64,000 nucleotides of DNA from Bacteroidales bacterium (GTDB taxonomy: Bacteria > Bacteroidota > Bacteroidia > Bacteroidales > P3): contig JAFSPS010000010.1 in NCBI GenBank assembly GCA_017451385.1, positions 37,217 through 101,216 of the forward strand, read 5' to 3'. Positions within the stretch are counted from its first letter, which is position 1. Each line of letters opens with the position of its first letter. The notes beneath the pieces were generated by a model that saw only the letters and a list, made by a program, of their open reading frames with translations, made no database searches and was not told the origin of the DNA. This document shows positions 1 to 64,000 of this stretch, piece by piece. The translations under genes were made by a program, and so were the position numbers.

Positions 1-2679
1 CAAACCCTCTATTTCAATATGTTTCTCGGCCACAGTCTTATGTACTGCCATCAGTCGGTCCATCTCCTGTTTGCCAATCCGCATTAGGGATTCCAGTCGC
101 GTTCTATCTATCGATAGACTGCTATTTAGATAGCGGTTAATTGCATCTTGAACAATGGTTAGCTGCTGCTGTGCATCTTTCTGTTGAGCTGATAGAGCGG
201 TGATTTGCGTAGCCAGCTCATTGAATTTGATTTCAAGTTCCTTCTTTTCTAAAGGCTCATATTGTATGTCGTTCTGCCATTCGGGATATTGCTGCAATAT
301 GCTTTCTTTGTTACGCAAAATATTGGCAATAATGGAGTCTGCTTTCTCTTTTTTATTTGTTTTTTTCTGCAGTGTTTCCACTCTATCTTGATACTCCTTT
401 GCCTGTTTTTTCAGGTCGTTTATAAAGCCTGCCGCATCTTTCTGCCATTCTTCCTGCCAGCGGCTTTCCTCATTCAGAAACGTGTCGGCATCTGCCATGC
501 ACGTCTTGCGCTCCTCGTTTAATCTCTCTATCTGTTCGAGATTTGCCTGTTTTTTGCTTCTGTTGTCATCGCGATAAGATGCAGCCTTCACCATATTGGA
601 CTGACACTCGCCGAGTTGTTTTTCAATGCTATTTAATCTCTCTGTCGCCTCCTGAATGGCGTTTTTCAGTTTAGATAGCTCTTCTTGTTTATTTGTTAGC
701 TCATTGCGTTTTCTTTCACTTTCGCCAGCCAAGACATCGAGACCGTCCTCAACCTCCTTTATGTTCGAGGCTCCCTCGTCCAATCTCAAACCGAGAGCCA
801 CGAGGTAAGCATGTGCTTTATTTATTATCCTATTCACATTAGCGTTATTAGCCGCTAATTCGTCTTTCTGCTTTTGCTGCGCTTGGCGATAGGATTCTAT
901 TATCTTGCTTGTCGCCGACACGGAGGCCTGCGCATCGTTCATCTCTTTATTGGCAGCATCTGCCGCCTTCTTTATCGGGTCTATTATGCCAATCAGATAA
1001 TCTTCGGCCTCCAATGTGCGTCCCTCTAACGATTGCCCGCACACGGGACAATACTTGCTACTATGTGCATGGATTTGCGCACGAAGGCTCCTCGCGGCAT
1101 CGCCTATTCTTATGTTCACATCCTCGTATTCCGACAAACGCTCATGATAAATCTTTTCTTTCCGAATGACATCTGCCTCTTGTTCTTTAATCTGCTTCTC
1201 ACAGACCTCTATCTGGCTTTCAGTATCATTTAACTGCTGGTAGTTTTTATCTCTCGACTCAATCTGCACCCTCAATGATGCTAACTCCTGTCTGCCGCCA
1301 TTGATATTTCTTTCTATCTCGTTCAGTTCCTTGTCCTTCTTTTTCAATCCCTCTTCATCTAATGCCAGTAGCTGCGCTTTCTGCTCCTCAATCTCTTTTT
1401 TTTGCGCATCCACTACCTTTTGTATATCCTCATGACGCTTTTGTTCTGCTTTTATCGCCTCTTCCAGTTGCGGAAATGCCTCATCAAGCTCTTTATTTTT
1501 AACTTCAAGCGAAATGCGTTCAGCATCAATATTCCTTGCTCTCTCAAGCCTTGCGTCTATCGTTTGTATGTTATTGTATATCTCTTTTTTATTCTTTTCT
1601 CTTTCAAGTATTTTATTTATCTCTTCAATTTCTCTCTCCAAGTTGCTCATCCATTGCTCGGCAAAAACAATGCCCTGCATCAGGCTCTCAAAGTCATGAT
1701 GCCTCTCAGCCTTCTGACTATCGTAATCATTTATCTTTCTCAATAGATTACCCTCTTCTGCAATCTTAGGTCTGATTTCGGTTGTCTCGTTCCAATCTTT
1801 TATAAGTTGCTCCTCAACCCTATAATCCGAAACCGCCATTTGTTTTTCTAACTCTTCTTTTTGGTGGCGCAACGAACTCAACATATTCTTGAGTTCGTTC
1901 TGTTTTTTCACATAATTGTAGTCTTTGACTGCAAGAACATAGTTATTCTGTAATTGAGAAATCTCTTTTTTCAAGGCATCAATCCCAGCTTCCAACACCT
2001 GCCGCTGCTCGTCGGTGAGGAGGACAATGCCTTGCAGTTTCGACTGTTGATTGTCATATTCTTTTCTTTTATCCGTCGTCTTGCTGGCAATACGGGCACC
2101 AACCTTAGAGTAGATATCTGTTTTTGTCAGTTTTTCGAGGATGCTGGCCTTGCCGTCATCATCTGCTTTCAAGAATTTCGTAAACTCCCCTTGCGCCAGC
2201 ATCGAGGTGCGGCAGAACTGGTCAAACTCAAGTCCCACAGACCCCGCGACGGCGGCATCGACATCTTTTATTTTTTCTACCGTTATGCCGTCCTTGGTGA
2301 AAGTGCGTGTTTTCTTGCCAAAAGTACCATTCCTTGTAAGGCTGACGCCCCATGTGGCGATACATTCTTTGCCATCAATATCGTCAAATACTAATCGCAC
2401 ACTTGCCTCACTCGTCCCCCGTCTCAACAGGTTGCAAGGGTCTTTGGGAGCAAGATTTCTGTTCTCGCCAAAGTCAGCCTTTCCACCGTTAGCGTTTTTA
2501 AGACGCGGCGTAGTATCGAAGAGGGCAAGGCAGATAGCGTCAAGGATGGTTGTCTTGCCAGTACCCATCTCGCCAGAGATGAGAAATACCTTGGCTTGTT
2601 GCAACGGACTCTTGGTGAAATCAATCTCTGCTTCTGCCACAGATGCTATATTCTTTATGCTTATCTTTTTTAGTTTCAT
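1..2679 (-). CDS. sbcC: SbcC, DNA repair exonuclease ATPase subunit (partial, 3' end off left edge)
   Basis: Large subunit of the SbcCD (Mre11-Rad50 type) nuclease, an SMC-like ATPase that binds and tethers DNA ends for SbcD. Only the first 893 codons are visible; the second ATPase half lies beyond the left edge. The Walker A motif GEMGTGKT is at residues 36-43. A globular lobe follows, then a long charged coiled coil from about residue 190, the zinc-hook CPVCG at residues 544-548, and the returning coiled-coil arm. The ATG at 2679 begins just before the usual first beta strand. It lies 52 bp after sbcD on the same strand, so the two form an operon. I saw no frame break over 2.7 kb. Confidence 0.93.
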   Translation of the reverse strand, partial: MKLKKISIKNIASVAEAEIDFTKSPLQQAKVFLISGEMGTGKTTILDAICLALFDTTPRLKNANGGKADFGENRNLAPKDPCNLLRRGTSEASVRLVFDDIDGKECIATWGVSLTRNGTFGKKTRTFTKDGITVEKIKDVDAAVAGSVGLEFDQFCRTSMLAQGEFTKFLKADDDGKASILEKLTKTDIYSKVGARIASKTTDKRKEYDNQQSKLQGIVLLTDEQRQVLEAGIDALKKEISQLQNNYVLAVKDYNYVKKQNELKNMLSSLRHQKEELEKQMAVSDYRVEEQLIKDWNETTEIRPKIAEEGNLLRKINDYDSQKAERHHDFESLMQGIVFAEQWMSNLEREIEEINKILEREKNKKEIYNNIQTIDARLERARNIDAERISLEVKNKELDEAFPQLEEAIKAEQKRHEDIQKVVDAQKKEIEEQKAQLLALDEEGLKKKDKELNEIERNINGGRQELASLRVQIESRDKNYQQLNDTESQIEVCEKQIKEQEADVIRKEKIYHERLSEYEDVNIRIGDAARSLRAQIHAHSSKYCPVCGQSLEGRTLEAEDYLIGIIDPIKKAADAANKEMNDAQASVSATSKIIESYRQAQQKQKDELAANNANVNRIINKAHAYLVALGLRLDEGASNIKEVEDGLDVLAGESERKRNELTNKQEELSKLKNAIQEATERLNSIEKQLGECQSNMVKAASYRDDNRSKKQANLEQIERLNEERKTCMADADTFLNEESRWQEEWQKDAAGFINDLKKQAKEYQDRVETLQKKTNKKEKADSIIANILRNKESILQQYPEWQNDIQYEPLEKKELEIKFNELATQITALSAQQKDAQQQLTIVQDAINRYLNSSLSIDRTRLESLMRIGKQEMDRLMAVHKTVAEKHIEIEGL

Positions 2680-2731
2680 AGCCTATATGCGTTATAAAAA
2701 TAATAAGAAGAACACAGTTGTTTAATTGTCA

Positions 2732-3988
2732 TCACTTCTCGTCATATTTCTCTCGCTCCACTTCTTCGACAATTTGAATAAGGAGGTCGGCGAGGTCGTC
2801 TGGCATCGGGTGCCCATATTTCCTCTGATAGTGCATTGTGGCTATCTCCATTGGCGACGGCATCTCTTCGGGAGAGAAATATCTTGGAGCAGAATCTTCT
2901 CCATTGCTATCCGCGGCAGAAACAGCCGTATGCTTGATTGTACAAAAGCGAGCTTGTTTGTTTTCAAAAGTTTTGTTTATAACATTCATATAATCCGCTG
3001 GCAAAGGAGCGTCGTCAAGTACGTTGAGACGGATATAGCTCTTTTTATCATCCGGATATGCTATGGCATCAGCCATTACTTCGGCAAAGGTTTTTGGAAT
3101 ATTAGGAACTGTTTCCAAAGGTCGGTAATTGGCTATAGGAATATGCTCCACCTGAGGTTCTGCGCCATGTTCCATAATTGATACCAGCGTGACGCCATGG
3201 TCTCCGGTCTCGTCAAACGACACATCTATAGGTGTACCGCAATAGCGTGCCAACGGTTTGCTGTTTGTCACGTTCTGTGCTCTGTGGATATGTCCGAGAG
3301 CCAAATAGTCATAACCGCTACCCAGACGCGATTGTGGTACGCTCTCACAGCTACCGACAATCTCTCGGTCTCCGTAATTAGAGTACTCATGTCCACTCGT
3401 GTCGCTACCAATCAGATACAGGTGTTCTGTGAGCACCACGGGGAGATTGTTCTCATTGACTTCAGCCACACGTTCCATAAGAGCCTCATGAAAGATTTGC
3501 ATACGGCTATCGGTTCTCGCAGCATTATCCGCTATAGGATAGCTTTGTTCATAGACATGCGGCATGGCGACAATAAACCCTTTCAGCACACCTTTGGCAT
3601 CTCTCACCGCAATAATGTGATGGTCATAATCTATCGCTCCATTGTCTTTTTTATTAATCTCACCAATCACCACGATGTCGTTCGGATGAAGTAATGCTCC
3701 GTCATTTTCAAGCAGCATTTTGCCATCGTGGTTGCCTGCCGTCACAACGATAGGGCGTCCAGGCAGTGCCTCCTGCATTTTCTTCAAGGTGTCTATATAC
3801 ATCTTGCGAGCCGACTGCGGAGGTGCGCTTACGTCAAAAACATCGCCACATATCACCACTGCATCGGGCTGTTGCTCACGCACAATTTTCACAATCTGAC
3901 TCATGCAGTCTTGCTGTTCTTCGCCACGGTCGTGTTCATAGAGTCTGTGTCCAAGATGCCAGTCGCTGGTATGCAATACTTTAAGCAT
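2732..3988 (-). CDS. sbcD: SbcD, DNA repair exonuclease nuclease subunit
   Basis: Metal-dependent nuclease subunit of SbcCD; it cleaves hairpins and blocked double-strand ends together with SbcC. At 418 aa it has the usual length. The calcineurin-like phosphoesterase motifs are in order: SDWHLGH with D9 and H11, GDVFD with D49, GNHD at 85-88, TEH with H189, and GHIH with H233 and H235. The C-terminal third is the SbcC-interacting cap. ATG at 3988. It is first in the sbcD-sbcC operon and is separated from the upstream gene by a strong terminator hairpin. No clear TAnnTTTG promoter was found immediately upstream. Confidence 0.95.
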   Translation of the reverse strand: MLKVLHTSDWHLGHRLYEHDRGEEQQDCMSQIVKIVREQQPDAVVICGDVFDVSAPPQSARKMYIDTLKKMQEALPGRPIVVTAGNHDGKMLLENDGALLHPNDIVVIGEINKKDNGAIDYDHHIIAVRDAKGVLKGFIVAMPHVYEQSYPIADNAARTDSRMQIFHEALMERVAEVNENNLPVVLTEHLYLIGSDTSGHEYSNYGDREIVGSCESVPQSRLGSGYDYLALGHIHRAQNVTNSKPLARYCGTPIDVSFDETGDHGVTLVSIMEHGAEPQVEHIPIANYRPLETVPNIPKTFAEVMADAIAYPDDKKSYIRLNVLDDAPLPADYMNVINKTFENKQARFCTIKHTAVSAADSNGEDSAPRYFSPEEMPSPMEIATMHYQRKYGHPMPDDLADLLIQIVEEVEREKYDEK

Positions 3989-4040
3989 AAATAATTATGG
4001 ATTAGGGTTGTCTAAATCTAAAAAAAGTGAACAACAAAAA

Positions 4041-4072
4041 TACGGATTTTGTCAAAATCGACAAAATCCGTA
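4041..4072 (-). terminator. Intrinsic terminator of the beta-helix protein gene
   Basis: Perfect 12-bp stem (4041-4052 with 4061-4072) and 8-nt loop. On the minus strand it is followed by TTTTTGTTGT. It sits between the stop of the 4100-6556 gene and the start of sbcD. Confidence 0.8.
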
Positions 4073-4099
4073 TTATCCCTATTTTAGGTGTAGCAGTAG

Positions 4100-6556
4100 T
4101 TACTGCGCTGTAACCGTAGTGGCAGATGACGATGTGCTGAATGTGGCGTTCTCATAGACCCCATGCCATGAGGTGCCTCCGCTAATAGTGCCGGTAGAGT
4201 AGAGGCTGTAGCTTTGGCCTGCCGTGAGGCTTGGGCTGAGTAGGTAGTAGCCATTACCACTGCCGGGACGGTCGTTTCCGCCGCCAGGACCTCCCTGTCC
4301 GCCACCGCCGGGGCCGCCAGGGCCGGGCTTAGCATTGCATGAAGCGATAGTATTGGTGAGTGCTGCATTGGAAAGTTCTGTCCCATTGATGACGAAAATG
4401 TCTTCGCCGGCAGCATTACGCAAGGCTCCCGTCGTAGGCAGTGTCGAGATGTTCACATAGCCAATGCTACGCTGTGTGGGATTGTCCCAAAAACCCATGC
4501 GACCAGCCTTGATGATGATGTTGCCACCATCAATGGTGTAATAGCCCTGATGGTCGGTATTCATGTCGAGTCCCTCTTCGCCACCTATTAGGATGAGCGT
4601 GCCACCATGAATGTAGGAATAGGTGCCCGAGTTGGTATTGACGTCAAGTGCATCGTTATTCAACGAATAGCACCACAAATAGCCGCCATTCATCTCGAAA
4701 TAAGTGCCTGCATTGACGGCATCGTCTGGAGCATAGGCTTCTATGTGACCGCCATAGATATACATGGCTCCCTTGCTTTCTATTCCTTCAGTGGCATCAT
4801 TGCTTTGTGTGCAGTAAGCTGAAACCGTGCCGCTGTTGATTGTGATATTGCCGTCTATGCGTATGCCTTTGGCTATGCCTTTGAAATAGTCGATATCTGA
4901 GTCTCCACTGTAGTTGACCGAAGCACCCGATGTGGTAACATAAATATGCACCAAGTCGTCGGAGGCGCCAACAGTACCTATAGTCAAATTACCATCGGCA
5001 GCAATGCCGCGCCCGCCTTTTCCGGTACTCTCGCAACGTATTGTACCACCGGTTATGGTGATGTTAGCATCACTGTTGATACATTTGGACACATAGCCGT
5101 CCAGTGCTGCCGTGCCCCTTGATGTGCTGGGCAGACAGGCCCCGTCACCCGTAGTGGTAAGGCAGAGCCTACCATCGGTTATATTGATGTCGCCATCGGC
5201 ATTGATGCATTTGCCATAGGCGTTAGCAACTATCGTACCACCGCTAATGTCAATCTTGCCATCCGCCTTGATGCAGGAACTGCTGTAGTCGTCAAGTTCA
5301 CCGTCACTATTGGTATATTCGCCAGAAGCACCGAGTGCTTTCAAGTCCAAATACCCATCCATGATGTAGATGTCGCCATCGGCAGAGAGACATTTGCCGG
5401 CGAGGTTGCTCGACGGGCAGGTGGCATTAACTGTACCGCCGGTAATGTAAATATTACCACTAACTTTCAGACCTGTGCAGTACGAGAGGTCATAGCCATT
5501 GTCAAGGGCTTCGGAGACGAATGAGCCAGACGCATTGACATTGAGTGTTCCTCCGTTGAGGTAGAAATCCTGCTTAGTCTTGAGTGCTTTTGATTGGTCG
5601 CCCGTAACAGTAATGGTGATTACACCACCGTTGATGGTCATCGTGCTGTCGCAGCTGAGCCCCTTCTGGTCCTCGGAGGTGCATCGCACGGTGATAGAGC
5701 CTCCGTTGATGCAGACGTATGCCTCGTCGCCGTCAATGCCATCGCCTGAACCGGTAGAGATGGTAGTCATTGAACCGCCATTCATCACAAACCCATAGAC
5801 ATTAAGGCAGTCCTTGGCAGTGCTATTTACGGTAACCGTACCCTGACGCATGGTGAAGAGTTTGCTGCTCTGTATGCCATGTTTGGCATTGCCATTGACA
5901 GTGAGGGAGCCCGAACCTTGCACATCGACTTCGCCTTTGAATTGTATCGCACCTTTCAGCGAACTGGAAGCGGCATCGGTCAGGACATTGGTGGTACCGT
6001 CGGCAATATTGAGAACAACTTTTTTGTTGCTCAACATGGCAATGGCAGCAGTAGTCTGGCTGGTTAGCGACAGATTGTTAATGTTGAGGATGAGACTATT
6101 GTCGCTGTTGATGGAAAGAGAGCCGTTAGAGCTTGTGCCCGAGAGGGTATAGACTAAATCGGCTGTACTAATAGTGGAATTAACCGTAACATCTTCTCCA
6201 TCGAGAGTTATATCGACACCATTATCTGCGTAGGGATTGATAACCTCCACAGTACTTCCATTGTTCCATGTTATGAAGATTCCACCATCGGTATTGACAT
6301 CGACAATATCATCATCGCTATCATCAATTGTAGCGAAAGTAATGCTGTCTATGCCGCTGATGATGCGACTCCACTGCTGGTTGCTGCTATAATTGAACAA
6401 GGCAGTATTTGATGAAATCTTTATGCTGTCCATCTCGGCAGTGGCCTTGCTAAACACCTCGACACCATTATTATGGACACGCACAACACGCGTTTGTCCC
6501 ATCATCGAAGCAACAGATGCCACGCACAATGCTATAAGTAAAAGTATTTTCTTCAT
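4100..6556 (-). CDS. Secreted beta-helix carbohydrate-binding domain protein (Cthe_2159 type)
   Basis: Secreted 818-aa protein. Residues 1-20 form a signal peptide (MKKILLLIALCVASVASMMG). A short N-terminal strand region (about 21-75) of a type seen in Bacteroidales cell-surface proteins comes next. The rest is a long run of short repeats of the pattern NGG-x-hydrophobic (ITGGTV, MNGGSM, INGGSI, YLNGGTL) typical of the Cthe_2159 right-handed parallel beta-helix family, described as polysaccharide-binding. Near the C-terminus is a Gly/Pro-rich linker (GPGGPGGGGQGG) and a small final domain. No T9SS sorting domain is visible at its own end, while the gene 12 bp upstream encodes one. Ligand unknown; binding of polysaccharide is inferred from the family. 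Confidence 0.8.
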   Translation of the reverse strand: MKKILLLIALCVASVASMMGQTRVVRVHNNGVEVFSKATAEMDSIKISSNTALFNYSSNQQWSRIISGIDSITFATIDDSDDDIVDVNTDGGIFITWNNGSTVEVINPYADNGVDITLDGEDVTVNSTISTADLVYTLSGTSSNGSLSINSDNSLILNINNLSLTSQTTAAIAMLSNKKVVLNIADGTTNVLTDAASSSLKGAIQFKGEVDVQGSGSLTVNGNAKHGIQSSKLFTMRQGTVTVNSTAKDCLNVYGFVMNGGSMTTISTGSGDGIDGDEAYVCINGGSITVRCTSEDQKGLSCDSTMTINGGVITITVTGDQSKALKTKQDFYLNGGTLNVNASGSFVSEALDNGYDLSYCTGLKVSGNIYITGGTVNATCPSSNLAGKCLSADGDIYIMDGYLDLKALGASGEYTNSDGELDDYSSSCIKADGKIDISGGTIVANAYGKCINADGDINITDGRLCLTTTGDGACLPSTSRGTAALDGYVSKCINSDANITITGGTIRCESTGKGGRGIAADGNLTIGTVGASDDLVHIYVTTSGASVNYSGDSDIDYFKGIAKGIRIDGNITINSGTVSAYCTQSNDATEGIESKGAMYIYGGHIEAYAPDDAVNAGTYFEMNGGYLWCYSLNNDALDVNTNSGTYSYIHGGTLILIGGEEGLDMNTDHQGYYTIDGGNIIIKAGRMGFWDNPTQRSIGYVNISTLPTTGALRNAAGEDIFVINGTELSNAALTNTIASCNAKPGPGGPGGGGQGGPGGGNDRPGSGNGYYLLSPSLTAGQSYSLYSTGTISGGTSWHGVYENATFSTSSSATTVTAQ

Positions 6557-6568
6557 GGCAGTATGTGT

Positions 6569-7042
6569 TTATTTCATTTTTACTAACTTGCTTACACGGC
6601 CATCAGCGACAACGAAATAAATACCTGCCGCCACGCCACGAAGGTCTAATTGAGCTGTACCATTTACTGTCTGACGCAGCACTTCATGACCAGACATAGT
6701 GTAAAGCACCACATCGTGCTGCCCTACGCCCTCCACATTGACGATATCACGTGCTGGGTTAGGGAACAGGTGCATCGCGGAAGCCGACTGAACATCGTCA
6801 ATGCCAAGAGCCGAGCCGAAAGTGATTTTGCGAATATCGTCTATCGCAAACGTGACAGGTGTTGACGAGACACTCTCGCGAACAACAATGGTACTCTCGT
6901 CAGCAAAAGCAACAACGCCGCTTTCCTGCACTACATACTGTTGTTGCGTCCCGTTGGTTAGAACGACATTCACCTGACGCTGTGCCATTGCCACACTACC
7001 AAGCAAAAGCAGCAGCATGATAGAAAAAATACAATGTTTCAT
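6569..7042 (-). CDS. Small secreted protein with T9SS type A sorting domain
   Basis: 157-aa protein with a signal peptide (residues 1-20, cleavage after SVAMA) and, from about residue 90, a typical type IX secretion C-terminal domain: LFPNPARD, then a VLYTMSG strand, LDLRGVAAGIYFVV, and a terminal KLVKMK. The middle (about 21-85) is a short strand-rich segment similar in style to the start of the next protein (VNVVLTNGTQQQ, AIDDIRKITF). It is co-oriented with the beta-helix gene and 12 bp upstream, so the two are probably co-transcribed. The protein is almost nothing but signal plus sorting domain, so it may be a small cell-surface subunit or partner of the beta-helix protein; that is inference. 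Confidence 0.82.
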   Translation of the reverse strand: MKHCIFSIMLLLLLGSVAMAQRQVNVVLTNGTQQQYVVQESGVVAFADESTIVVRESVSSTPVTFAIDDIRKITFGSALGIDDVQSASAMHLFPNPARDIVNVEGVGQHDVVLYTMSGHEVLRQTVNGTAQLDLRGVAAGIYFVVADGRVSKLVKMK

Positions 7043-7180
7043 ATATTTAGTATTTGATTAGAAAATGTTTTTCGATGCAAAAGAAATAAAAAAAACAAAT
7101 ATTTTAGTGACATGCAGGGAATGCGGGAAAAATAGTAAACAAAAAAAGTAATCTTGCATAATGACATCATTGACGCAACA

Positions 7181-7212
7181 AAAAAAAGACAGGCCAAAGT
7201 CTGTCTTTTTTT
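7181..7212 (-). terminator. Terminator hairpin after the LEA14-like lipoprotein gene
   Basis: Arms AAAGACAG and CTGTCTTT flanked by A and T runs (about 12 bp in total, 8-nt loop GCCAAAGT). The T run on either strand makes it usable in both directions; the gene it serves lies on the minus strand, ending at 7248. Confidence 0.75.
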
Positions 7213-7247
7213 TTCTATAATAACAAAAAATAATCACACAAAGGCTA

Positions 7248-7841
7248 TCACACTTTTTTTGTAATATTGATGTAGTTGGGAGTCGATATATTGCGCCCCG
7301 CAATATTAATCGATGGTTTAATGCGCAAGTCGAGACGCGATGATTTGCCATCGTTGCCAAAACTGCCAGCAAAATTTTTGAGTGCTTCCACGCCCCCATT
7401 GGCAAAGACGGAATAGATGTCGGTCCCGACATTAAGTGGCACTACAGTAGTCTTTTTGGGTTCAATGACATACGCCATATTGTTGTTGCCATTGGCAATC
7501 TGCTTTTTCTCAATATCCAAAGCCCAAGCCATCGCCGTGACATTGGCCTTGTTTTGCGTTGGATTTTTCACATTGACATTAACATCCATTGTCAATGGCA
7601 CCGTCTTGCTGGTGATAGCATAAAGCAGCCGGGCTGCATCAGCCACCGTAACATTACCCTTGGTCACTTGCTTGAGGTTAACACCTGCCACAGAGATGTT
7701 GGAAATGTTCTTGAGCGAATATTCGCAGTTGACAAGGTTAGCCACTCCTGCTAATTGAGATGCCACAGATGACAGTTCGCCACACGAGACAAACATAATG
7801 CAAGAGGCTAAAAAAGAAATGATAACGATTTTTATTTTCAT
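7248..7841 (-). CDS. LEA14-like lipoprotein
   Basis: 197-aa predicted lipoprotein: leader MKIKIVIISFLASCIMFVSC with the lipidation Cys at residue 20. The rest has the pattern of the LEA type 2 / WHy fold: a first strand block (LKNISNISVAGVNLKQV) and a central VPLTMDVNVNVKNPTQNKA segment, the repeated NPN-type motif region of that family. Function is unknown; such proteins are small beta-sandwiches of the periplasm or outer membrane. The frame is open further upstream, but the ATG at 7841 is chosen because it gives the clean lipoprotein leader and lies 24 nt downstream of a -7 box. Monocistronic, ended by the hairpin at 7181-7212. Confidence 0.7.
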   Translation of the reverse strand: MKIKIVIISFLASCIMFVSCGELSSVASQLAGVANLVNCEYSLKNISNISVAGVNLKQVTKGNVTVADAARLLYAITSKTVPLTMDVNVNVKNPTQNKANVTAMAWALDIEKKQIANGNNNMAYVIEPKKTTVVPLNVGTDIYSVFANGGVEALKNFAGSFGNDGKSSRLDLRIKPSINIAGRNISTPNYINITKKV

Positions 7842-7865
7842 AATAGAGTTCTTTTTATCGGACTG

Positions 7866-7895
7866 CAAAGGTAACGAAAAAAAATGACCTCCCAA
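7866..7895 (-). promoter_or_regulatory. Promoter of LEA14-like lipoprotein gene
   Basis: Minus-strand TACCTTTG (7866-7873) matches the Bacteroidota -7 consensus TAnnTTTG. A TTG (-33 type) lies 19 bp further upstream (7893-7895). Confidence 0.65.
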
Positions 7896-8023
7896 ACAAT
7901 AATCCAACATCTGTTCATCTAAAAGAAAGATAGAGGCATCCCAAAAAAAGCATGAACCATTGTGCAACACACACAAAGAAACAACATATATAAAAAGAAG
8001 TGAATATAATCAAAAAAAAATTG

Positions 8024-8031
8024 TACTTTTG
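8024..8031 (+). promoter_or_regulatory. Promoter -7 box of recJ
   Basis: TACTTTTG matches TAnnTTTG. It ends only 10 nt before the recJ ATG, so the transcript should have almost no 5' leader. No good -33 TTG was found. Confidence 0.55.
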
Positions 8032-8041
8032 AAAACAGAAA

Positions 8042-9892
8042 ATGATGAAAAGTAAACGTTGGATAATAAGAAAAGATTATGATATAAAGGTTGTTGAGAG
8101 ACTTGCGGAATCCTTGGGCGTTGACAAAATCATCGCCACGTTGCTTGTAGAGCGTGGCATAACATCTTTTGACGAAGCCCGTTGTTTTTTCCGTCCATCG
8201 CTGGACCAAATTCATAATCCCTTTTTAATGAAGGATATGGACCGCGCTATACGTCGTATAGACGAAGCAATTAGCCGCGGCGAACGTATCATGATTTATG
8301 GCGACTACGATGTCGATGGCACCTCGGCGGTAGCCTTGCTCTACTCCTATCTCGGCGCATTCTACAGCAATATTGATTTCTACATTCCCGACCGCGACAC
8401 CGAAGGGTCGGGCATATCCTATCAGGGAATCAATACGGCGCATGAGTCGGGCGTGAAACTTATGATAGCCCTCGACTGCGGCATCAACGCCGTTGAGCAG
8501 GTGGACTATGCCGCAGAACGTGGCATAGACTTTATCATAGGCGACCATCACCTGTTGGGCAACGAGCTGCCGCGTGCCGTTGCTGTCCTCGACCCAAAAC
8601 GTCCCGACTGTCCTTATCCCTACAAAGAACTATCGGGATGCGGCATCAGCTTCAAGATTGTCGAAGCCCATTTAGAGTCGCGTCTCGGGGTACGGCTGTG
8701 CGACGACCCCGCCACCCTCAACAGTGAGAACCGCCACCTGCGCGAGCAGATGAAGTTGCGCCTACTTAAATACCTCGACCTCGTGGCGTTGAGCATCGCC
8801 TCCGACCTTGTACCCATCATGGGAGAAAATCGCGTACTTGCTCACTATGGCCTGCGCGTCATCAACACACGGCCACGCCCAGGAATTGAAGCAATACTTG
8901 GCTACGGGCACGTAGAACGCAAAAGCGAGAAAGACAAACGCGACAATCCGGCAGATACAACCTATTTCCGCCGTGAATTGACGGTGAGCGACCTGATTTT
9001 CCTTATCGGACCACGCCTTAACGCCGCAGGACGTCTGCATAGCGCATACGACTCTGTGCGTCTGCTGCTCTGCGACAATCTCGTCGATGCGCGTCGCCTC
9101 GCCACGGAAATAGACAGCTATAACCAAGACCGCAAGCAAAAAGACACAGAAGCTACCGAGACGGCAAAGAAACGTGTGGAGGCTTCGCCATACTTCAAGG
9201 AACGACACTCGATAGTCCTGTTTGACGAGACATGGCATAAAGGAGTTGTTGGAATTGTCGCATCACGCCTCGTGGAGGCATACTATAAACCAACCATCGT
9301 CTTCACCCGTTCTACTGACGACATCATTGTCGGCTCGGCTCGCTCGTTCAAGGATTTCGACATTCACAGCGCTCTCGAACGCTGCGCCGACCTGCTCGAA
9401 CATTTTGGAGGACACCGTTGTGCCGCAGGTGTAACAATACGCGCCGAGAAACTGGAAGCCTTCATCGAACGCTTCGAACAGGTGGTAATAGAGACCATGC
9501 CGGAGGAGTCGGCAACACCATATATAGAAATTGACGCTGAGGTCAATTTTTCTGAACAGCTGACACCTAAATTCATGCGCATCCTGAAACAGTTTGCTCC
9601 TTTCGGACCGGAGAACAATATCCCCGTATTCCTCTCGCACAACCTTGTGGACTATGGCACGCCGCCACCACGCATCGTGGGACGCAACCACCTGCGTTTC
9701 TCGGTCATCTCGCTCGAAGAAGGCAGCAAGCATGCAGTATTCCCCGCCATAGGGTTTAACCTTGGCGAATATTATGGTCGGATTCAGAATGGAGAACACT
9801 TCAGTATGTGCTACATGCTTGAAGAGAACCACTGGAACGGACACACCGAGATGCAGCTGCGCGTCAAAGACCTGTCATTCGATGACGAGTAG
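8042..9892 (+). CDS. recJ: RecJ, single-strand-specific 5'-3' exonuclease
   Basis: Exonuclease of the DHH phosphoesterase family acting in recombination, mismatch and base-excision repair. 616 aa, slightly longer than the E. coli enzyme. Motif I GDYDVDGTS (D88, D90, D92), motif II LDCGIN (D145), motif III GDHH (168-170) are all present, followed by the DHHA1 domain with GGHRCAAG and a C-terminal OB-like domain. Two adjacent ATG codons (8042 and 8045) could start it; the N-terminal KRWIIRKDYD segment fits the family. It stands alone; ettA follows after 139 bp on the same strand. Confidence 0.94.
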   Translation: MMKSKRWIIRKDYDIKVVERLAESLGVDKIIATLLVERGITSFDEARCFFRPSLDQIHNPFLMKDMDRAIRRIDEAISRGERIMIYGDYDVDGTSAVALLYSYLGAFYSNIDFYIPDRDTEGSGISYQGINTAHESGVKLMIALDCGINAVEQVDYAAERGIDFIIGDHHLLGNELPRAVAVLDPKRPDCPYPYKELSGCGISFKIVEAHLESRLGVRLCDDPATLNSENRHLREQMKLRLLKYLDLVALSIASDLVPIMGENRVLAHYGLRVINTRPRPGIEAILGYGHVERKSEKDKRDNPADTTYFRRELTVSDLIFLIGPRLNAAGRLHSAYDSVRLLLCDNLVDARRLATEIDSYNQDRKQKDTEATETAKKRVEASPYFKERHSIVLFDETWHKGVVGIVASRLVEAYYKPTIVFTRSTDDIIVGSARSFKDFDIHSALERCADLLEHFGGHRCAAGVTIRAEKLEAFIERFEQVVIETMPEESATPYIEIDAEVNFSEQLTPKFMRILKQFAPFGPENNIPVFLSHNLVDYGTPPPRIVGRNHLRFSVISLEEGSKHAVFPAIGFNLGEYYGRIQNGEHFSMCYMLEENHWNGHTEMQLRVKDLSFDDE

Positions 9893-10031
9893 TCAAAAGA
9901 TTTAAGCCGAATCATATTGTTGGTACATTCAAACCAATCGTCATAGTTATACGATATCACTTTTATTCTAATCCATAGTTATTTACAGTTCATCAAAACA
10001 TTTTCAACCATCATAATTATCATATTACACA

Positions 10032-11702
10032 ATGGCTGACGACAAGAAAATAATATTCTCTATGGTGGGCGTAGGCAAACTGATACCGCCTTCGCGTCAG
10101 ATACTCAAAGACATATACCTATCATTCTTTTATGGAGCCAAAATAGGCATCATTGGTCTTAACGGTTCCGGAAAAAGCTCGTTGCTCAAGATTATTGCTG
10201 GCGTGGATAAAGACTATCAGGGTGAGGTGGTTTTCTCCCCGGGATATAGCGTTGGCTATCTTGAACAGGAGCCGCATCTCGACGACAATAAGACAGTGAA
10301 AGAGGTTGTGCAGGAAGCCGTGCAAGAGACCGTTGACCTGCTGCGAGAATATGAGGAAATCAACAATGCCTTTGCCGAGCCCGATGCCGACTTCGACAAA
10401 CTCATAGCACGGCAGGGCGAGCTTACAGAGCTGCTGGAGCAGCACGATGCATGGAACCTCGACGCACGCCTCGACCGCGCTATGGATGCCCTTCGCTGTC
10501 CTGACGATGACCAGCTGGTGCGCAACCTCAGTGGGGGAGAGCGTCGCCGCGTAGCACTCTGCCGCCTCCTGCTGCAAGAGCCCGATATACTGTTGCTGGA
10601 TGAGCCCACCAACCACCTTGATGCCGAAAGCATCGACTGGCTTGAACAGCATCTGCGTCAATACAAAGGCACCGTCATAGCCGTAACCCATGACCGCTAT
10701 TTTCTCGATAATGTGGCTGGCTGGATTCTCGAACTCGACCGTGGTGAGGGAATACCGTGGCAGGGCAACTACTCGTCATGGCTCGACCAAAAGACCAAAC
10801 GTCTCGCCCTCGAAGAGAAGCAGGAGAGCAAGCGACGCAAGGCTCTACAACGCGAGCTGGAATGGGCGCGCATGGCTCCTAAAGCACGCCACGCCAAAGG
10901 CAAGGCACGTCTCAACGCCTATGACCGCATGCTAAACGAGGACGTAAAAGAGAAAGAACAAAACCTCGAAATATTCATTCCCAACGGTCCTCGCCTGGGC
11001 AACAAAGTGCTTGAGGTGGATGGTGTCAGCAAGGCCTATGGCGACAAACTTCTTTACGAGAACCTCACTTTCTCGCTACCTCCTGCCGGCATCGTGGGAG
11101 TTATCGGGCCCAATGGCTGCGGAAAGACCACGCTCTTCCGTCTCATTATGGGACAAGAGAAACCCGACACGGGCACTTTCACCGTGGGAGAGACAGTGAA
11201 GATTGGATATGTTGACCAGCAACACGTGCAAATAGACCCTGAAAAGAGCGTATATGACATTGTATCTGAAGGTAACGAGCAGATAATGATGGGCGGGCGA
11301 CTCGTCAACGCTCGCGCCTATATCTCGCGTTTCAATTTCACTGGCACAGACCAGAGCAAGAAAGCAGGAGTGCTGTCCGGCGGTGAGCGCAATCGCCTCC
11401 ACCTTGCACTGACGCTCAAAAGCGAAGCCAACGTTCTGCTGCTCGACGAGCCTACCAACGATATCGACGTCAACACAATGCGAGCACTTGAAGAGGGCTT
11501 GGAGAATTTTGCCGGATGTGCCGTGGTGATAAGCCACGACCGTTGGTTCCTCGACAGGATATGCACACACATCCTCGCTTTTGAAGGCGATTCTCAAGTA
11601 TATTTCTTTGAAGGCTCGTATTCCGAGTATGAGGAAAACCGCCGAAAACGACTTGGCGACGACACACCTCATCGTCCACGATACAAGAAATTGAAAGCAT
11701 AA
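10032..11702 (+). CDS. ettA: EttA, energy-dependent translational throttle ABC-F protein
   Basis: Ribosome-binding ABC-F ATPase that binds the E site and links ATP/ADP level to entry into elongation. 556 aa, the normal size for EttA. Two ABC domains: first Walker A GLNGSGKSS (42-50), signature LSGGERRR and Walker B LLLDEPTNHLD; second Walker A GPNGCGKTT (around 359), LSGGERNR, LLLDEPTNDID. The inter-domain linker is basic (KRRKALQRELEWAR) and the EttA-type arm is present between the halves. The soluble form without membrane segments excludes a transporter. The C-terminal HRPRYKKLKA tail is typical for the subgroup. Confidence 0.93.
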   Translation: MADDKKIIFSMVGVGKLIPPSRQILKDIYLSFFYGAKIGIIGLNGSGKSSLLKIIAGVDKDYQGEVVFSPGYSVGYLEQEPHLDDNKTVKEVVQEAVQETVDLLREYEEINNAFAEPDADFDKLIARQGELTELLEQHDAWNLDARLDRAMDALRCPDDDQLVRNLSGGERRRVALCRLLLQEPDILLLDEPTNHLDAESIDWLEQHLRQYKGTVIAVTHDRYFLDNVAGWILELDRGEGIPWQGNYSSWLDQKTKRLALEEKQESKRRKALQRELEWARMAPKARHAKGKARLNAYDRMLNEDVKEKEQNLEIFIPNGPRLGNKVLEVDGVSKAYGDKLLYENLTFSLPPAGIVGVIGPNGCGKTTLFRLIMGQEKPDTGTFTVGETVKIGYVDQQHVQIDPEKSVYDIVSEGNEQIMMGGRLVNARAYISRFNFTGTDQSKKAGVLSGGERNRLHLALTLKSEANVLLLDEPTNDIDVNTMRALEEGLENFAGCAVVISHDRWFLDRICTHILAFEGDSQVYFFEGSYSEYEENRRKRLGDDTPHRPRYKKLKA

Positions 11703-11828
11703 CATAGATAAAAAGCAGAACCTGTCCTGACAAAGTTTCTTTTATCGATTTGGAGTATGGCTTTCGACCATTACTTAACATGAAAGTTTAGCCTTATTAC
11801 GAGCATTAATTAATTATAATATTTCAAA

Positions 11829-12428
11829 ATGAGAAAAAACTGTCGCCTTTTTTCATTCTTACTATTGTTGGCAGTGATGCTTTGCGGCATGCGTGCATCA
11901 GCACAGCAGCCGCAGATAGAGGTAGTGCGCACATCGCAGCATGACATCTTCAACGAGCGAGGTCGCCTCACTGTGCGCATCGTCTATTCCTACGACATTA
12001 ACGGCAACGTTGCATATCGCACTCTCTATTCATTTGACAAACATGGTCGCATTACACGTCGTATGCAATACACCGACACAGACTACTTGATGCTCGATGA
12101 CAATTTCTCATACGACAGCCACAACAACATTGTCTGTCGCAAAATCAAGTTCTACGACGAATGGGAAGGGAAAAGCACGCTCAAAGAGAAACGCAAATAC
12201 AAATATGACAAGGAAGGCAATATAACCTATCGTGCCTACTATCTTAATGGCGACCTCTACTATGAAGACCCTCCACGCGTGGCGACTATCGACACCGTAG
12301 CGGCGCAACCCTCGCAACAGGCACTTCCTAAAGAAAGCGTTGCACCTGCCAATCCTACCACTAACGACACGGTGAGTCCACAACAAGAAAAGAAACAAAA
12401 GAACAAGCGCTCTAAGAAAAAGAAATAA
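11829..12428 (+). CDS. Secreted protein with YD-like repeats
   Basis: 199-aa protein of unknown function. Residues 1-25 form a signal peptide ending ASAQ. Residues about 45-140 carry repeated strands with the pattern YD-x-NGN-x-x-YRTLY and YDKEGNITYR, similar to the YD/RHS wrapping motif and to antitoxin YwqK-like repeats. The C-terminal 60 residues are low complexity (Q, P, T) and end in a strongly basic tail (KKQKNKRSKKKK). Probably periplasmic. A terminator follows at 12450-12490. Confidence 0.7.
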   Translation: MRKNCRLFSFLLLLAVMLCGMRASAQQPQIEVVRTSQHDIFNERGRLTVRIVYSYDINGNVAYRTLYSFDKHGRITRRMQYTDTDYLMLDDNFSYDSHNNIVCRKIKFYDEWEGKSTLKEKRKYKYDKEGNITYRAYYLNGDLYYEDPPRVATIDTVAAQPSQQALPKESVAPANPTTNDTVSPQQEKKQKNKRSKKKK

Positions 12429-12449
12429 AGCATACGCTTTCATGTGACA

Positions 12450-12490
12450 GAGGTAATGCAATATCCGTAAAAAACATTACCTCTTTTTTT
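12450..12490 (+). terminator. Terminator of the YD-repeat protein gene
   Basis: Perfect 9-bp stem GAGGTAATG/CATTACCTC (12450-12458, 12475-12483), 16-nt loop, followed by seven T. Confidence 0.85.
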
Positions 12491-12505
12491 ATTTCAAGGA
12501 AAGAA

Positions 12506-12535
12506 AAAAGCGAAATTCTAATGAATTTCGCTTTT
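12506..12535 (-). terminator. Terminator of the tRNA-Val operon
   Basis: Perfect 13-bp stem (12506-12518 with 12523-12535) and loop TAAT; on the minus strand a TTTTTCTTT run follows. It lies just downstream of the two tRNA genes. Confidence 0.8.
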
Positions 12536-12538
12536 CTG

Positions 12539-12613
12539 TGATCCTTGGCAGATTTGAACTGTCGACCTCTTGCGTGTGAAGCAAGCGCTCTAAACCAACT
12601 GAGCTAAAGGATC
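12539..12613 (-). tRNA. tRNA-Val (anticodon CAC)
   Basis: 75-nt cloverleaf on the minus strand, CCA not encoded. Acceptor GATCCTT/AAGGATC, D arm GCTC/GAGC, anticodon stem CTTGC/GCAAG with loop TTCACAC giving anticodon CAC (reads GUG), T loop TTCAAAT. The T stem GACAG/CTGCC has an A.C mismatch at its second pair, unlike the neighbouring tRNA. Second of two genes in a short operon. Confidence 0.88.
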
Positions 12614-12628
12614 ATTGCTTCTTTTATG

Positions 12629-12703
12629 TGATCTGTAACAGATTTGAACTGTTGACCTCTTGCCTGTCAAGCAAGCGCTCTAAACCAACTGAGCTAACAG
12701 ATC
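12629..12703 (-). tRNA. tRNA-Val (anticodon GAC)
   Basis: 75-nt cloverleaf on the minus strand, CCA not encoded. Acceptor GATCTGT/ACAGATC, D arm GCTC/GAGC, anticodon stem CTTGC/GCAAG with loop TTGACAG giving anticodon GAC (reads GUC and GUU), T arm AACAG/CTGTT fully paired. Much of its sequence is identical to the CAC gene 15 nt downstream, suggesting tandem duplication and anticodon divergence. Confidence 0.9.
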
Positions 12704-12724
12704 ATCTTTGCTTGAAAACGTTTG

Positions 12725-12754
12725 CAAAGATACGAACTTTTCTCAAACCGACAA
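12725..12754 (-). promoter_or_regulatory. Promoter of the tRNA-Val pair
   Basis: Minus-strand TATCTTTG (12725-12732) with a TTG exactly 19 bp upstream (12752-12754), a full match to the Bacteroidota promoter model. Confidence 0.75.
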
Positions 12755-12776
12755 AATATTTTTTTAAATAAAAATT

Positions 12777-12813
12777 CGCGCACTGATAGTGAGGATGATA
12801 CTTTCAGTGCGCG
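12777..12813 (-). terminator. Terminator of the small membrane protein operon
   Basis: Perfect 10-bp stem CGCGCACTGA/TCAGTGCGCG (12777-12786, 12804-12813) followed on the minus strand by an A/T-rich run starting AATTTTTATTT. Confidence 0.8.
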
Positions 12814-12831
12814 ATGGACAAATGTAGTATT

Positions 12832-13014
12832 TTAATGTTTACCGAACAGCATAATTAGCCCTCCTGCCATCATTATGAGTGCGCCTAAAGAGAGCAATGC
12901 CATTTGCAAAGTGTCGCCAACGACATACTTTATTGATACTACACATATAAGTAATCCAGCAAAAAGAATAATAAGTCCTATTGCTAATGACCGACTTTTC
13001 GATTTGTTATTCAT
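12832..13014 (-). CDS. Small membrane protein, two TM helices, unknown
   Basis: 60-aa protein: a basic start (MNNKSKSR), helix one about residues 9-32 and helix two about 37-57, ending LFGKH. No family recognised. It lies 26 bp downstream of another two-helix membrane protein on the same strand and just ahead of a strong terminator, which supports a real gene. Confidence 0.6.
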   Translation of the reverse strand: MNNKSKSRSLAIGLIILFAGLLICVVSIKYVVGDTLQMALLSLGALIMMAGGLIMLFGKH

Positions 13015-13040
13015 TGTATTTTTAATTAATTGTTTTTCAT

Positions 13041-13553
13041 TTAACTATTTACTGAAGACTGTTCACCTTGTAGTCGATAGATTGGTGATGCAGCCACCAT
13101 TTTGCCGTGATAGTCGCATTGCAACTGAGCAAAACAGATACTATTGTCGTCGTTGCTATAGGTGTAAAGCACGAGTTCTGGTGTCGTAGCCTTCTTCAGT
13201 CTCCTAAGTTTATTCAAATCATGCTGTTGAAGGGTGCCTTTCAACTCATCATACAATTTAGCCGAATAGCAATATTCAGCAAAATTGAGACGACTGTTGG
13301 TGTCCGTGTGATACACGACATACTTATCTCCGATAAGATAGAACAGAACGATGATTAAAAGACTTGATACCCCTATTGCCGTAACCATCGTAAGCAGTGC
13401 GTTCAGACCATCGCCAAGATTGTTATACAACAAAAGTAATACCGTACTGATGACACCAGCCAACGAACACCAGTACGCAGCCGGCAGATGACGTAGTTTT
13501 CTACGCACTCCGTCCTGCCTATAAATATCTTTAACTATATTTGGATATTTCAT
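13041..13553 (-). CDS. Membrane protein, two TM helices, unknown
   Basis: 170-aa protein with a basic N-terminus (KDIYRQDGVRRKLRHLP), two transmembrane helices at about residues 27-43 and 54-75, and a cytoplasmic-type soluble C-terminal domain of about 90 residues. No known domain recognised. It is first in a two-gene operon with the 60-aa membrane protein. No clear promoter box was found upstream. Confidence 0.6.
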   Translation of the reverse strand: MKYPNIVKDIYRQDGVRRKLRHLPAAYWCSLAGVISTVLLLLYNNLGDGLNALLTMVTAIGVSSLLIIVLFYLIGDKYVVYHTDTNSRLNFAEYCYSAKLYDELKGTLQQHDLNKLRRLKKATTPELVLYTYSNDDNSICFAQLQCDYHGKMVAASPIYRLQGEQSSVNS

Positions 13554-13685
13554 GTGTATATTTTTTTATACCGTACAATAGGCCATACGCTCCAACATGT
13601 CAGCGCATGCCCATGAACATGGTTTAACACAGTGCACCCTCAAATGAGAGTACCTAATAGATAAATGAGGAAAGAGCAGGTTTAA

Positions 13686-14021
13686 TCAGAGTCGTAGCTG
13701 GCAGAAATGACTCATTGAATACTTAGCCGTATGCAACGGCAAATGAAAAGCGTTTGCCGTAAAAGCCACGTTGATAAGCCGTCTTATGCCATTAACGAAT
13801 GTTAGCGAAACGGAGCTAAAGCCTTGATGGCACGTCGGCACGGGGACAGTAGTATCACCAAGATAGAGTATGATACTGGTCATACCTAATTCCGCCCATG
13901 TGGGACTGTCGTCCGCGGCAGAACGTATATTATCCGGACGTGGGTGTGTATCTGCCTCTGCGGCAAACATAGTGTTGCTTAAAAACAGCAACATGAGTAT
14001 TATGAGCAAATGCTTTGCCAT
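13686..14021 (-). CDS. Small secreted protein, unknown
   Basis: 111-aa protein with a signal peptide (residues 1-20, MAKHLLIILMLLFLSNTMFA) and a roughly 90-residue mature part with no recognised domain. A GTG codon directly before the ATG would also be in frame, but ATG at 14021 fits better because the -7 box at 14036-14043 leaves space for only a few leader nucleotides. The short size and lack of homologue recognition keep confidence moderate. Confidence 0.5.
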   Translation of the reverse strand: MAKHLLIILMLLFLSNTMFAAEADTHPRPDNIRSAADDSPTWAELGMTSIILYLGDTTVPVPTCHQGFSSVSLTFVNGIRRLINVAFTANAFHLPLHTAKYSMSHFCQLRL

Positions 14022-14035
14022 CACAATTCGTGATG

Positions 14036-14043
14036 CAAATATA
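14036..14043 (-). promoter_or_regulatory. Promoter -7 box of the 111-aa secreted protein gene
   Basis: Minus-strand TATATTTG, ending 14 nt before the ATG at 14021; implies a very short leader. Confidence 0.5.
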
Positions 14044-14089
14044 GACTTTTTTTTAGAATATTGATTGTATTATTTTCATTACAAAAAAA

Positions 14090-14120
14090 GACGGGAGCCA
14101 CATTTGATGCGGCCCCCGTC
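14090..14120 (-). terminator. Terminator of the Cys/Met PLP enzyme gene
   Basis: 10-bp stem (14090-14099 with 14111-14120) that is fully paired on the minus strand with one G.U, then TTTTTTTGT. On the plus strand the same position is an A.C mismatch, so it is oriented for the minus-strand gene. Confidence 0.85.
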
Positions 14121-14146
14121 CAGAGAAGATTATAAATTGAAACTAT

Positions 14147-15352
14147 TTATTTACGGCTCTCTTCTACGCTCTCTTTGATGAGCTGGAAAGTAGCTTCGAT
14201 ATCGTTGTCGAGACCGACGCTGAAACGGATGAGGCCTTCGCTCATGCCCATCTCCTTCTGGATGTCCTCAGGCACCTCGCTGGAGGTTGATTTGCCAGAG
14301 TTGGAGAAGAGGGTCTTGAAGTAGCCAAGTGAAACGGCGAGGTATCCAACGCCCTTCTCCTGCATGATTTCCATAATCTTGCTGGCTGCATCAGCAGTAC
14401 CCATGTCGATAGAAATCATACCGCCAAAGCCGTAACCGTCATTCATCATGCTCTTGAAGAGCTCGTAATCGGGATGCTCGGGCAGACCGGGGTAGTTGTA
14501 TTTGAATCCGACCTCTTTGAAACGTTTTGCAAGATACATGGCGTTCTCGCTGTGTTTCTGCATACGGATATGGAGGGTGTGGAGGTTTTTGAGGATGCTG
14601 CTGCTGCGCATGGGGTCCAAAACGGGGCCGAGGAGCATGCAGGTACCGTTGTTGACATCGATAAGGCTGTTGATGTATTCAGCGCTACCGCAGATAGCAC
14701 CAGCCACGCAATCGTTCTTACCGTTGATGAACTTGGTCATGCTATAGACAACCACGTCGGCACCAAGACGGTAGGGACTGAAAATCATGGGGGTGAAAGT
14801 GTTGTCAACAATCAGCTTAGCACCGATACCGTGAGCTATCTTGGCCAGCTCGGGGATGTTGGCGATACGGAGCAGAGGGTTGTTCATGGTCTCGGTGTAG
14901 AGGACCTTGGTCTGGGGATATTTAGCTACCTCAGCCTTTACAGCGTCAAGATTCTGGAAGTTGACGAAGCTGCAGGTAACATTAAATTTCTTCAAATAGT
15001 TGGCCATGAAGGCGAAAGTACCGCCGTAGGTGGTCATAGAAGAAATGATGTGGTCGCCTGATTTCACCTCATGAAGAAGAGCGCAGGTGATGGCTGCCAG
15101 ACCGGAGCCAGTGCACCATGCCATCTCGGTGCCTTCCATAGCGGCGAGGGCATTGCAGAGCGACAAATTGGAGGGATTCCAATGACGGCTGTAAAGGAAA
15201 TAGCCTTCGGTCTCACCGTGGAAGGTGTCGGTCATCAAATGAGCCTTGGGGAAAGTGAAGGTGGCAGAATCGCTGATAGAAGGGTTCACACCACGGCAAG
15301 CGTCGCGACCATCGAGACGCTGGATAGCTGTTGCGGGGTCAAATTTGTTCAT
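14147..15352 (-). CDS. Cys/Met metabolism PLP-dependent enzyme (methionine gamma-lyase / cystathionine gamma-synthase type)
   Basis: 401-aa cytoplasmic PLP enzyme of the gamma-family (cystathionine gamma-synthase, methionine gamma-lyase, O-acetylhomoserine sulfhydrylase). Signatures: YSRHWNPS near residue 54, the cofactor stacking segment MTTYGGTF, the PLP-nitrogen Asp in LIVDNTFTP, and the lysine of YSMTKFINGKND that binds PLP. The C-terminal domain carries the substrate Arg in GLIRFSVGLD. Sequence alone does not decide between lyase and sulfhydrylase; no biosynthetic neighbour helps. It has its own promoter (15398-15405) and terminator, so it is monocistronic. Confidence 0.88.
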   Translation of the reverse strand: MNKFDPATAIQRLDGRDACRGVNPSISDSATFTFPKAHLMTDTFHGETEGYFLYSRHWNPSNLSLCNALAAMEGTEMAWCTGSGLAAITCALLHEVKSGDHIISSMTTYGGTFAFMANYLKKFNVTCSFVNFQNLDAVKAEVAKYPQTKVLYTETMNNPLLRIANIPELAKIAHGIGAKLIVDNTFTPMIFSPYRLGADVVVYSMTKFINGKNDCVAGAICGSAEYINSLIDVNNGTCMLLGPVLDPMRSSSILKNLHTLHIRMQKHSENAMYLAKRFKEVGFKYNYPGLPEHPDYELFKSMMNDGYGFGGMISIDMGTADAASKIMEIMQEKGVGYLAVSLGYFKTLFSNSGKSTSSEVPEDIQKEMGMSEGLIRFSVGLDNDIEATFQLIKESVEESRK

Positions 15353-15397
15353 AGTTTTATTAAAATTTGTTATGTTTTATTGTTCGACAATATTCTG

Positions 15398-15405
15398 CAA
15401 AGATA
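15398..15405 (-). promoter_or_regulatory. Promoter -7 box of the Cys/Met PLP enzyme gene
   Basis: Minus-strand TATCTTTG, 45 nt before the ATG at 15352. The short leader leaves no room for a SAM riboswitch. Confidence 0.65.
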
Positions 15406-15515
15406 CAAAAAAAAATATTTCTGATATATTTTTAGTTTTTTGTTTTTCAAAATTGCTACTCATCACAGTAGCAGACAAACGCACATACATGGTTATCAAA
15501 ATAGAACCTTTTTTG

Positions 15516-15523
15516 TATCTTTG
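15516..15523 (+). promoter_or_regulatory. Promoter -7 box of the RsmI-like methylase gene
   Basis: TATCTTTG, 136 nt before the ATG at 15660; the leader then contains the 11-nt tandem repeats. Confidence 0.65.
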
Positions 15524-15556
15524 CAAGATATTTAACATTGTAAGAATAACTACAAT

Positions 15557-15632
15557 CAAAGTCTAAGCAAACTCCGTATAAAGTCCGACCTGACTCCGTA
15601 CAAACTCCGTGTAAGCACCGTTCAAACACCTA
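15557..15632 (+). repeat. Seven degenerate 11-nt tandem repeats in a 5' leader
   Basis: Starting at 15557 the sequence repeats with an exact 11-nt register: CAAAGTCTAAG, CAAACTCCGTA, TAAAGTCCGAC, CTGACTCCGTA, CAAACTCCGTG, TAAGCACCGTT and a partial CAAACACCTA. The core is A-[CG]-TCCG. It lies between the -7 box and the start codon of the methylase gene, so it would be transcribed. It is not coding in any clear frame. Role unknown: protein- or RNA-binding array, or minisatellite. Confidence 0.8.
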
Positions 15633-15659
15633 TTAAAAAACATTAAAACAACAATCATT

Positions 15660-16364
15660 ATGTCCGGACGACTGATACTTTTCCCTGTGCATATAGGATG
15701 CGATGACCTGTCCCATTCGCTGCCTGCCTATAACCTCGACCTGCTTTATGGGTGTCACACCTTCATCGTCGAAGAGCTACGCACTGCAAGAAGGTTTCTG
15801 AAGCATGCCGGTTACCCTCATTCGATAGATTCTACAACTTTTTTTCTTCTCAACGAGCATACGGGAGAGGCAGACGTGGCATCATACCTTGATGCGGCAC
15901 AGCAAGGAGAGGACGTGGGCTTGCTCTCAGAAGCAGGACTGCCCTGCGTGGCAGACCCCGGACGTCTTATCACACGACAGGCGCAACAGGCAGGCATAGA
16001 GGTTGTGCCTCTCGTTGGTCCATCTTCAATTATGCTTGCTTTGATGGCGTCAGGATTTAACGGACAGAACTTTGCGTTCTGTGGCTACCTGCCCGTGGAC
16101 CGCCACGAACGAGCCACAGCCATACGCACCCTCGAACAGCGTGTGCTACGCAACGACCAGACGCAGATTTTCATCGAAGCACCCTATCGTAACAACCAGA
16201 TGCTTGCCACACTTGCCGAGACGCTACACCATGATACGATGGTCTGCGTAGCTTGCGACCTTACGCTACCGTCGCAGTATATCGTCAGCCGTCCCGCCTC
16301 GCAATGGAGAAATGATACACCAAATCTGCACAAACGAAATACGGTGTTCTTGATTGGGAAATAA
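15660..16364 (+). CDS. SAM-dependent methyltransferase, RsmI / tetrapyrrole methylase family
   Basis: 234-aa protein of the tetrapyrrole-methylase fold. Conserved elements: FIVEELRTARRFLK near residue 35, the GLLSEAGLPCVADPG segment (about 90-104) that in RsmI binds SAM and shapes the active site, VPLVGPSSIMLALMASG, and FIEAPYRNNQML. It lacks the C-terminal helical domain of true RsmI (about 280 aa), as is common in the short paralog of Bacteroidota. Likely acts on 16S rRNA or a related RNA, but the target is not certain. Monocistronic with a long repeat-bearing leader. Confidence 0.85.
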   Translation: MSGRLILFPVHIGCDDLSHSLPAYNLDLLYGCHTFIVEELRTARRFLKHAGYPHSIDSTTFFLLNEHTGEADVASYLDAAQQGEDVGLLSEAGLPCVADPGRLITRQAQQAGIEVVPLVGPSSIMLALMASGFNGQNFAFCGYLPVDRHERATAIRTLEQRVLRNDQTQIFIEAPYRNNQMLATLAETLHHDTMVCVACDLTLPSQYIVSRPASQWRNDTPNLHKRNTVFLIGK

Positions 16365-16481
16365 AGGTATTTTTGCAGAGGGAAAAAATCAGTGTGGGTT
16401 GCATCTTGATAGAATCTACTTGATTTTCAGTCTCTACTGTTTTTTCACACCTAACCATTAGTCATTTTACTGAATATAATG

Positions 16482-16515
16482 AGATGAGCATCTCATTGCA
16501 ACGAAATGCTCATCT
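16482..16515. terminator. Possible bidirectional terminator between convergent genes
   Basis: 10-bp stem AGATGAGCAT/ATGCTCATCT (16482-16491, 16506-16515), 14-nt loop, with weak A/T-rich flanks. Placed between the convergent methylase and 137-aa genes. Confidence 0.45.
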
Positions 16516-16548
16516 GCTAAAAAAGCGATTTGCTATTGACAGTCTAAA

Positions 16549-16962
16549 TTATTTGTAATACTCTATATTTACATTTCTATCGTACATATGCAAAGTACAT
16601 TGACTAATTGTTTCGCCATCAAAATTAATGGTTATTCCGTAGTCCGAGCCGTCAAAATCCACCCAGCCAAAAGGTCCCATTGCAAGACAAGGATAACCTC
16701 GCAGCACTATTTTATCACTGCTCTTTTGAACAATTCTCATGGGTTTTGGTGTCATTTGAACATTGTTACCCCATAATGGATGATTACCGTCCATATTAAA
16801 AATTGTAATGATGTATCCATCACCCGCATCAATATTGTATCCTTTACATCCATCAGTGTTTGGTTTAATCTCGATTGCTCTATTACAGCTTTGAAGACCA
16901 CGAACTGGTATGCCACTTTCAAATCGTTGGTGACTTGTTGAATTGAATGTAATATGTTTCAT
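16549..16962 (-). CDS. Hypothetical protein, 137 aa
   Basis: Soluble 137-aa protein without signal or membrane segments. Rich in Gly, Asn, Asp and aromatic residues with a strand-like pattern (GDGYIITIFNMDG, FGWVDFDGSDYGITINFDG). No family recognised. It follows the TerB-like gene by 12 bp on the same strand, so the two are probably co-transcribed. A role linked to that protein is possible but only inferred from position. Confidence 0.65.
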   Translation of the reverse strand: MKHITFNSTSHQRFESGIPVRGLQSCNRAIEIKPNTDGCKGYNIDAGDGYIITIFNMDGNHPLWGNNVQMTPKPMRIVQKSSDKIVLRGYPCLAMGPFGWVDFDGSDYGITINFDGETISQCTLHMYDRNVNIEYYK

Positions 16963-16974
16963 ACTGTAATTATT

Positions 16975-17385
16975 TTAGTTAGCCATATACTTTATAGCAT
17001 CGGCTATGCTCATAGTCGGCAACTCACATAGTGTTGATACAAGACTCCATAGCGCCTTTTCTCTATCGTCAATATCGCCGTCTATTGCCATCAGTGTTCC
17101 CAAGTAGGCGCACACATACCGTTTTTGTGCATCATTCATAAGAGCGATGTTCGCCAAAGCCATATCTCCCTTCATATCTGATGCTTTATTTAGAAGTACT
17201 TTAAAATCGTTTGCACTAACACCAAAACGAAGAGCTTCATTCGAAATCATTTTCATCTCATTTGGATGCGCCTCACCATCTGCAGCACACATTGCAACCG
17301 CTATCCTAATGATAGAGGTAATTTCTTGTTTACTGAAAGATAATTCTTCTGTGCTCAGTTTTTTTGTTTTTTGAAAAAATCCCAT
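16975..17385 (-). CDS. TerB-like protein
   Basis: 136-aa all-helical soluble protein resembling the TerB / DjlA N-terminal domain. The repeated acidic motifs typical of the fold are AMCAADGEAHPNE (about residues 31-43) and LMAIDGDIDDRE (about 97-108), each an [AI]DG-x-[AIV]-x-x-x-E type metal-binding helix pair. Family members are linked to tellurite resistance and stress systems; the actual role here is unknown. First gene of a two-gene unit. No promoter box was recognised upstream. Confidence 0.7.
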   Translation of the reverse strand: MGFFQKTKKLSTEELSFSKQEITSIIRIAVAMCAADGEAHPNEMKMISNEALRFGVSANDFKVLLNKASDMKGDMALANIALMNDAQKRYVCAYLGTLMAIDGDIDDREKALWSLVSTLCELPTMSIADAIKYMAN

Positions 17386-17527
17386 AATATAAATGTTTTT
17401 AAATTAATGCCTACTCTATTACGCAGTTTTCGGCACCCCTGCTTATTGTTTTTGAGCAGGATGCTTTTGTCGGTAAATAAGGGCATGAAGAAAGGCGTGA
17501 TTCTTTCGTTTTAAACTGCCTTATTAT

Positions 17528-17648
17528 CATTGGCGGGTGTCTGGTATTAACCCTTGGAATTAATAAGTGTTACGAAAATTCACGCCCTAGCGTGAACTTA
17601 CGCTTTCTTATTCTCATTCCAATCAAGTTTACCAGACTTTTGCCAATG
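17528..17648. repeat. 121-bp imperfect palindrome in a 370-bp non-coding region
   Basis: The gap 17386-17755 holds no gene. Its main feature is a long interrupted palindrome: CATTGGC (17528-17534)/GCCAATG (17642-17648), GTCTGGT (17539-17545)/ACCAGAC (17631-17637), GGAAT (17556-17560)/ATTCC (17616-17620), AATAAG (17562-17567)/CTTATT (17607-17612) and TTCACGC (17579-17585)/GCGTGAA (17590-17596) around the central CCTA. All five paired blocks are collinear with arms of 58 and 59 bp, separated by unpaired internal loops. It could fold into one long hairpin. Possible MITE, attC-like site or structured RNA; none is proven. A further small inverted repeat CCTGCT/AGCAGG lies at 17438-17460. Confidence 0.75.
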
Positions 17649-17691
17649 GAGAACAAGAGCGTCAGCTCAATATGTCTATGCTATTGTTTCT

Positions 17692-17731
17692 TTGTTTATA
17701 TCATATCGACATTGTTTATATCATATCGTCA
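17692..17731. repeat. Two 20-bp direct repeats beside the toxin gene
   Basis: Adjacent copies of TTGTTTATATCATATCGACA (17692-17711; second copy 17712-17731 differs at one base, A to T). They lie between the 121-bp palindrome and the end of the PIN-domain gene. Function unknown. Confidence 0.8.
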
Positions 17732-17755
17732 TTTTATTTGTAGGATGGTATATCA

Positions 17756-18169
17756 TTATTTGTGGCTTTTAGCGACGAACTCAGCAGGGGTCATAACTAT
17801 AATTCCAAGGTCGCTAAAACCTTGTTTGTCGCGTGTAAGAATGACATCCGGATTGTTTGGCAGAGCAGAGAAATATTGCACAGCATCTTCAAAATCACAA
17901 TAATCTTTTCTTGCGGCATTCTCAATGGATAACCTATCTATGTTGGAGATAACAAACTTATCGCACAACCAGCGTATAACACGTAACACCTCATCTTTCT
18001 TGTACATTTTGCGCATGATATAGGCACAGTTTACAATTGTGAGAGCAGAAACCAAACATTGGATTTTATTGTGTTCGTGCAGAATAAGCACTTGTTTGAT
18101 GTCAGCGTGGAATGGTTGCCGCTCACAAACATAGTCAAGTAGGACGTTAGTGTCAAGAAAGACTTTCAT
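17756..18169 (-). CDS. PIN-domain toxin (VapC-like)
   Basis: 137-aa PIN-fold endoribonuclease, probable toxin of a type II toxin-antitoxin pair. Acidic active-site residues: D6 in FLDTNVLLDY, D95 in DYCDFEDAVQYF and D114 in LTRDKQGF, in the order and spacing of the family. The frame is open six codons upstream, but ATG at 18169 is chosen: it precedes the canonical MKVFLDTN start and overlaps the antitoxin stop as ATGA, which couples translation. A toxin usually cleaves tRNA or rRNA; the target here is unknown. Confidence 0.85.
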   Translation of the reverse strand: MKVFLDTNVLLDYVCERQPFHADIKQVLILHEHNKIQCLVSALTIVNCAYIMRKMYKKDEVLRVIRWLCDKFVISNIDRLSIENAARKDYCDFEDAVQYFSALPNNPDVILTRDKQGFSDLGIIVMTPAEFVAKSHK

Positions 18170-18444
18170 TTTGCACGTTCCTCCCACATCAGTTCAAGTT
18201 CCTTGTCGATGTCGAATCCATCTGGAGCAGCCCCCAATACCATTGAAAGCAACTCTTCCGATGGCTTGATGCCATCATCGATGTGAGGAAAGACCAACTT
18301 CTTTTTTTCTGTCTTTTCTTTTTTTTGAGCGTTTTGTGCTAGTTTTTCGGCCAGCCACAAACTATCAGTAGCCGAGAGGGAAAGCCCTTGCAAATAGTGC
18401 CATAGGTCGCCTATTGAGCCATTATATGTGGATGTTTTCATCAT
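18166..18444 (-). CDS. Antitoxin partner of the PIN toxin
   Basis: 92-aa (or 91-aa, two adjacent ATGs at 18444 and 18441) acidic-ended protein directly before the toxin with a 4-bp ATGA overlap. The N-terminal half contains the short segment LWHYLQGLSLSATDSLWLAEKL, a middle basic stretch and a C-terminal acidic tail (DIDKELELMWEERAK) suited to wrap the toxin. It resembles small antitoxins of Bacteroidota PIN systems in layout; no DNA-binding fold was certain. Its own promoter box lies at 18471-18478. Confidence 0.75.
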   Translation of the reverse strand: MMKTSTYNGSIGDLWHYLQGLSLSATDSLWLAEKLAQNAQKKEKTEKKKLVFPHIDDGIKPSEELLSMVLGAAPDGFDIDKELELMWEERAK

Positions 18445-18470
18445 AAAAATATCATTTGGAATGATAACTG

Positions 18471-18500
18471 CAAAAATACGATTTTTATTTGGTTTGGCAA
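18471..18500 (-). promoter_or_regulatory. Promoter of the toxin-antitoxin operon
   Basis: Minus-strand TATTTTTG (18471-18478) with a TTG 19 bp upstream (18498-18500). Confidence 0.7.
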
Positions 18501-18572
18501 ATTTATTTGTGAAAATGAGATAGGGCGATAGTTTGATTGATACCACTGTATAAGTTTTTTTTCAATGAAGAT

Positions 18573-18603
18573 TTGCATTATTTTAAGATTTTTTATATTT
18601 TTG
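18573..18603 (+). promoter_or_regulatory. Promoter of pruA
   Basis: TTG at 18573-18575, 20-bp spacer, TATTTTTG at 18596-18603; start codon at 18641. Confidence 0.75.
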
Positions 18604-18640
18604 TACTCTCAAATAATCAAAAAAATAAAACAAAAGTACT

Positions 18641-20275
18641 ATGAACAACACCATTTTTTCTTTCCCCAAACCACAGAATGAGCCAGTATTGGGTTATGCT
18701 CCCGGCAGCCCAGAGCGCAAGGCAATCCGCAAAGCCCTTGACGAACTATACAACACTGTAACTGAAATACCTATTATAATAGGTGGCAAAGAGATACGCA
18801 CAGGCAATATGGGCACCGTCGTGATGCCTACGGAGAACAAGCACGTGCTTGCCAACTACCATAAAGTAGGCGAGAAAGAGGTCCAGATGGCTATCGAGGC
18901 AGCTATGGAAGCCCGCAAGCAGTGGGCCGAGACACCGTGGATTGAACGCGCCAGCATCTGTCAAAAGATAGCTACGCTGATAGCAGGCAAATATCGTTAT
19001 CTGCTGAATGCCGCCACCATGCTGGGGCAAGGCAAGACCACCATGCAGGCTGAGATTGACAGTGCATGCGAGCTGGTTGATTTCCTGCGCTACAACGCGC
19101 ATTATATGTCGCAAATTTATGCCGACCAACCTATCAGTGACAAGGGCACGTTGAACTATGTTACCTATCGTCCACTCGAAGGCTTTGTCCTCGCCGTCAC
19201 GCCGTTCAACTTCACCTCCATAGCCAGCAACCTTGAGATGTCGCCCGTGCTAATGGGCAATGTGACGCTGTGGAAACCATCTACAACGGCATTGCTTTCC
19301 AACTACTTACTAATGAAAATCTACAAAGAAGCAGGTCTTCCCGATGGCGTAGTCAACTTCCTCCCTGGCAGCGGCGCACTTATCGGCAAGGTGGTGTTTG
19401 CAAGCCCCGACTTCGGCGGCGTGCATTTCACTGGCGGCACCAAGACCTTCAACGGGTTCTGGAAGAGCATCGGAGAAAACATCAACAACTATAAGACCTA
19501 TCCTAAAATTGTCGGCGAGACCGGCGGCAAAGACTTCATCTTTGCTCACAAGTCGGCCAATGTGCGTCAGGTGGCAACCGCTATCGTCCGTGGTGCCTTC
19601 GAGTATCAAGGACAGAAATGTTCGGCAGCCTCTCGTGCCTACATTCCTTCAAGCATGTGGCCTGAGGTGAAACAACTGGTAGGCGAGATGCTTGCCACTA
19701 TCAAGGTTGGCGACGTGCGCGACTTCTCCGCCTTCGTCAATGCCGTCATCGACGAGGCCTCGTTCGACAACTGCATGAACTACATCAACCATGCCAAAGA
19801 GAGTGCCGATGCCGAGATAGTGTTTGGTGGTACGGGCGACAAGAGCATAGGCTATTTCGTGCAACCAACCGTCATCCTCGCCAAGAAGCCCGACTATAAG
19901 TCGATGTGCGAAGAGATTTTCGGCCCCATCATCACCATCTATGTCTATGACGATGAGAAGTATGCCGAGACCCTTGAACTATGCAACAGCACATCGCCCT
20001 ACGCCCTCACCGGTGCTATCTTCAGCATAGACCGTAAGGCGTTGCACGAGGCATACGACATCCTCAAATATGCTGCTGGCAACATCTACTTCAACGACAA
20101 GCCCACAGGTGCTGTCGTCGGACAGCAGCCTTTTGGCGGTGCACGCGCCAGTGGCACCAACGACAAGGCAGGTTCCTACCTCAACCTGCTGCGCTGGGTC
20201 AGCCCGCAGGCTATCAAGGAGACTTTCGCTCCTGCCGAGGACTACAGCTATCCCTTCGTCAGCGATGCTGAATAA
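18641..20275 (+). CDS. pruA: L-glutamate gamma-semialdehyde (delta-1-pyrroline-5-carboxylate) dehydrogenase
   Basis: NAD-dependent aldehyde dehydrogenase that oxidises glutamate semialdehyde to glutamate, the second step of proline catabolism. 544 aa, the length of the stand-alone P5C dehydrogenase. The general-base Glu is E293 in VGETGGKDF and the catalytic Cys is C327 in YQGQKCSAASR; FTGGTKTF of the Rossmann fold and the C-terminal QQPFGGARASGTNDK match the P5CDH class. No proline dehydrogenase gene is adjacent. Strong promoter upstream and terminator hairpin downstream, so it is monocistronic. Confidence 0.93.
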   Translation: MNNTIFSFPKPQNEPVLGYAPGSPERKAIRKALDELYNTVTEIPIIIGGKEIRTGNMGTVVMPTENKHVLANYHKVGEKEVQMAIEAAMEARKQWAETPWIERASICQKIATLIAGKYRYLLNAATMLGQGKTTMQAEIDSACELVDFLRYNAHYMSQIYADQPISDKGTLNYVTYRPLEGFVLAVTPFNFTSIASNLEMSPVLMGNVTLWKPSTTALLSNYLLMKIYKEAGLPDGVVNFLPGSGALIGKVVFASPDFGGVHFTGGTKTFNGFWKSIGENINNYKTYPKIVGETGGKDFIFAHKSANVRQVATAIVRGAFEYQGQKCSAASRAYIPSSMWPEVKQLVGEMLATIKVGDVRDFSAFVNAVIDEASFDNCMNYINHAKESADAEIVFGGTGDKSIGYFVQPTVILAKKPDYKSMCEEIFGPIITIYVYDDEKYAETLELCNSTSPYALTGAIFSIDRKALHEAYDILKYAAGNIYFNDKPTGAVVGQQPFGGARASGTNDKAGSYLNLLRWVSPQAIKETFAPAEDYSYPFVSDAE

Positions 20276-20293
20276 AAAAAATAGTGCAAAAAA

Positions 20294-20328
20294 AAGAACG
20301 GGCAAGTCTCAATGACTTGCCCGTTCTT
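20294..20328. terminator. Bidirectional terminator between pruA and a convergent lipoprotein gene
   Basis: Perfect 15-bp stem (20294-20308 with 20314-20328) and 5-nt loop. On the minus strand it runs into TTCTTTTTTTTGC; on the plus strand only TTCTTG follows, so it is strongest for the minus-strand gene. Confidence 0.85.
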
Positions 20329-20359
20329 GTATTCTATCGTTTACAATCAGCAGTCCCAC

Positions 20360-20737
20360 TCACATCCCACTCATGAGAATGATTGAAACATGCTCGTCAC
20401 TGACACTCCCAACATAATCCTCCTTTAACGACATCTTGCAACGCTCTATTATACCAAGAAAGGACTCCATCTCTGGCCCATGCAATCTCAGCTGTTGCAA
20501 TCGTGCATCACTGTCAAGAGCCTTGAAATCATCCAACGAACGGACATCCTCATTTACGGCATAACGAAAAACAACTGTGTCGCCTAACACTATAGCTTCC
20601 GTAGCCACAACACCATCATCAACAATTGCAGGATAATAATGATTGATTTCGGAAACAGTGTTCTCTATGGTATGCCTGTTAAAATCAGCACACCCCAAAA
20701 GAGCAACAATACAAATGATAATGACGATTTTTTTCAT
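20360..20737 (-). CDS. Small lipoprotein, unknown
   Basis: 125-aa predicted lipoprotein with leader MKKIVIIICIVALLGC and the lipid Cys at residue 16. The mature part is about 110 residues, mixed helix/strand, no recognised family. The frame is open ten codons upstream, but the ATG at 20737 gives the clean leader. Divergent from purC and convergent with pruA, sharing the terminator with the latter. Confidence 0.65.
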   Translation of the reverse strand: MKKIVIIICIVALLGCADFNRHTIENTVSEINHYYPAIVDDGVVATEAIVLGDTVVFRYAVNEDVRSLDDFKALDSDARLQQLRLHGPEMESFLGIIERCKMSLKEDYVGSVSDEHVSIILMSGM

Positions 20738-20920
20738 AAGATATTTGATACTTTCAAAAAAAAACATCTATTTGCAACAATCCGCTAATCCATATAACTA
20801 ATATAATAAACGCATAATCATAGTTATAAATTACATCCGCAAACAAATAAATAGAACAAGATTGAAATGTATATATCTGTTTTGTGAAAAAAATACGGCG
20901 CAACGCATCAAAAAAAAATA

Positions 20921-20928
20921 TATTTTTG
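20921..20928 (+). promoter_or_regulatory. Promoter -7 box of purC
   Basis: TATTTTTG, 43 nt before the purC ATG. Confidence 0.65.
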
Positions 20929-20971
20929 CATTTCATTCTATTGCTTAATAAAACATAAAACACAATAAATC

Positions 20972-21919
20972 ATGCAGGCAATAACCAAAACCAACTTTCA
21001 TTTTCCAAAACAGAAAAGCCTTTATGTAGGAAAGGTTCGTGATGTATATAATATTGATGATAAGTATATGGCCATGGTAGTGAGCGACCGCATATCGGCA
21101 TTCGATGTCGTGTTGCCCAAAGGCATACCCTATAAAGGACAAGTGCTCAACCAAATAGCCGCCAAATTTCTTGATGCTACAGCCGATATCCTGCCCAACT
21201 GGAAGATTGCTACACCTGACCCTATGGTTACCGTAGGTCTAAAGTGTGAAGGCTTTCGCGTTGAGATGATTGTACGCGGTTATCTCGCCGGCAGCGCATG
21301 GCGCGAATATAAGGCAGGCGCACGCACCCTCTGCGGCGTACCGCTGCCCGAAGGCATGGTGGAGAATCAGAAATTCCCAACGCCGATAGTGACACCTACT
21401 ACCAAGGCGGACGAGGGACATGACGAGAATATCTCGCGCGAAGAAATTATACGCACAGGCCTCGTTTCCAAAGAAGACTACGACCAGCTGGAGTACTATG
21501 CCCTTGCACTCTTTGAGCGTGGCACCAAGATGGCCGCCGAGAAAGGGTTGATTCTCGTTGATACTAAATACGAGTTTGGCAAACGCGATGGCAAAATCTA
21601 TCTCATCGACGAGATACATACACCCGACAGCAGCCGCTATTTCTATGCCGAAGGCTATGAGGAGCGTCTTGCCAAAGGCGAGCATCAACGTCAGCTCTCC
21701 AAAGAATTTGTACGTGAATGGCTTATGTCAAACGGCTTCCAAGGCAAAGAGGGACAGCAGGTGCCTGAGATGACGGACGAGATTGTCAACAGCATCACCG
21801 ACCGTTATATCGAGCTCTACGAGCACATCACTGGCGAGAAGTTCCAGAAAGCCGAAGACTGCCACGATGTTGCAGCACGTATCGAAAAGAATGTTACCAA
21901 CTGCTTAAACAGCCTATAA
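20972..21919 (+). CDS. purC: Phosphoribosylaminoimidazole-succinocarboxamide (SAICAR) synthase
   Basis: Purine biosynthesis enzyme joining CAIR and aspartate with ATP. 315 aa, the longer form found in Bacteroidota and yeast-like PurC. Diagnostic segments: GKVRDVY near residue 20, [37 protein letters not shown] and [13 protein letters not shown], which hold the ATP and substrate sites. The next gene begins 12 nt after its stop, so a two-gene operon with the transporter is likely. Confidence 0.95.
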
Positions 21920-21931
21920 AATACAACGACT

Positions 21932-23542
21932 GTGAAGCGCATACCACATACCTTCACTATCGTCTTTGCGCTAATAATCATCGCCGCCGTATGCACATGG
22001 TTTGTGCCCGGCGGCGAATTTGTGCGCGAGACAATAGAAGTGCACAATGCCGACGGCAGCACCTCCACACGCCAAGTAGTGCAGAACAATTCGTTCCACT
22101 ATGTGGATAGCCAGCCACAGACATGGCAGGTGTTCTCATCCCTTTTCAACGGTTTCTGTGACAAGGCCGACATCATCATTTTTATTTTCATGGTGGGGGG
22201 CGCCTTCTGGATACTCAACAACAGCCATGCAATAGATGTCGGTGTGATGGCCTTCCTGAGGCGTATGCAACGTCTGAATCGTTATCGCCTGATACGTCAT
22301 CTTGGGACCGACAATATCATCATCACACTTGTTATGCTGATGTTCAGCCTCTTCGGTGCTGTCTTCGGCATGAGCGAGGAGACGATAGCATTCTCTGTCA
22401 TCTTTGTACCCCTCGCCGTTTCTATGGGGTACGACTCTATCGTGGGCCTTTGCATGTGCTATGTGGCAGCGCACATAGGCTTTGCTGGCGCAGTACTCAA
22501 CCCCTTCACCATTGGCATCGCTCAGGGAATTGCCGACTTGCCCATTTTCTCCGGCATGGAGTATAGGATGCTCTGTTGGGTTATGCTTACCGTCATAGGC
22601 ATAACCTTCGTGCTATGGTATGCTCACCGCATCAAAGCAGACCCACACCTCTCTCCCGTACACGGTATAGACGAATATTGGCGCAACAGGGTGCAACAAC
22701 AGGATGCCAACCCCGTAGTATATAGTTCGCCACGTGTGGCATGGATTGTCTATGCTGCCATAGCGGCTGTACTCATTTATGTCGCCATAGCCTACCCGAC
22801 AACGACTATCGGCATTGGCAACATACAAACCACATTGCCAATAATACCCATCCTTGCTGTACTCTTTGTCGTTACTGCTTTTCCTGCGCTACGCAAGTCT
22901 GTACATTTCTTCATACTCGATATACTTCTTTTCACAATATTCTTTCTTGTGGTTGGCGTACTGGGCTACGGATGGTATGTCACAGAGATTTCAGCCCTAT
23001 TTCTCGCTATGGGTCTGCTTTCTGGCATCGCCGACAGCCAGAGTGCCGACAGCTTGGCAAAACTTTTTCTCGACGGATGTAAAGACATTCTCTCGGCGGC
23101 ACTTGTCGTCGGTCTTGCCAGTGGCATCATCTTTATTCTGCGCGATGGCAAGATTATAGATACCATGCTTTACGCCCTCAGCAATTCGCTATCCGAGATG
23201 GGCACCGTGGCATCAGTAGGCGTGATGTATGGGTTCCAGACACTGCTCAACATCGTGATGCCATCGGGTTCTGCCAAAGCGGCACTAACCATGCCCATCA
23301 TGGCGCAGTTTGCCGACCTTATTAACATATCACGACAGACTACCGTCCTTGCATTCCAGTTCGGTGATGGATTTACTAACATGCTCACTCCTACCAGTGG
23401 AGTGCTGATAGGCTGTCTCGGCGTGGCTCGCATCCCCTACGGCACATGGCTGAAATGGGTATGGAAGTTTATCCTTGCACTTATCGTGATAGGATTTCTA
23501 CTCCTACTACCAACCATCTATCTAAATTTCCCCGGATTTTGA
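21932..23542 (+). CDS. YfcC-family (DcuC-type) membrane transporter
   Basis: 536-aa integral membrane protein of the C4-dicarboxylate/arginine-type DcuC superfamily, subgroup YfcC. Hydrophobic helices begin at residue 6 and run through the protein; family marks include TWFVPGGEFVRE after helix one, FGMSEETIAFSVIFVPL, and a final NIVMPSGSAKAALTMPIM and FGDGFTNMLTPTSGVLIGCL, the paired substrate-binding hairpins. Substrate (peptide, amino acid or organic acid) cannot be told. It starts with GTG at 21932, as no in-frame ATG lies between the purC stop and the first helix. Confidence 0.85.
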   Translation: MKRIPHTFTIVFALIIIAAVCTWFVPGGEFVRETIEVHNADGSTSTRQVVQNNSFHYVDSQPQTWQVFSSLFNGFCDKADIIIFIFMVGGAFWILNNSHAIDVGVMAFLRRMQRLNRYRLIRHLGTDNIIITLVMLMFSLFGAVFGMSEETIAFSVIFVPLAVSMGYDSIVGLCMCYVAAHIGFAGAVLNPFTIGIAQGIADLPIFSGMEYRMLCWVMLTVIGITFVLWYAHRIKADPHLSPVHGIDEYWRNRVQQQDANPVVYSSPRVAWIVYAAIAAVLIYVAIAYPTTTIGIGNIQTTLPIIPILAVLFVVTAFPALRKSVHFFILDILLFTIFFLVVGVLGYGWYVTEISALFLAMGLLSGIADSQSADSLAKLFLDGCKDILSAALVVGLASGIIFILRDGKIIDTMLYALSNSLSEMGTVASVGVMYGFQTLLNIVMPSGSAKAALTMPIMAQFADLINISRQTTVLAFQFGDGFTNMLTPTSGVLIGCLGVARIPYGTWLKWVWKFILALIVIGFLLLLPTIYLNFPGF

Positions 23543-23548
23543 AAATAC

Positions 23549-23588
23549 CAAAAGAAGGTCTGCATCGCTTCATGCAGACCTTCTTTTG
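23549..23588. terminator. Bidirectional terminator between transporter and TlpA-like gene
   Basis: Perfect 17-bp stem (23549-23565 with 23572-23588) with hexaloop CGCTTC, between convergent genes; the arms end in runs of four A and four T. Confidence 0.88.
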
Positions 23589-23636
23589 TATCGTCCAGCT
23601 CATTAGATGCAGACATCCATGCGCCCTGAAAAGAGG

Positions 23637-24992
23637 CTACTGCTGCAATGCTTGGTCAAGGACAGCAAATATTTGTTCGTCAGAAGGACGTGGTGCATTG
23701 AAGGATAGAAGTTTGCCGTCCTTGTCAATAAGCAGAAAACGAGGTATGCTGTTAATTTGATAGTTCTGCACGAGTGCGCTGTTCTGTGGGTCATTGATAA
23801 TGTATTGGGGCCACGGGGCACGGTCTATAGTTATTTTTTCAAGCCACGATGCCCTATTGTCATCAATGCTGACGCTAACAATCATTATGTCTTTATTGTT
23901 GCGGTAGTGCTGATAGACGTTCTCCAAATGCGGAATCTCGTTGAGGCAGGGGCGGCACCATGTAGCCCAAACGTCAATATATATAACTTTGCCTTTTAGG
24001 TCACTCAGCATCACACGCTTGCCCGAAGCATCATACATATCGAAATCCTTTGCCGGACGCCCGATGCCAATAGCCATTACCGATTTATAATATTCGTCAA
24101 CATCCGACGGAATTTCACGTGACGAATTGGCACGCAGATAGGCGGCATATACATCCTCAATATTTTCAGGCATCTGTTGCAAAATAGTTTTTATCATCAT
24201 GTCCGATGTTTTTTCTACCATTAGAGGATTTTCATAGAGCGTCGGCAATTGGCTGAAGATTTCTACATCTCGAACCTCTGGCGACAACTGATTCTCGTAG
24301 TAGTACATGGCATATAGGAGAGCGATATTCTCATTGTTGTTGCGGTCGGCCTCATTTGCAAAGGCGTCGAAGTCTGCATCCTTCACATTACTGACGCTGG
24401 TGAACCAAAACAATGACTCCTGCTCGCGTAGCTCGTAGAGGTTTTTGACCATATTGCGGAATGTGGTGCTTCCGACAGCATCATAAAGATGCAACACGCT
24501 ATCTACAGAATGATGCAACGTGTTACGATACTGTTCGAAAGACCATTCATGTCCCATTGCCGCCATGATGGTGTTGTTCTGAGCATCGTAGTAGCTGGCA
24601 GTCTGCAGCAAGTCCATAACATCCTTGTTGTCGCCCTCATAGTCCACTTTACACACCATGCGGGTTACATTCATTGCCGTCTCTGGCGCAAACGAAAGCT
24701 TCATTGTGCCCTTCATGCCTTTTTCGACATAGAGTTTGAAACCACTTTCCGGCTGACTGAAAACAACGAAATAGATATGTGGCTCGGAAGCATCAATGTC
24801 CCATGTATAGGACCCGTCTGATGCCACTTCGAGGTCAACAAATTCGCCATCCATAGTCACAACATCCATCATAGACACCTTCGCTCCGGAATAGTTCTCT
24901 ATTGTTCCCGTGAAATGAGCCTGTTTTGATGTACATGAGAAAAATAGTGATGCGATTAGAATAAAAAAGAAAAAAGAAAGACTGTGTTTCAT
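23637..24992 (-). CDS. TlpA-like thioredoxin-domain lipoprotein
   Basis: 451-aa predicted lipoprotein, leader MKHSLSFFFFILIASLFFSC with Cys at residue 20. N-terminal part resembles the DUF4369 beta domain of Bacteroidales thiol-disulfide lipoproteins (TGTIENYSGAKVSM, then a strand with MKGTMKLSF). Then a long helical linker and a C-terminal TlpA/AhpC-type thioredoxin domain with the redox motif WATWCRPC and the cis-Pro segment NSIPRFLLIDKDG. It acts at the periplasmic face as reductase or isomerase. The ATG at 24992 is chosen over upstream in-frame codons for the leader. It follows the OppA-like gene by 55 bp, probably an operon. Confidence 0.85.
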   Translation of the reverse strand: MKHSLSFFFFILIASLFFSCTSKQAHFTGTIENYSGAKVSMMDVVTMDGEFVDLEVASDGSYTWDIDASEPHIYFVVFSQPESGFKLYVEKGMKGTMKLSFAPETAMNVTRMVCKVDYEGDNKDVMDLLQTASYYDAQNNTIMAAMGHEWSFEQYRNTLHHSVDSVLHLYDAVGSTTFRNMVKNLYELREQESLFWFTSVSNVKDADFDAFANEADRNNNENIALLYAMYYYENQLSPEVRDVEIFSQLPTLYENPLMVEKTSDMMIKTILQQMPENIEDVYAAYLRANSSREIPSDVDEYYKSVMAIGIGRPAKDFDMYDASGKRVMLSDLKGKVIYIDVWATWCRPCLNEIPHLENVYQHYRNNKDIMIVSVSIDDNRASWLEKITIDRAPWPQYIINDPQNSALVQNYQINSIPRFLLIDKDGKLLSFNAPRPSDEQIFAVLDQALQQ

Positions 24993-25047
24993 AAATATAT
25001 GTATTAGTGTATTAAATTGTTTGTTTCGATGAAATAACGAGCGGCTA

Positions 25048-26724
25048 TCAGTCATTATCTATAACGACATGACGCAGGTCAAGAGCATTCAAGGCATTAG
25101 TTTGTAGTCCATGCACATTCTTGTGCGTGAAATGCAGTATTTGGTCATAATACAGCACCACCACAGGAGCCTCCTGCATCAGCAGGCGGTCCATCTGTTT
25201 GTATATCTCCGTACGCTGCGTATCGTTGCTGGTGCTTCGTGCCCTATCGTATAGATTGTCGAACGTGCGGCTGCTGAAATGAGTGTAATTTGGTCCATCA
25301 GGAGCAAAATTGCGACTATAGAAGAGCGACAAATAGTTCTCGGCATCCGGATAATCGGCAATCCACGACTTGCGGAACCATGCACTCTTGCCTTGTGCAA
25401 TTTGCTCACTCAATGCCGCCGGAGGATTTACGTCAATCTTTATCCGAATCCCAACCAGTTCCAGCTGTTGTTGTATGTATTTGCAAAGGTCCAAATAATT
25501 TGCCGTAGTGCTTATGGTCAGCTCTGGCAGTCCTTTTCCTCCCGGGTAGCCTGCCTCCGAGAGCAGTTTGCGAGCTTTGGCAGGGTCATACGTATATTGC
25601 GGACCCATCGTGGTGTCAAATCCCGGCAGCCCTTTGGGAATGAAGCCATAGACACCGGGGGTGCCGATGCCATTGCGCAGGTATTTCATCATCTTCTCGC
25701 GGTCAAAACCGAAATTTATCGCTTGACGAATACGGCGGTCAAGGAGAGGACTGTCGTTGCCATCCATTTTGAAACCGAGATATTCTGTGTTAAGAAATGG
25801 TATGCTCACCATGTCTATGCGGTCGGCATATTTACTTTTCAGCTGCCCCGTGCGCGTAAGTATCTCGTCTTTGTATGAGGCGTCGAGGGAGTTCATGAAA
25901 TCCAGATTGCCTTTGACAAATTCAAGGAACGAGGTCTGACGGTCTATGATAAACGTGATGGCTACAGCATCAAGGTAGGGGAGTGCGTGTCCCTGCTCAT
26001 CACGTTCAAAATAATTGTCATTTCTCCGCATCACCATCTTTACGCTCTCTTTCCACAGTTGAAGGCGGAATGGACCCGTGCCACACGGATGCTGGCGGAA
26101 ATCTTCGCCATAATGCGCCACGACCTCTTGCGGCACCACGCTGCAGTATGGCATGCTCAGCAATCCGAGAAAGGGACTGAATGGCTCCTTGAGACGAATA
26201 ACGAACGTAGTATCGTCGGGAGCGGTAAAACCATTCTCCTCAACCTCGTTGAAAATCCATAGTCCTGGTGAGGCCACCTTCGGGTCAAGTATTCGGTTGA
26301 GGCTATATACAAAATCCGCTGCTACAACACGGCGTGTAGAGTCTGGTGTGCCGAAAAGCGCGTTCTTGTGAAAAAAAACATCGTCGCGCAATGTAAAAGT
26401 ATATGTGCGACCGTCGGAAGAGATTGTCCAGCTCTTGGCGAGGCAAGGCTGCGGATTGAGGTTGCCGTCCAATTGTATCAACCCATTATATAGTTGGCTG
26501 CATGCCCAGTTGAGTGCTTGATTTTTGGAATAGGCAGGGTCAAGCGTTGTGATGCCGGCAGCTTCATTGTATCTAAAAATCATCTTGCCAGCCGCAGGGT
26601 CTTTACCTCGACAGGCGACAAATATTAAGGGCATTAAGAAAAAAAGAAGAGAGCCCCTATTTAACAAAACACTTGAAACCAACCTCTTACCGTCTTTTAG
26701 AGAAAATATAGAAGATTCAATCAT
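25048..26724 (-). CDS. OppA-type peptide ABC transporter substrate-binding lipoprotein
   Basis: 558-aa solute-binding protein of the SBP_bac_5 (peptide/nickel) family, with lipobox LIFVAC. Typical segments: ITTLDPAYSKNQALNW, LAKSWTISSDGRTYTFTLRD, GTGPFRLQLWK, DRRIRQAINFGFDREK and YDPAKARKLLSEAGYPGG. Start ATG 26724 puts a basic stretch and a hydrophobic segment before the Cys; an upstream in-frame extension would overlap the previous terminator and is rejected. No permease or ATPase gene is adjacent, so it is an orphan binding protein or has another partner, perhaps the co-transcribed TlpA-like protein. Confidence 0.88.
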   Translation of the reverse strand: MIESSIFSLKDGKRLVSSVLLNRGSLLFFLMPLIFVACRGKDPAAGKMIFRYNEAAGITTLDPAYSKNQALNWACSQLYNGLIQLDGNLNPQPCLAKSWTISSDGRTYTFTLRDDVFFHKNALFGTPDSTRRVVAADFVYSLNRILDPKVASPGLWIFNEVEENGFTAPDDTTFVIRLKEPFSPFLGLLSMPYCSVVPQEVVAHYGEDFRQHPCGTGPFRLQLWKESVKMVMRRNDNYFERDEQGHALPYLDAVAITFIIDRQTSFLEFVKGNLDFMNSLDASYKDEILTRTGQLKSKYADRIDMVSIPFLNTEYLGFKMDGNDSPLLDRRIRQAINFGFDREKMMKYLRNGIGTPGVYGFIPKGLPGFDTTMGPQYTYDPAKARKLLSEAGYPGGKGLPELTISTTANYLDLCKYIQQQLELVGIRIKIDVNPPAALSEQIAQGKSAWFRKSWIADYPDAENYLSLFYSRNFAPDGPNYTHFSSRTFDNLYDRARSTSNDTQRTEIYKQMDRLLMQEAPVVVLYYDQILHFTHKNVHGLQTNALNALDLRHVVIDND

Positions 26725-26770
26725 ATAACAAAAGTCGTAAAAATAAATGACTTTACAAATCAAAAAAAAG

Positions 26771-26794
26771 GCGAGATAGCCACAGCCATCTCGC
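26771..26794 (-). terminator. Terminator of the VWA/macro-like gene
   Basis: On the minus strand a 10-bp stem GCGAGATGGC/GCTATCTCGC (one G.U) with loop TGTG followed by CTTTTTTTTG. Confidence 0.8.
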
Positions 26795-26819
26795 TCAAAA
26801 AAATAAAAAAGAATTATTA

Positions 26820-27932
26820 TCACAAAATCTCCTCCCAGAAGTCAATGGGGAGCCACACATTTTTAATATCTATGGCACGAACAAACATTGCCGCCATATC
26901 GCTAATCGAATGACCTGCGTTGCCACACCCCACACGAGTAACAAGAAATGTCATGTCCGGATGTTTTTCTGCAAAAGTCAAAAATCTTTCAACAGCCGCT
27001 CTCGTTTCACGAAGACTTTGCGTTGTCGGAATAGCATAGCTTTGCCCCTGCAACCCTTCGCCAACCCCAATTTGCGCACCGAAGAGATTAACCGCCGTCA
27101 TAGCGGCACCTCCATTATGCTGACCTTCGGGATTGCTCCCAAAAACAAAAATCTGATTGTTTTCAAGGCTCGTAATATGGTCCGGGGTAATACGATTGGT
27201 GAATTCAGACATCTCTCTGTAGTTCCTGTTGGAACGCATCATCTCACGTATTTTCGAAATCCTTCCGAAAAAGGAGGGAGAGTCTGATTCTGCCTTTGCT
27301 TCAGCAACAAAGTTATGCACTTTCGCATACATTACCCTCTTCGACCGATGCTCTCTTTCCCATGCTCTACGCATACCATCCTCATCATCATAAAAAAACA
27401 TTGTATTGTCAATCGATAAATCACGAGCTACGGCATCCACATCTTGATTGGTTCCGATATAAGCAAAATTCCAGCCATATTCGTCACGCATACGCTCCAC
27501 AAGCTCCTTGATTGCCGAACCTCGATATTCCTTTGAAGCATTCTCCATGCCATCAGTTATAATAGTAACCGCAACCGTAGCATTTTCCTGTCCTTCTATT
27601 TTATGAAACAGCTCGTTTATTCCTTTCCCCATAGCATCATAAAGCGGGGTCATACAGCAAGGGACATACTCCTTTTCGCTAATGTTATGCACCTTTGCGA
27701 TTGGTACGCAATTCATGATGTATCGCATAGAGCATCCGCAGAACGGCAGTATTGTAACATAGTGTTCCTGCGTCTCAGCATAACTGTCCTGTGCAGAGCG
27801 AATAGCGCCAAGAGTTTCATTCAACCCATCTATAGCTGCCCGACGGATGCTATTCATAGAGCCACTCTTGTCGAGAATGATTAGATTATAAACCTTTGCC
27901 TTCTCTAATTTGTTTTGTGAATTTTTTTCCAT
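26820..27932 (-). CDS. VWA domain fused to macro-like phage-type (A1S_2505) domain
   Basis: 370-aa cytoplasmic protein without signal or membrane segment. Residues about 12-200 form a von Willebrand A domain with the MIDAS motif LDKSGSMNS (D21, S23, S25) and a second metal-binding region CCMTPLYDAM and IITDGMENAS. Residues about 255-370 match the small domain common in phages and accessory regions (A1S_2505 type): FVFGSNPEGQHNGGAAMTA, LQGQSYAIPT, RVGCGNAGHS, which resembles macro-domain glycine loops for ADP-ribose. The middle contains a basic linker. Role unknown. A combination of metal-dependent protein binding and ADP-ribose-like binding suggests a regulatory or conflict function; this is inference. 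Confidence 0.8.
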   Translation of the reverse strand: MEKNSQNKLEKAKVYNLIILDKSGSMNSIRRAAIDGLNETLGAIRSAQDSYAETQEHYVTILPFCGCSMRYIMNCVPIAKVHNISEKEYVPCCMTPLYDAMGKGINELFHKIEGQENATVAVTIITDGMENASKEYRGSAIKELVERMRDEYGWNFAYIGTNQDVDAVARDLSIDNTMFFYDDEDGMRRAWEREHRSKRVMYAKVHNFVAEAKAESDSPSFFGRISKIREMMRSNRNYREMSEFTNRITPDHITSLENNQIFVFGSNPEGQHNGGAAMTAVNLFGAQIGVGEGLQGQSYAIPTTQSLRETRAAVERFLTFAEKHPDMTFLVTRVGCGNAGHSISDMAAMFVRAIDIKNVWLPIDFWEEIL

Positions 27933-28056
27933 TTTTTTTGAATAATTACATTGATTGTTATTTATCCTTATTTTTTAGTAAAGCACACCCATGAAGAGAT
28001 ATAACACACACCACTTCAAATAGTAAAATGCAAAATGATAAAGAGCCCCCGCCCTT

Positions 28057-28914
28057 TTAGAATTCCATGTGGAACTTTCCGCCTTCCTTCAAGTTGTCGT
28101 ACTTCTCTTTTACAAAACGATATAATTTACCTTTGCGCCCCACATTGTGCAATCGGCCATCATCAAAACTCTCTTGCAACATAGAGGGTTCAGACAACAC
28201 ATCATCATTCGGTTCTGCCTTTATCCTGCCCTTTTTCATTGTTGGAGCAAACAATGCATCTATATCCATAGACATCATTTCACTGCGCTTGCCATAATAT
28301 CTCTTCTCTGGCCTCGAAGGAGTATCCACCTCTTGCAAAATACCAGTCTGTAATATTTTACGATAGAAGTTACGACGGTCGAAACTAACGCCAAGCACAC
28401 TCTCATACAGACGCTGTAGGTCGGCAATAGTAAACTGTTCCTCAAGCAATCCGAATCCTATAGGCTCAAAATGAATATCTTGACGAAGCCTATTCATGGC
28501 TTGACGCAAAATAAAGTCATGGTCAAATGCCAGCTGTGGCACTTCATTGATTGACCACCATTTGGCCCCAACTGCGTCATCGCCACCACGCACTTCCGAC
28601 TGGCGTGCCAACGAATAGAAAGCAATCGACACTACGCGCTCTCGTGGGTCTCGGTTGACGCCAGAGAAAGCACCAAGCTGCTTAATATACTTTAGGTCAA
28701 GTCCCGTCTCCTCTTTCAGCTCTCGACGAGCACAATCCTCGGCACTCTCATCCATACGCATAAATCCGCCGGGGAAAGCCCACATACCTTTATAAGGCTC
28801 AATACCTCGTTCAATTAGAAGTACCTTCAGCTCTCGTCCATTAAAACCGAACACCACGCAGTCTGTCGCCACCGCAGGATGTGGATATTTATAAGAATAA
28901 CTTTCCATATTCAT
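28057..28914 (-). CDS. NrtR-type Nudix-domain transcriptional regulator
   Basis: 285-aa protein. N-terminal Nudix domain: CVVFGFNGRELKVLLIERG, then an intact Nudix box GFMRMDESAEDCARREL with KEETGL, so hydrolase activity is possible. The C-terminal half (about 155-225) is a winged-helix domain (TIADLQRLYESVLGVSF, DRRNFYRKIL) as in NrtR/AraR regulators that sense NAD- or sugar-related metabolites. The tail beyond residue 225 is unusually long and charged. Divergent from dnaG across 262 bp containing two palindromes. Target genes are not evident from the neighbours. Confidence 0.82.
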   Translation of the reverse strand: MNMESYSYKYPHPAVATDCVVFGFNGRELKVLLIERGIEPYKGMWAFPGGFMRMDESAEDCARRELKEETGLDLKYIKQLGAFSGVNRDPRERVVSIAFYSLARQSEVRGGDDAVGAKWWSINEVPQLAFDHDFILRQAMNRLRQDIHFEPIGFGLLEEQFTIADLQRLYESVLGVSFDRRNFYRKILQTGILQEVDTPSRPEKRYYGKRSEMMSMDIDALFAPTMKKGRIKAEPNDDVLSEPSMLQESFDDGRLHNVGRKGKLYRFVKEKYDNLKEGGKFHMEF

Positions 28915-28945
28915 ACTTTCTTTTTCTTATCGTGTTTTTACAACG

Positions 28946-28953
28946 CAAAAGTA
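28946..28953 (-). promoter_or_regulatory. Promoter -7 box of the NrtR-type regulator
   Basis: Minus-strand TACTTTTG, 31 nt before the start codon. Confidence 0.6.
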
Positions 28954-28992
28954 AAACTATTATTTATATTGACAAAATAAAAATGTGATATT

Positions 28993-29031
28993 TTTACACA
29001 ATTGTTTTGTAAATATTGATTTCCAATATTT
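28993..29031. promoter_or_regulatory. Two palindromes between the regulator and dnaG, candidate operators
   Basis: TTTACA (28993-28998)/TGTAAA (29008-29013), and directly next to it the perfect 21-bp AAATATTG-ATTTC-CAATATTT (29011-29031). Both lie upstream of the regulator promoter (28946-28953) and could be binding sites for that regulator. Candidate only. Confidence 0.45.
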
Positions 29032-29158
29032 TATTTTTGATTATTTTTCAAAAAAAACAATCAATAGAAATCGAAAAACAACCAATACTTTATGTAAAAT
29101 CAACACAAAAACTAAAAAGCACGTAAAATAAATCTGCCATTATGTCAGCATAATTTTG

Positions 29159-29166
29159 TATTTTTG
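29159..29166 (+). promoter_or_regulatory. Promoter -7 box of dnaG
   Basis: TATTTTTG ends 10 nt before the dnaG ATG at 29177, the same distance as for recJ; implies a nearly leaderless mRNA and rules out the longer in-frame extension from a TTG at 29156. Confidence 0.6.
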
Positions 29167-29176
29167 CCAAATATTT

Positions 29177-31393
29177 ATGATAGATAAACAGACCATAGAC
29201 CGCATAATGGATGCCACACAAATAGTTGATGTGGTAGGTGAGTTTGTATCTCTTAAGAAACGCGGTGCCAATCATATAGGATGCTGTCCGTTTCACAATG
29301 AGAAAACACCATCATTCTATGTGTCGCCATCCAAAGGCATATATAAATGTTTTGGATGCGGTGAGAGTGGCAATGCTGTAGGGTTCTTGATGAAACATGA
29401 ACACTACAGTTATCCTGAGGCACTAAAATGGCTGGCAGCCAAATATAATATTCCCGTTGAGGAAGAACCCCTCAACGAAGAGGAACTGAAAAAACAAAAC
29501 GAGCGGGACAACCTATTTCATGTCAGCGAGTTTGCTCAGAAATATTTTGCCGACTTGCTGACTAATGACGAGCTGGGACGTGCCATAGGCCTGGCCTATT
29601 TCCATCAACGAGGGCTATCCGACGAAATTATCAAACGCTTTGGGCTGGGCTACTGCAAAGATGAGTGGACAGACTTTACCGACCATGCCCTACGCAACGG
29701 CTACAGCCTTGATGTGCTGCAAAAAACAGGCCTTACCATTGTCAAAGAGTCCGAAGCTGGTGAAACAGGACAAAAGATAAGAAGATACGATCGCTTTCGT
29801 GGACGTGTGATGTTTCCCATTTTCAGCATCAGCGGACGCGTGATAGGTTTCAGCGGACGCGTACTAAGCAAAGAGAAACAAGCTGCAAAATATGTTAACT
29901 CACCCGAAAGCGAGATATACGATAAAAGCAATGCCCTATACGGCATCTATCAGGCTCGCAGCGCAATAGGGCGTGCCGACATGTGCTATCTGGTAGAAGG
30001 CAATGTCGATGTGCTGTCCATGCACCAGTCGGGGGTGGAAAACACCGTAGCATCATGCGGCACCTCGCTCACAGCGCCACAGATACGTATCATCAAGCGC
30101 TATACAAATAATGTAACGGTGCTTTATGATGGCGATGCAGCAGGCATCAAGGCAACGCTCAAAGCCGTCAATCTGCTCTTCTCCGAAGGAATGCACGTAC
30201 GTACCGTGCTTTTCCCTGATGGCGAAGACCCTGACAGCTATGCACAAAAATATGGCTCAGAACAGCTGCAACGCTACCTTGCCGAACACAGCGAGAACTT
30301 TTTGATGTATCGTGCCCGTCTTGTTGGCGACGAGATACAGCGCGACCCCATGCGCAAAACAGAGTATGTTAATGAGATAGTCCACTCTCTGGCGCTCATC
30401 TCCAACCAGCAGGAACGTACCGAATATGTGCGCCAATGCGCCTATCTCTTTAAGACGCCAGAGGACCTGCTCTCAAACATGGTTGCACGCAGCATCGGCG
30501 ATGCCCATCGCAAACTGCTGCAGGAGCAGCAACGCGAGGCGGCGCGAGAAGCAGCCAACGACCCTGCCATACAGCAGCAGGCGCAGGCTGTGGCGGCATC
30601 AGGCACTCCTCGTGTCAACACCAATTCCATTCAACCCGAGACTTACGGATTTGTTCCTCCGCCAGACGACCTTTTTCTTCCCAGCAATGAATACACCTCG
30701 CCTCCGCAGGTGCTTCCATCGCTCAATCCCGCCGAAGCACAGGAAGCCAATGTGGCTCGCCTCTTGATTCGCCACGGCAGCACCGTAATCGAGATAGAGA
30801 GCAAAAACGATGATGACAACGAAGAAAAAGAAGAGGGCGATGAGACTCCTGAAACAAGAAAGACATATAAGGTTGTTGTTGCCGAACTGATAGTGGACGA
30901 CATCACAAACGATGATATTACAATAGACAATCCGCTGTACAAAAAAATATTCGACATCTACAAGGACTGTGTGCAAAACGGCAAGAAACTGCCTGATGCC
31001 AACTATTTTGCAATGCAGCAAGACAACCAGCTGCGCAACTATGCACTGACGCAGATGATGGAGCCTTATCAAATTAGCCCCCTGTGGGAAGAGCGCGGCA
31101 TCTCGTTGGACGTAGTTGAGCATCCCATTGGCATTGACGATGAAGAAGAGATTAGCAAGATACGGCAAGAAATAGACCAAAACCGCAGATTGAAACGTCT
31201 TAGCATTGAAGTACAGGAAACGCTATGTGCCTTAAAAGTGATGAAGTTGGACACCATAATTGCAGAACTACGACGACAGCTCAACGAAACAAAAGACGAA
31301 GACAAAATGATAGAGATGCTTCAAGAAGTAGCAGCCTATCAAGAAATTAAACATAAAATAGAAAAACAGCTGCACCGAGTGATAAGCATATAA
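29177..31393 (+). CDS. dnaG: DNA primase DnaG
   Basis: Primase making RNA primers at the replication fork. 738 aa, longer than the usual about 600-650. Start ATG 29177 gives the standard MIDKQTIDRIMDATQIVDVV N-terminus. CHC2 zinc finger CCPFHNEKTPSF and CFGCGESG, then the RNA-polymerase domain with YLVEGNVDVLS and the Toprim DGDAAG. The extra length is a linker of about 130 residues: Gln/Ala-rich and Pro-rich, then a very acidic stretch (DDDNEEKEEGDE) before the C-terminal helicase-binding domain. It heads the operon dnaG - sigma-54 activator - aroA - miaA with small gaps. Confidence 0.93.
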   Translation: MIDKQTIDRIMDATQIVDVVGEFVSLKKRGANHIGCCPFHNEKTPSFYVSPSKGIYKCFGCGESGNAVGFLMKHEHYSYPEALKWLAAKYNIPVEEEPLNEEELKKQNERDNLFHVSEFAQKYFADLLTNDELGRAIGLAYFHQRGLSDEIIKRFGLGYCKDEWTDFTDHALRNGYSLDVLQKTGLTIVKESEAGETGQKIRRYDRFRGRVMFPIFSISGRVIGFSGRVLSKEKQAAKYVNSPESEIYDKSNALYGIYQARSAIGRADMCYLVEGNVDVLSMHQSGVENTVASCGTSLTAPQIRIIKRYTNNVTVLYDGDAAGIKATLKAVNLLFSEGMHVRTVLFPDGEDPDSYAQKYGSEQLQRYLAEHSENFLMYRARLVGDEIQRDPMRKTEYVNEIVHSLALISNQQERTEYVRQCAYLFKTPEDLLSNMVARSIGDAHRKLLQEQQREAAREAANDPAIQQQAQAVAASGTPRVNTNSIQPETYGFVPPPDDLFLPSNEYTSPPQVLPSLNPAEAQEANVARLLIRHGSTVIEIESKNDDDNEEKEEGDETPETRKTYKVVVAELIVDDITNDDITIDNPLYKKIFDIYKDCVQNGKKLPDANYFAMQQDNQLRNYALTQMMEPYQISPLWEERGISLDVVEHPIGIDDEEEISKIRQEIDQNRRLKRLSIEVQETLCALKVMKLDTIIAELRRQLNETKDEDKMIEMLQEVAAYQEIKHKIEKQLHRVISI

Positions 31394-31416
31394 ACAAACA
31401 GTCACAAAAGACCGCA

Positions 31417-32685
31417 ATGGCTATTGATATAGAACAAGTAAAACAGAAATACGGCATCGTAGGCAATGATGCCAAACTCAACCGAGCTATTGAAAATGCC
31501 GTACTGTCAGCCCCCACAAGCCTTTCGATACTCGTCACTGGCGAGAGTGGTGTGGGAAAAGAAGCTTTCGCCCGCATCATACACGGCTACAGCGACAGAC
31601 GGCAGCATAAACTCGTCGCCGTCAACTGCGGTGCCATCCCCGAAGGGACGATAGAGAGCGAGTTGTTTGGGCACAAGAAAGGGTCGTTCACTGGTGCCGA
31701 CCGCGACCGCAAAGGCTATTTCACCGAAGCCAACGGCAGCACTATCTTTCTTGACGAGGTGGGCGATTTGCCCCTCTCGGTACAAGTGAAGCTGCTCCGC
31801 GTACTACAAAATGGCGAAGTGATACCCGTTGGCGAATCAATGCCACAGCAGGTTGATGTGCGCGTTGTTGCAGCCACCAACAACAATATGGAAGAAGCGG
31901 TGCGCGAGGGGCGTTTCCGCGCCGACCTCTACTACCGTCTCAACCAGATGAGCATCTACATCCCGCCGCTGCGAGAGCGCCAGAACGACATCCCTATGCT
32001 TTTCAGCCGTTTCGCTGCCGACATAGCCATAGAGTCTGGACGCCCCGCCGTAATGCTGGCAGATGACCAAGCCCGTGAATACCTCATGCACTACCCATGG
32101 AACGGCAACGTGCGCGAGCTACAGAACATCACCAAGCGCATCGCATGGCTCGAAAGCGAACGGCTGATAACGCGCGAGATACTACAAAAATATATTCCCA
32201 ACACATCGGCACAGATTGTACCGCTGGCACAAGGTGGCTATGCGCAAGGACACGGCATGAGCAACATCACGGACCGCGAGCTGCTACTAAAAGCACTATC
32301 TATGGGACAGATGATAAGCGAGATGCGTGATGAGCTGTACGACCTGCGCCGCACCGTAGAACAACTCAAAGAGCACTCGCTGATGGGCGAACCCATCGTC
32401 ACCCCAGCGCCAAAGCACACATTTGAACCACAGCAGAAAAGCATGATGCTGCCCTCCACAGAAGAGGAACAGCAGACGGTATTTGAGGAAGTTACAACAT
32501 TACATGATGATGTTGAGCAACCAACGGTAATCGAAGCCGACCTACCTCTCGACCTCAACGAGCGAGAAAAAATGGCTATCAAGAAGGCCTTGGAGCTACA
32601 TAAAGGGAACCGCAAAATGGCAGCAAAAGACCTCGGCATCTCTGAACGCACACTCTACAGACGCATCAAAGACCTCGGACTGTGA
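31417..32685 (+). CDS. Sigma-54-dependent Fis-family transcriptional activator without sensor domain
   Basis: 422-aa bacterial enhancer-binding protein. It starts directly with the AAA+ domain: Walker A GESGVGKE (42-49), the sigma-54 contact loop reads GSFTGA (89-94) instead of GAFTGA, Walker B STIFLDEVGD (D113, E114), sensor II arginines in PPLRERQND and the VRELQN motif. A variable linker follows with a short coiled segment (RDELYDLRRTVEQLKE) and ends in a Fis-type helix-turn-helix (KKALELHKGNRKMAAKDLG, ISERTLYRRIKDL). There is no receiver, GAF or PAS domain, so control may depend on a separate partner. Starts 23 bp after dnaG. Confidence 0.9.
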   Translation: MAIDIEQVKQKYGIVGNDAKLNRAIENAVLSAPTSLSILVTGESGVGKEAFARIIHGYSDRRQHKLVAVNCGAIPEGTIESELFGHKKGSFTGADRDRKGYFTEANGSTIFLDEVGDLPLSVQVKLLRVLQNGEVIPVGESMPQQVDVRVVAATNNNMEEAVREGRFRADLYYRLNQMSIYIPPLRERQNDIPMLFSRFAADIAIESGRPAVMLADDQAREYLMHYPWNGNVRELQNITKRIAWLESERLITREILQKYIPNTSAQIVPLAQGGYAQGHGMSNITDRELLLKALSMGQMISEMRDELYDLRRTVEQLKEHSLMGEPIVTPAPKHTFEPQQKSMMLPSTEEEQQTVFEEVTTLHDDVEQPTVIEADLPLDLNEREKMAIKKALELHKGNRKMAAKDLGISERTLYRRIKDLGL

Positions 32686-33926
32686 ACACGGGTGACATAC
32701 AGATAACGCTTCCAGCCTCCAAGAGCCTCAGCAACCGATGGCTCATGGTCAATAGTCTGATGCATGGTGCTTTCGTCCTTAGAAACCTGTCGGACTCGGA
32801 CGACACTAAGCTGATGCGCACCCTCTTGCAACAAGCTCAACATAATACGACATCCGTCTATTACTGCAATAACGCTGGCACTGTAGCCCGATTCATGATT
32901 GCATACCTCGCATTACGAAGCGGCGTACACATCGTAACGGGCGACAACAGTCTCTGCCGTCGTCCTATAGACGACCTCGTAGAGGCATTGAACAGCATCG
33001 GGCTAAGCATCACATACACAGAGAAAGAGGGCTGCCTACCTGTGCAGATTGTAGGAGGCGAGGCCAACCGAAAAATGGTTTCCGTGCGAGCCTCAAAAAG
33101 CAGCCAATTCGCCTCTGCCCTCATGCTCATGGGGCTGTCCATGCCTGCCGGAATATCTATCAGTCTCGTAGGACGAATAGTGAGCCGACCCTATATAGAA
33201 ATGACAGCACAGGTGCTTAAACAAGCAGGCGTTGAAGTATCTATTTCGACAAATGGACACACCTACATGATTGGCAAATGTCCGCCATCATCAGCACACC
33301 AAAGCGTTGTAACCATAGAAAATGATTGGTCGGCAGCATCCTACTTCTACGCCATCTCCGCCATACTCCCCGGCACACGCATCCGACTGCGAAACCTCTC
33401 TCTCAACAGCTGTCAAGGCGATGCCATTGCAAGCGAACTATTTAAGCACTTCGGAGTCACAACACAGCAGGTACACTCACCATACCGCAAGGGTGCCACA
33501 TCTTTGCGTCTTCTCTCTAATGGCAAAGCCGACAAAAAACTGTCCTATAACTTTACCGACAGTCCAGACCTTTTTCCTACGGTTGCTGTCGTATGCGCCA
33601 TCATGGGAGTTGATGCTTATCTACGCGGAATAAAGAACCTACGACACAAAGAGTCTGACCGCATAGAATCCATCTGCGAGGAACTGCGTCGCATGGGATG
33701 CCGTATCGAGGTGGGGGAGAACATAATGCACATATTCCCCTCAAAGCTAAAGCCCGTCGATGTCATCAATACACACGAAGACCACCGCATAGCTATGGCG
33801 TTTGCGCCGCTATTACTATTACACCGCAATATGAAGATTGACAACGAAGCTGTGGTGAATAAGTCTTTCCCATTATTTTGGCAACAGTTCAAGTCTATAT
33901 TGAATCAAATAGACAAGAACAGCTGA
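32682..33926 (+). CDS. aroA: 3-phosphoshikimate 1-carboxyvinyltransferase (EPSP synthase)
   Basis: Shikimate pathway enzyme making EPSP from shikimate-3-phosphate and PEP. 414 aa, slightly short, but both halves of the inside-out barrel are visible: LPASKSLSNRW (residues 10-20), NAGTVARFMIAYLAL, SSQFASALMLMG, GRIVSRPYIEM, FTDSPDLFPTVAV with the catalytic Asp, LRHKESDRIESI. The start is a GTG at 32682 whose last three bases form the preceding TGA stop (GTGA), a 4-bp translational coupling with the sigma-54 activator gene. Other shikimate genes are not in the window. Confidence 0.92.
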   Translation: MNTGDIQITLPASKSLSNRWLMVNSLMHGAFVLRNLSDSDDTKLMRTLLQQAQHNTTSVYYCNNAGTVARFMIAYLALRSGVHIVTGDNSLCRRPIDDLVEALNSIGLSITYTEKEGCLPVQIVGGEANRKMVSVRASKSSQFASALMLMGLSMPAGISISLVGRIVSRPYIEMTAQVLKQAGVEVSISTNGHTYMIGKCPPSSAHQSVVTIENDWSAASYFYAISAILPGTRIRLRNLSLNSCQGDAIASELFKHFGVTTQQVHSPYRKGATSLRLLSNGKADKKLSYNFTDSPDLFPTVAVVCAIMGVDAYLRGIKNLRHKESDRIESICEELRRMGCRIEVGENIMHIFPSKLKPVDVINTHEDHRIAMAFAPLLLLHRNMKIDNEAVVNKSFPLFWQQFKSILNQIDKNS

Positions 33927-33945
33927 CAATCAAAATCATGCCAAT

Positions 33946-34815
33946 ATGGATAAAAGGCTTATTATCGTGGCGGGACCAACAGCTTCGGGCAAGACGCAAC
34001 ATGCTATAGAGCTGGCTCAAAAATATGACACCGAGATAGTGTCGTGCGACTCAAGACAAATATATTCCGAATTGTGTATAGGCGTAGCACGTCCAACGAT
34101 AGAGCAACTAAGCATAGTGAAACACCATTTCGTAGCGTGCCGTTCCGTTGAAATGCCATATAATGTCTTTGATTTCGAGCATGACGCAATAGAACTAATC
34201 GGGCATCTGTTTTGCCATCACGACACAGTGATTGCTGTCGGTGGCAGCGGTTTGTATATTGACGCTATAATCAATGGCATAGCAGTTATGCCAGACCCCA
34301 CGCCAGAACTGCGCAATCAACTGAAAGACCTGCTAAACCGTCAAGGCATTGCCGCCCTCCAGTCCATGTTGCAAGAAATCGACCCCGATTATTATGCCGT
34401 AGTTGACAAATCCAACCCCATACGCCTACAACGCGCCATAGAAGTCAGCATCACTGCTGGCCGCCCCTACAGCAAGCTTATCGCTGAACATACAATCAAA
34501 AAAAGGCCGTTTGATATAGAGGTAGTTGTTATGAACGTCGAACCGTCAGCACTGCGCGAACGCATCAACCATCGCGTTGACGAGATGATAGACAGCGGAC
34601 TGTATGAAGAGGTTTGCTCTTTGTGGCACCTGCAACACCTCAACACCCTCAATACAGTCGGCTACCGCGAGTTTTTCGCCTACGGCACTCCTCATCAAGC
34701 GGCATCAGCCATTTCATCAATCACCGAAGCCATAAAGCTCAACACATGGCACTACGCCAAAAAGCAGATGACATGGTGCAAAAAACGCTACTCACAACGA
34801 GAGAACCAATTCTGA
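33946..34815 (+). CDS. miaA: tRNA dimethylallyltransferase MiaA
   Basis: Transfers the dimethylallyl group to A37 of tRNAs that read U-starting codons. 289 aa, normal length. P-loop GPTASGKT (10-17), the DSRQIYSELCIG segment, VGGSGLYIDA, RLQRAIEVS and the TVGYREFF element are all present. It begins 19 bp after aroA and is the last gene of this operon. Confidence 0.94.
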   Translation: MDKRLIIVAGPTASGKTQHAIELAQKYDTEIVSCDSRQIYSELCIGVARPTIEQLSIVKHHFVACRSVEMPYNVFDFEHDAIELIGHLFCHHDTVIAVGGSGLYIDAIINGIAVMPDPTPELRNQLKDLLNRQGIAALQSMLQEIDPDYYAVVDKSNPIRLQRAIEVSITAGRPYSKLIAEHTIKKRPFDIEVVVMNVEPSALRERINHRVDEMIDSGLYEEVCSLWHLQHLNTLNTVGYREFFAYGTPHQAASAISSITEAIKLNTWHYAKKQMTWCKKRYSQRENQF

Positions 34816-34836
34816 TTTATATTTTACAAAAGTACT

Positions 34837-34866
34837 TTGCAGATTGCTGAAAAAAACGTATTTTTG
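34837..34866 (+). promoter_or_regulatory. Promoter of the dnaX operon
   Basis: TTG at 34837-34839, 19-bp spacer, TATTTTTG at 34859-34866; dnaX ATG at 34892. Confidence 0.7.
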
Positions 34867-34891
34867 CTAATTCAATACAATCTGTAAAACA

Positions 34892-35980
34892 ATGGAAAAC
34901 TTTGTTGTTTCGGCACGTAAATATCGTCCGAGTACTTTTGCCAGCGTCGTAGGGCAGGAACATATTACCACCACACTCAAAAACGCCATCAAGACAGGGC
35001 AGCTGGCTCAGGCTTTCCTGTTCTGCGGTCCACGTGGCGTGGGCAAGACAACATGTGCGCGCATCCTTGCCAAAACCATCAACTGCACAAATCCTACTGA
35101 TGACATGGAGGCCTGCAACGAATGTGAGTCCTGCCGTTCGTTCAATGATATGGCCTCAATGAATATTTTTGAACTTGATGCCGCATCAAACAATAGTGTT
35201 GATGATATCCGCGCCCTCGTAGAGCAGGTGCAGGTACCCCCTCAGACAGGAAAATATAAGATATACATCATCGATGAGGTTCACATGCTCTCCCAGAGTG
35301 CTTTCAATGCTTTCCTTAAGACCCTTGAAGAGCCGCCATCATACGCCAAATTTATCCTCGCCACAACAGAGCGTCACAAAGTAATCGCCACAATACTCTC
35401 TCGCTGCCAAGTCTATGAATTTAAGCGTATTCAAGATATTGATATCGTCAATTACTTGAAGCATATCGCAGAGCAGGAACACGTCACCTACGAGGATGCC
35501 GCATTGAAACTAATAGCACGCAAGGCGGAAGGCGGTATGCGCGATGCTCTTTCAACTTTCGACCAACTGGTGAGTTTCACGCGTGGCAACCTCACGGAAA
35601 AAGCTTGCGCCGAAAATCTCAGCATGATTGACACCGACTGCTACTTCGAACTGATGGATGCCTTCCAACGAAAGGATGTGGCGAAAGTGATGCTGAAGTA
35701 TGACGAGATGGCTAACCGAGGAATCAACAACCAGCAATTCCTTACTGGATTGACCGAATATATCAGGAACCTTATCGTTTCGCTCGACGCCTCAATGCAC
35801 CTGCTGCTGGGTGCCAACGAAGAAACGAACAAACGCTATATGACGCAAGCTCAGCAATGTGGACTTCCTACATTATTGTGGTACTTGAACTTAGCGAGTG
35901 ATGCTGATTTCAGATATAAGGAGGCTGGCAACAAACGCCTCTTTGTCGAAGTAACGCTGATGAAGCTTGCCGCTGGTTAG
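34892..35980 (+). CDS. dnaX: DNA polymerase III gamma/tau subunit, domains I-III (ends at an in-frame TAG)
   Basis: Clamp-loader ATPase. 362 aa: Walker A GPRGVGKTT (46-54), zinc module with C65, C75, C78, C81, Walker B DEVHML (128-133), SRC (170-172), then domain III ending NKRLFVEVTLMKLAAG. The next codon is TAG (35978-35980). After it the same frame is open without another stop to 36721 and encodes a Pro/Thr-rich linker and the tau-type C-terminal domain, so 34892-36721 looks like one dnaX gene of about 609 codons interrupted by a single UAG precisely at the domain III/tau boundary. A gamma-like product would be made by termination; a tau-like product would need readthrough, or a point mutation/sequencing error is present. 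Confidence 0.93.
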   Translation: MENFVVSARKYRPSTFASVVGQEHITTTLKNAIKTGQLAQAFLFCGPRGVGKTTCARILAKTINCTNPTDDMEACNECESCRSFNDMASMNIFELDAASNNSVDDIRALVEQVQVPPQTGKYKIYIIDEVHMLSQSAFNAFLKTLEEPPSYAKFILATTERHKVIATILSRCQVYEFKRIQDIDIVNYLKHIAEQEHVTYEDAALKLIARKAEGGMRDALSTFDQLVSFTRGNLTEKACAENLSMIDTDCYFELMDAFQRKDVAKVMLKYDEMANRGINNQQFLTGLTEYIRNLIVSLDASMHLLLGANEETNKRYMTQAQQCGLPTLLWYLNLASDADFRYKEAGNKRLFVEVTLMKLAAG

Positions 35981-36067
35981 ATAGCAAGATCGCCTCACGC
36001 GGAACATATAAGCACGTCTCGACCTCCATCTCCTTTAACGCCGGCGGATGCAGAGGGGAGGGTCACT

Positions 36068-36721
36068 ATGCCTGCTACGCCTCAGTCGCCACAGCCTCCA
36101 GCACAGACAAATCAGCCAACGGCAACTGTCCAAACCTCAAGCAAGCCTGCCGATAGCGCAACACCGCCAGTATCTGCTCCGCAGACACCCGCACCGCCAA
36201 CAGAACCACAACAGCCCAGCGTCACTGCCAAGCCAGCAGAATCCACCGTTGTGCGCCTCTCGGGAAGAGGCATAACATCGCAAATAGGCACTCTTTCTAT
36301 TAAAAACGCCATGCAGCGTGTTCGTCAGCAACAAGATAAAGTAAATGATAAAACCATGAAGGTTCCGCTGACGAAAGAGACCGTAGCGGACTACTGGACC
36401 GAGATGCTGAACAAAAAAGCTGGCGAGATGCCACGCATAGAGGAAGCCCTGCGCAACGCACGTGTCGAATTGCAGGACAACATCATTGTAATTCACACCG
36501 TGGATGCCTACCTCAACGTCGAGATGCGACCATTCACGGTTTCTATGATTGAATGGATGCGACACGAGAGCGGCATAGACAATCTGATGTTTCGACTTGA
36601 GCTTGAACAAATAGATGTAGAAGTACGCCCATACACCACAAACGAAAAATATGATGCCATGCTGAAAGTTAATCCGCACATGGAGGAATTAAAAAAAATA
36701 TTGAACGATATAGAGTTATAA
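36068..36721 (+). CDS. dnaX: Tau-specific C-terminal part of DnaX (downstream of the in-frame TAG)
   Basis: 217 codons from the first ATG after the TAG, same frame as dnaX. Residues 1-65 are a Pro/Gln/Thr-rich linker, then a charged helix (KNAMQRVRQQQDKVND) and the C-terminal domain that in Bacteroidota DnaX contacts the polymerase and helicase (TVADYWTEML, VHTVDAYLNVEMRPF near the middle, MLKVNPHMEELKKIL at the end). The frame is also open back to the TAG through 29 further codons. An AGGGGAGGG run with GGAGG six nt before this ATG resembles a Shine-Dalgarno site, so independent initiation is possible. Stop codon is 5 nt before dapF. Confidence 0.8.
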   Translation: MPATPQSPQPPAQTNQPTATVQTSSKPADSATPPVSAPQTPAPPTEPQQPSVTAKPAESTVVRLSGRGITSQIGTLSIKNAMQRVRQQQDKVNDKTMKVPLTKETVADYWTEMLNKKAGEMPRIEEALRNARVELQDNIIVIHTVDAYLNVEMRPFTVSMIEWMRHESGIDNLMFRLELEQIDVEVRPYTTNEKYDAMLKVNPHMEELKKILNDIEL

Positions 36722-36726
36722 GAAAA

Positions 36727-37593
36727 ATGCCAACAGAAATACCCTTCTATAAGTTTGACGGTGCTGGCAATGATTTCATTCTTATCGACGCACGCCATGA
36801 CGAGGTGCAATTAACAGAAAAACAGATTGCTCACCTCTGCCATCGTCGTTTTGGTATTGGTGCCGATGGACTCATGACGCTACACCATGCCGAAGGTGGT
36901 TTTGACTTCTTGATGCGTTACTACAATAGTGACGGACGCGAAGCAACCATGTGTGGTAATGGCGGAAGATGTATCACCGTATTTGCCAAAATGATGGGCG
37001 TAGAAAGTACGCCCCAAAACCATTTCCGTTTCATAGGGCCTGACGGCGAACACAGTTCTGACATCATCGTATGGAATGAAGACGCCGCAATGGGCATTGT
37101 AAGACTGGCTATGCGAGATATAGAAAGTAAAGATATAAGAAAAATATCATTACCATTTAATACAAAGGATGTTGCGTATGACATAAACGATGGCGACGAA
37201 CAGAAGATGTACGGATGGTATCTCAACACGGGCTCGCCACATTTGGTGATACGAGTTGCTAATCTTGACGATTATGATGTGGTGAGCGTGGGCCGCTGGC
37301 TACGCTACCGCACAGAACTTTTCCCCGAAGGCACCAATGTTGATTTCATAGAGGATAAGGAGGATGGCACACTTGCCGTTCGCACATACGAACGTGGTGT
37401 GGAAGACGAGACAATGGCATGTGGCACAGGCGTTACGGCATGCGCCATAGTCACAGGCAACGGCCGCATCAAAACACGAGGAGGCGATTTTCGTGTCACC
37501 TTTGACGTAACTGGCGATAACTATAGCAACGTGATGCTTACAGGTCCTGTGGCATTCAATTTTCACGGAATGATAAAGCTCGACATACAATAG
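36727..37593 (+). CDS. dapF: Diaminopimelate epimerase
   Basis: Converts LL- to meso-diaminopimelate for lysine and peptidoglycan. 288 aa. The two catalytic cysteines are C76 in MCGNGGRC and C232 in MACGTGVTA; the N-terminal KFDGAGNDFILID and GADGLM motifs are conserved. It follows the dnaX tail by 5 bp and is followed after 2 bp by the PagL-like gene, so these are one transcript. Ends in TAG, which shows that UAG is an ordinary stop here. Confidence 0.95.
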   Translation: MPTEIPFYKFDGAGNDFILIDARHDEVQLTEKQIAHLCHRRFGIGADGLMTLHHAEGGFDFLMRYYNSDGREATMCGNGGRCITVFAKMMGVESTPQNHFRFIGPDGEHSSDIIVWNEDAAMGIVRLAMRDIESKDIRKISLPFNTKDVAYDINDGDEQKMYGWYLNTGSPHLVIRVANLDDYDVVSVGRWLRYRTELFPEGTNVDFIEDKEDGTLAVRTYERGVEDETMACGTGVTACAIVTGNGRIKTRGGDFRVTFDVTGDNYSNVMLTGPVAFNFHGMIKLDIQ

Positions 37594-37595
37594 TT

Positions 37596-40732
<3,137 letters not shown>

Positions 40733-40864
40733 CACAATCGTCGATATATCAGTAAAAAAAACATATATAATTCAAGCAAGAGCATTATTGTACTGACATT
40801 ATTCTCATTATTCTTTATTTAAAGGACCTATTCAATTTTATTGTATTGTATCAAATCACCCACA

Positions 40865-40904
40865 AAATCAGCGAGGATGCCCGAATGGACATCCTCGCTG
40901 ATTT
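40865..40904. terminator. Bidirectional terminator between ligA and gcvP
   Basis: 15-bp perfect stem (40865-40879 with 40890-40904), 10-nt loop, between convergent genes. AAAT/ATTT ends give U-rich tails on both strands. Confidence 0.85.
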
Positions 40905-40921
40905 AATATATGGCGTTAAGA

Positions 40922-43777
40922 TTATTTATCTTCAGGCCATACGGCTTGGAGGTTACGGTCACCATAGGCGTCGTCTATCTTGCTGATGGTCGGCCAGTAC
41001 TTGTCGTCATGAGGCTGCGGGAAAGCTGCAGTCTGACGGCTGTAAGGATAGTTCCATTCGTCAGCACAGACAACCTGCATGGTGTGTGGAGCATTAGCTA
41101 TCGGGTTGTTCTTCTCCTCATATTTGCCAGTCATGACGTCGTCAATCTCCTTGCGGATAGAGATGAAGGCATCCACCAGACGGTCGAGCTCGCTCAGAGG
41201 CTCGCTCTCGGTAGGCTCTACCATCAAGGTGTTGTGAACGGGGAAGGCCACCGTAGGAGCGTGGAAACCATAGTCGTCAAGGCGACGTGCGATGTCACCA
41301 ACACCAATCTTAAGGCTGAACTCGGCGAAATCAACAATCATCTCATGTCCACACATTCCATTACGGTTGGTGTAAAGAATCTTGTAGTATTTCTGCAAAC
41401 GAGCACGCAGGTAATTGGCGTTGAGGATAGCATGCTTGGTAGCCTCGGTGAGGCCATTGCCACCCAGCATAAGGAGATAGCCGTAGGTGATAGGCAGGAG
41501 CATGGCGCTACCATAGGGGGCTGCAGCCATCGTGTTACCCTTAGAGCCACCGACTTTGACTACCGGATTGGTGGGCAGGAAATCGACAAGCTTCTCGCTG
41601 ACAGCGATAGGGCCAACGCCGGGGCCGCCACCACCATGAGGCATTGCAAACGTCTTGTGCAGATTCAGGTGGCACACATCAGCACCCATATATCCCGGGC
41701 TGGTGAGACCAACCTGTGCGTTCATGTTTGCACCATCCATATAGACGAGGGCTCCGTTGTCATGGATTATCTTGATAATATCGATGATACCCTCTTCGAA
41801 AGCACCATGCGTAGAAGGATAGGTAATCATGAGGCAGGAAAGGGTATCCTTATACTGCTCTGCTTTTGCACGCAAGTCGTCGATATCGACATCGCCGCGC
41901 TCGTTGCACTTCACCACGACAACCGTCATGCCGGCTTTTGCTGCCGATGCAGGGTTGGTGCCATGTGCCGATGCAGGGATAAGGCAGACATTGCGCTGCG
42001 ACTGTCCGTTGGCAATATGGTAGTTGCGGATAACGGTGAGACCTGAGTATTCGCCAGCCGAACCTGCGTTGGGTTGCAAAGACACTCCGGCAAAACCGGT
42101 GATGATAGCCAACAGATGCTCTATCTCGTGAATCATCTCAAGATAGCCTGCAGCCTGGTCGGCAGGTACAAAGGGGTGGATGGCACCAAACTCGCTCCAA
42201 CTCAGCGGCATCATCTCAGCTGCAGCGTTAAGCTTCATGGTGCAGCTGCCCAGCGGAATCATGGCACGGTTGAGGGAGAGGTCTTTCACCTCCAATTTCT
42301 TCATATAGCGCATCATTTCGGTCTCGCTGTGGTAGCTATTAAAGACCTTGGCGGTGAGATAAGCGCTGGTACGGCGCAGTGCCTCGGGGATGTTGTCGGG
42401 CGTTGTCTCGCCACAGCATCCGCAGCACTCTATAGGCTCGGCCTTCATGCCGTTAGCCTCTGCCAGCACGCTGAGGATTTCGTTGAGGTCGGCACGCGTT
42501 GTGGTCTCGTCAATAGAAATGCCTATGCACTCGTCGCAAATCTGACGGAAGTTAATCTTATGTTTGATGGCCACTTCCATAACCTTTTCAGCTTTGACAG
42601 GGCACTGTATTGCCAAGGTGTCAAAGAAGATGGCATTATGTTGCTTGTAGCCGTATTTTGCCAACTCGCCATTGAGGCGCGATGCCAACTTGTGGATATG
42701 CGAAGCAATATGACGGATGCCTTCAGGACCGTGGTAGGCGGCATAGAAACCGCTCATGATAGCCACAAGAGCCGATGCGGTGCAAATGTTGGATGTGGCT
42801 TTGTCGCGTTTGATGTGCTGTTCGCGCATGCCAAGAGCCATACGCAGTGCGGGATTGCCCTTTGCATCGATGCTCCATCCGATGATACGGCCGGGGAACG
42901 AACGCTTGAAAGCCTCCGTCACGGCGAAGAAACCAGCATGAGGACCACCAAAGCCCATAGGGAGACCAAAACGCTGATTGCTGCCGAAAGCGCAGTCAGC
43001 ACCCATCTCGCCGGGAGCCTTGAGGATAGCGAGTGCCATAAGGTCTGTAGCCATAGCTACGAAGATACCCTTCTCATGGGCTTTTGCAATGAAATCGGTG
43101 TAGTCCTTTACCTCACCAAACTGATTAGGATATTGCACCACAGCACCAAAGAACGTGTTGTCGAGCTCCACCTCGCCAGCCTTGCCAGTAACAATCTCTA
43201 TACCGCGTGGGGCAGCATTAGTGCGCATCACGGCAAGCGTCTGTGGGAAGATACCTTCGTCAACAAAGATTTTGCACACATTGTCTTTCACCTGCTGGCG
43301 CGAACGACTGTTGTAAAACATAATCATGGCCTCGCCACCTGCGGTAGCCTCGTCAAGCAGAGAAGCATTGGAGAGCGGCAGCTTGGTCATATCAGCCACC
43401 ATGGTCTGATAGGTCATAAGAGCTTCGAGACGTCCCTGAGAAATCTCCGTCTGATAGGGCGTGTAAGCAGTGTACCAACCAGCGTTTTCAAAAACGTTAC
43501 GCATGATGACAGCAGGCGTGATGGTGCCATAGTAGCCCATTCCGATATAGGTCTTATAGACCTTGTTCTTGGCAGCCAGCTCTTTGCAACGGTTAAGGAA
43601 CTGATACTCGTTGATACCGTCAGCTATAGGCATCGCCTCTTTGAGACGGATGTGTGCTGGTACGGCTTTCTCAATGAGTTCATCCATAGAGCTTACGCCG
43701 ATTGCCTCAAGCATCTTGGCCTCGTCGGCGGGCGACGACACGCCATTGTGTCGGTTTACAAAATTGTTACTAATCAT
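40922..43777 (-). CDS. gcvP: Glycine dehydrogenase (decarboxylating), GcvP
   Basis: P-protein of the glycine cleavage system, PLP-dependent decarboxylation of glycine and transfer of aminomethyl to lipoyl-H protein. 951 aa, the single-chain form (N and C halves fused). The C-terminal half holds the PLP lysine in HLNLHKTFAMPHGGGGPG; other conserved parts are YTPYQTEISQGRLEAL and LNAAAEMMPLSW. Strong codon bias (long open frames on the opposite strand are a by-product). No gcvT, gcvH or lpd gene nearby. Promoter at 43824-43831 and own terminator, monocistronic. Confidence 0.95.
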   Translation of the reverse strand: MISNNFVNRHNGVSSPADEAKMLEAIGVSSMDELIEKAVPAHIRLKEAMPIADGINEYQFLNRCKELAAKNKVYKTYIGMGYYGTITPAVIMRNVFENAGWYTAYTPYQTEISQGRLEALMTYQTMVADMTKLPLSNASLLDEATAGGEAMIMFYNSRSRQQVKDNVCKIFVDEGIFPQTLAVMRTNAAPRGIEIVTGKAGEVELDNTFFGAVVQYPNQFGEVKDYTDFIAKAHEKGIFVAMATDLMALAILKAPGEMGADCAFGSNQRFGLPMGFGGPHAGFFAVTEAFKRSFPGRIIGWSIDAKGNPALRMALGMREQHIKRDKATSNICTASALVAIMSGFYAAYHGPEGIRHIASHIHKLASRLNGELAKYGYKQHNAIFFDTLAIQCPVKAEKVMEVAIKHKINFRQICDECIGISIDETTTRADLNEILSVLAEANGMKAEPIECCGCCGETTPDNIPEALRRTSAYLTAKVFNSYHSETEMMRYMKKLEVKDLSLNRAMIPLGSCTMKLNAAAEMMPLSWSEFGAIHPFVPADQAAGYLEMIHEIEHLLAIITGFAGVSLQPNAGSAGEYSGLTVIRNYHIANGQSQRNVCLIPASAHGTNPASAAKAGMTVVVVKCNERGDVDIDDLRAKAEQYKDTLSCLMITYPSTHGAFEEGIIDIIKIIHDNGALVYMDGANMNAQVGLTSPGYMGADVCHLNLHKTFAMPHGGGGPGVGPIAVSEKLVDFLPTNPVVKVGGSKGNTMAAAPYGSAMLLPITYGYLLMLGGNGLTEATKHAILNANYLRARLQKYYKILYTNRNGMCGHEMIVDFAEFSLKIGVGDIARRLDDYGFHAPTVAFPVHNTLMVEPTESEPLSELDRLVDAFISIRKEIDDVMTGKYEEKNNPIANAPHTMQVVCADEWNYPYSRQTAAFPQPHDDKYWPTISKIDDAYGDRNLQAVWPEDK

Positions 43778-44222
43778 TTAGTTATTGTTTTATGAGATTT
43801 ATAATTCTTCTTTATCGAATATGCAAAGTTAGTTTTTTATAACAAATTATGCTACTATATTTTTCAACAAATCATTGTTATTCTATTTTTTCGCTTAAAA
43901 TAATTACTTCTTATTCTGATTTGCAAAGTATCATATTAGACTGTTTTTTATTTTTACCATGGAATAGCAAACAATCACAGCGAAAACTATCACGGTACTT
44001 GATAAAACGGCTATCCTATAGCGAGAGGGTCAAGGCGTATCAGAATGATAATGGAGAACAGTAGCAGACGTTAAAACTTGACGAATAACTGAGTGAGCAG
44101 CGTTATGCCGTTTTTTTCGATAAAATCCAGCACGCCATTGCCTACGAAAAAAAATACCACAGCCTTACTTTTACAAGTGGCCACAAACACAAATACAACA
44201 AAATTAGGATTATCTACACTTC
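43778..44222. other. 445-bp A/T-rich intergenic region, no supported gene
   Basis: Contains the gcvP promoter box (43824-43831). No convincing coding frame on the plus strand. On the minus strand a frame is open from the end of the LolA-like gene to a stop at 44071, ending NGITLLTQLFVKF, which might be a decayed outer-membrane strand; too little to call. A plus-strand hairpin with a T run (arms ATAAC/GTTAT near 44095-44109, then TTTTTTT) would terminate a transcript that has no visible gene. Confidence 0.4.
43824..43831 (-). promoter_or_regulatory. Promoter -7 box of gcvP
   Basis: Minus-strand TAACTTTG, 46 nt before the gcvP ATG. No glycine riboswitch-like structure in the short leader. Confidence 0.6.
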
Positions 44223-44759
44223 CTAATTTGCACTTAAAGTGTAAGTGTTTCGTATGCCCGTTGACTCAACGAGTACCATTTTCTGCAACTTGCCATCGGA
44301 GGTGCGGTAAGTGAGTTCCATCAGCGAATAACCGCCGCGAGGCACCTTGCCCTTGACTGTTAGAGTCACGATTCTCACCCCCCTATTATCCTCGTTAACA
44401 ACAGTTTCGGCATTGTTGGCTTTTGCTGCCTCTTTCCAGTTGCCCGCAAGACAATTGAGCAATGTGGTACGCTGCAACCCTACAGACTTTACCTTGTTAG
44501 CGTTAATCTCGTTCTTCTTGCCACCCATGTTTATTTTCACAGTGATGCCATTGATGATAAAATACTCGCCCTCGGGCTCGGTATATTCCATACTCAAATG
44601 GTCAACACCATCAAAGGTCATGTGACCACTTTTGACAATAGTCTTACCCGGGACTTTCATCTCGCGTGTCTGGGTGAAGTCATCGTCGTAGCTGATGTTC
44701 TGTGCTGTTGCGGTCAATGCCAGTAGCAAGGCCGCGATGAGTAGAGTTAGTCGTTTCAT
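44223..44759 (-). CDS. LolA-like periplasmic lipid carrier protein
   Basis: 178-aa exported protein; signal peptide about 1-19 (LLALTATA-Q). The mature part follows the LolA-fold pattern: DDFTQTREMKV near the start, GHMTFDGVDHLSMEYTEPE, strands alternating with a helix LLNCLAGNWKEAA. Aryl-polyene and related clusters carry such a LolA-like gene beside an MMPL exporter, here 14 bp downstream of the exporter gene, so the two are co-transcribed. It probably hands a lipophilic product from exporter to outer membrane. No product is proved. Confidence 0.75.
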   Translation of the reverse strand: MKRLTLLIAALLLALTATAQNISYDDDFTQTREMKVPGKTIVKSGHMTFDGVDHLSMEYTEPEGEYFIINGITVKINMGGKKNEINANKVKSVGLQRTTLLNCLAGNWKEAAKANNAETVVNEDNRGVRIVTLTVKGKVPRGGYSLMELTYRTSDGKLQKMVLVESTGIRNTYTLSAN

Positions 44760-44773
44760 TTTTAGTAATACAA

Positions 44774-47230
44774 TTAAAACTTTTTCGTTACTTGTTTCTT
44801 ATAGTATGGAATCTTCATCAGTATGCGGAATGCAAAGGGTTGCAGTGAGTAGGAGAACATTATTGTTGAAGCCATACCGATGAGGGTGATAATCCCTATT
44901 GACCGAATAGATGGATGCACGGCAAAGAGTAGCGATGTCACTACGATAACGAGTATCGCTGCTGAAAAGAAGATAGCTACCTTGTGCCACAAAAACACTT
45001 GACTGTCGCCGGTGCGGGCCTCGGCAAGCAATCCCTCGGTGATAAAGATGCTGTAGTCAACACCCACACCGAAGATGAAGGTGGAGATGACTATATTGAT
45101 AAGGTTGAATTCGATGCCGAACAGAGCCATGTATCCCTGCACCATGAACCAGCTGACCACCATAGGTAGGAACGACAATAGGGCTGTGATAAAGTTGCGG
45201 AAAGAAAGTAGCAGGATTACAAAAACGAAAAGCGACGAAATCCATACGGCCTTATTGAAGTCGTCGTTTATCATCTCCACCATGCTCTTGCAGTAGTAGA
45301 ACGGTTCAAGGACGAAGGTATGAGGATTCTTGATTACGGAAGCGGTGACGATGTCTTTGTCGGATAGTGGCATCGCCACATCGGTGAATACCATGTATTG
45401 GCTGTCGGCGTTGCACTCGATAAAGTTGCTCAGCAGCTCCTGCGGCACCACGCCACTCTCTATCAACGAGGCTGCCTCGTAGTCGGCATCCAGCAGACCC
45501 TCGAAGTCGGCAAACATATCGGGGTCCATGCCCATAGCTTTGGCCTCGCGACGTACGATGGACATGGCCTCGTCTTTGCGGCTGTCGCTCCAAAAGGCGT
45601 TCCATGCCTCTATGCGCCGTTGCTGCTCGGATTGGCTCACGAAGAGTCTGGTCACCATGTCGTTGTAATTGTGTACCAGTCCTTCTCGTTCCAGACTGTC
45701 GAGGATGGGCATCATACGTCCGGTAGCCTCTATGGCCTCATCAAGGTTGGTAGAGACGGTGGCATAGTATAGGTGCGCAAAGCCGTCGTTGTTCTTGGCA
45801 TTGAAGAGGTTCTCGGCCTCAACTATAGCAGGACGGCGATAGTTGAGGTTGCGCAGGTCACTGTCAAATTTCACCCGTGGCGAGAAGAATATGCCCACCA
45901 GCATTATCGACGCCAAAACGACAAGAAGACCCTTTTTGCGGTCGAAGGCAATGTCGTTGAATTTTAGTATCGCACGGAGGTTTCGATGATCTGTGCTGGT
46001 ATGGCTTCGTGGCAGGAAATGTGGCATGAATACCAAGGCGTAGAGTGTGCTGCCAACTAAGGCCAGCGAGGCGAAAAGACCGAAGTCTCGTAGCAGACTA
46101 CTCTCTGTAAAGAGCAGGCTGCAAAAAGCCCCCACGGTGGTGAGACAGCCGAAGAATACGGGCGACGACTCGTCGCGCAGCATCTGCTCGGCGTTGCCGG
46201 TGAAGAAATGGTGTATCGTTACATGTAGGCAGTAGCTCAGTGCCACGCCCAGCACTATGGCACTGAGCCCCAAAGCCATCAGCGACATGCCCCCCTGTAT
46301 CCAGTAGATGCAGGAAAGAGCGAACACGGTGCCATAAAGTATCGGCAGTAGTTGATTCCAAAGGAAAGCCACACTGCGGAAAAAGAACCCAATCAACAGA
46401 AGTATCAGCAGCAGCGAGATGCCAACCGTAAGAAGTAAATCGCTCTTGATGCGGCTGGCGTTAGATACGCTTGACAGGGGCGAACCGTGGGCATGGACTT
46501 TGACACCGGGGTGGTCGGCCTCAAAATCGGCGATGGTGTGCGAAAGCATGTTGACGAAACGCGTGCCAATATGTGAGTCTGACGATTTGAAGCTTGGTGC
46601 CACCCATGCCAGTGCCACACTGGTGTCACTGCTAAAGAAGTGACCGTCAACAATCGTATAGGAGCCCTTCATGTTTTCCCCAAAGTTACCGATAATGGCA
46701 TCACGCAGTCCCAAGGGGTCGTAGGCCACCATCTGCGTGGCACTCCCTGTCTCGTCGGCCATCATTAACTCATAGTTTTGTTTCATCCGTTCTTTTGCTG
46801 CCTCGGGCTCAAGGGCTTGACGGAAAGCAGTGTATGCGGAGGTGTCAACAAATGTAGGAAGGTGTTCGACTACATAGTCTATGGCATTCAACCCTGTCTC
46901 GACATCGATGCGACTCAGTATGTTGGCGATATAGCCTGTCGAAGAATCGGCAGCCGACAGGCGTTCAACAAATTCATCGACCAGTTCCCCTTTATCTTCT
47001 CTCTGTCCTTCACTCTCTACCTGTATGTACACCTTGTCTTTAAGTCCTATCGACCCGAATGCCAGCTGACTCTCAACGCTCGATTCGGGCATCAACGCAA
47101 AGATATCCTCCTCATATTTAACCTTGAGCCCAAATAGTGCGAACAGTACAAACGACCCAACCATCAAAATGTACATCAACGACCTGTGATGTTCGAAAAA
47201 ATGATAGATTGGCAGGAATAAACGGTGCAT
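44774..47230 (-). CDS. MMPL/RND-family lipid exporter
   Basis: 818-aa inner-membrane transporter of the MMPL/RND superfamily. One TM helix at the start (about 17-36), a large periplasmic loop, then a group of helices (FFFRSVAFLWNQLLPILYGT, GMSLMALGLSAIVLGVALSY), a second periplasmic loop, and the second helical group ending ITLIGMASTIMFSYSL. The tandem duplicated architecture and the D/Y elements in TM helices fit the family. It is divergent from the ketosynthase operon with a 231-bp gap, as exporters in aryl-polyene and polyketide-lipid clusters are. Likely exports the product of the plus-strand genes. Confidence 0.85.
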   Translation of the reverse strand: MHRLFLPIYHFFEHHRSLMYILMVGSFVLFALFGLKVKYEEDIFALMPESSVESQLAFGSIGLKDKVYIQVESEGQREDKGELVDEFVERLSAADSSTGYIANILSRIDVETGLNAIDYVVEHLPTFVDTSAYTAFRQALEPEAAKERMKQNYELMMADETGSATQMVAYDPLGLRDAIIGNFGENMKGSYTIVDGHFFSSDTSVALAWVAPSFKSSDSHIGTRFVNMLSHTIADFEADHPGVKVHAHGSPLSSVSNASRIKSDLLLTVGISLLLILLLIGFFFRSVAFLWNQLLPILYGTVFALSCIYWIQGGMSLMALGLSAIVLGVALSYCLHVTIHHFFTGNAEQMLRDESSPVFFGCLTTVGAFCSLLFTESSLLRDFGLFASLALVGSTLYALVFMPHFLPRSHTSTDHRNLRAILKFNDIAFDRKKGLLVVLASIMLVGIFFSPRVKFDSDLRNLNYRRPAIVEAENLFNAKNNDGFAHLYYATVSTNLDEAIEATGRMMPILDSLEREGLVHNYNDMVTRLFVSQSEQQRRIEAWNAFWSDSRKDEAMSIVRREAKAMGMDPDMFADFEGLLDADYEAASLIESGVVPQELLSNFIECNADSQYMVFTDVAMPLSDKDIVTASVIKNPHTFVLEPFYYCKSMVEMINDDFNKAVWISSLFVFVILLLSFRNFITALLSFLPMVVSWFMVQGYMALFGIEFNLINIVISTFIFGVGVDYSIFITEGLLAEARTGDSQVFLWHKVAIFFSAAILVIVVTSLLFAVHPSIRSIGIITLIGMASTIMFSYSLQPFAFRILMKIPYYKKQVTKKF

Positions 47231-47380
47231 CAGAATGTTATGTATTATGAATAACGTCTTAAGAACTTGTAAAAGTATGAAAATTGCACGAGATACAATA
47301 CTTTATTTGTTTTTTTTTACCCTAACGGGTAATTTTATAAGAAAATGGGATTTTTTGCAGAATTTGTCCCATTTATTTCA

Positions 47381-47388
47381 TACTTTTG
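47381..47388 (+). promoter_or_regulatory. Promoter -7 box of the biosynthetic operon
   Basis: TACTTTTG, 73 nt before the ketosynthase ATG. No equally good box was found for the divergent exporter. Confidence 0.65.
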
Positions 47389-47461
47389 CAAAACACAACA
47401 TTGTTGTTGATTTTCTTAAATTTGTTGAAAAAGAAAAAAATTGAAATAAAAAAACATTTCC

Positions 47462-48706
47462 ATGACAATGACACAAGATAGAAATAGACGTGTTGTGATA
47501 ACAGGTATGGGTATCTGGTCGTGTTTAGGGACGACCCTCGAGGAAGTGAAGAAGTCGCTTTATGAAGGTCGTTCGGGTATTGTTCTCGACGCTTCGCGCA
47601 GGGAGTTAGGTTTCCAATCGGCTCTTACGGCTGTTGTGCCACATCCCGAACTAAAGGGAGTAGTGGACCGTGCGCATCGTGTTTTTATGGGCGAGCCGGC
47701 GCAGTATGCCTATATGGCGACGGACGCTGCTTTGAAGATGGCAGGAATGGATATGGAATATCTCGAACGCCATGACGTGGGGTTACTCTATGGCAACGAC
47801 AGCACCACTGATGCCGTCGTGGCGAGCGTGGACCGTATGCGCAACAAGAAAAACACCATGCTTTGCGGGTCGGGGGCTATCTTCCAGTCAATGAACTCCA
47901 CGGTGACAATGAACCTTGGCTGCCTGTTTAAGCTGCGTGGCATCAACATGACCGTCAGTGCAGCCTGTGCGAGTGGCTCGCACGCCATAGGCCTGGGAGC
48001 ATCTCTTATTCGTTGGGGGCTTCAGGATTGTGTGGTCTGTGGCGGTGCCCAAGAAGTCAATGCGTTTTCAATTGGTAGCTTCGACGGCATAGGAGCTTTC
48101 TCGAAACGAGAGAGTGAGCCTGAGAAAGCTTCGCGTCCGTTTGATGCCCATCGCGACGGTCTGGTGCCAGGCGGTGGCGCAGCATCGTTAGTACTTGAGA
48201 GCTATGACAGTGCCGTGGCTCGTGGAGCAACCATCCTCGGCGAGGTGCTGGGGTACGGTTTTTCTTCTAATGGCGACCATATCTCCTCGCCTAACGTAGC
48301 AGGACCCAAGAAATCGCTGCTGATGGCCATTGAGCAGAGCGGCATTACTAAAGAGGAAATCGGATATATCAATGCCCACGCCACTTCTACACCTGTCGGC
48401 GACGCCAACGAGGCAAAAGCAATATATGAGGTCTTTGGTGAGAAGATGCCTCCCGTCACCTCTACTAAAGGGCAGACAGGACATGAGATGTGGATGGCAG
48501 GTGCCAGCGAGGTTATATATTCAATGCTGATGATGAAAAACCATTTCATCGCACCCAATCTCAACTTTGAGTGTGGAGACGAGGATACATGCCACTTGAA
48601 TATTCAAGCTACACGTCGCGACAACTACACCTTCGACACTTTCCTGTCGAACAGCTTTGGCTTCGGCGGAACAAACTCAACACTTATTGTAAAGAACATA
48701 CAATAA
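47462..48706 (+). CDS. Beta-ketoacyl-ACP synthase (FabF/APE-type ketosynthase)
   Basis: 414-aa condensing enzyme. Catalytic triad intact: C169 in SAACASGSH, H306 in NAHATSTPVGD and H341 in KGQTGHEMWMAGASE. The N-terminal RRVVITGMGIWSCLG is FabF-like. Because it heads an operon with ACP, hotdog, ketoreductase and acyltransferase genes, it is probably dedicated to a special acyl or polyene chain and not housekeeping fatty acid synthesis. There is no second, inactive ketosynthase (chain-length factor) in the cluster. Confidence 0.9.
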   Translation: MTMTQDRNRRVVITGMGIWSCLGTTLEEVKKSLYEGRSGIVLDASRRELGFQSALTAVVPHPELKGVVDRAHRVFMGEPAQYAYMATDAALKMAGMDMEYLERHDVGLLYGNDSTTDAVVASVDRMRNKKNTMLCGSGAIFQSMNSTVTMNLGCLFKLRGINMTVSAACASGSHAIGLGASLIRWGLQDCVVCGGAQEVNAFSIGSFDGIGAFSKRESEPEKASRPFDAHRDGLVPGGGAASLVLESYDSAVARGATILGEVLGYGFSSNGDHISSPNVAGPKKSLLMAIEQSGITKEEIGYINAHATSTPVGDANEAKAIYEVFGEKMPPVTSTKGQTGHEMWMAGASEVIYSMLMMKNHFIAPNLNFECGDEDTCHLNIQATRRDNYTFDTFLSNSFGFGGTNSTLIVKNIQ

Positions 48707-48718
48707 CACACAATAAAC

Positions 48719-48958
48719 ATGGAAAAAGAAAATATAATAAAAAAAATGAACGCCATCCTCGCCAATGAGTTCGAGGTAGAAGAAGAAATCATCACCCCCG
48801 AGGCTCCTATCAAGGAGACGTTGCATCTTGACAGCCTGAGCTTGGTGGACATGATAAGTCTGATAGAGGAGGAATTTGGCGTGACCATCAAGACTGACGA
48901 CGTCAAGACCATCAAAACCTTCGACGACCTCTACAACTATGTCGGTAGCCACATGTAA
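48719..48958 (+). CDS. Acyl carrier protein
   Basis: 79-aa carrier protein. The phosphopantetheine serine is S39 in LHLDSLSLVDM. It ends DDLYNYVGSHM and is followed by an overlap of 20 bp with the next gene. Only 12 bp downstream of the ketosynthase. Acts as the shuttle for the growing chain in this operon. Confidence 0.93.
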   Translation: MEKENIIKKMNAILANEFEVEEEIITPEAPIKETLHLDSLSLVDMISLIEEEFGVTIKTDDVKTIKTFDDLYNYVGSHM

Positions 48959-49376
48959 TACTGCCGATGAAGTCTGTCAACTGCTGCCTCAACGGCCACC
49001 GATATTGATGCTCGACAGTTTCGAATATGTCGATGGGAGCATGTGCCGCGGGACAGTGATGCTGACGGAGAAAATGGTGTTTGCCGACGATGACGGCACA
49101 TTGGTTCAGGAAGCAGTACTGGAGCATATAGCACAATGTGCGGCAGCCTTTATGGGCTATCGTCGTAAAATGATGGGGCAAGAAGTTGCACTGGGATTTA
49201 TAGGCGACATCAAACGCTGCACATTTATGAATCTGGAGCTACATGTGGGCGACAGAATTGAAAGCGAATTGCAGACAGTGTCGGAAGTGGGGAGTGTGCT
49301 TATGGTCAGTGCCACAGCACGTCTGGACAACGGACAAACAGTGTCCCGCTGCACAATGAAGTTAGCGAGTGCGTAA
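48939..49376 (+). CDS. Hotdog-fold dehydratase subunit, ApeP-like
   Basis: 145-aa hotdog-fold protein of the 3-hydroxyacyl-ACP dehydratase type. It has LLPQRPPILMLDSFEYVDG at the start and the helix VLEHIAQCAAAFMG (E62) that matches the Glu helix of FabZ, but no GHFPG His. The neighbour at 49825 has the His and lacks the Glu, so the two look like halves of a heterodimeric dehydratase as in the ApeI/ApeP pair. ATG at 48939 overlaps the ACP gene end by 20 bp, a tight coupling. Confidence 0.8.
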   Translation: MSVATCNTADEVCQLLPQRPPILMLDSFEYVDGSMCRGTVMLTEKMVFADDDGTLVQEAVLEHIAQCAAAFMGYRRKMMGQEVALGFIGDIKRCTFMNLELHVGDRIESELQTVSEVGSVLMVSATARLDNGQTVSRCTMKLASA

Positions 49377-49409
49377 GGTAGAGAAAGGTCATTGAATTTG
49401 AAAAAAGAT

Positions 49410-49835
49410 ATGGAGGATTGGATATTAAAAACCAAACTCGAGATACTGCTACCGTTCCACTATTTCGACGCTATGGGAGTGATGTGGCACGGCAACTATA
49501 TCATTTTCATGGAGGAAGGACGCGAAACTTTTCTGGAACAGCACGGCCTCAGTTACCTGTATATGCTTGAACAAGGATACACTGAACCTGTTACAGATAT
49601 GAGTATCTCATACCGCGATTCGTTCCGCTATGGCGACACAATGCTGCTTGAAGTTATCTATCGTCCATCAAATTCTGCCAAGCTGTTGTTCGACTATAAT
49701 TTTCTCCGCAAATCGGACATGAAAACCGTATGCACGGCACACACCATACAGCATTTTCTCCACAACGGAGAACTGGAACTGTCTCGTCCGCTTTTTTACC
49801 GCGAGTGGCAAGAAAGAATGAAAAATGACTCTTGA
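49410..49835 (+). CDS. Hotdog-fold acyl-CoA/ACP thioesterase (4HBT type)
   Basis: 141-aa thioesterase of the 4-hydroxybenzoyl-CoA family. Active-site segment FHYFDAMGVMWHGNY with D20, then a long helix EEGRETFLEQHGL and the strand TDMSISYRDSFRYGD. A TTG 18 nt upstream would add six residues, but the ATG at 49410 is preferred as it gives a standard start. Likely releases or edits chains on the ACP. Overlaps the following gene by 11 bp. Confidence 0.85.
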   Translation: MEDWILKTKLEILLPFHYFDAMGVMWHGNYIIFMEEGRETFLEQHGLSYLYMLEQGYTEPVTDMSISYRDSFRYGDTMLLEVIYRPSNSAKLLFDYNFLRKSDMKTVCTAHTIQHFLHNGELELSRPLFYREWQERMKNDS

Positions 49836-50184
49836 AAATTGTTTCTATACAATAATTGATGTCATGGGAGACACCATGCATCTGCACCTATGCGAGACAC
49901 ATCCCGTGTACGAGGGACACTTCCCCGGACAACCGATATGTCCAGGAGTGTTTACGATGTCCATGGTGCGCGAATGTGCCTCACGACTCATCGGAAGACG
50001 GCTGCGCTGGAAGGAGGTGAAGAGTTGTCGCTTCACCGGCATGCTCTATCCTGGCGACGATACAACGCTCGTGTTGAACATGCACGCCGACGCCGACGAC
50101 GTAGAGCTACATGCAGAGATATCGAAAATATCCGCAGAAGGTCAAGCAGCCGTCATGCTGACAATAAAAGGCACCCTAATTTGA
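49825..50184 (+). CDS. Hotdog-fold dehydratase subunit, ApeI/FabZ-like
   Basis: 119-aa hotdog protein. It has the canonical catalytic loop HPVYEGHFPGQPICPGV with H32, and GMLYPGD in the next strand. At the position of the FabZ catalytic Glu there is S46 (VFTMSMVRE). Read with the ApeP-like protein, which has a Glu-bearing helix but no such His, this suggests a shared active site of a heteromeric dehydratase. Starts inside the end of the thioesterase gene. Confidence 0.82.
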   Translation: MTLENCFYTIIDVMGDTMHLHLCETHPVYEGHFPGQPICPGVFTMSMVRECASRLIGRRLRWKEVKSCRFTGMLYPGDDTTLVLNMHADADDVELHAEISKISAEGQAAVMLTIKGTLI

Positions 50185-50186
50185 CA

Positions 50187-51605
50187 ATGGGAGGAGAAAG
50201 AAAATATGGAGCAGTAGTTATCGGCGGCGGCATCGGAGGACTATGCTGTGCCATCGACCTGCTGGCGCGCGGCATCGACACATGTGTCGTTGAGCAGGGA
50301 GCCAAAGCCGGCGGCGCTTTTTCTTCTTTCCGCCGTGGCAAAATGCTCTTTGATACTGGTTTTCATTGGATAGGTGGGGCAGGTCACGGAGAAATGATGT
50401 ATCCGCTACTTTGCCGATACGGGTTGGAGAAATTACCATGGAAACGCCTCGACGACGAAGGCTTCAACAAGATATATGACGACAAGGACGTATTTGCCAT
50501 CCCTACAGGTGTAGAACACTTTCAACAGAGGCTAAGCGAAACTTTCCCCGATGAACGCACATCTATTGCCGACCTATCTGCCACGCTCAAACACATGGCC
50601 TCGCATCTTTACGACTCGCTCGACCCTGCGTGGAATATCATGGAGAACCCGCTTTTTTCCACCTCGGCTTTCAAATACCTTGAACAAAAGTTCCACTCAC
50701 CCAGACTTCGCAGCCTGATATGTGGCTGCGCTGCCAACACAGAGCTCTTACCTCGTCTTCCGCTGTACTCACTGCTGCAATCTATGGCGTCTTTTCTTCA
50801 AGGTGCCTACCGACTACAGGGTGGGGGACAGAGAATTGTTGACACTTTGGTACAGCATATACTATCTTTGGGTGGCACCATCAAGACAAAGGTCCATGTG
50901 AACGGCATCGTGCTTGACGGTGACGCTGTCTGTGGTGTTACGACCGACGAAGGCGAGCTACATGCCGACCTCGTCATTTCAACCCTCCATCCCTCCATCA
51001 CCATTGGTATGCTTCCCGAGAGCAAATCCATACGCGGCATATATCGTCGCCGCATGACACGCCTTCCCAACAGCCGAGGCTATTTCACCGTGCAGCTACA
51101 GCTCAAGCCTTCCACATTACCCTATCGCAACTATTCGCTCAGCATTATCGATTCAAAAGAACAGCTGTTTGTGAACTATGCCTATCCTGAGGCAGGTGGT
51201 CCTTACGCTCAGAACATCGACCTGCTGGTTCCTATGGAGTGGTCGGACGTCAGCAGGTGGAGCGACAGCCGCTACGGACACCGCCCCGAGGAGTATTACA
51301 CATTCAAACAGAGACGAGCCGAGGAGTGCATTTCGCTGGCGGGACGCTATATCGATGGTCTTTCCGATGCAGTGGAGCACGTCTATACCAGCACGCCTCT
51401 CACTTGGCGCGACTATACTGGTACCGTTGAAGGTTCGGCTTTCGGCGTGCAAAAACACTACGACAACTTGGCAGGCACCATCCTCTCCTCCACGACACCC
51501 GTCCCTGGACTCTACCTTGCAGGCCAAAGCGTTACACTTCACGGTATGCTGGGCACCATGATGACATCGGCACGCCTTAGCGAAAAATTAAAACTTGAGA
51601 ATTAA
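50187..51605 (+). CDS. FAD/NAD(P)-dependent oxidoreductase, phytoene desaturase-like
   Basis: 472-aa flavoprotein of the phytoene-desaturase/CrtI-like group. The N-terminal dinucleotide-binding motif is VVIGGGIGGLCCAIDL (about residues 10-25), followed by E/Q-rich GAKAGGAFSSF and near the C-terminus GLYLAGQSVTLHGMLG. It may introduce double bonds in or oxidise the polyene/acyl product. The frame is open further upstream to 49890, but that part overlaps the previous gene out of phase with its coding frame and is discarded; ATG 50187 comes just after that gene's stop. Confidence 0.85.
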   Translation: MGGERKYGAVVIGGGIGGLCCAIDLLARGIDTCVVEQGAKAGGAFSSFRRGKMLFDTGFHWIGGAGHGEMMYPLLCRYGLEKLPWKRLDDEGFNKIYDDKDVFAIPTGVEHFQQRLSETFPDERTSIADLSATLKHMASHLYDSLDPAWNIMENPLFSTSAFKYLEQKFHSPRLRSLICGCAANTELLPRLPLYSLLQSMASFLQGAYRLQGGGQRIVDTLVQHILSLGGTIKTKVHVNGIVLDGDAVCGVTTDEGELHADLVISTLHPSITIGMLPESKSIRGIYRRRMTRLPNSRGYFTVQLQLKPSTLPYRNYSLSIIDSKEQLFVNYAYPEAGGPYAQNIDLLVPMEWSDVSRWSDSRYGHRPEEYYTFKQRRAEECISLAGRYIDGLSDAVEHVYTSTPLTWRDYTGTVEGSAFGVQKHYDNLAGTILSSTTPVPGLYLAGQSVTLHGMLGTMMTSARLSEKLKLEN

Positions 51606-51651
51606 ACTAAATATTTAATTGTTGTAATCACGTTACACTAATCACGAATTA

Positions 51652-52401
51652 ATGAATACAACCGTTAATGCAATCCGCTATGCCTTAGTTACCGGCGGTT
51701 CGCGTGGCATAGGCCGAGCTATATGCCTACGATTGGCACGCGAGGGATACTCAATCATCATCAACTATCGTTCTGACAGCAATGCCGGCGCACAGGTGAA
51801 AGCCGCGATTGAAGCCGAGGGCGGGAAAGCCGAATTGCTGCCGTTTGATGTATGCGACTCCGAGTCCGTCGCTGAAGCCCTCACCATGTGGCAGAACAGC
51901 CATAGCGGAGAATATATCAGCGTGCTGATTAACAACGCCGGAATACGTCAGGACAATATCCTCTCTTTGATGAACAACAAACAGTGGCATGATGTTGTCA
52001 ACACCACGCTTACAGGATTTTACAACACCACGTCACTTCTCGTGCAGAAGATGATGCGCAAACGCAGCGGACGCATCATCAACATTGCCTCTGTCAGCGG
52101 CATGATGGGGCTGCCCGGACAGTCCAATTATTCTGCTGCCAAAGCAGGCCTTATAGGAGCCACCAAAGCCCTGGCCAAGGAGTTGGCACCACGAGGCATC
52201 ACCGTCAACGCCGTTGCTCCCGGATTCATAGAGACCGACATGACCTCTGACCTTGACCGCACAGACATCGAGAAGAGCATCCCCGCCGGCCGCTTCGGCA
52301 CCCCCGATGAGGTAGCAGCTCTCGTAGCCTTCCTCGTTGGCAACGACGCAAGCTACATCACCGGACAATGTATCTCCATCAACGGTGGACTTTATACATG
52401 A
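51652..52401 (+). CDS. 3-oxoacyl-ACP reductase (FabG-type, SDR)
   Basis: 249-aa short-chain dehydrogenase. Cofactor motif TGGSRGIG (14-21), NNAG, and the catalytic Ser-Tyr-x3-Lys in SVSGMMG and YSAAKAG, plus GFIETDMT. NADPH-dependent reduction of the beta-keto group on ACP, the step between ketosynthase and dehydratase of this operon. Confidence 0.92.
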   Translation: MNTTVNAIRYALVTGGSRGIGRAICLRLAREGYSIIINYRSDSNAGAQVKAAIEAEGGKAELLPFDVCDSESVAEALTMWQNSHSGEYISVLINNAGIRQDNILSLMNNKQWHDVVNTTLTGFYNTTSLLVQKMMRKRSGRIINIASVSGMMGLPGQSNYSAAKAGLIGATKALAKELAPRGITVNAVAPGFIETDMTSDLDRTDIEKSIPAGRFGTPDEVAALVAFLVGNDASYITGQCISINGGLYT

Positions 52402-52428
52402 GCCACATCAATAAATATATCCTAAAAT

Positions 52429-53751
52429 ATGGCACAGCGACCTCTTTCTCTTAAGGCATTCTATATATACACCTCGATAGCAAAAAAACTATACTATCGA
52501 CACTGTCACTACATCGGAATGCAGAACATACCACCCGACGGCAACCCCGTAGTCATGGTGGGCAATCACCAGAATTGCATGATGGACCCCCTTAATGTCG
52601 AGTGGGCCATGCGTGACCGCAAGCCCTACTGCCTGGTGCGAGGTGATGTGTTCGTTAATCGAATTGTTGGCTCCTTCCTACACTGGATTGGACTGCTACC
52701 TGTCCAACGACTAAACTTCGAAGGGTTTACAAACTCGAATGCCAAGGAAGCCAATGGCAAGACATTCGAGGTGGCAGAAGAACATCTCCTCGCTGGCAAC
52801 ACCATCATCCTCTTCCCCGAAGCAGGACATCAAGACAAGCGTTGGCTTGGCTATTTCTCGCTCGGCTACCTCACTATGGCCTTCAATGCCGCCGAAAAGT
52901 CGGACTTCAAGCAGGAGATATACATCATGCCCTTCGCTCATCACTACGAGAACTATCACCTGCCACGCTACGACTTTGCGCTGCGTATGGGTACACCCAT
53001 ACCGCTCTCTCCATTCTACAAGAAATACCAAGAGAAGCCACGCACCACCATGCGCGAGGTGAACAGCCTTGTGGAGCAACAGATAGGCTCCTTGATGCTC
53101 AATATCACCAATCTCAATCACTATTTCGCCATTGATACGTTGCGTTGCAGCTCAGCTGGTAGAGACTATGCTCTCCGCCACGGATTCAACCCCAGAAATT
53201 TCCCCGAACGATGGGAATCGGACAAACAATTCTGCCAGATGCTGTCGTCAAACGAAGAAACAGTGGAAATACTCAACGAGGCACGCACCACGGCAGAAGA
53301 GATTGTATCCGGAGGTTTGCGTACATGGGTCGTCGAAAAGCAGCCGCATTGGATTCGACTGATTGCCCAAAGCGTCTTGATGACTCTGCTATCCCCTTTG
53401 GCCCTTGTTGCCATGCTCTGCACCTTCCTACTTTTCCTCGTACCTCATTTTCTATATAAAAAGAAAATCAATGGTGCCATAGACATTATGTTCCGTAGCA
53501 CGTGGCAAGTAGGAGCCGCCATCTTCATCGGCATGCCCCTTATGTGGCTGTTGCCGACATTTATACTCCTGTTTATCTGTTGGCAAGCCGCCGTCATATA
53601 TCTCGTCGCTTGGCCATTCTTGTTCCTCTTCCTGTCGTGGTATCTACGCTTCTCTGCAAAGACAATCGGAATCTACCACTACCTGCGCCGCACGGACCGC
53701 CACCATCTCTCCGACCAATGGCAGACAATCTGCAACAAACTACCCCTGTAG
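52429..53751 (+). CDS. 1-acylglycerol-3-phosphate acyltransferase-like membrane protein
   Basis: 440-aa membrane-bound acyltransferase of the PlsC/LPLAT type. The active-site motif is GNHQNCMMD (H47, D53), an H-x5-D spacing in place of the common H-x4-D. The glycine/arg motif region is LFPEAGHQD. TM segments lie about 340-365 and 385-420 near the end (FLLFLVPHFLY, MWLLPTFILLFIC). Probably transfers the completed chain to a lipid acceptor. Last gene of the operon; a minus-strand terminator-like hairpin follows. Confidence 0.85.
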   Translation: MAQRPLSLKAFYIYTSIAKKLYYRHCHYIGMQNIPPDGNPVVMVGNHQNCMMDPLNVEWAMRDRKPYCLVRGDVFVNRIVGSFLHWIGLLPVQRLNFEGFTNSNAKEANGKTFEVAEEHLLAGNTIILFPEAGHQDKRWLGYFSLGYLTMAFNAAEKSDFKQEIYIMPFAHHYENYHLPRYDFALRMGTPIPLSPFYKKYQEKPRTTMREVNSLVEQQIGSLMLNITNLNHYFAIDTLRCSSAGRDYALRHGFNPRNFPERWESDKQFCQMLSSNEETVEILNEARTTAEEIVSGGLRTWVVEKQPHWIRLIAQSVLMTLLSPLALVAMLCTFLLFLVPHFLYKKKINGAIDIMFRSTWQVGAAIFIGMPLMWLLPTFILLFICWQAAVIYLVAWPFLFLFLSWYLRFSAKTIGIYHYLRRTDRHHLSDQWQTICNKLPL

Positions 53752-53768
53752 GTACTCATACAATAAAA

Positions 53769-53802
53769 ACGACGAGAAAGCCCCATTTCTCTATCTTGTC
53801 GT
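53769..53802 (-). terminator. Terminator of xerD
   Basis: On the minus strand ACGAC...GTCGT and GAGAAA...TTTCTC form a stem with a 6-nt bulge, followed by a T run (GTTTTTATTG). Positioned between the convergent acyltransferase and xerD genes. Confidence 0.6.
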
Positions 53803-53887
53803 GACACGTCCAAACAAATCACCGGAAATGACGCTATGGAAGAAACACGACAATTTGAGTAAATAGTGTTCAATTATCAACCCTCTT

Positions 53888-54817
53888 CTATTTTTTCATA
53901 TAATGAGGATGATAACTCTCTATTGTTTTACGAAGAAATGATGTGTCAAGATGCGTGTATATCTCAGTGGTAGAGAGCGAGGCATGTCCCAGCATCTCCT
54001 GCACGGCACGCAAGTCGGCACCATTCTGCACCAACTCTGTTGCAAAACTATGCCGAAGGCTGTGAGGCGACACATGTTTCTCTATACCCGCATTGCGTGC
54101 TGCCTGCTGGAGAAACATGAAAACATAGTTACGCGACAGATGAGTACCGCGACGATTGAGGAAAACATATTTCTCTTCCCCTATCTTTGGGGTTATCTGC
54201 GAGCGCGTTAGAAGGATATAGTCCGATAGCAACCTTAGCGCATGGCGGTTGATAGGCACCCAGCGTTCCTTACTGCCTTTACCTATGATGCGTAAGCACT
54301 CCTCCTCGACATATATATTCGATAGTTTCATGTTGACCAATTCCGACACGCGCAATCCGCATCCATAAAGCACCTCTACAATCACATAATTGCGGTCTTG
54401 GTCGGGCATGCTACGGTCGAAGGTAGATTGTATGTTGGCAATATCATCGTCTGTCAGTACATCGGGCAGCCGGCTTGGCCGTTGCGGCATTTGCAACAGT
54501 TTGGCAGGATTGAGGCCGATATCGCCATTAGCAACCATCATGTCGAAAAAAACACGCCATCCCGAAATCATACGACATTGAGTGGCGACGGCTATGCCCG
54601 TATCATTCATCTCAGCAAGCAACGCCTGCATATCGTCCAATGCCACCGAGGTAGGGGAGAGCTGATGCTCTACAGCAAAAGAGCTGAGGTGGTGCAAGTC
54701 ATTCATGTATGCCTGCAAACTATTGCTGGCAAGCCCCTTCTCAAGTCGTACAAATTGAGAAAACGCCACAGCATAACGACGCCAATCGTCGGCAAAAGTA
54801 TCATCCATAGCCGTCAT
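53888..54817 (-). CDS. xerD: Tyrosine recombinase XerD
   Basis: Site-specific recombinase resolving chromosome dimers at dif. 309 aa with an N-terminal SAM-like domain and a catalytic domain containing R156 (GCGLRVSELV), K180 (GKGSKE), H252 and R255 (PHSLRHSF), H278 (MLGHASLS) and the nucleophile Y287. Length and sequence match the housekeeping protein, not an integrase of an element. Begins 5 bp after mtgA in the same direction; ATG at 54817. Confidence 0.92.
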   Translation of the reverse strand: MTAMDDTFADDWRRYAVAFSQFVRLEKGLASNSLQAYMNDLHHLSSFAVEHQLSPTSVALDDMQALLAEMNDTGIAVATQCRMISGWRVFFDMMVANGDIGLNPAKLLQMPQRPSRLPDVLTDDDIANIQSTFDRSMPDQDRNYVIVEVLYGCGLRVSELVNMKLSNIYVEEECLRIIGKGSKERWVPINRHALRLLSDYILLTRSQITPKIGEEKYVFLNRRGTHLSRNYVFMFLQQAARNAGIEKHVSPHSLRHSFATELVQNGADLRAVQEMLGHASLSTTEIYTHLDTSFLRKTIESYHPHYMKK

Positions 54818-54822
54818 GACGC

Positions 54823-55698
54823 CTATTTATCTTTTTTCTTGCCAAAAACAAAGTACATCATTAAGTCGCCAAACGTCTCAAAGTTATGTCTTTTCGCACC
54901 TTCACGACGCTTGTTGCGTGGCATATCAAGGTCCACACGCCCCCATTTCAATCGGTCCATCACTATAAGCGTCTGACGGTTGTAGAAGGGGCCGCGGTGG
55001 TCGGGGTTCATGCGAAGCGGCGCCGGCAGGCATACGGCCAGCTGGGCAGCCTCTCGTTTGGTCAACGTGGCAGCCGAATGACCAAAATAATGCTGCGACG
55101 CAGCCTCACAACCATATATTCCGTCACCAAACTCAATGATATTCAGATAAACCTCCATAATACGTTTCTTTCCCCAGAATATCTCTATCAGTTTGGTAAA
55201 ATAAGCCTCCAAAGCCTTACGCAACATCGAACGCGTATGCGGCAGAAAGGCATTTTTGGCCGTCTGCTGGCTTATCGTACTACCTCCGCGAATGCGATTG
55301 CCTTTCTTATTTTCTTCGTAGCTAATGCGTATCTGCTTGTAGTCAAAGCCACCATGATACATAAAAAGACCATCCTCCGAATAGACCACAGCATCCACCA
55401 GATTAGGCGAAATCTTACTGATAGACACATAATCACGCTCAAAATGCACGTTGCGCTCCCTGTCGCTATATTGCTGAAAGAAACGCTGTATCATCAGCGG
55501 CGTAAGCGGCGGATTGACAAAGCGATATACCACTACCGTAAGGACCGACAATAACCATATTGCCGCAAGCATCATCCAGAGCACACGCCATGCGCGCCGC
55601 CACCAACTGAGCGACGACCACGGTTTGAGCAACTTCACTTGCTTCCTCTTGCCGCCCTTGCTTGATGTATTTTTTTTTATATTCTTTTTTGCAGCCAT
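54823..55698 (-). CDS. mtgA: Monofunctional peptidoglycan glycosyltransferase MtgA
   Basis: GT51 transglycosylase polymerising lipid II. 291 aa. One TM helix at about residues 33-58, then the catalytic loop YSEDGLFMYHGGFD with Glu108, and GGSTISQQTAKNAF (about 139-152). No transpeptidase domain, so it is the monofunctional form. The frame is open 8 codons upstream but ATG at 55698 is chosen because the promoter box ends 12 nt before it. First gene of an operon with xerD. Confidence 0.92.
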   Translation of the reverse strand: MAAKKNIKKNTSSKGGKRKQVKLLKPWSSLSWWRRAWRVLWMMLAAIWLLSVLTVVVYRFVNPPLTPLMIQRFFQQYSDRERNVHFERDYVSISKISPNLVDAVVYSEDGLFMYHGGFDYKQIRISYEENKKGNRIRGGSTISQQTAKNAFLPHTRSMLRKALEAYFTKLIEIFWGKKRIMEVYLNIIEFGDGIYGCEAASQHYFGHSAATLTKREAAQLAVCLPAPLRMNPDHRGPFYNRQTLIVMDRLKWGRVDLDMPRNKRREGAKRHNFETFGDLMMYFVFGKKKDK

Positions 55699-55710
55699 AA
55701 TTTCGATATG

Positions 55711-55718
55711 CAAAAATA
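55711..55718 (-). promoter_or_regulatory. Promoter -7 box of mtgA-xerD
   Basis: Minus-strand TATTTTTG ends 12 nt before the mtgA ATG. Confidence 0.6.
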
Positions 55719-55728
55719 GCACTTATTT

Positions 55729-55759
55729 TTGTGGTAAAAGAAAAAAAGATGTACTTTTG
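55729..55759 (+). promoter_or_regulatory. Promoter of gapA
   Basis: TTG at 55729-55731, 20-bp spacer, TACTTTTG at 55752-55759. A second -7-like TATTTTTG lies at 55724-55731. The gapA ATG is at 55834. Confidence 0.7.
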
Positions 55760-55833
55760 TACTCAAATAAAAGAGCGACTAAAACACAAAAAACAACATA
55801 TTATTTTATCAAACATCTAAAACACACAATATT

Positions 55834-56841
55834 ATGGCAAAAGTAGCTATAAACGGCTTTGGCCGTATCGGACGTATGTCTTTCCGCGCAATGCTGGCTC
55901 ATCCCGAGCTTGATGTTGTTGCTATCAACGACCTCACCAATGCCGAGACATTAGCCTATTTGTTCAAATATGATTCTGTCCACGCCAATTTCGAGGGCGA
56001 AGTACACGCCGAAGGCGAGTATATCGTTGTCAACGGCAAGAAAATCCGCATCTATGCCGAACGCGACCCGCAGAACCTGCCGTGGAAAGAGCTGGGTGTA
56101 GATATCGTCGTCGAGTCCACAGGCCTCTTCAAGAAACGCGAGCAGATGATGAAGCACATCAATGCTGGTGCCAAGAAGGTCATCCTCACCGTCCCCGCAG
56201 CCAAAGCCGAAGATGTTGACGCTACCGTAGTTCTGGGTGTCAATGACGAGGTGCTGACCAAAGACGTACAGCTTGTTTCCAACGCCAGCTGCACCACCAA
56301 CTGCCTCTCCCCCGTGGCTAAAGTCCTGAACGACAAGTTTGGCATCAAGCACGGCCTGATGAATACCGTCCACAGCTACACTAACGACCAGAAAATCCTC
56401 GACCAGCCCCACAGCGACCTGCGTCGCGCTCGCGCTGCTGCCGTCAGCATCATCCCCACATCGAGCGGTGCTGCTAAAGCTGTTGGTCTCGTCATCCCTG
56501 AGCTGAAAGGCAAGCTTGATGGTTTCGCCATGCGCGTACCCACCCCCGATGGCTCTGTCGTTGACCTCACCGCTGAACTGGAGCGCAACGTCACCAAAGA
56601 GGAAATCAATGCCGCTATCAAAGAGGCTGCCGAAGGCAAGATGAAAGGCATCCTCGAGTACAGCGAGGCACCGCTGGTAAGTGTTGACATCATCGACAAC
56701 ACCCACAGCAGCATCTTCGACTCGCAACTCACCATGGTCATGGACGGCAACTTCGTGAAAGTAGTGTCATGGTACGACAACGAGAAGGGTTACAGCACCC
56801 GCATCGGCGACCTCACAGCCAAGATGGCCACTCTTCTCTAA
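55834..56841 (+). CDS. gapA: Glyceraldehyde-3-phosphate dehydrogenase, type I
   Basis: Glycolytic NAD-dependent enzyme. 335 aa. NAD-binding INGFGRIGRM at the start, catalytic SNASCTTN with C153, and conserved VPTPDGSVVDL and SWYDNEKGYS. Very strong codon preference (C-ending codons), a mark of high expression. Monocistronic with a strong promoter and terminator. Confidence 0.96.
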   Translation: MAKVAINGFGRIGRMSFRAMLAHPELDVVAINDLTNAETLAYLFKYDSVHANFEGEVHAEGEYIVVNGKKIRIYAERDPQNLPWKELGVDIVVESTGLFKKREQMMKHINAGAKKVILTVPAAKAEDVDATVVLGVNDEVLTKDVQLVSNASCTTNCLSPVAKVLNDKFGIKHGLMNTVHSYTNDQKILDQPHSDLRRARAAAVSIIPTSSGAAKAVGLVIPELKGKLDGFAMRVPTPDGSVVDLTAELERNVTKEEINAAIKEAAEGKMKGILEYSEAPLVSVDIIDNTHSSIFDSQLTMVMDGNFVKVVSWYDNEKGYSTRIGDLTAKMATLL

Positions 56842-56876
56842 TCATCTCATATCCTTTATGTGATAAAAACAAAAGC

Positions 56877-56914
56877 GATGGGACAAATCATCTGATTTGC
56901 CCCATCCTTTTTTT
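56877..56914 (+). terminator. Terminator of gapA
   Basis: 14-bp stem with one mismatch (56877-56890 with 56893-56906) followed by CTTTTTTTTTC. Confidence 0.8.
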
Positions 56915-56962
56915 TCTAAATGTTCAAACACCCTGAAACACTGATTTAACACCAATTAAATA

Positions 56963-57856
56963 ATGATAAAAAATATTGCCATTGCCATCTCTGTGCTTCT
57001 GTTGACTATAGCATGCACTTCCACGCCTACCGACAACGCCCAAAACTGCGATACCATCATTGATGACTATGGCGATACTGTTGTCGTACCACATTCACCA
57101 CGACGCATCGTCTCCACCTCGCCAGCCGTCACCGAAATACTCTTTGCGCTCCACGCCGACACTCTCATGGTTGGACGCACGGACTTCTGCACCTATCCGC
57201 CCGAAGCAAGCGAGATAGAAAGCATCGGCGGCATCAGCAACCTCAATGTAGAGAAAATTGTATCTCTACACCCCGACCTCGTCATCAGCGGCTCAATGGT
57301 ACCGCAAAAAAACATTCGTCAACTTGCCACTCTCGGCATACCCGTGGTGTGCGTCATTGAAAAGCAAAATTTCAATGGCTTATTTGCTAACATTGAACAA
57401 ATTGGCAAACTGACAAACCATGTGCATGAGGCCGACAGCTTAACGGCATACATCCATCAGCAACTTCAGCATCTACAAACAGCCATCGACACCTCATCCC
57501 TCCGCCCATCGGTCTATTACGTGGTTGGATTCGGCAGCACAGGCAACTTCACGGCTGGCGGCAAATCGTTTATTAACGATATCATCACAATGGCTGGTGG
57601 AACCAACATGGCCAGCAACCTCGACGGGTGGGCCTACAGCCTTGAAGCCCTCATGGAAGGCGACCCAGACTTTATCGTTGTACGGAGAGAAGACTCGGCA
57701 TCATTCTGCAACACGCATCCTTACAATAGGCTCTCCGCCGTCAAAAATCATCGTGTCATAGGCATCAACAGCGCCCTCATCGACCTGCAGACACCTCGCA
57801 ATATCAATGCCGTTATCTTCCTCCGTAAAAAAATCGAACAATCACCAATACGTTAA
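56963..57856 (+). CDS. BtuF/FepB-like periplasmic binding lipoprotein
   Basis: 297-aa class III solute-binding lipoprotein (leader MIKNIAIAISVLLLTIAC, Cys 18). Helical-backbone family marks: PRRIVSTSPAVTEILFAL, VGRTDFCTYP, HPDLVISGS, and DFIVVRREDS. Class III proteins bind cobalamin, heme or siderophores. No BtuC/BtuD-type permease genes are adjacent; instead the next gene, 14 bp later, is an MFS transporter. Substrate unknown. Confidence 0.83.
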   Translation: MIKNIAIAISVLLLTIACTSTPTDNAQNCDTIIDDYGDTVVVPHSPRRIVSTSPAVTEILFALHADTLMVGRTDFCTYPPEASEIESIGGISNLNVEKIVSLHPDLVISGSMVPQKNIRQLATLGIPVVCVIEKQNFNGLFANIEQIGKLTNHVHEADSLTAYIHQQLQHLQTAIDTSSLRPSVYYVVGFGSTGNFTAGGKSFINDIITMAGGTNMASNLDGWAYSLEALMEGDPDFIVVRREDSASFCNTHPYNRLSAVKNHRVIGINSALIDLQTPRNINAVIFLRKKIEQSPIR

Positions 57857-57870
57857 ATACACTTTCGACA

Positions 57871-59073
57871 ATGAAAAAAATTCACTACGGATATGTTATC
57901 GTGATTTGCTGCTGCCTCATCATGGGCATAGATATCGGCCTTGCCCTTAGCTGTGCCGGCATCTTTTATCAACCAGTATGCGAGAGCCTCAATGTGCCGG
58001 TAGGCAAATTCGGCCTTTACATGAGCATCAACTATATTGTATCAACACTGATGCTTTCCGTTGCAGGCAAAATGATAGAACGGTGGAGTGCTCGTTGGCT
58101 CCTTGCTGGCAGTAGCGCACTGCTGGGACTGACCTTTATCGGCATGTCCTTCGCCAGTCAAGTATGGCATTTTTATGTGGCAGGCGGCCTCATCGGTGTC
58201 TGCATGGCATTCCTGCTCTATCTTAGTTTTCCGACACTTATCAATCGTTGGTTTCGCACACGCGTAGGTTTCTTCATGGGCATCTGCTCCGCAGCATCAG
58301 GCATCGGCGGCATACTCTTCAACCCCATAGGAGCACATATTATCACCGCCTACGGATGGCATATGGCTTATATCGTTTTTGGCCTGATGATTTTAGTCGG
58401 TGTCTCGCCATTGCTCGCACTGCTTCTGCGCGACCGACCTGAAGATATTGGCCTGCAGCCATTTGGAAGCAACGAGACACAAAAAGAGCAAAGAAAGCAG
58501 GACGGCACAGACTACGCCATAGCCATACGCCAACCGGCATTCTACGCCATCTTTGTTTTCGCCTTGTTGCTCATGGCAGTCTCTACGCTCAACCTTTTTA
58601 TCCCAAACTATGCTAAAGGACTGAACTATAGCCTTGAGCAGGCTTCATTGGCAGCATCGTCGGTCATGGCGGGCGTAACGCTGGGCAAAATCGTGCTGGG
58701 ATATATCAACGACCGCAACTGCATGCTCGGAGTACTTACAACGACACTCTTCGGAATATTAGGCATCGCCCTCATGCTATCAGGCGACAACGGCCTATGG
58801 ATAATTCTCGCCGGAGCCTTCCTGTTCGGATGGGAATACGCCGGCGTCACAGTGCAGACTCCCATGCTGGTACGTTCTGTCTTTGGCAACAAAGATTATG
58901 CACAGATTTACAGCAATATCTCTATTGCCATAGCCATTGGTGGTGCAGTGTCCTCAGGCGGATGGGGTCTGCTGGCAGACGCCACATCCTATCGTTTCAT
59001 CCTCTTCGTAGGCATCGCCGCCCTCGCCGCATGCTGCCTCTTAGGCATTGTAGCATTGCGAAGGAAACAATAG
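57871..59073 (+). CDS. MFS transporter, OFA (oxalate/formate antiporter-like) family
   Basis: 400-aa integral membrane protein with 12 predicted TM helices. Family features: N-terminal GYVIVICCCLIMGIDIGL, GFFMGICSAASGIGG in the centre and a second-half PNYAKGLNYSLEQASLA. Cytoplasmic loop after helix 6 is charged (GSNETQKEQRKQDGTD). The close coupling to the BtuF-like gene (14 bp) suggests a joint role, e.g. uptake of an organic acid or metal-chelate; this is inferred from position only. Confidence 0.82.
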   Translation: MKKIHYGYVIVICCCLIMGIDIGLALSCAGIFYQPVCESLNVPVGKFGLYMSINYIVSTLMLSVAGKMIERWSARWLLAGSSALLGLTFIGMSFASQVWHFYVAGGLIGVCMAFLLYLSFPTLINRWFRTRVGFFMGICSAASGIGGILFNPIGAHIITAYGWHMAYIVFGLMILVGVSPLLALLLRDRPEDIGLQPFGSNETQKEQRKQDGTDYAIAIRQPAFYAIFVFALLLMAVSTLNLFIPNYAKGLNYSLEQASLAASSVMAGVTLGKIVLGYINDRNCMLGVLTTTLFGILGIALMLSGDNGLWIILAGAFLFGWEYAGVTVQTPMLVRSVFGNKDYAQIYSNISIAIAIGGAVSSGGWGLLADATSYRFILFVGIAALAACCLLGIVALRRKQ

Positions 59074-59234
59074 TGATAAGTCTATATTAAGCAATATCAT
59101 CATGGATTGTGCTTGTCCATGATTATTACCCAAACAAACATTCTCGCTCGCAGCCCCTACGAAGTTGGCATTTTTGATTATCTGCCATATAGATGAACGC
59201 CTAACGGGGTATTGTGAGGCAACGAAGAACTTGT

Positions 59235-59354
59235 TTATTTCTCTTTGTATTCTATCAACAATTCAGCAACTTTCTCGGCCCCATATAATGGAATAAACAG
59301 CAGATTTTCATTATTGGCAGAGCAGCGGCAAAGCAAATCCCCATACAAAGCCCG
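59235..59354 (-). pseudogene. Possible fragment of a decayed gene in the 59074-59403 intergenic region
   Basis: A 39-codon minus-strand frame ends ENLLFIPLYGAEKVAELLIEYKEK, amphipathic and protein-like, but it is preceded by an in-frame stop (TGA) and no start context is seen. It may be the C-terminal remnant of a lost gene. Apart from this the 330-bp stretch shows nothing definite. Confidence 0.35.
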
Positions 59355-59403
59355 TCAGCCTTGAATGGGGAAGCATTTGAAAACATCCGATTATAAGTGT
59401 GCT

Positions 59404-60282
59404 TTACCTTGTCGTATAGTCAAAGATGTAAGAAGATGCCATTCTACTGCTATAATCTGAATCTTCATACCATTCGTGCAATGAAATATCAAGTCCTTCT
59501 ACTTTGCCGTTGTTTTCTTTTGTAATAATATATTCAGCTTCTGCTCGCCATCCGTCAGAAGCAACTTCTGTATAATGGCGGGGCAAATTATGCCACATCA
59601 TATAGCTCGTAAGGCCTAATTCGACAGGTAATACTCTTAACGGATATAGTGCATCATGATATTCGTATGTTATGACTTCTTGAGTGCCATCTTCATATTT
59701 ACGGATTTGCTTCACGCAATTATTGCCTTCATATTCAAAAAATTGGTCTGCGTAGTATATTTTCTCGTCCTGTCCATTAGTCGTTACTGTCTTATAAATG
59801 CCATGAGGCCTTTTTACAATATGTCCATCTTTCATTATTGCAATTAAATATAACTCTGAACTGTCGGCTTTATTTGTTACATAGAGCGAATCGTTGGAAT
59901 ATATATAGTAGGTGTCCGAGCCATCGCTGACGCAATGAAGTCTAACGATTTTTCCTTCTTTATAAGACAAACTGAATTCTCTATAGGAACGATTCTCGTT
60001 AAACAGACGGAATCCGATAAGAGTGTCTTTATCCCAGTCAAATTCGTAGAGGAGCATTTTTTTGAAGCTTATCGTATTGGTTACTTCGCCTTTCTCAAAA
60101 TCTTCCGTAATTCTTTCCGCATATACACGGAAAAGATTGCCATTTTCATTGCGGAATACCTTGCCATTGATATTTGGCTCAATATATCCGTTATTGTCTG
60201 TATTGTCGTTTTCTTTGGTACATGCCGTTAATAGCAGCATTGTGGCTGAAAAGATTATTAAAGCAAAGAGATTCTTTTTCAT
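59404..60282 (-). CDS. Lipoprotein of unknown function
   Basis: 292-aa predicted lipoprotein with leader MKKNLFALIIFSATMLLLTAC (Cys 21). After an Asn/Asp-rich linker the mature part is a beta-rich domain with repeated YD-like strands (KIVRLHCVSDGSDTYYIYS, EYEGNNCVKQIRKYEDG). No named family recognised. No promoter box identified; the stop codon is adjacent to the degraded region at 59235. Confidence 0.7.
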   Translation of the reverse strand: MKKNLFALIIFSATMLLLTACTKENDNTDNNGYIEPNINGKVFRNENGNLFRVYAERITEDFEKGEVTNTISFKKMLLYEFDWDKDTLIGFRLFNENRSYREFSLSYKEGKIVRLHCVSDGSDTYYIYSNDSLYVTNKADSSELYLIAIMKDGHIVKRPHGIYKTVTTNGQDEKIYYADQFFEYEGNNCVKQIRKYEDGTQEVITYEYHDALYPLRVLPVELGLTSYMMWHNLPRHYTEVASDGWRAEAEYIITKENNGKVEGLDISLHEWYEDSDYSSRMASSYIFDYTTR

Positions 60283-60503
60283 GTTGTTATGTTTATTAAT
60301 TATTATGTGGTGAACTGTTATTTACGAATAGTGAAAAGTATGCTATCAATTATGCTAATGCTATGCGGTTTGTTTGTAGAATCTATTTGTTTATAATACA
60401 AAAGTATATCAACTTTTTTAATTGAAATGTCGTATTTATAAAAAGTGTTATATTTTGCGGTATTCTAATGACGTTTTACCGTTTTTTAATGACATTTCAA
60501 AAG

Positions 60504-63500
60504 TTATTCGATGTCTTTTATTAAACGAACGGCGAGACCATAACTCTTTTCACAAGCAATATTTGTATTTAGGCCTCTATTTGGCTCACTAATGTATATG
60601 TAATATGCCTGTGTTCCGCCAAAGTGTGTTGAAGACCAATAATTCGTAATGGCAAAATGTGAGCTCCAATCATAGCCAGTCCTTCTATCATATATCCAAG
60701 TCGTCCCATTTCTATAACCTGTAGCAGGGAGGCATACAGCACCCGCCAATTCCATCAATTGCCAATCTTCTGAAGAATACGTTTGACTTCCACGACCTGT
60801 TGAAGCGTTATTAATGTATAACGGATTGGTTACATTGTATGGGTGGATGTAATTGTCTGGGAAGATAATTAAGCATAAAACGTTGTTTACGGTTGCCATG
60901 CAATATCTGGCATTGGCAACACCATTAACTGTACTACATAATCGTGTTTGTAATAGATATCTCCATTCTTCGAGAGTAAGAGTTCTCCATAATCCAGTGC
61001 GATTACCTCCATTTATGATAGGATTATACACACCCCAATCTGCGTTAGAATAATCATCAATTAGGTCACTATTATTATTATTACCTGGTTTATAATCAGA
61101 ACTATTCGTACTCGTAGAGTAGGGCATTACGGCGACAGCACCTGATGCCCAGCCACTGGTGCCCCAGCCGAAGAGGTCTTGCCATGCAGTCTGTGTAGGG
61201 CCAGGATTGGTGTTGCCTGCGCCGTCTTTTATTGCGTCATATTGATGCAATGCAAAACGCCATTGATTGGTGATGCCTCTATATTGTAGGTTGCCCATGC
61301 TGAACTTCACCTTTCTGTCAGCAGCAACGCTGAACTCGCCAGGCAGAGTGCCATCAACAATTTTGCCGATGATGAGGCTTAGTCTCACCACGCTGTCACA
61401 GCCGTAGGCGTCAGCATTGGGCAGGGTGTGGATGGCCGACGTGTTGGAAGATGTATAAGTGCGGCCGTCAATCCATGTGTAGCTCTCCTCGGCTGTCTGT
61501 GCGTCAATGCCAAAGGAGAGTTGGTGGATGGTGAGGTTGAGTGTAACAATGCTGTCGCAGCCGTATGCGTTGCCGTTGGCTATAGTCCTTGTGGGAGTAT
61601 TGGTGGACTCATAGTAGGTCTCGCCATTGACCCATGTATATTCGTCGCAGGCATTTTGATAGTCGATGCCATTGGTTGGAGTATTGATGGTGAGATGAAG
61701 TGTTACCGTGCTGTCGCAGCCGTTGGCGGTCTGCGTAACGAATACCGGTGTATTGGTAGAGGCGGTATAAGTCGTGCCGTTAACCCAAGTGTATCTGTTG
61801 CATGCCGTCACTTCTGCCACACCTTGCCGGTTATAAGGAGCGCAATCATCCTGCACGAGACGGACGGCACGGCCCGTACTTCTCACATCTGAACCTTGTA
61901 CTACAGTCGGATACCATCTAAAGCCTCCTATACTGGTAGCGAATGCTTCTCTAAACAAAAAGAATTTAGATGAATTTGCATCATGGTGAGTTGATAACCA
62001 ATAACAAGATGCATTATAATCAGCTTTCCATGTTTTGTTGTTCCGATACCCTGTCATTGGCAATAATACCGCACCTGCTTTCTCCATCAATAACCATTCT
62101 GCTGTCGAGTAATCATTGTCCCTATAGTCTACGCCTCGCGCATAAACCTCTCCTTCTCTATTTAAATTAATGGGGTAAGTAACTGTAATCGGATGATTAT
62201 AATCGTCAGGGAAAATAATGAGACAGTTCATATCGCTAACCTTACCTACGCAAAACCTTGCATTTTCAACTCCATTCAAGGTTGAGCAGTTTCTTTGTTT
62301 AAGGAGATATCTTAATTCATCGAAAGTGAGAGTCCTCCACATATTAGTGCGGTTGCCTCCATTTGAGATGGCATTATATATCCCCCAATCGGCATTGGCG
62401 TATTGTCCTGTGAGGTCGTTGTCAGCATTCGCTCCTACATAGTAATCAGCATTGTTAGTACTCGTGGAATATGGCATCACTGCCACGGCACCCGATGCCC
62501 AGCCGCTGGTACCCCATCCGAAGAGGTCTTGCCATTCGCTCTGCGTGGGTCCAGGGTTGGTGTTTCCTGCTCCATTACGTATGCTTTCATATTGATTCTC
62601 CGCGAAGCGCCATGTGTTTGTTACACCTTGATACTGCAGGTTGCCTTTGGAGAATCGCACCTGACGGTTGGCGGATACGGAGAAGAGTCCAGGCAGCGCA
62701 CCTTCCACTATCTGTCCTACGGAGAGGCTGAGACGCACCACGCTGTCGCAGCCGCTTTGGTTACCACCTTGATAGGTGTACATGGCAGTGGTGTTGGAAC
62801 TGGTGTAGGTATTGCCGTCTATCCATGTGATGCCGTTGTCGGCGGTCTGCACATCGACATAGTAGCTGTTGTGGTTGATGGTGAGGTGGAGTGTCACGAT
62901 GCTGTCGCACCCATTGGTGGCACCGTTGGCAATAGTGTAGGTCGGGGTGTTGGTGGATGAGGTATAGGTTATGCCGTTTATCCAAGTGTATGATTCGCAG
63001 CGCGTCACATCGGCCACGCCTGCAACGGGAGCACCAGTACATGGTACAGATGAAGTGGGCGGAATGCCGTTGATGGTGAGGTGTAGTCGGATGATGCTGT
63101 CGCATCCTGCCGCATTGCCGCCACGCAAGGTGTAAGTGGGCTGACTTGTCGAGGCGGTGTAGGTTACGCCGTCAATCCATGTGAAAGTTGACGTGGCGGA
63201 ACATACATGCATACCGTAGGTTTCTCTACCCACGCATGAGGCGGTTGGCGATGAACCTGACGGGTGGGCAATGAGCGAATCAACCAGATGCCGCAAAGAG
63301 TCTATCGTGCCGCATGTGGCAATACATGCAGGAACATTGGCTTGTAGAACGCTATCAACGTAATGTGTGCTTGCCGCGTTCTGGTCTATATAGTATATGG
63401 TGTCTTTGATAAGCAACGTGTCATTATTGATGACTATCAGAGTATCTCGGTTAGTTGTTTCATGATATAGTGTGTCATAATGGTTTGTAACGCTATATAA

Positions 63501-64000
63501 TGTATCGTAGTGGTTGGTGATGTTGTATAGCGTATCACGCTGAACAATAGTATCATAATGGTTGACTACATTATACAATGTGTCGTAATGGTTGGTGATG
63601 TTGTACAATGTGTCGTAATGGTTGGTGATGTTGTATAGCGTATCTCGTTGAATGATGGTATCATAATGCGTGGTGATGTTGTATAGCGTATCTCGTTGAA
63701 TGATGGTGTCGTAATGGTTGGTTACGTTGTATAACGTATCATAATGATTGGTCACGCTGTACAATGTATCGTAGTGGTTGGTGATGTTGTATAGCGTATC
63801 TCGTTGAATGATGGTGTCGTAGTGGTTGGTTACGTTATACAATGTGTCGTAGTGATTTGTCACACTATACAATGTATCATAGTGATTGGTGATGTTGTAT
63901 AACGTATCACGTTGAATGATGGTATCATAATGCGTGGTGATGTTGTATAGAGTATCTCGTTGAACGATGGTGTCGTAATGGTTGGTTACGTTATATAGAG
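60504..64000 (-). CDS. Giant repetitive surface protein (partial, N-terminus off right edge)
   Basis: At least 1165 aa visible. From the right edge inward: a stalk of repeats (see 63460-64000), a Cys-containing linker (CIATCGTIDSLRHLVDSL), then two tandem copies of a large module. Each module has three about 55-residue repeats with YTWVNG-x-TYT and GCDSIVTLHLTI (MBG-like beta repeats) followed by a roughly 280-residue C-terminal domain that begins GLFSVSANRQVRFSKGN, contains FGWGTSGWASGAVAVMPY, GGNRT-x-WRTLT and TGYRN, and ends YWSSTH...GLAVRLI. The latter resembles the SUMF1/DUF1566-like C-type-lectin fold. No T9SS domain or LPXTG motif at the visible C-terminus (ends VRLIKDIE). Likely an adhesin or cell-surface protein. 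Confidence 0.8.
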   Translation of the reverse strand, partial: LYNVTNHYDTIVQRDTLYNITTHYDTIIQRDTLYNITNHYDTLYSVTNHYDTLYNVTNHYDTIIQRDTLYNITNHYDTLYSVTNHYDTLYNVTNHYDTIIQRDTLYNITTHYDTIIQRDTLYNITNHYDTLYNITNHYDTLYNVVNHYDTIVQRDTLYNITNHYDTLYSVTNHYDTLYHETTNRDTLIVINNDTLLIKDTIYYIDQNAASTHYVDSVLQANVPACIATCGTIDSLRHLVDSLIAHPSGSSPTASCVGRETYGMHVCSATSTFTWIDGVTYTASTSQPTYTLRGGNAAGCDSIIRLHLTINGIPPTSSVPCTGAPVAGVADVTRCESYTWINGITYTSSTNTPTYTIANGATNGCDSIVTLHLTINHNSYYVDVQTADNGITWIDGNTYTSSNTTAMYTYQGGNQSGCDSVVRLSLSVGQIVEGALPGLFSVSANRQVRFSKGNLQYQGVTNTWRFAENQYESIRNGAGNTNPGPTQSEWQDLFGWGTSGWASGAVAVMPYSTSTNNADYYVGANADNDLTGQYANADWGIYNAISNGGNRTNMWRTLTFDELRYLLKQRNCSTLNGVENARFCVGKVSDMNCLIIFPDDYNHPITVTYPINLNREGEVYARGVDYRDNDYSTAEWLLMEKAGAVLLPMTGYRNNKTWKADYNASCYWLSTHHDANSSKFFLFREAFATSIGGFRWYPTVVQGSDVRSTGRAVRLVQDDCAPYNRQGVAEVTACNRYTWVNGTTYTASTNTPVFVTQTANGCDSTVTLHLTINTPTNGIDYQNACDEYTWVNGETYYESTNTPTRTIANGNAYGCDSIVTLNLTIHQLSFGIDAQTAEESYTWIDGRTYTSSNTSAIHTLPNADAYGCDSVVRLSLIIGKIVDGTLPGEFSVAADRKVKFSMGNLQYRGITNQWRFALHQYDAIKDGAGNTNPGPTQTAWQDLFGWGTSGWASGAVAVMPYSTSTNSSDYKPGNNNNSDLIDDYSNADWGVYNPIINGGNRTGLWRTLTLEEWRYLLQTRLCSTVNGVANARYCMATVNNVLCLIIFPDNYIHPYNVTNPLYINNASTGRGSQTYSSEDWQLMELAGAVCLPATGYRNGTTWIYDRRTGYDWSSHFAITNYWSSTHFGGTQAYYIYISEPNRGLNTNIACEKSYGLAVRLIKDIE
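63460..64000 (-). repeat. Coding tandem repeats of the giant surface protein stalk
   Basis: Alternating units of 10 residues (NHYDTLYNVT and NHYDTLYSVT/NHYDTLYNIT) and a 6-residue insert DTIIQR, giving 30- or 48-bp DNA repeats that differ mostly at third codon positions. The repeat block continues past the right edge. The DNA pattern can be mistaken for a CRISPR or minisatellite but the frame is open throughout. Confidence 0.85.

Follow-up and report, generated by a model that had tools for sequence, protein, structure and literature searches.

A conserved RNA element behind an in-frame UAG in dnaX, and putative read-through from gamma to tau, in a genus of Bacteroidales

The window analysed here, a stretch of 64,000 nt from a Bacteroidales bacterium, contains a dnaX gene interrupted by a single in-frame UAG. 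Directly behind this stop lies a short element, shared by members of the same genus, which the first-pass annotation of the window had missed and which is our main finding. From the comparison of genomes, we consider it very probable that dnaX of this genus is subject to programmed UAG read-through, such that reading through the stop would produce tau and terminating at it would produce gamma.

The dnaX frame and its tail

Apart from a TAG at positions 35,978–35,980, the putative recoding site, the frame of dnaX is open on the forward strand from 34,892 to a TAA at 36,719–36,721, in agreement with the single internal stop reported in the first-pass annotation. The gamma ORF (34,892–35,980) encodes domains I to III in 362 aa and ends in the UAG, and the tau tail (35,981–36,721, forward strand) continues in the same frame for 246 codons plus the TAA, starting with the RNA element and passing into a Pro-rich linker. 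The break falls right behind domain III, as had also been annotated, with the PF12169 match to this domain spanning residues 239–361 of the 362-aa gamma part. In the NCBIfam gamma/tau model NF011531 (614 positions), gamma residues 1–360 correspond to positions 1–360 and the tail to positions 398–610. A profile of the tail matched 68 of 69 uninterrupted DnaX proteins behind domain III (E < 1e-5; 75 sequences searched), while Pfam and, at the sequence level, the PDB gave no match to the tail. By homology, the tail corresponds to the C-terminal part of ordinary gamma/tau proteins; in E. coli, the C-terminal domains of tau are described as binding the helicase and the polymerase (PMC11470591, available text). 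The genome of the window contains dnaX once and the tail once.

The tail is under purifying selection. In all 14 close pairs compared, some of them with synonymous sites near saturation, dN/dS was 0.09–0.46 over its whole length and 0.04–0.43 over the last 120 codons. Database entries show the short product: the best 120 homologs listed are 362–414 aa long, several of them being named gamma/tau by a source, and the 90%-identity cluster of the window's own protein (two member sequences, 10 contigs) also has 362 aa. Additionally, the gamma part scores below the cut-off of NF011531 and above those of two other gamma/tau models. It appears that tau has been missed in the annotation of this genus.

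The first-pass annotation had proposed comparing related genomes at the stop. Our genus set comprised 120 genomes, including that of the window, seven of them without a dnaX match, and yielded 115 loci, of which 113 were used after setting aside a fragment (L196) and L191. The latter (G004:C222), a second dnaX-like copy that genome G004 carries without interruption (58% identity), is probably assembly contamination. In all 113 loci a TAG at residue 362–413 ends the gamma frame, a frequency far above chance, so that the stop is conserved at one place across species, although kinship among the loci inflates raw counts. Over 1000 nt, L032–L034 are identical to L022, L137, and L151. The tail follows directly in frame 0 in 107 loci, and lies in the +1 frame in the other six. 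These 107 in-frame tails stay open for 166–259 codons, except for L131 and L144, where the contig ends before the stop of the tail is reached. Within the first 90 codons past the TAG, no stop occurs in frame 0 of the 107 loci, as against totals of 297 and 314 in the two alternative frames. Among the 105 tails whose end is visible, 60 terminate in TGA, 23 in TAA, and 22 in TAG, indicating that TAG is selected only at the internal site.

The RNA element behind the stop

The element starts at the stop and has the layout UAG-AUWGCNAGRN-hairpin-2 nt-RCAY. In the window, all on the forward strand, the 10-nt spacer ATAGCAAGAT (35,981–35,990; consensus AUWGCNAGRN) is followed by a small hairpin, CGC-CTCAC-GCG (35,991–36,001), which begins 10 nt 3′ of the UAG, and, 2 nt past it, by the motif ACAT (36,004–36,007; consensus RCAY). 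The A, U, G, C, A, and G of the spacer are invariant in the 107 in-frame loci, and so are the fixed positions of TAGAT[T/A]GCNAG as a whole; the base before the stop varies.

After merging elements identical over 39 nt, the 107 loci gave 102 distinct elements, in 100 of which a stem of 3 bp or more begins precisely 10 nt past the UAG; the two without it are L124 and L169. The same count at other offsets from 0 to 39 reached only 0–53 of 102, with the highest value at the neighbouring offset 11. The stems are of diverse types, including CGC/GCG, GCC/GGC, GUCC/GGGC, GUC/GAC, CGCU/AGCG, and GCCCC/GGGGC. When the 3′ parts were dealt out among the elements in 500 permutations, at most 80 of 102 paired, against 100 with their own partners, and swaps between differing 5′ arms paired in only 41–44% of cases. 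With a narrower stem rule, 87 of 102 elements paired with their own arm, as compared to a mean of 63.6 and a maximum of 74 in the permuted sets.

Of the 100 elements that have the stem, 98 carry RCAY exactly 2 nt past it, despite the varying length of the hairpin, and the motif occurs in one codon phase in 59 of them and in another in 39. Since this spacing is fixed across two codon phases and several hairpin lengths, it is the RNA, and not the peptide, that seems to be kept. Codon choice in the element departs likewise from that in the same genes: its Arg codon is AGR in 106 of 107 loci, whereas the same gamma ORFs use AGR for 6.7% of their 2,108 Arg codons; ATC is never used at its Ile codon (0 of 107 vs. 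59% elsewhere), and GCA occupies its codon in 100 of 107 (vs. 15% elsewhere). The AGR bias, the fixed offset of the stem, and the occurrence of RCAY in two phases thus indicate that the element is conserved as RNA.

This conservation is strong, and the tests of folding energy and of simple covariation were negative. Folding energy was no lower than that of dinucleotide shuffles (mean z 0.03), and pair counting gave no covariation signal on alignment A2, a model-fitted sequence alignment to which 100 of the 107 loci were given and which has 104 rows, four of them spurious weak hits. The lack of signal on A2 is due to a 1-nt difference in register between the hairpins of type A and those of types B and C; per-element stem counts, swaps, and the RCAY distance were used instead, which are less strict than a phylogenetic test. 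Base-pair probabilities from −60 to +122 revealed no further helix common to the 61 type-A elements. A pseudoknot between the spacer and the 3′ motif (UGC with GCA), sought by eye, was rejected, since the pairing is impossible in species with AUA and ACAU. We propose that the element is probably a cis-acting 3′ stimulator of read-through.

A covariance model of the element matched once in each of 108 genomes out of the 119 from the genus. The 11 misses are the seven genomes without dnaX and four in which the element is divergent (L175 and three with a +1 tail). There was no match at E 0.001 in the other 70 genomes of the family; three weak matches in other genera (21–23 bits, E 0.01) were discarded for their positions outside dnaX. 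At the same threshold, two of 393 genomes from a sample of the order matched, both being genus members, as did one of 395 from a sample of the phylum, that of the window itself; in these two large scans few candidates are scored in each genome, and divergent copies may go unnoticed. The element had no match in Rfam up to E 1.

In the nearest genera, g11 and g4, dnaX is not interrupted: nine of 10 genomes have an open frame of 581–638 aa, the tenth gave only a partial match, and six loci were read. In g7 and g9, from the same family, all nine loci read have a run of nine or 10 adenines and the tail in the −1 frame. A survey of 80 named Bacteroidota loci retrieved 58 uninterrupted genes, 15 with an A-run, three with an in-frame TAG, two of other kinds, and two at a contig end, and all three with an in-frame TAG are loci from the genus. 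A contig end behind dnaX closes the frame artificially in L067; it reads like what is presumably a Nextera adapter. A tree of 107 genus rows (101 in-frame and six of the +1 type) and six outgroup rows, leaving out the near-copies L119, L133, and L157 as well as short rows, placed the genus on one side of a branch that separates it from g11 and g4 (SH-aLRT 98), and a single gain of the UAG element is therefore the simplest history.

Decoding of the UAG and alternative explanations

Read-through of the UAG was one of several options in the first-pass annotation, and it now gains backing from the 107 tails in frame 0 and from the conserved 3′ element. A share of the ribosomes would terminate at the UAG through RF1 and release gamma (here 362 aa, domains I–III), and in the remaining ones the UAG would be read by a near-cognate tRNA, translation continuing in the same frame to produce tau. 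The element would sit at the mRNA entry of the ribosome when the UAG is in the A site, and could favour decoding over release. We infer from these comparisons the read-through itself, its level, the tRNA used, and the action of the element.

The genome contains prfA, coding for RF1, above its cut-off and with the GGQ and PAT motifs. Nine of the 41 non-overlapping window ORFs of at least 150 aa, dnaX included, end in TAG, and only 0–51 open codons follow the TAG in the other eight; these are mechanical ORFs and not curated genes. One gene given as ending in TAG in the first-pass annotation, dapF (36,727–37,593), does so. A change of the code turning UAG into a sense codon was consequently rejected, given prfA and the eight further window ORFs ending in TAG, and the earlier statement that UAG is not reassigned stands. 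No CUA anticodon occurs among the 46 tRNA matches of the own genome or the 45 of a relative rated 100% complete (G088), and UCA is likewise missing from both sets, each of which is incomplete (e.g., tRNA-Ile(GAU) is absent from both). With UAG terminating elsewhere, RF1 present, and no CUA anticodon found, competition of a near-cognate tRNA with RF1 would be the most economical explanation.

The first candidate for decoding the UAG, as far as we can infer, would be tRNA-Gln(CUG). In all four genus genomes examined, and also in g11 and g4, the anticodon stem of this tRNA is without its top pair, and the pair is present in tRNA-Gln of g10 (G172) and g7 (G141, UUG only). For tRNA-Trp, a missing pair at this place has been tied to stop codon read-through (PMC13092985, available text). 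This feature would be at most a pre-adaptation, since it is shared by g11 and g4, whose dnaX lacks the UAG. More generally, the top anticodon-stem pair is missing in the tRNA-Gln of the genus and of g11 (L224, L232, and L280–L295), and in g4 only in that with CUG.

Directly upstream of dnaX in the window, at 33,946–34,815, lies miaA, coding for a tRNA A37 prenyltransferase (PF01715). Modification of A37 of the miaA type can influence stop codon read-through. Among approximately 30 genus loci with upstream DNA (up to 1,500 nt), miaA matched only at the window's own locus, so the miaA-dnaX neighbourhood is not conserved.

The six loci with the tail in the +1 frame (L149, L178, L181, L186, L187, and L190) have tails that are all matched by the tail profile and whose frame is open from 50–176 nt upstream of the stop. 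They all carry AGGCNTAGCTAG, followed by the same kind of hairpin and then by ACAY, and a hairpin-anchored comparison, done by eye, places GGC in the tail frame, or AGG in the zero frame, where the other loci have the UAG. The first-pass annotation had also considered a frameshift, which is not needed in the own genome, in spite of these six relatives with a +1 tail behind a version of the element. No A-run of at least eight occurs in the 45 nt before the stop in any of the 113 loci, nor is there an A_AAA_AAG-like site at the break; L114 alone has such an A-run behind the stop. The +1 tails would be reached by a shift into that frame at AGG-C, which the element would stimulate as well, although a shift at AGC-UAG may be the route instead. 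The element is therefore not tied to read-through alone, as six species have the tail in another frame. In the gamma tree the six loci need at least four changes, of which strongly supported branches force only one. We rather favour, on balance, a scenario in which a new element drives UAG read-through throughout the genus and was re-used in some of its species for a +1 shift at AGG-C where the UAG had stood.

Two other loci had a broken frame with the tail in +1. In L035, from a distant member of the Bacteroidales, dnaX closes at 383 with TAA, and there is no A-run but a GCT-AGG-C upstream, perhaps another +1 site. In L256 (G180, from g10), dnaX closes at 376, also with TAA and with no A-run near the stop; most of the listed relatives from g10 have an uninterrupted dnaX, and the break in L256 may be an error or another type of recoding.

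The alternative to read-through that survives best, though we regard it as unlikely, is a split gene whose tail is reinitiated separately, at the AUU/AUA after the UAG or at a later start, and enters the complex as a separate subunit. The codon after the TAG is ATT in 62 and ATA in 45 of the 107 loci, both being rare start codons, and an ATG, GTG, or TTG occurs 11–111 codons past the TAG in every one of the 105 tails whose end is visible. GTG or TTG codons in the linkers may serve for a restart. The first-pass annotation had proposed the ATG at 36,068–36,070 of the window (forward strand), and the G-rich run it described before it, GGGGAGGG, is indeed in the sequence. However, this ATG is not conserved: relatives share no in-frame ATG position, their first in-frame ATGs being scattered 16–209 codons downstream, and in 46 of 105 tails the first one would leave 110 aa or less, which makes separate translation of the tail unlikely. 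Separate ORFs would not need a common frame, yet the tail is in frame 0 in 107 loci, and in the six +1 species AUW is matched in the alignment by an NTA codon, which is ATA in only one of them. A detached tail would, in addition, forfeit the covalent link of tau, and g11 and g4 have one fused DnaX protein.

Much less probable is a hop of the peptidyl-tRNA over the stop, as in the bypassing of T4 gene 60 or as a short stop hop. The commonest codon before the TAG is GGA (38 loci), which is also the codon before the stop in T4 gene 60, and in 43 of 107 loci a codon that agrees in its first two bases with the one before the TAG lies in frame no more than six codons away; such a landing codon is missing in the other 64, and the wide variation of the codon before the stop makes a hop unlikely. 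Equally improbable would be decoding by a dedicated suppressor or special-amino-acid tRNA, similar to those for Pyl or Sec. The conserved element directly behind the stop is reminiscent of the bacterial SECIS, a 3′ element located in the same way behind a stop codon, but the codon is UAG and not UGA, neither of the two incomplete tRNA sets has a CUA or UCA anticodon, further window ORFs end in TAG, and the element has no Rfam match. Finally, the sequence or mutation error considered in the first-pass annotation, or a decaying dnaX, has a negligible probability even if a single assembly, in 54 contigs, is the source of the window, because the TAG is conserved genus-wide in front of a tail under purifying selection, and the comparison of genomes shows that the UAG is real.

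Comparison with known recoding systems

Among bacterial housekeeping genes, dnaX is a classic example of recoding, which is known to occur by frameshifting in E. coli, by slippage in Thermus, and in two-ORF genes, according to the text available from PMC5009743 and PMC3711429. The same texts describe the E. coli case as a −1 programmed frameshift at A_AAA_AAG stimulated by an SD-like sequence and a stem-loop. The genus studied here resembles it in the gene involved, in the predicted production of gamma and tau from one mRNA, and in the 3′ hairpin. Conversely, recoding leads to gamma in E. coli and would lead to tau in the genus, which has neither a slippery run nor a change of frame and would decode a stop codon instead.

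Two-ORF dnaX genes with an A-run produce gamma from the zero frame and tau through recoding, probably by transcriptional slippage (Antonov et al., 2013, PMC3711429, available text), and the A9–A10 genes of g7 and g9 are of this type. Gamma from the zero frame and tau by recoding would also be the outcome of UAG read-through in the genus, although here there is no A-run before the stop, the tail is in frame 0 in 107 loci, and a dedicated RNA element follows.

Murine leukemia virus (MuLV) is a viral case of UAG read-through with a 3′ pseudoknot (PMC5009743, available text). It shares with dnaX of the genus the in-frame UAG, a 3′ RNA stimulator (putative here), and the fusion of a C-terminal domain; it differs in that ours is a bacterial housekeeping gene with a short hairpin, a conserved spacer, and a 3′ motif, and with no pseudoknot shown. 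The spacer between the UAG and the 3′ structure of MuLV is of similar size. The +1 frameshift site of the Ty1 type is CUU-AGG-C, and the six +1 species have AGG-C where the others have the UAG; unlike in Ty1, the codon before AGG is GUU, GUC, or CAU, with poor re-pairing.

We found no description of read-through in dnaX in the literature searched, most subscription papers lying outside it, and dnaX read-through looks like a third route beside frameshifting and slippage. If it is confirmed, one stimulator would serve two kinds of recoding within one genus, a natural case of the interchange of recoding modes and a natural experiment for its study, and a dedicated bacterial read-through element would become available for research. 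Dependence of the replicase on read-through would link DNA replication to the status of release factor and tRNA. Read-through would then stand as a further route to gamma and tau, beside frameshifting, transcriptional slippage, and proteolysis.
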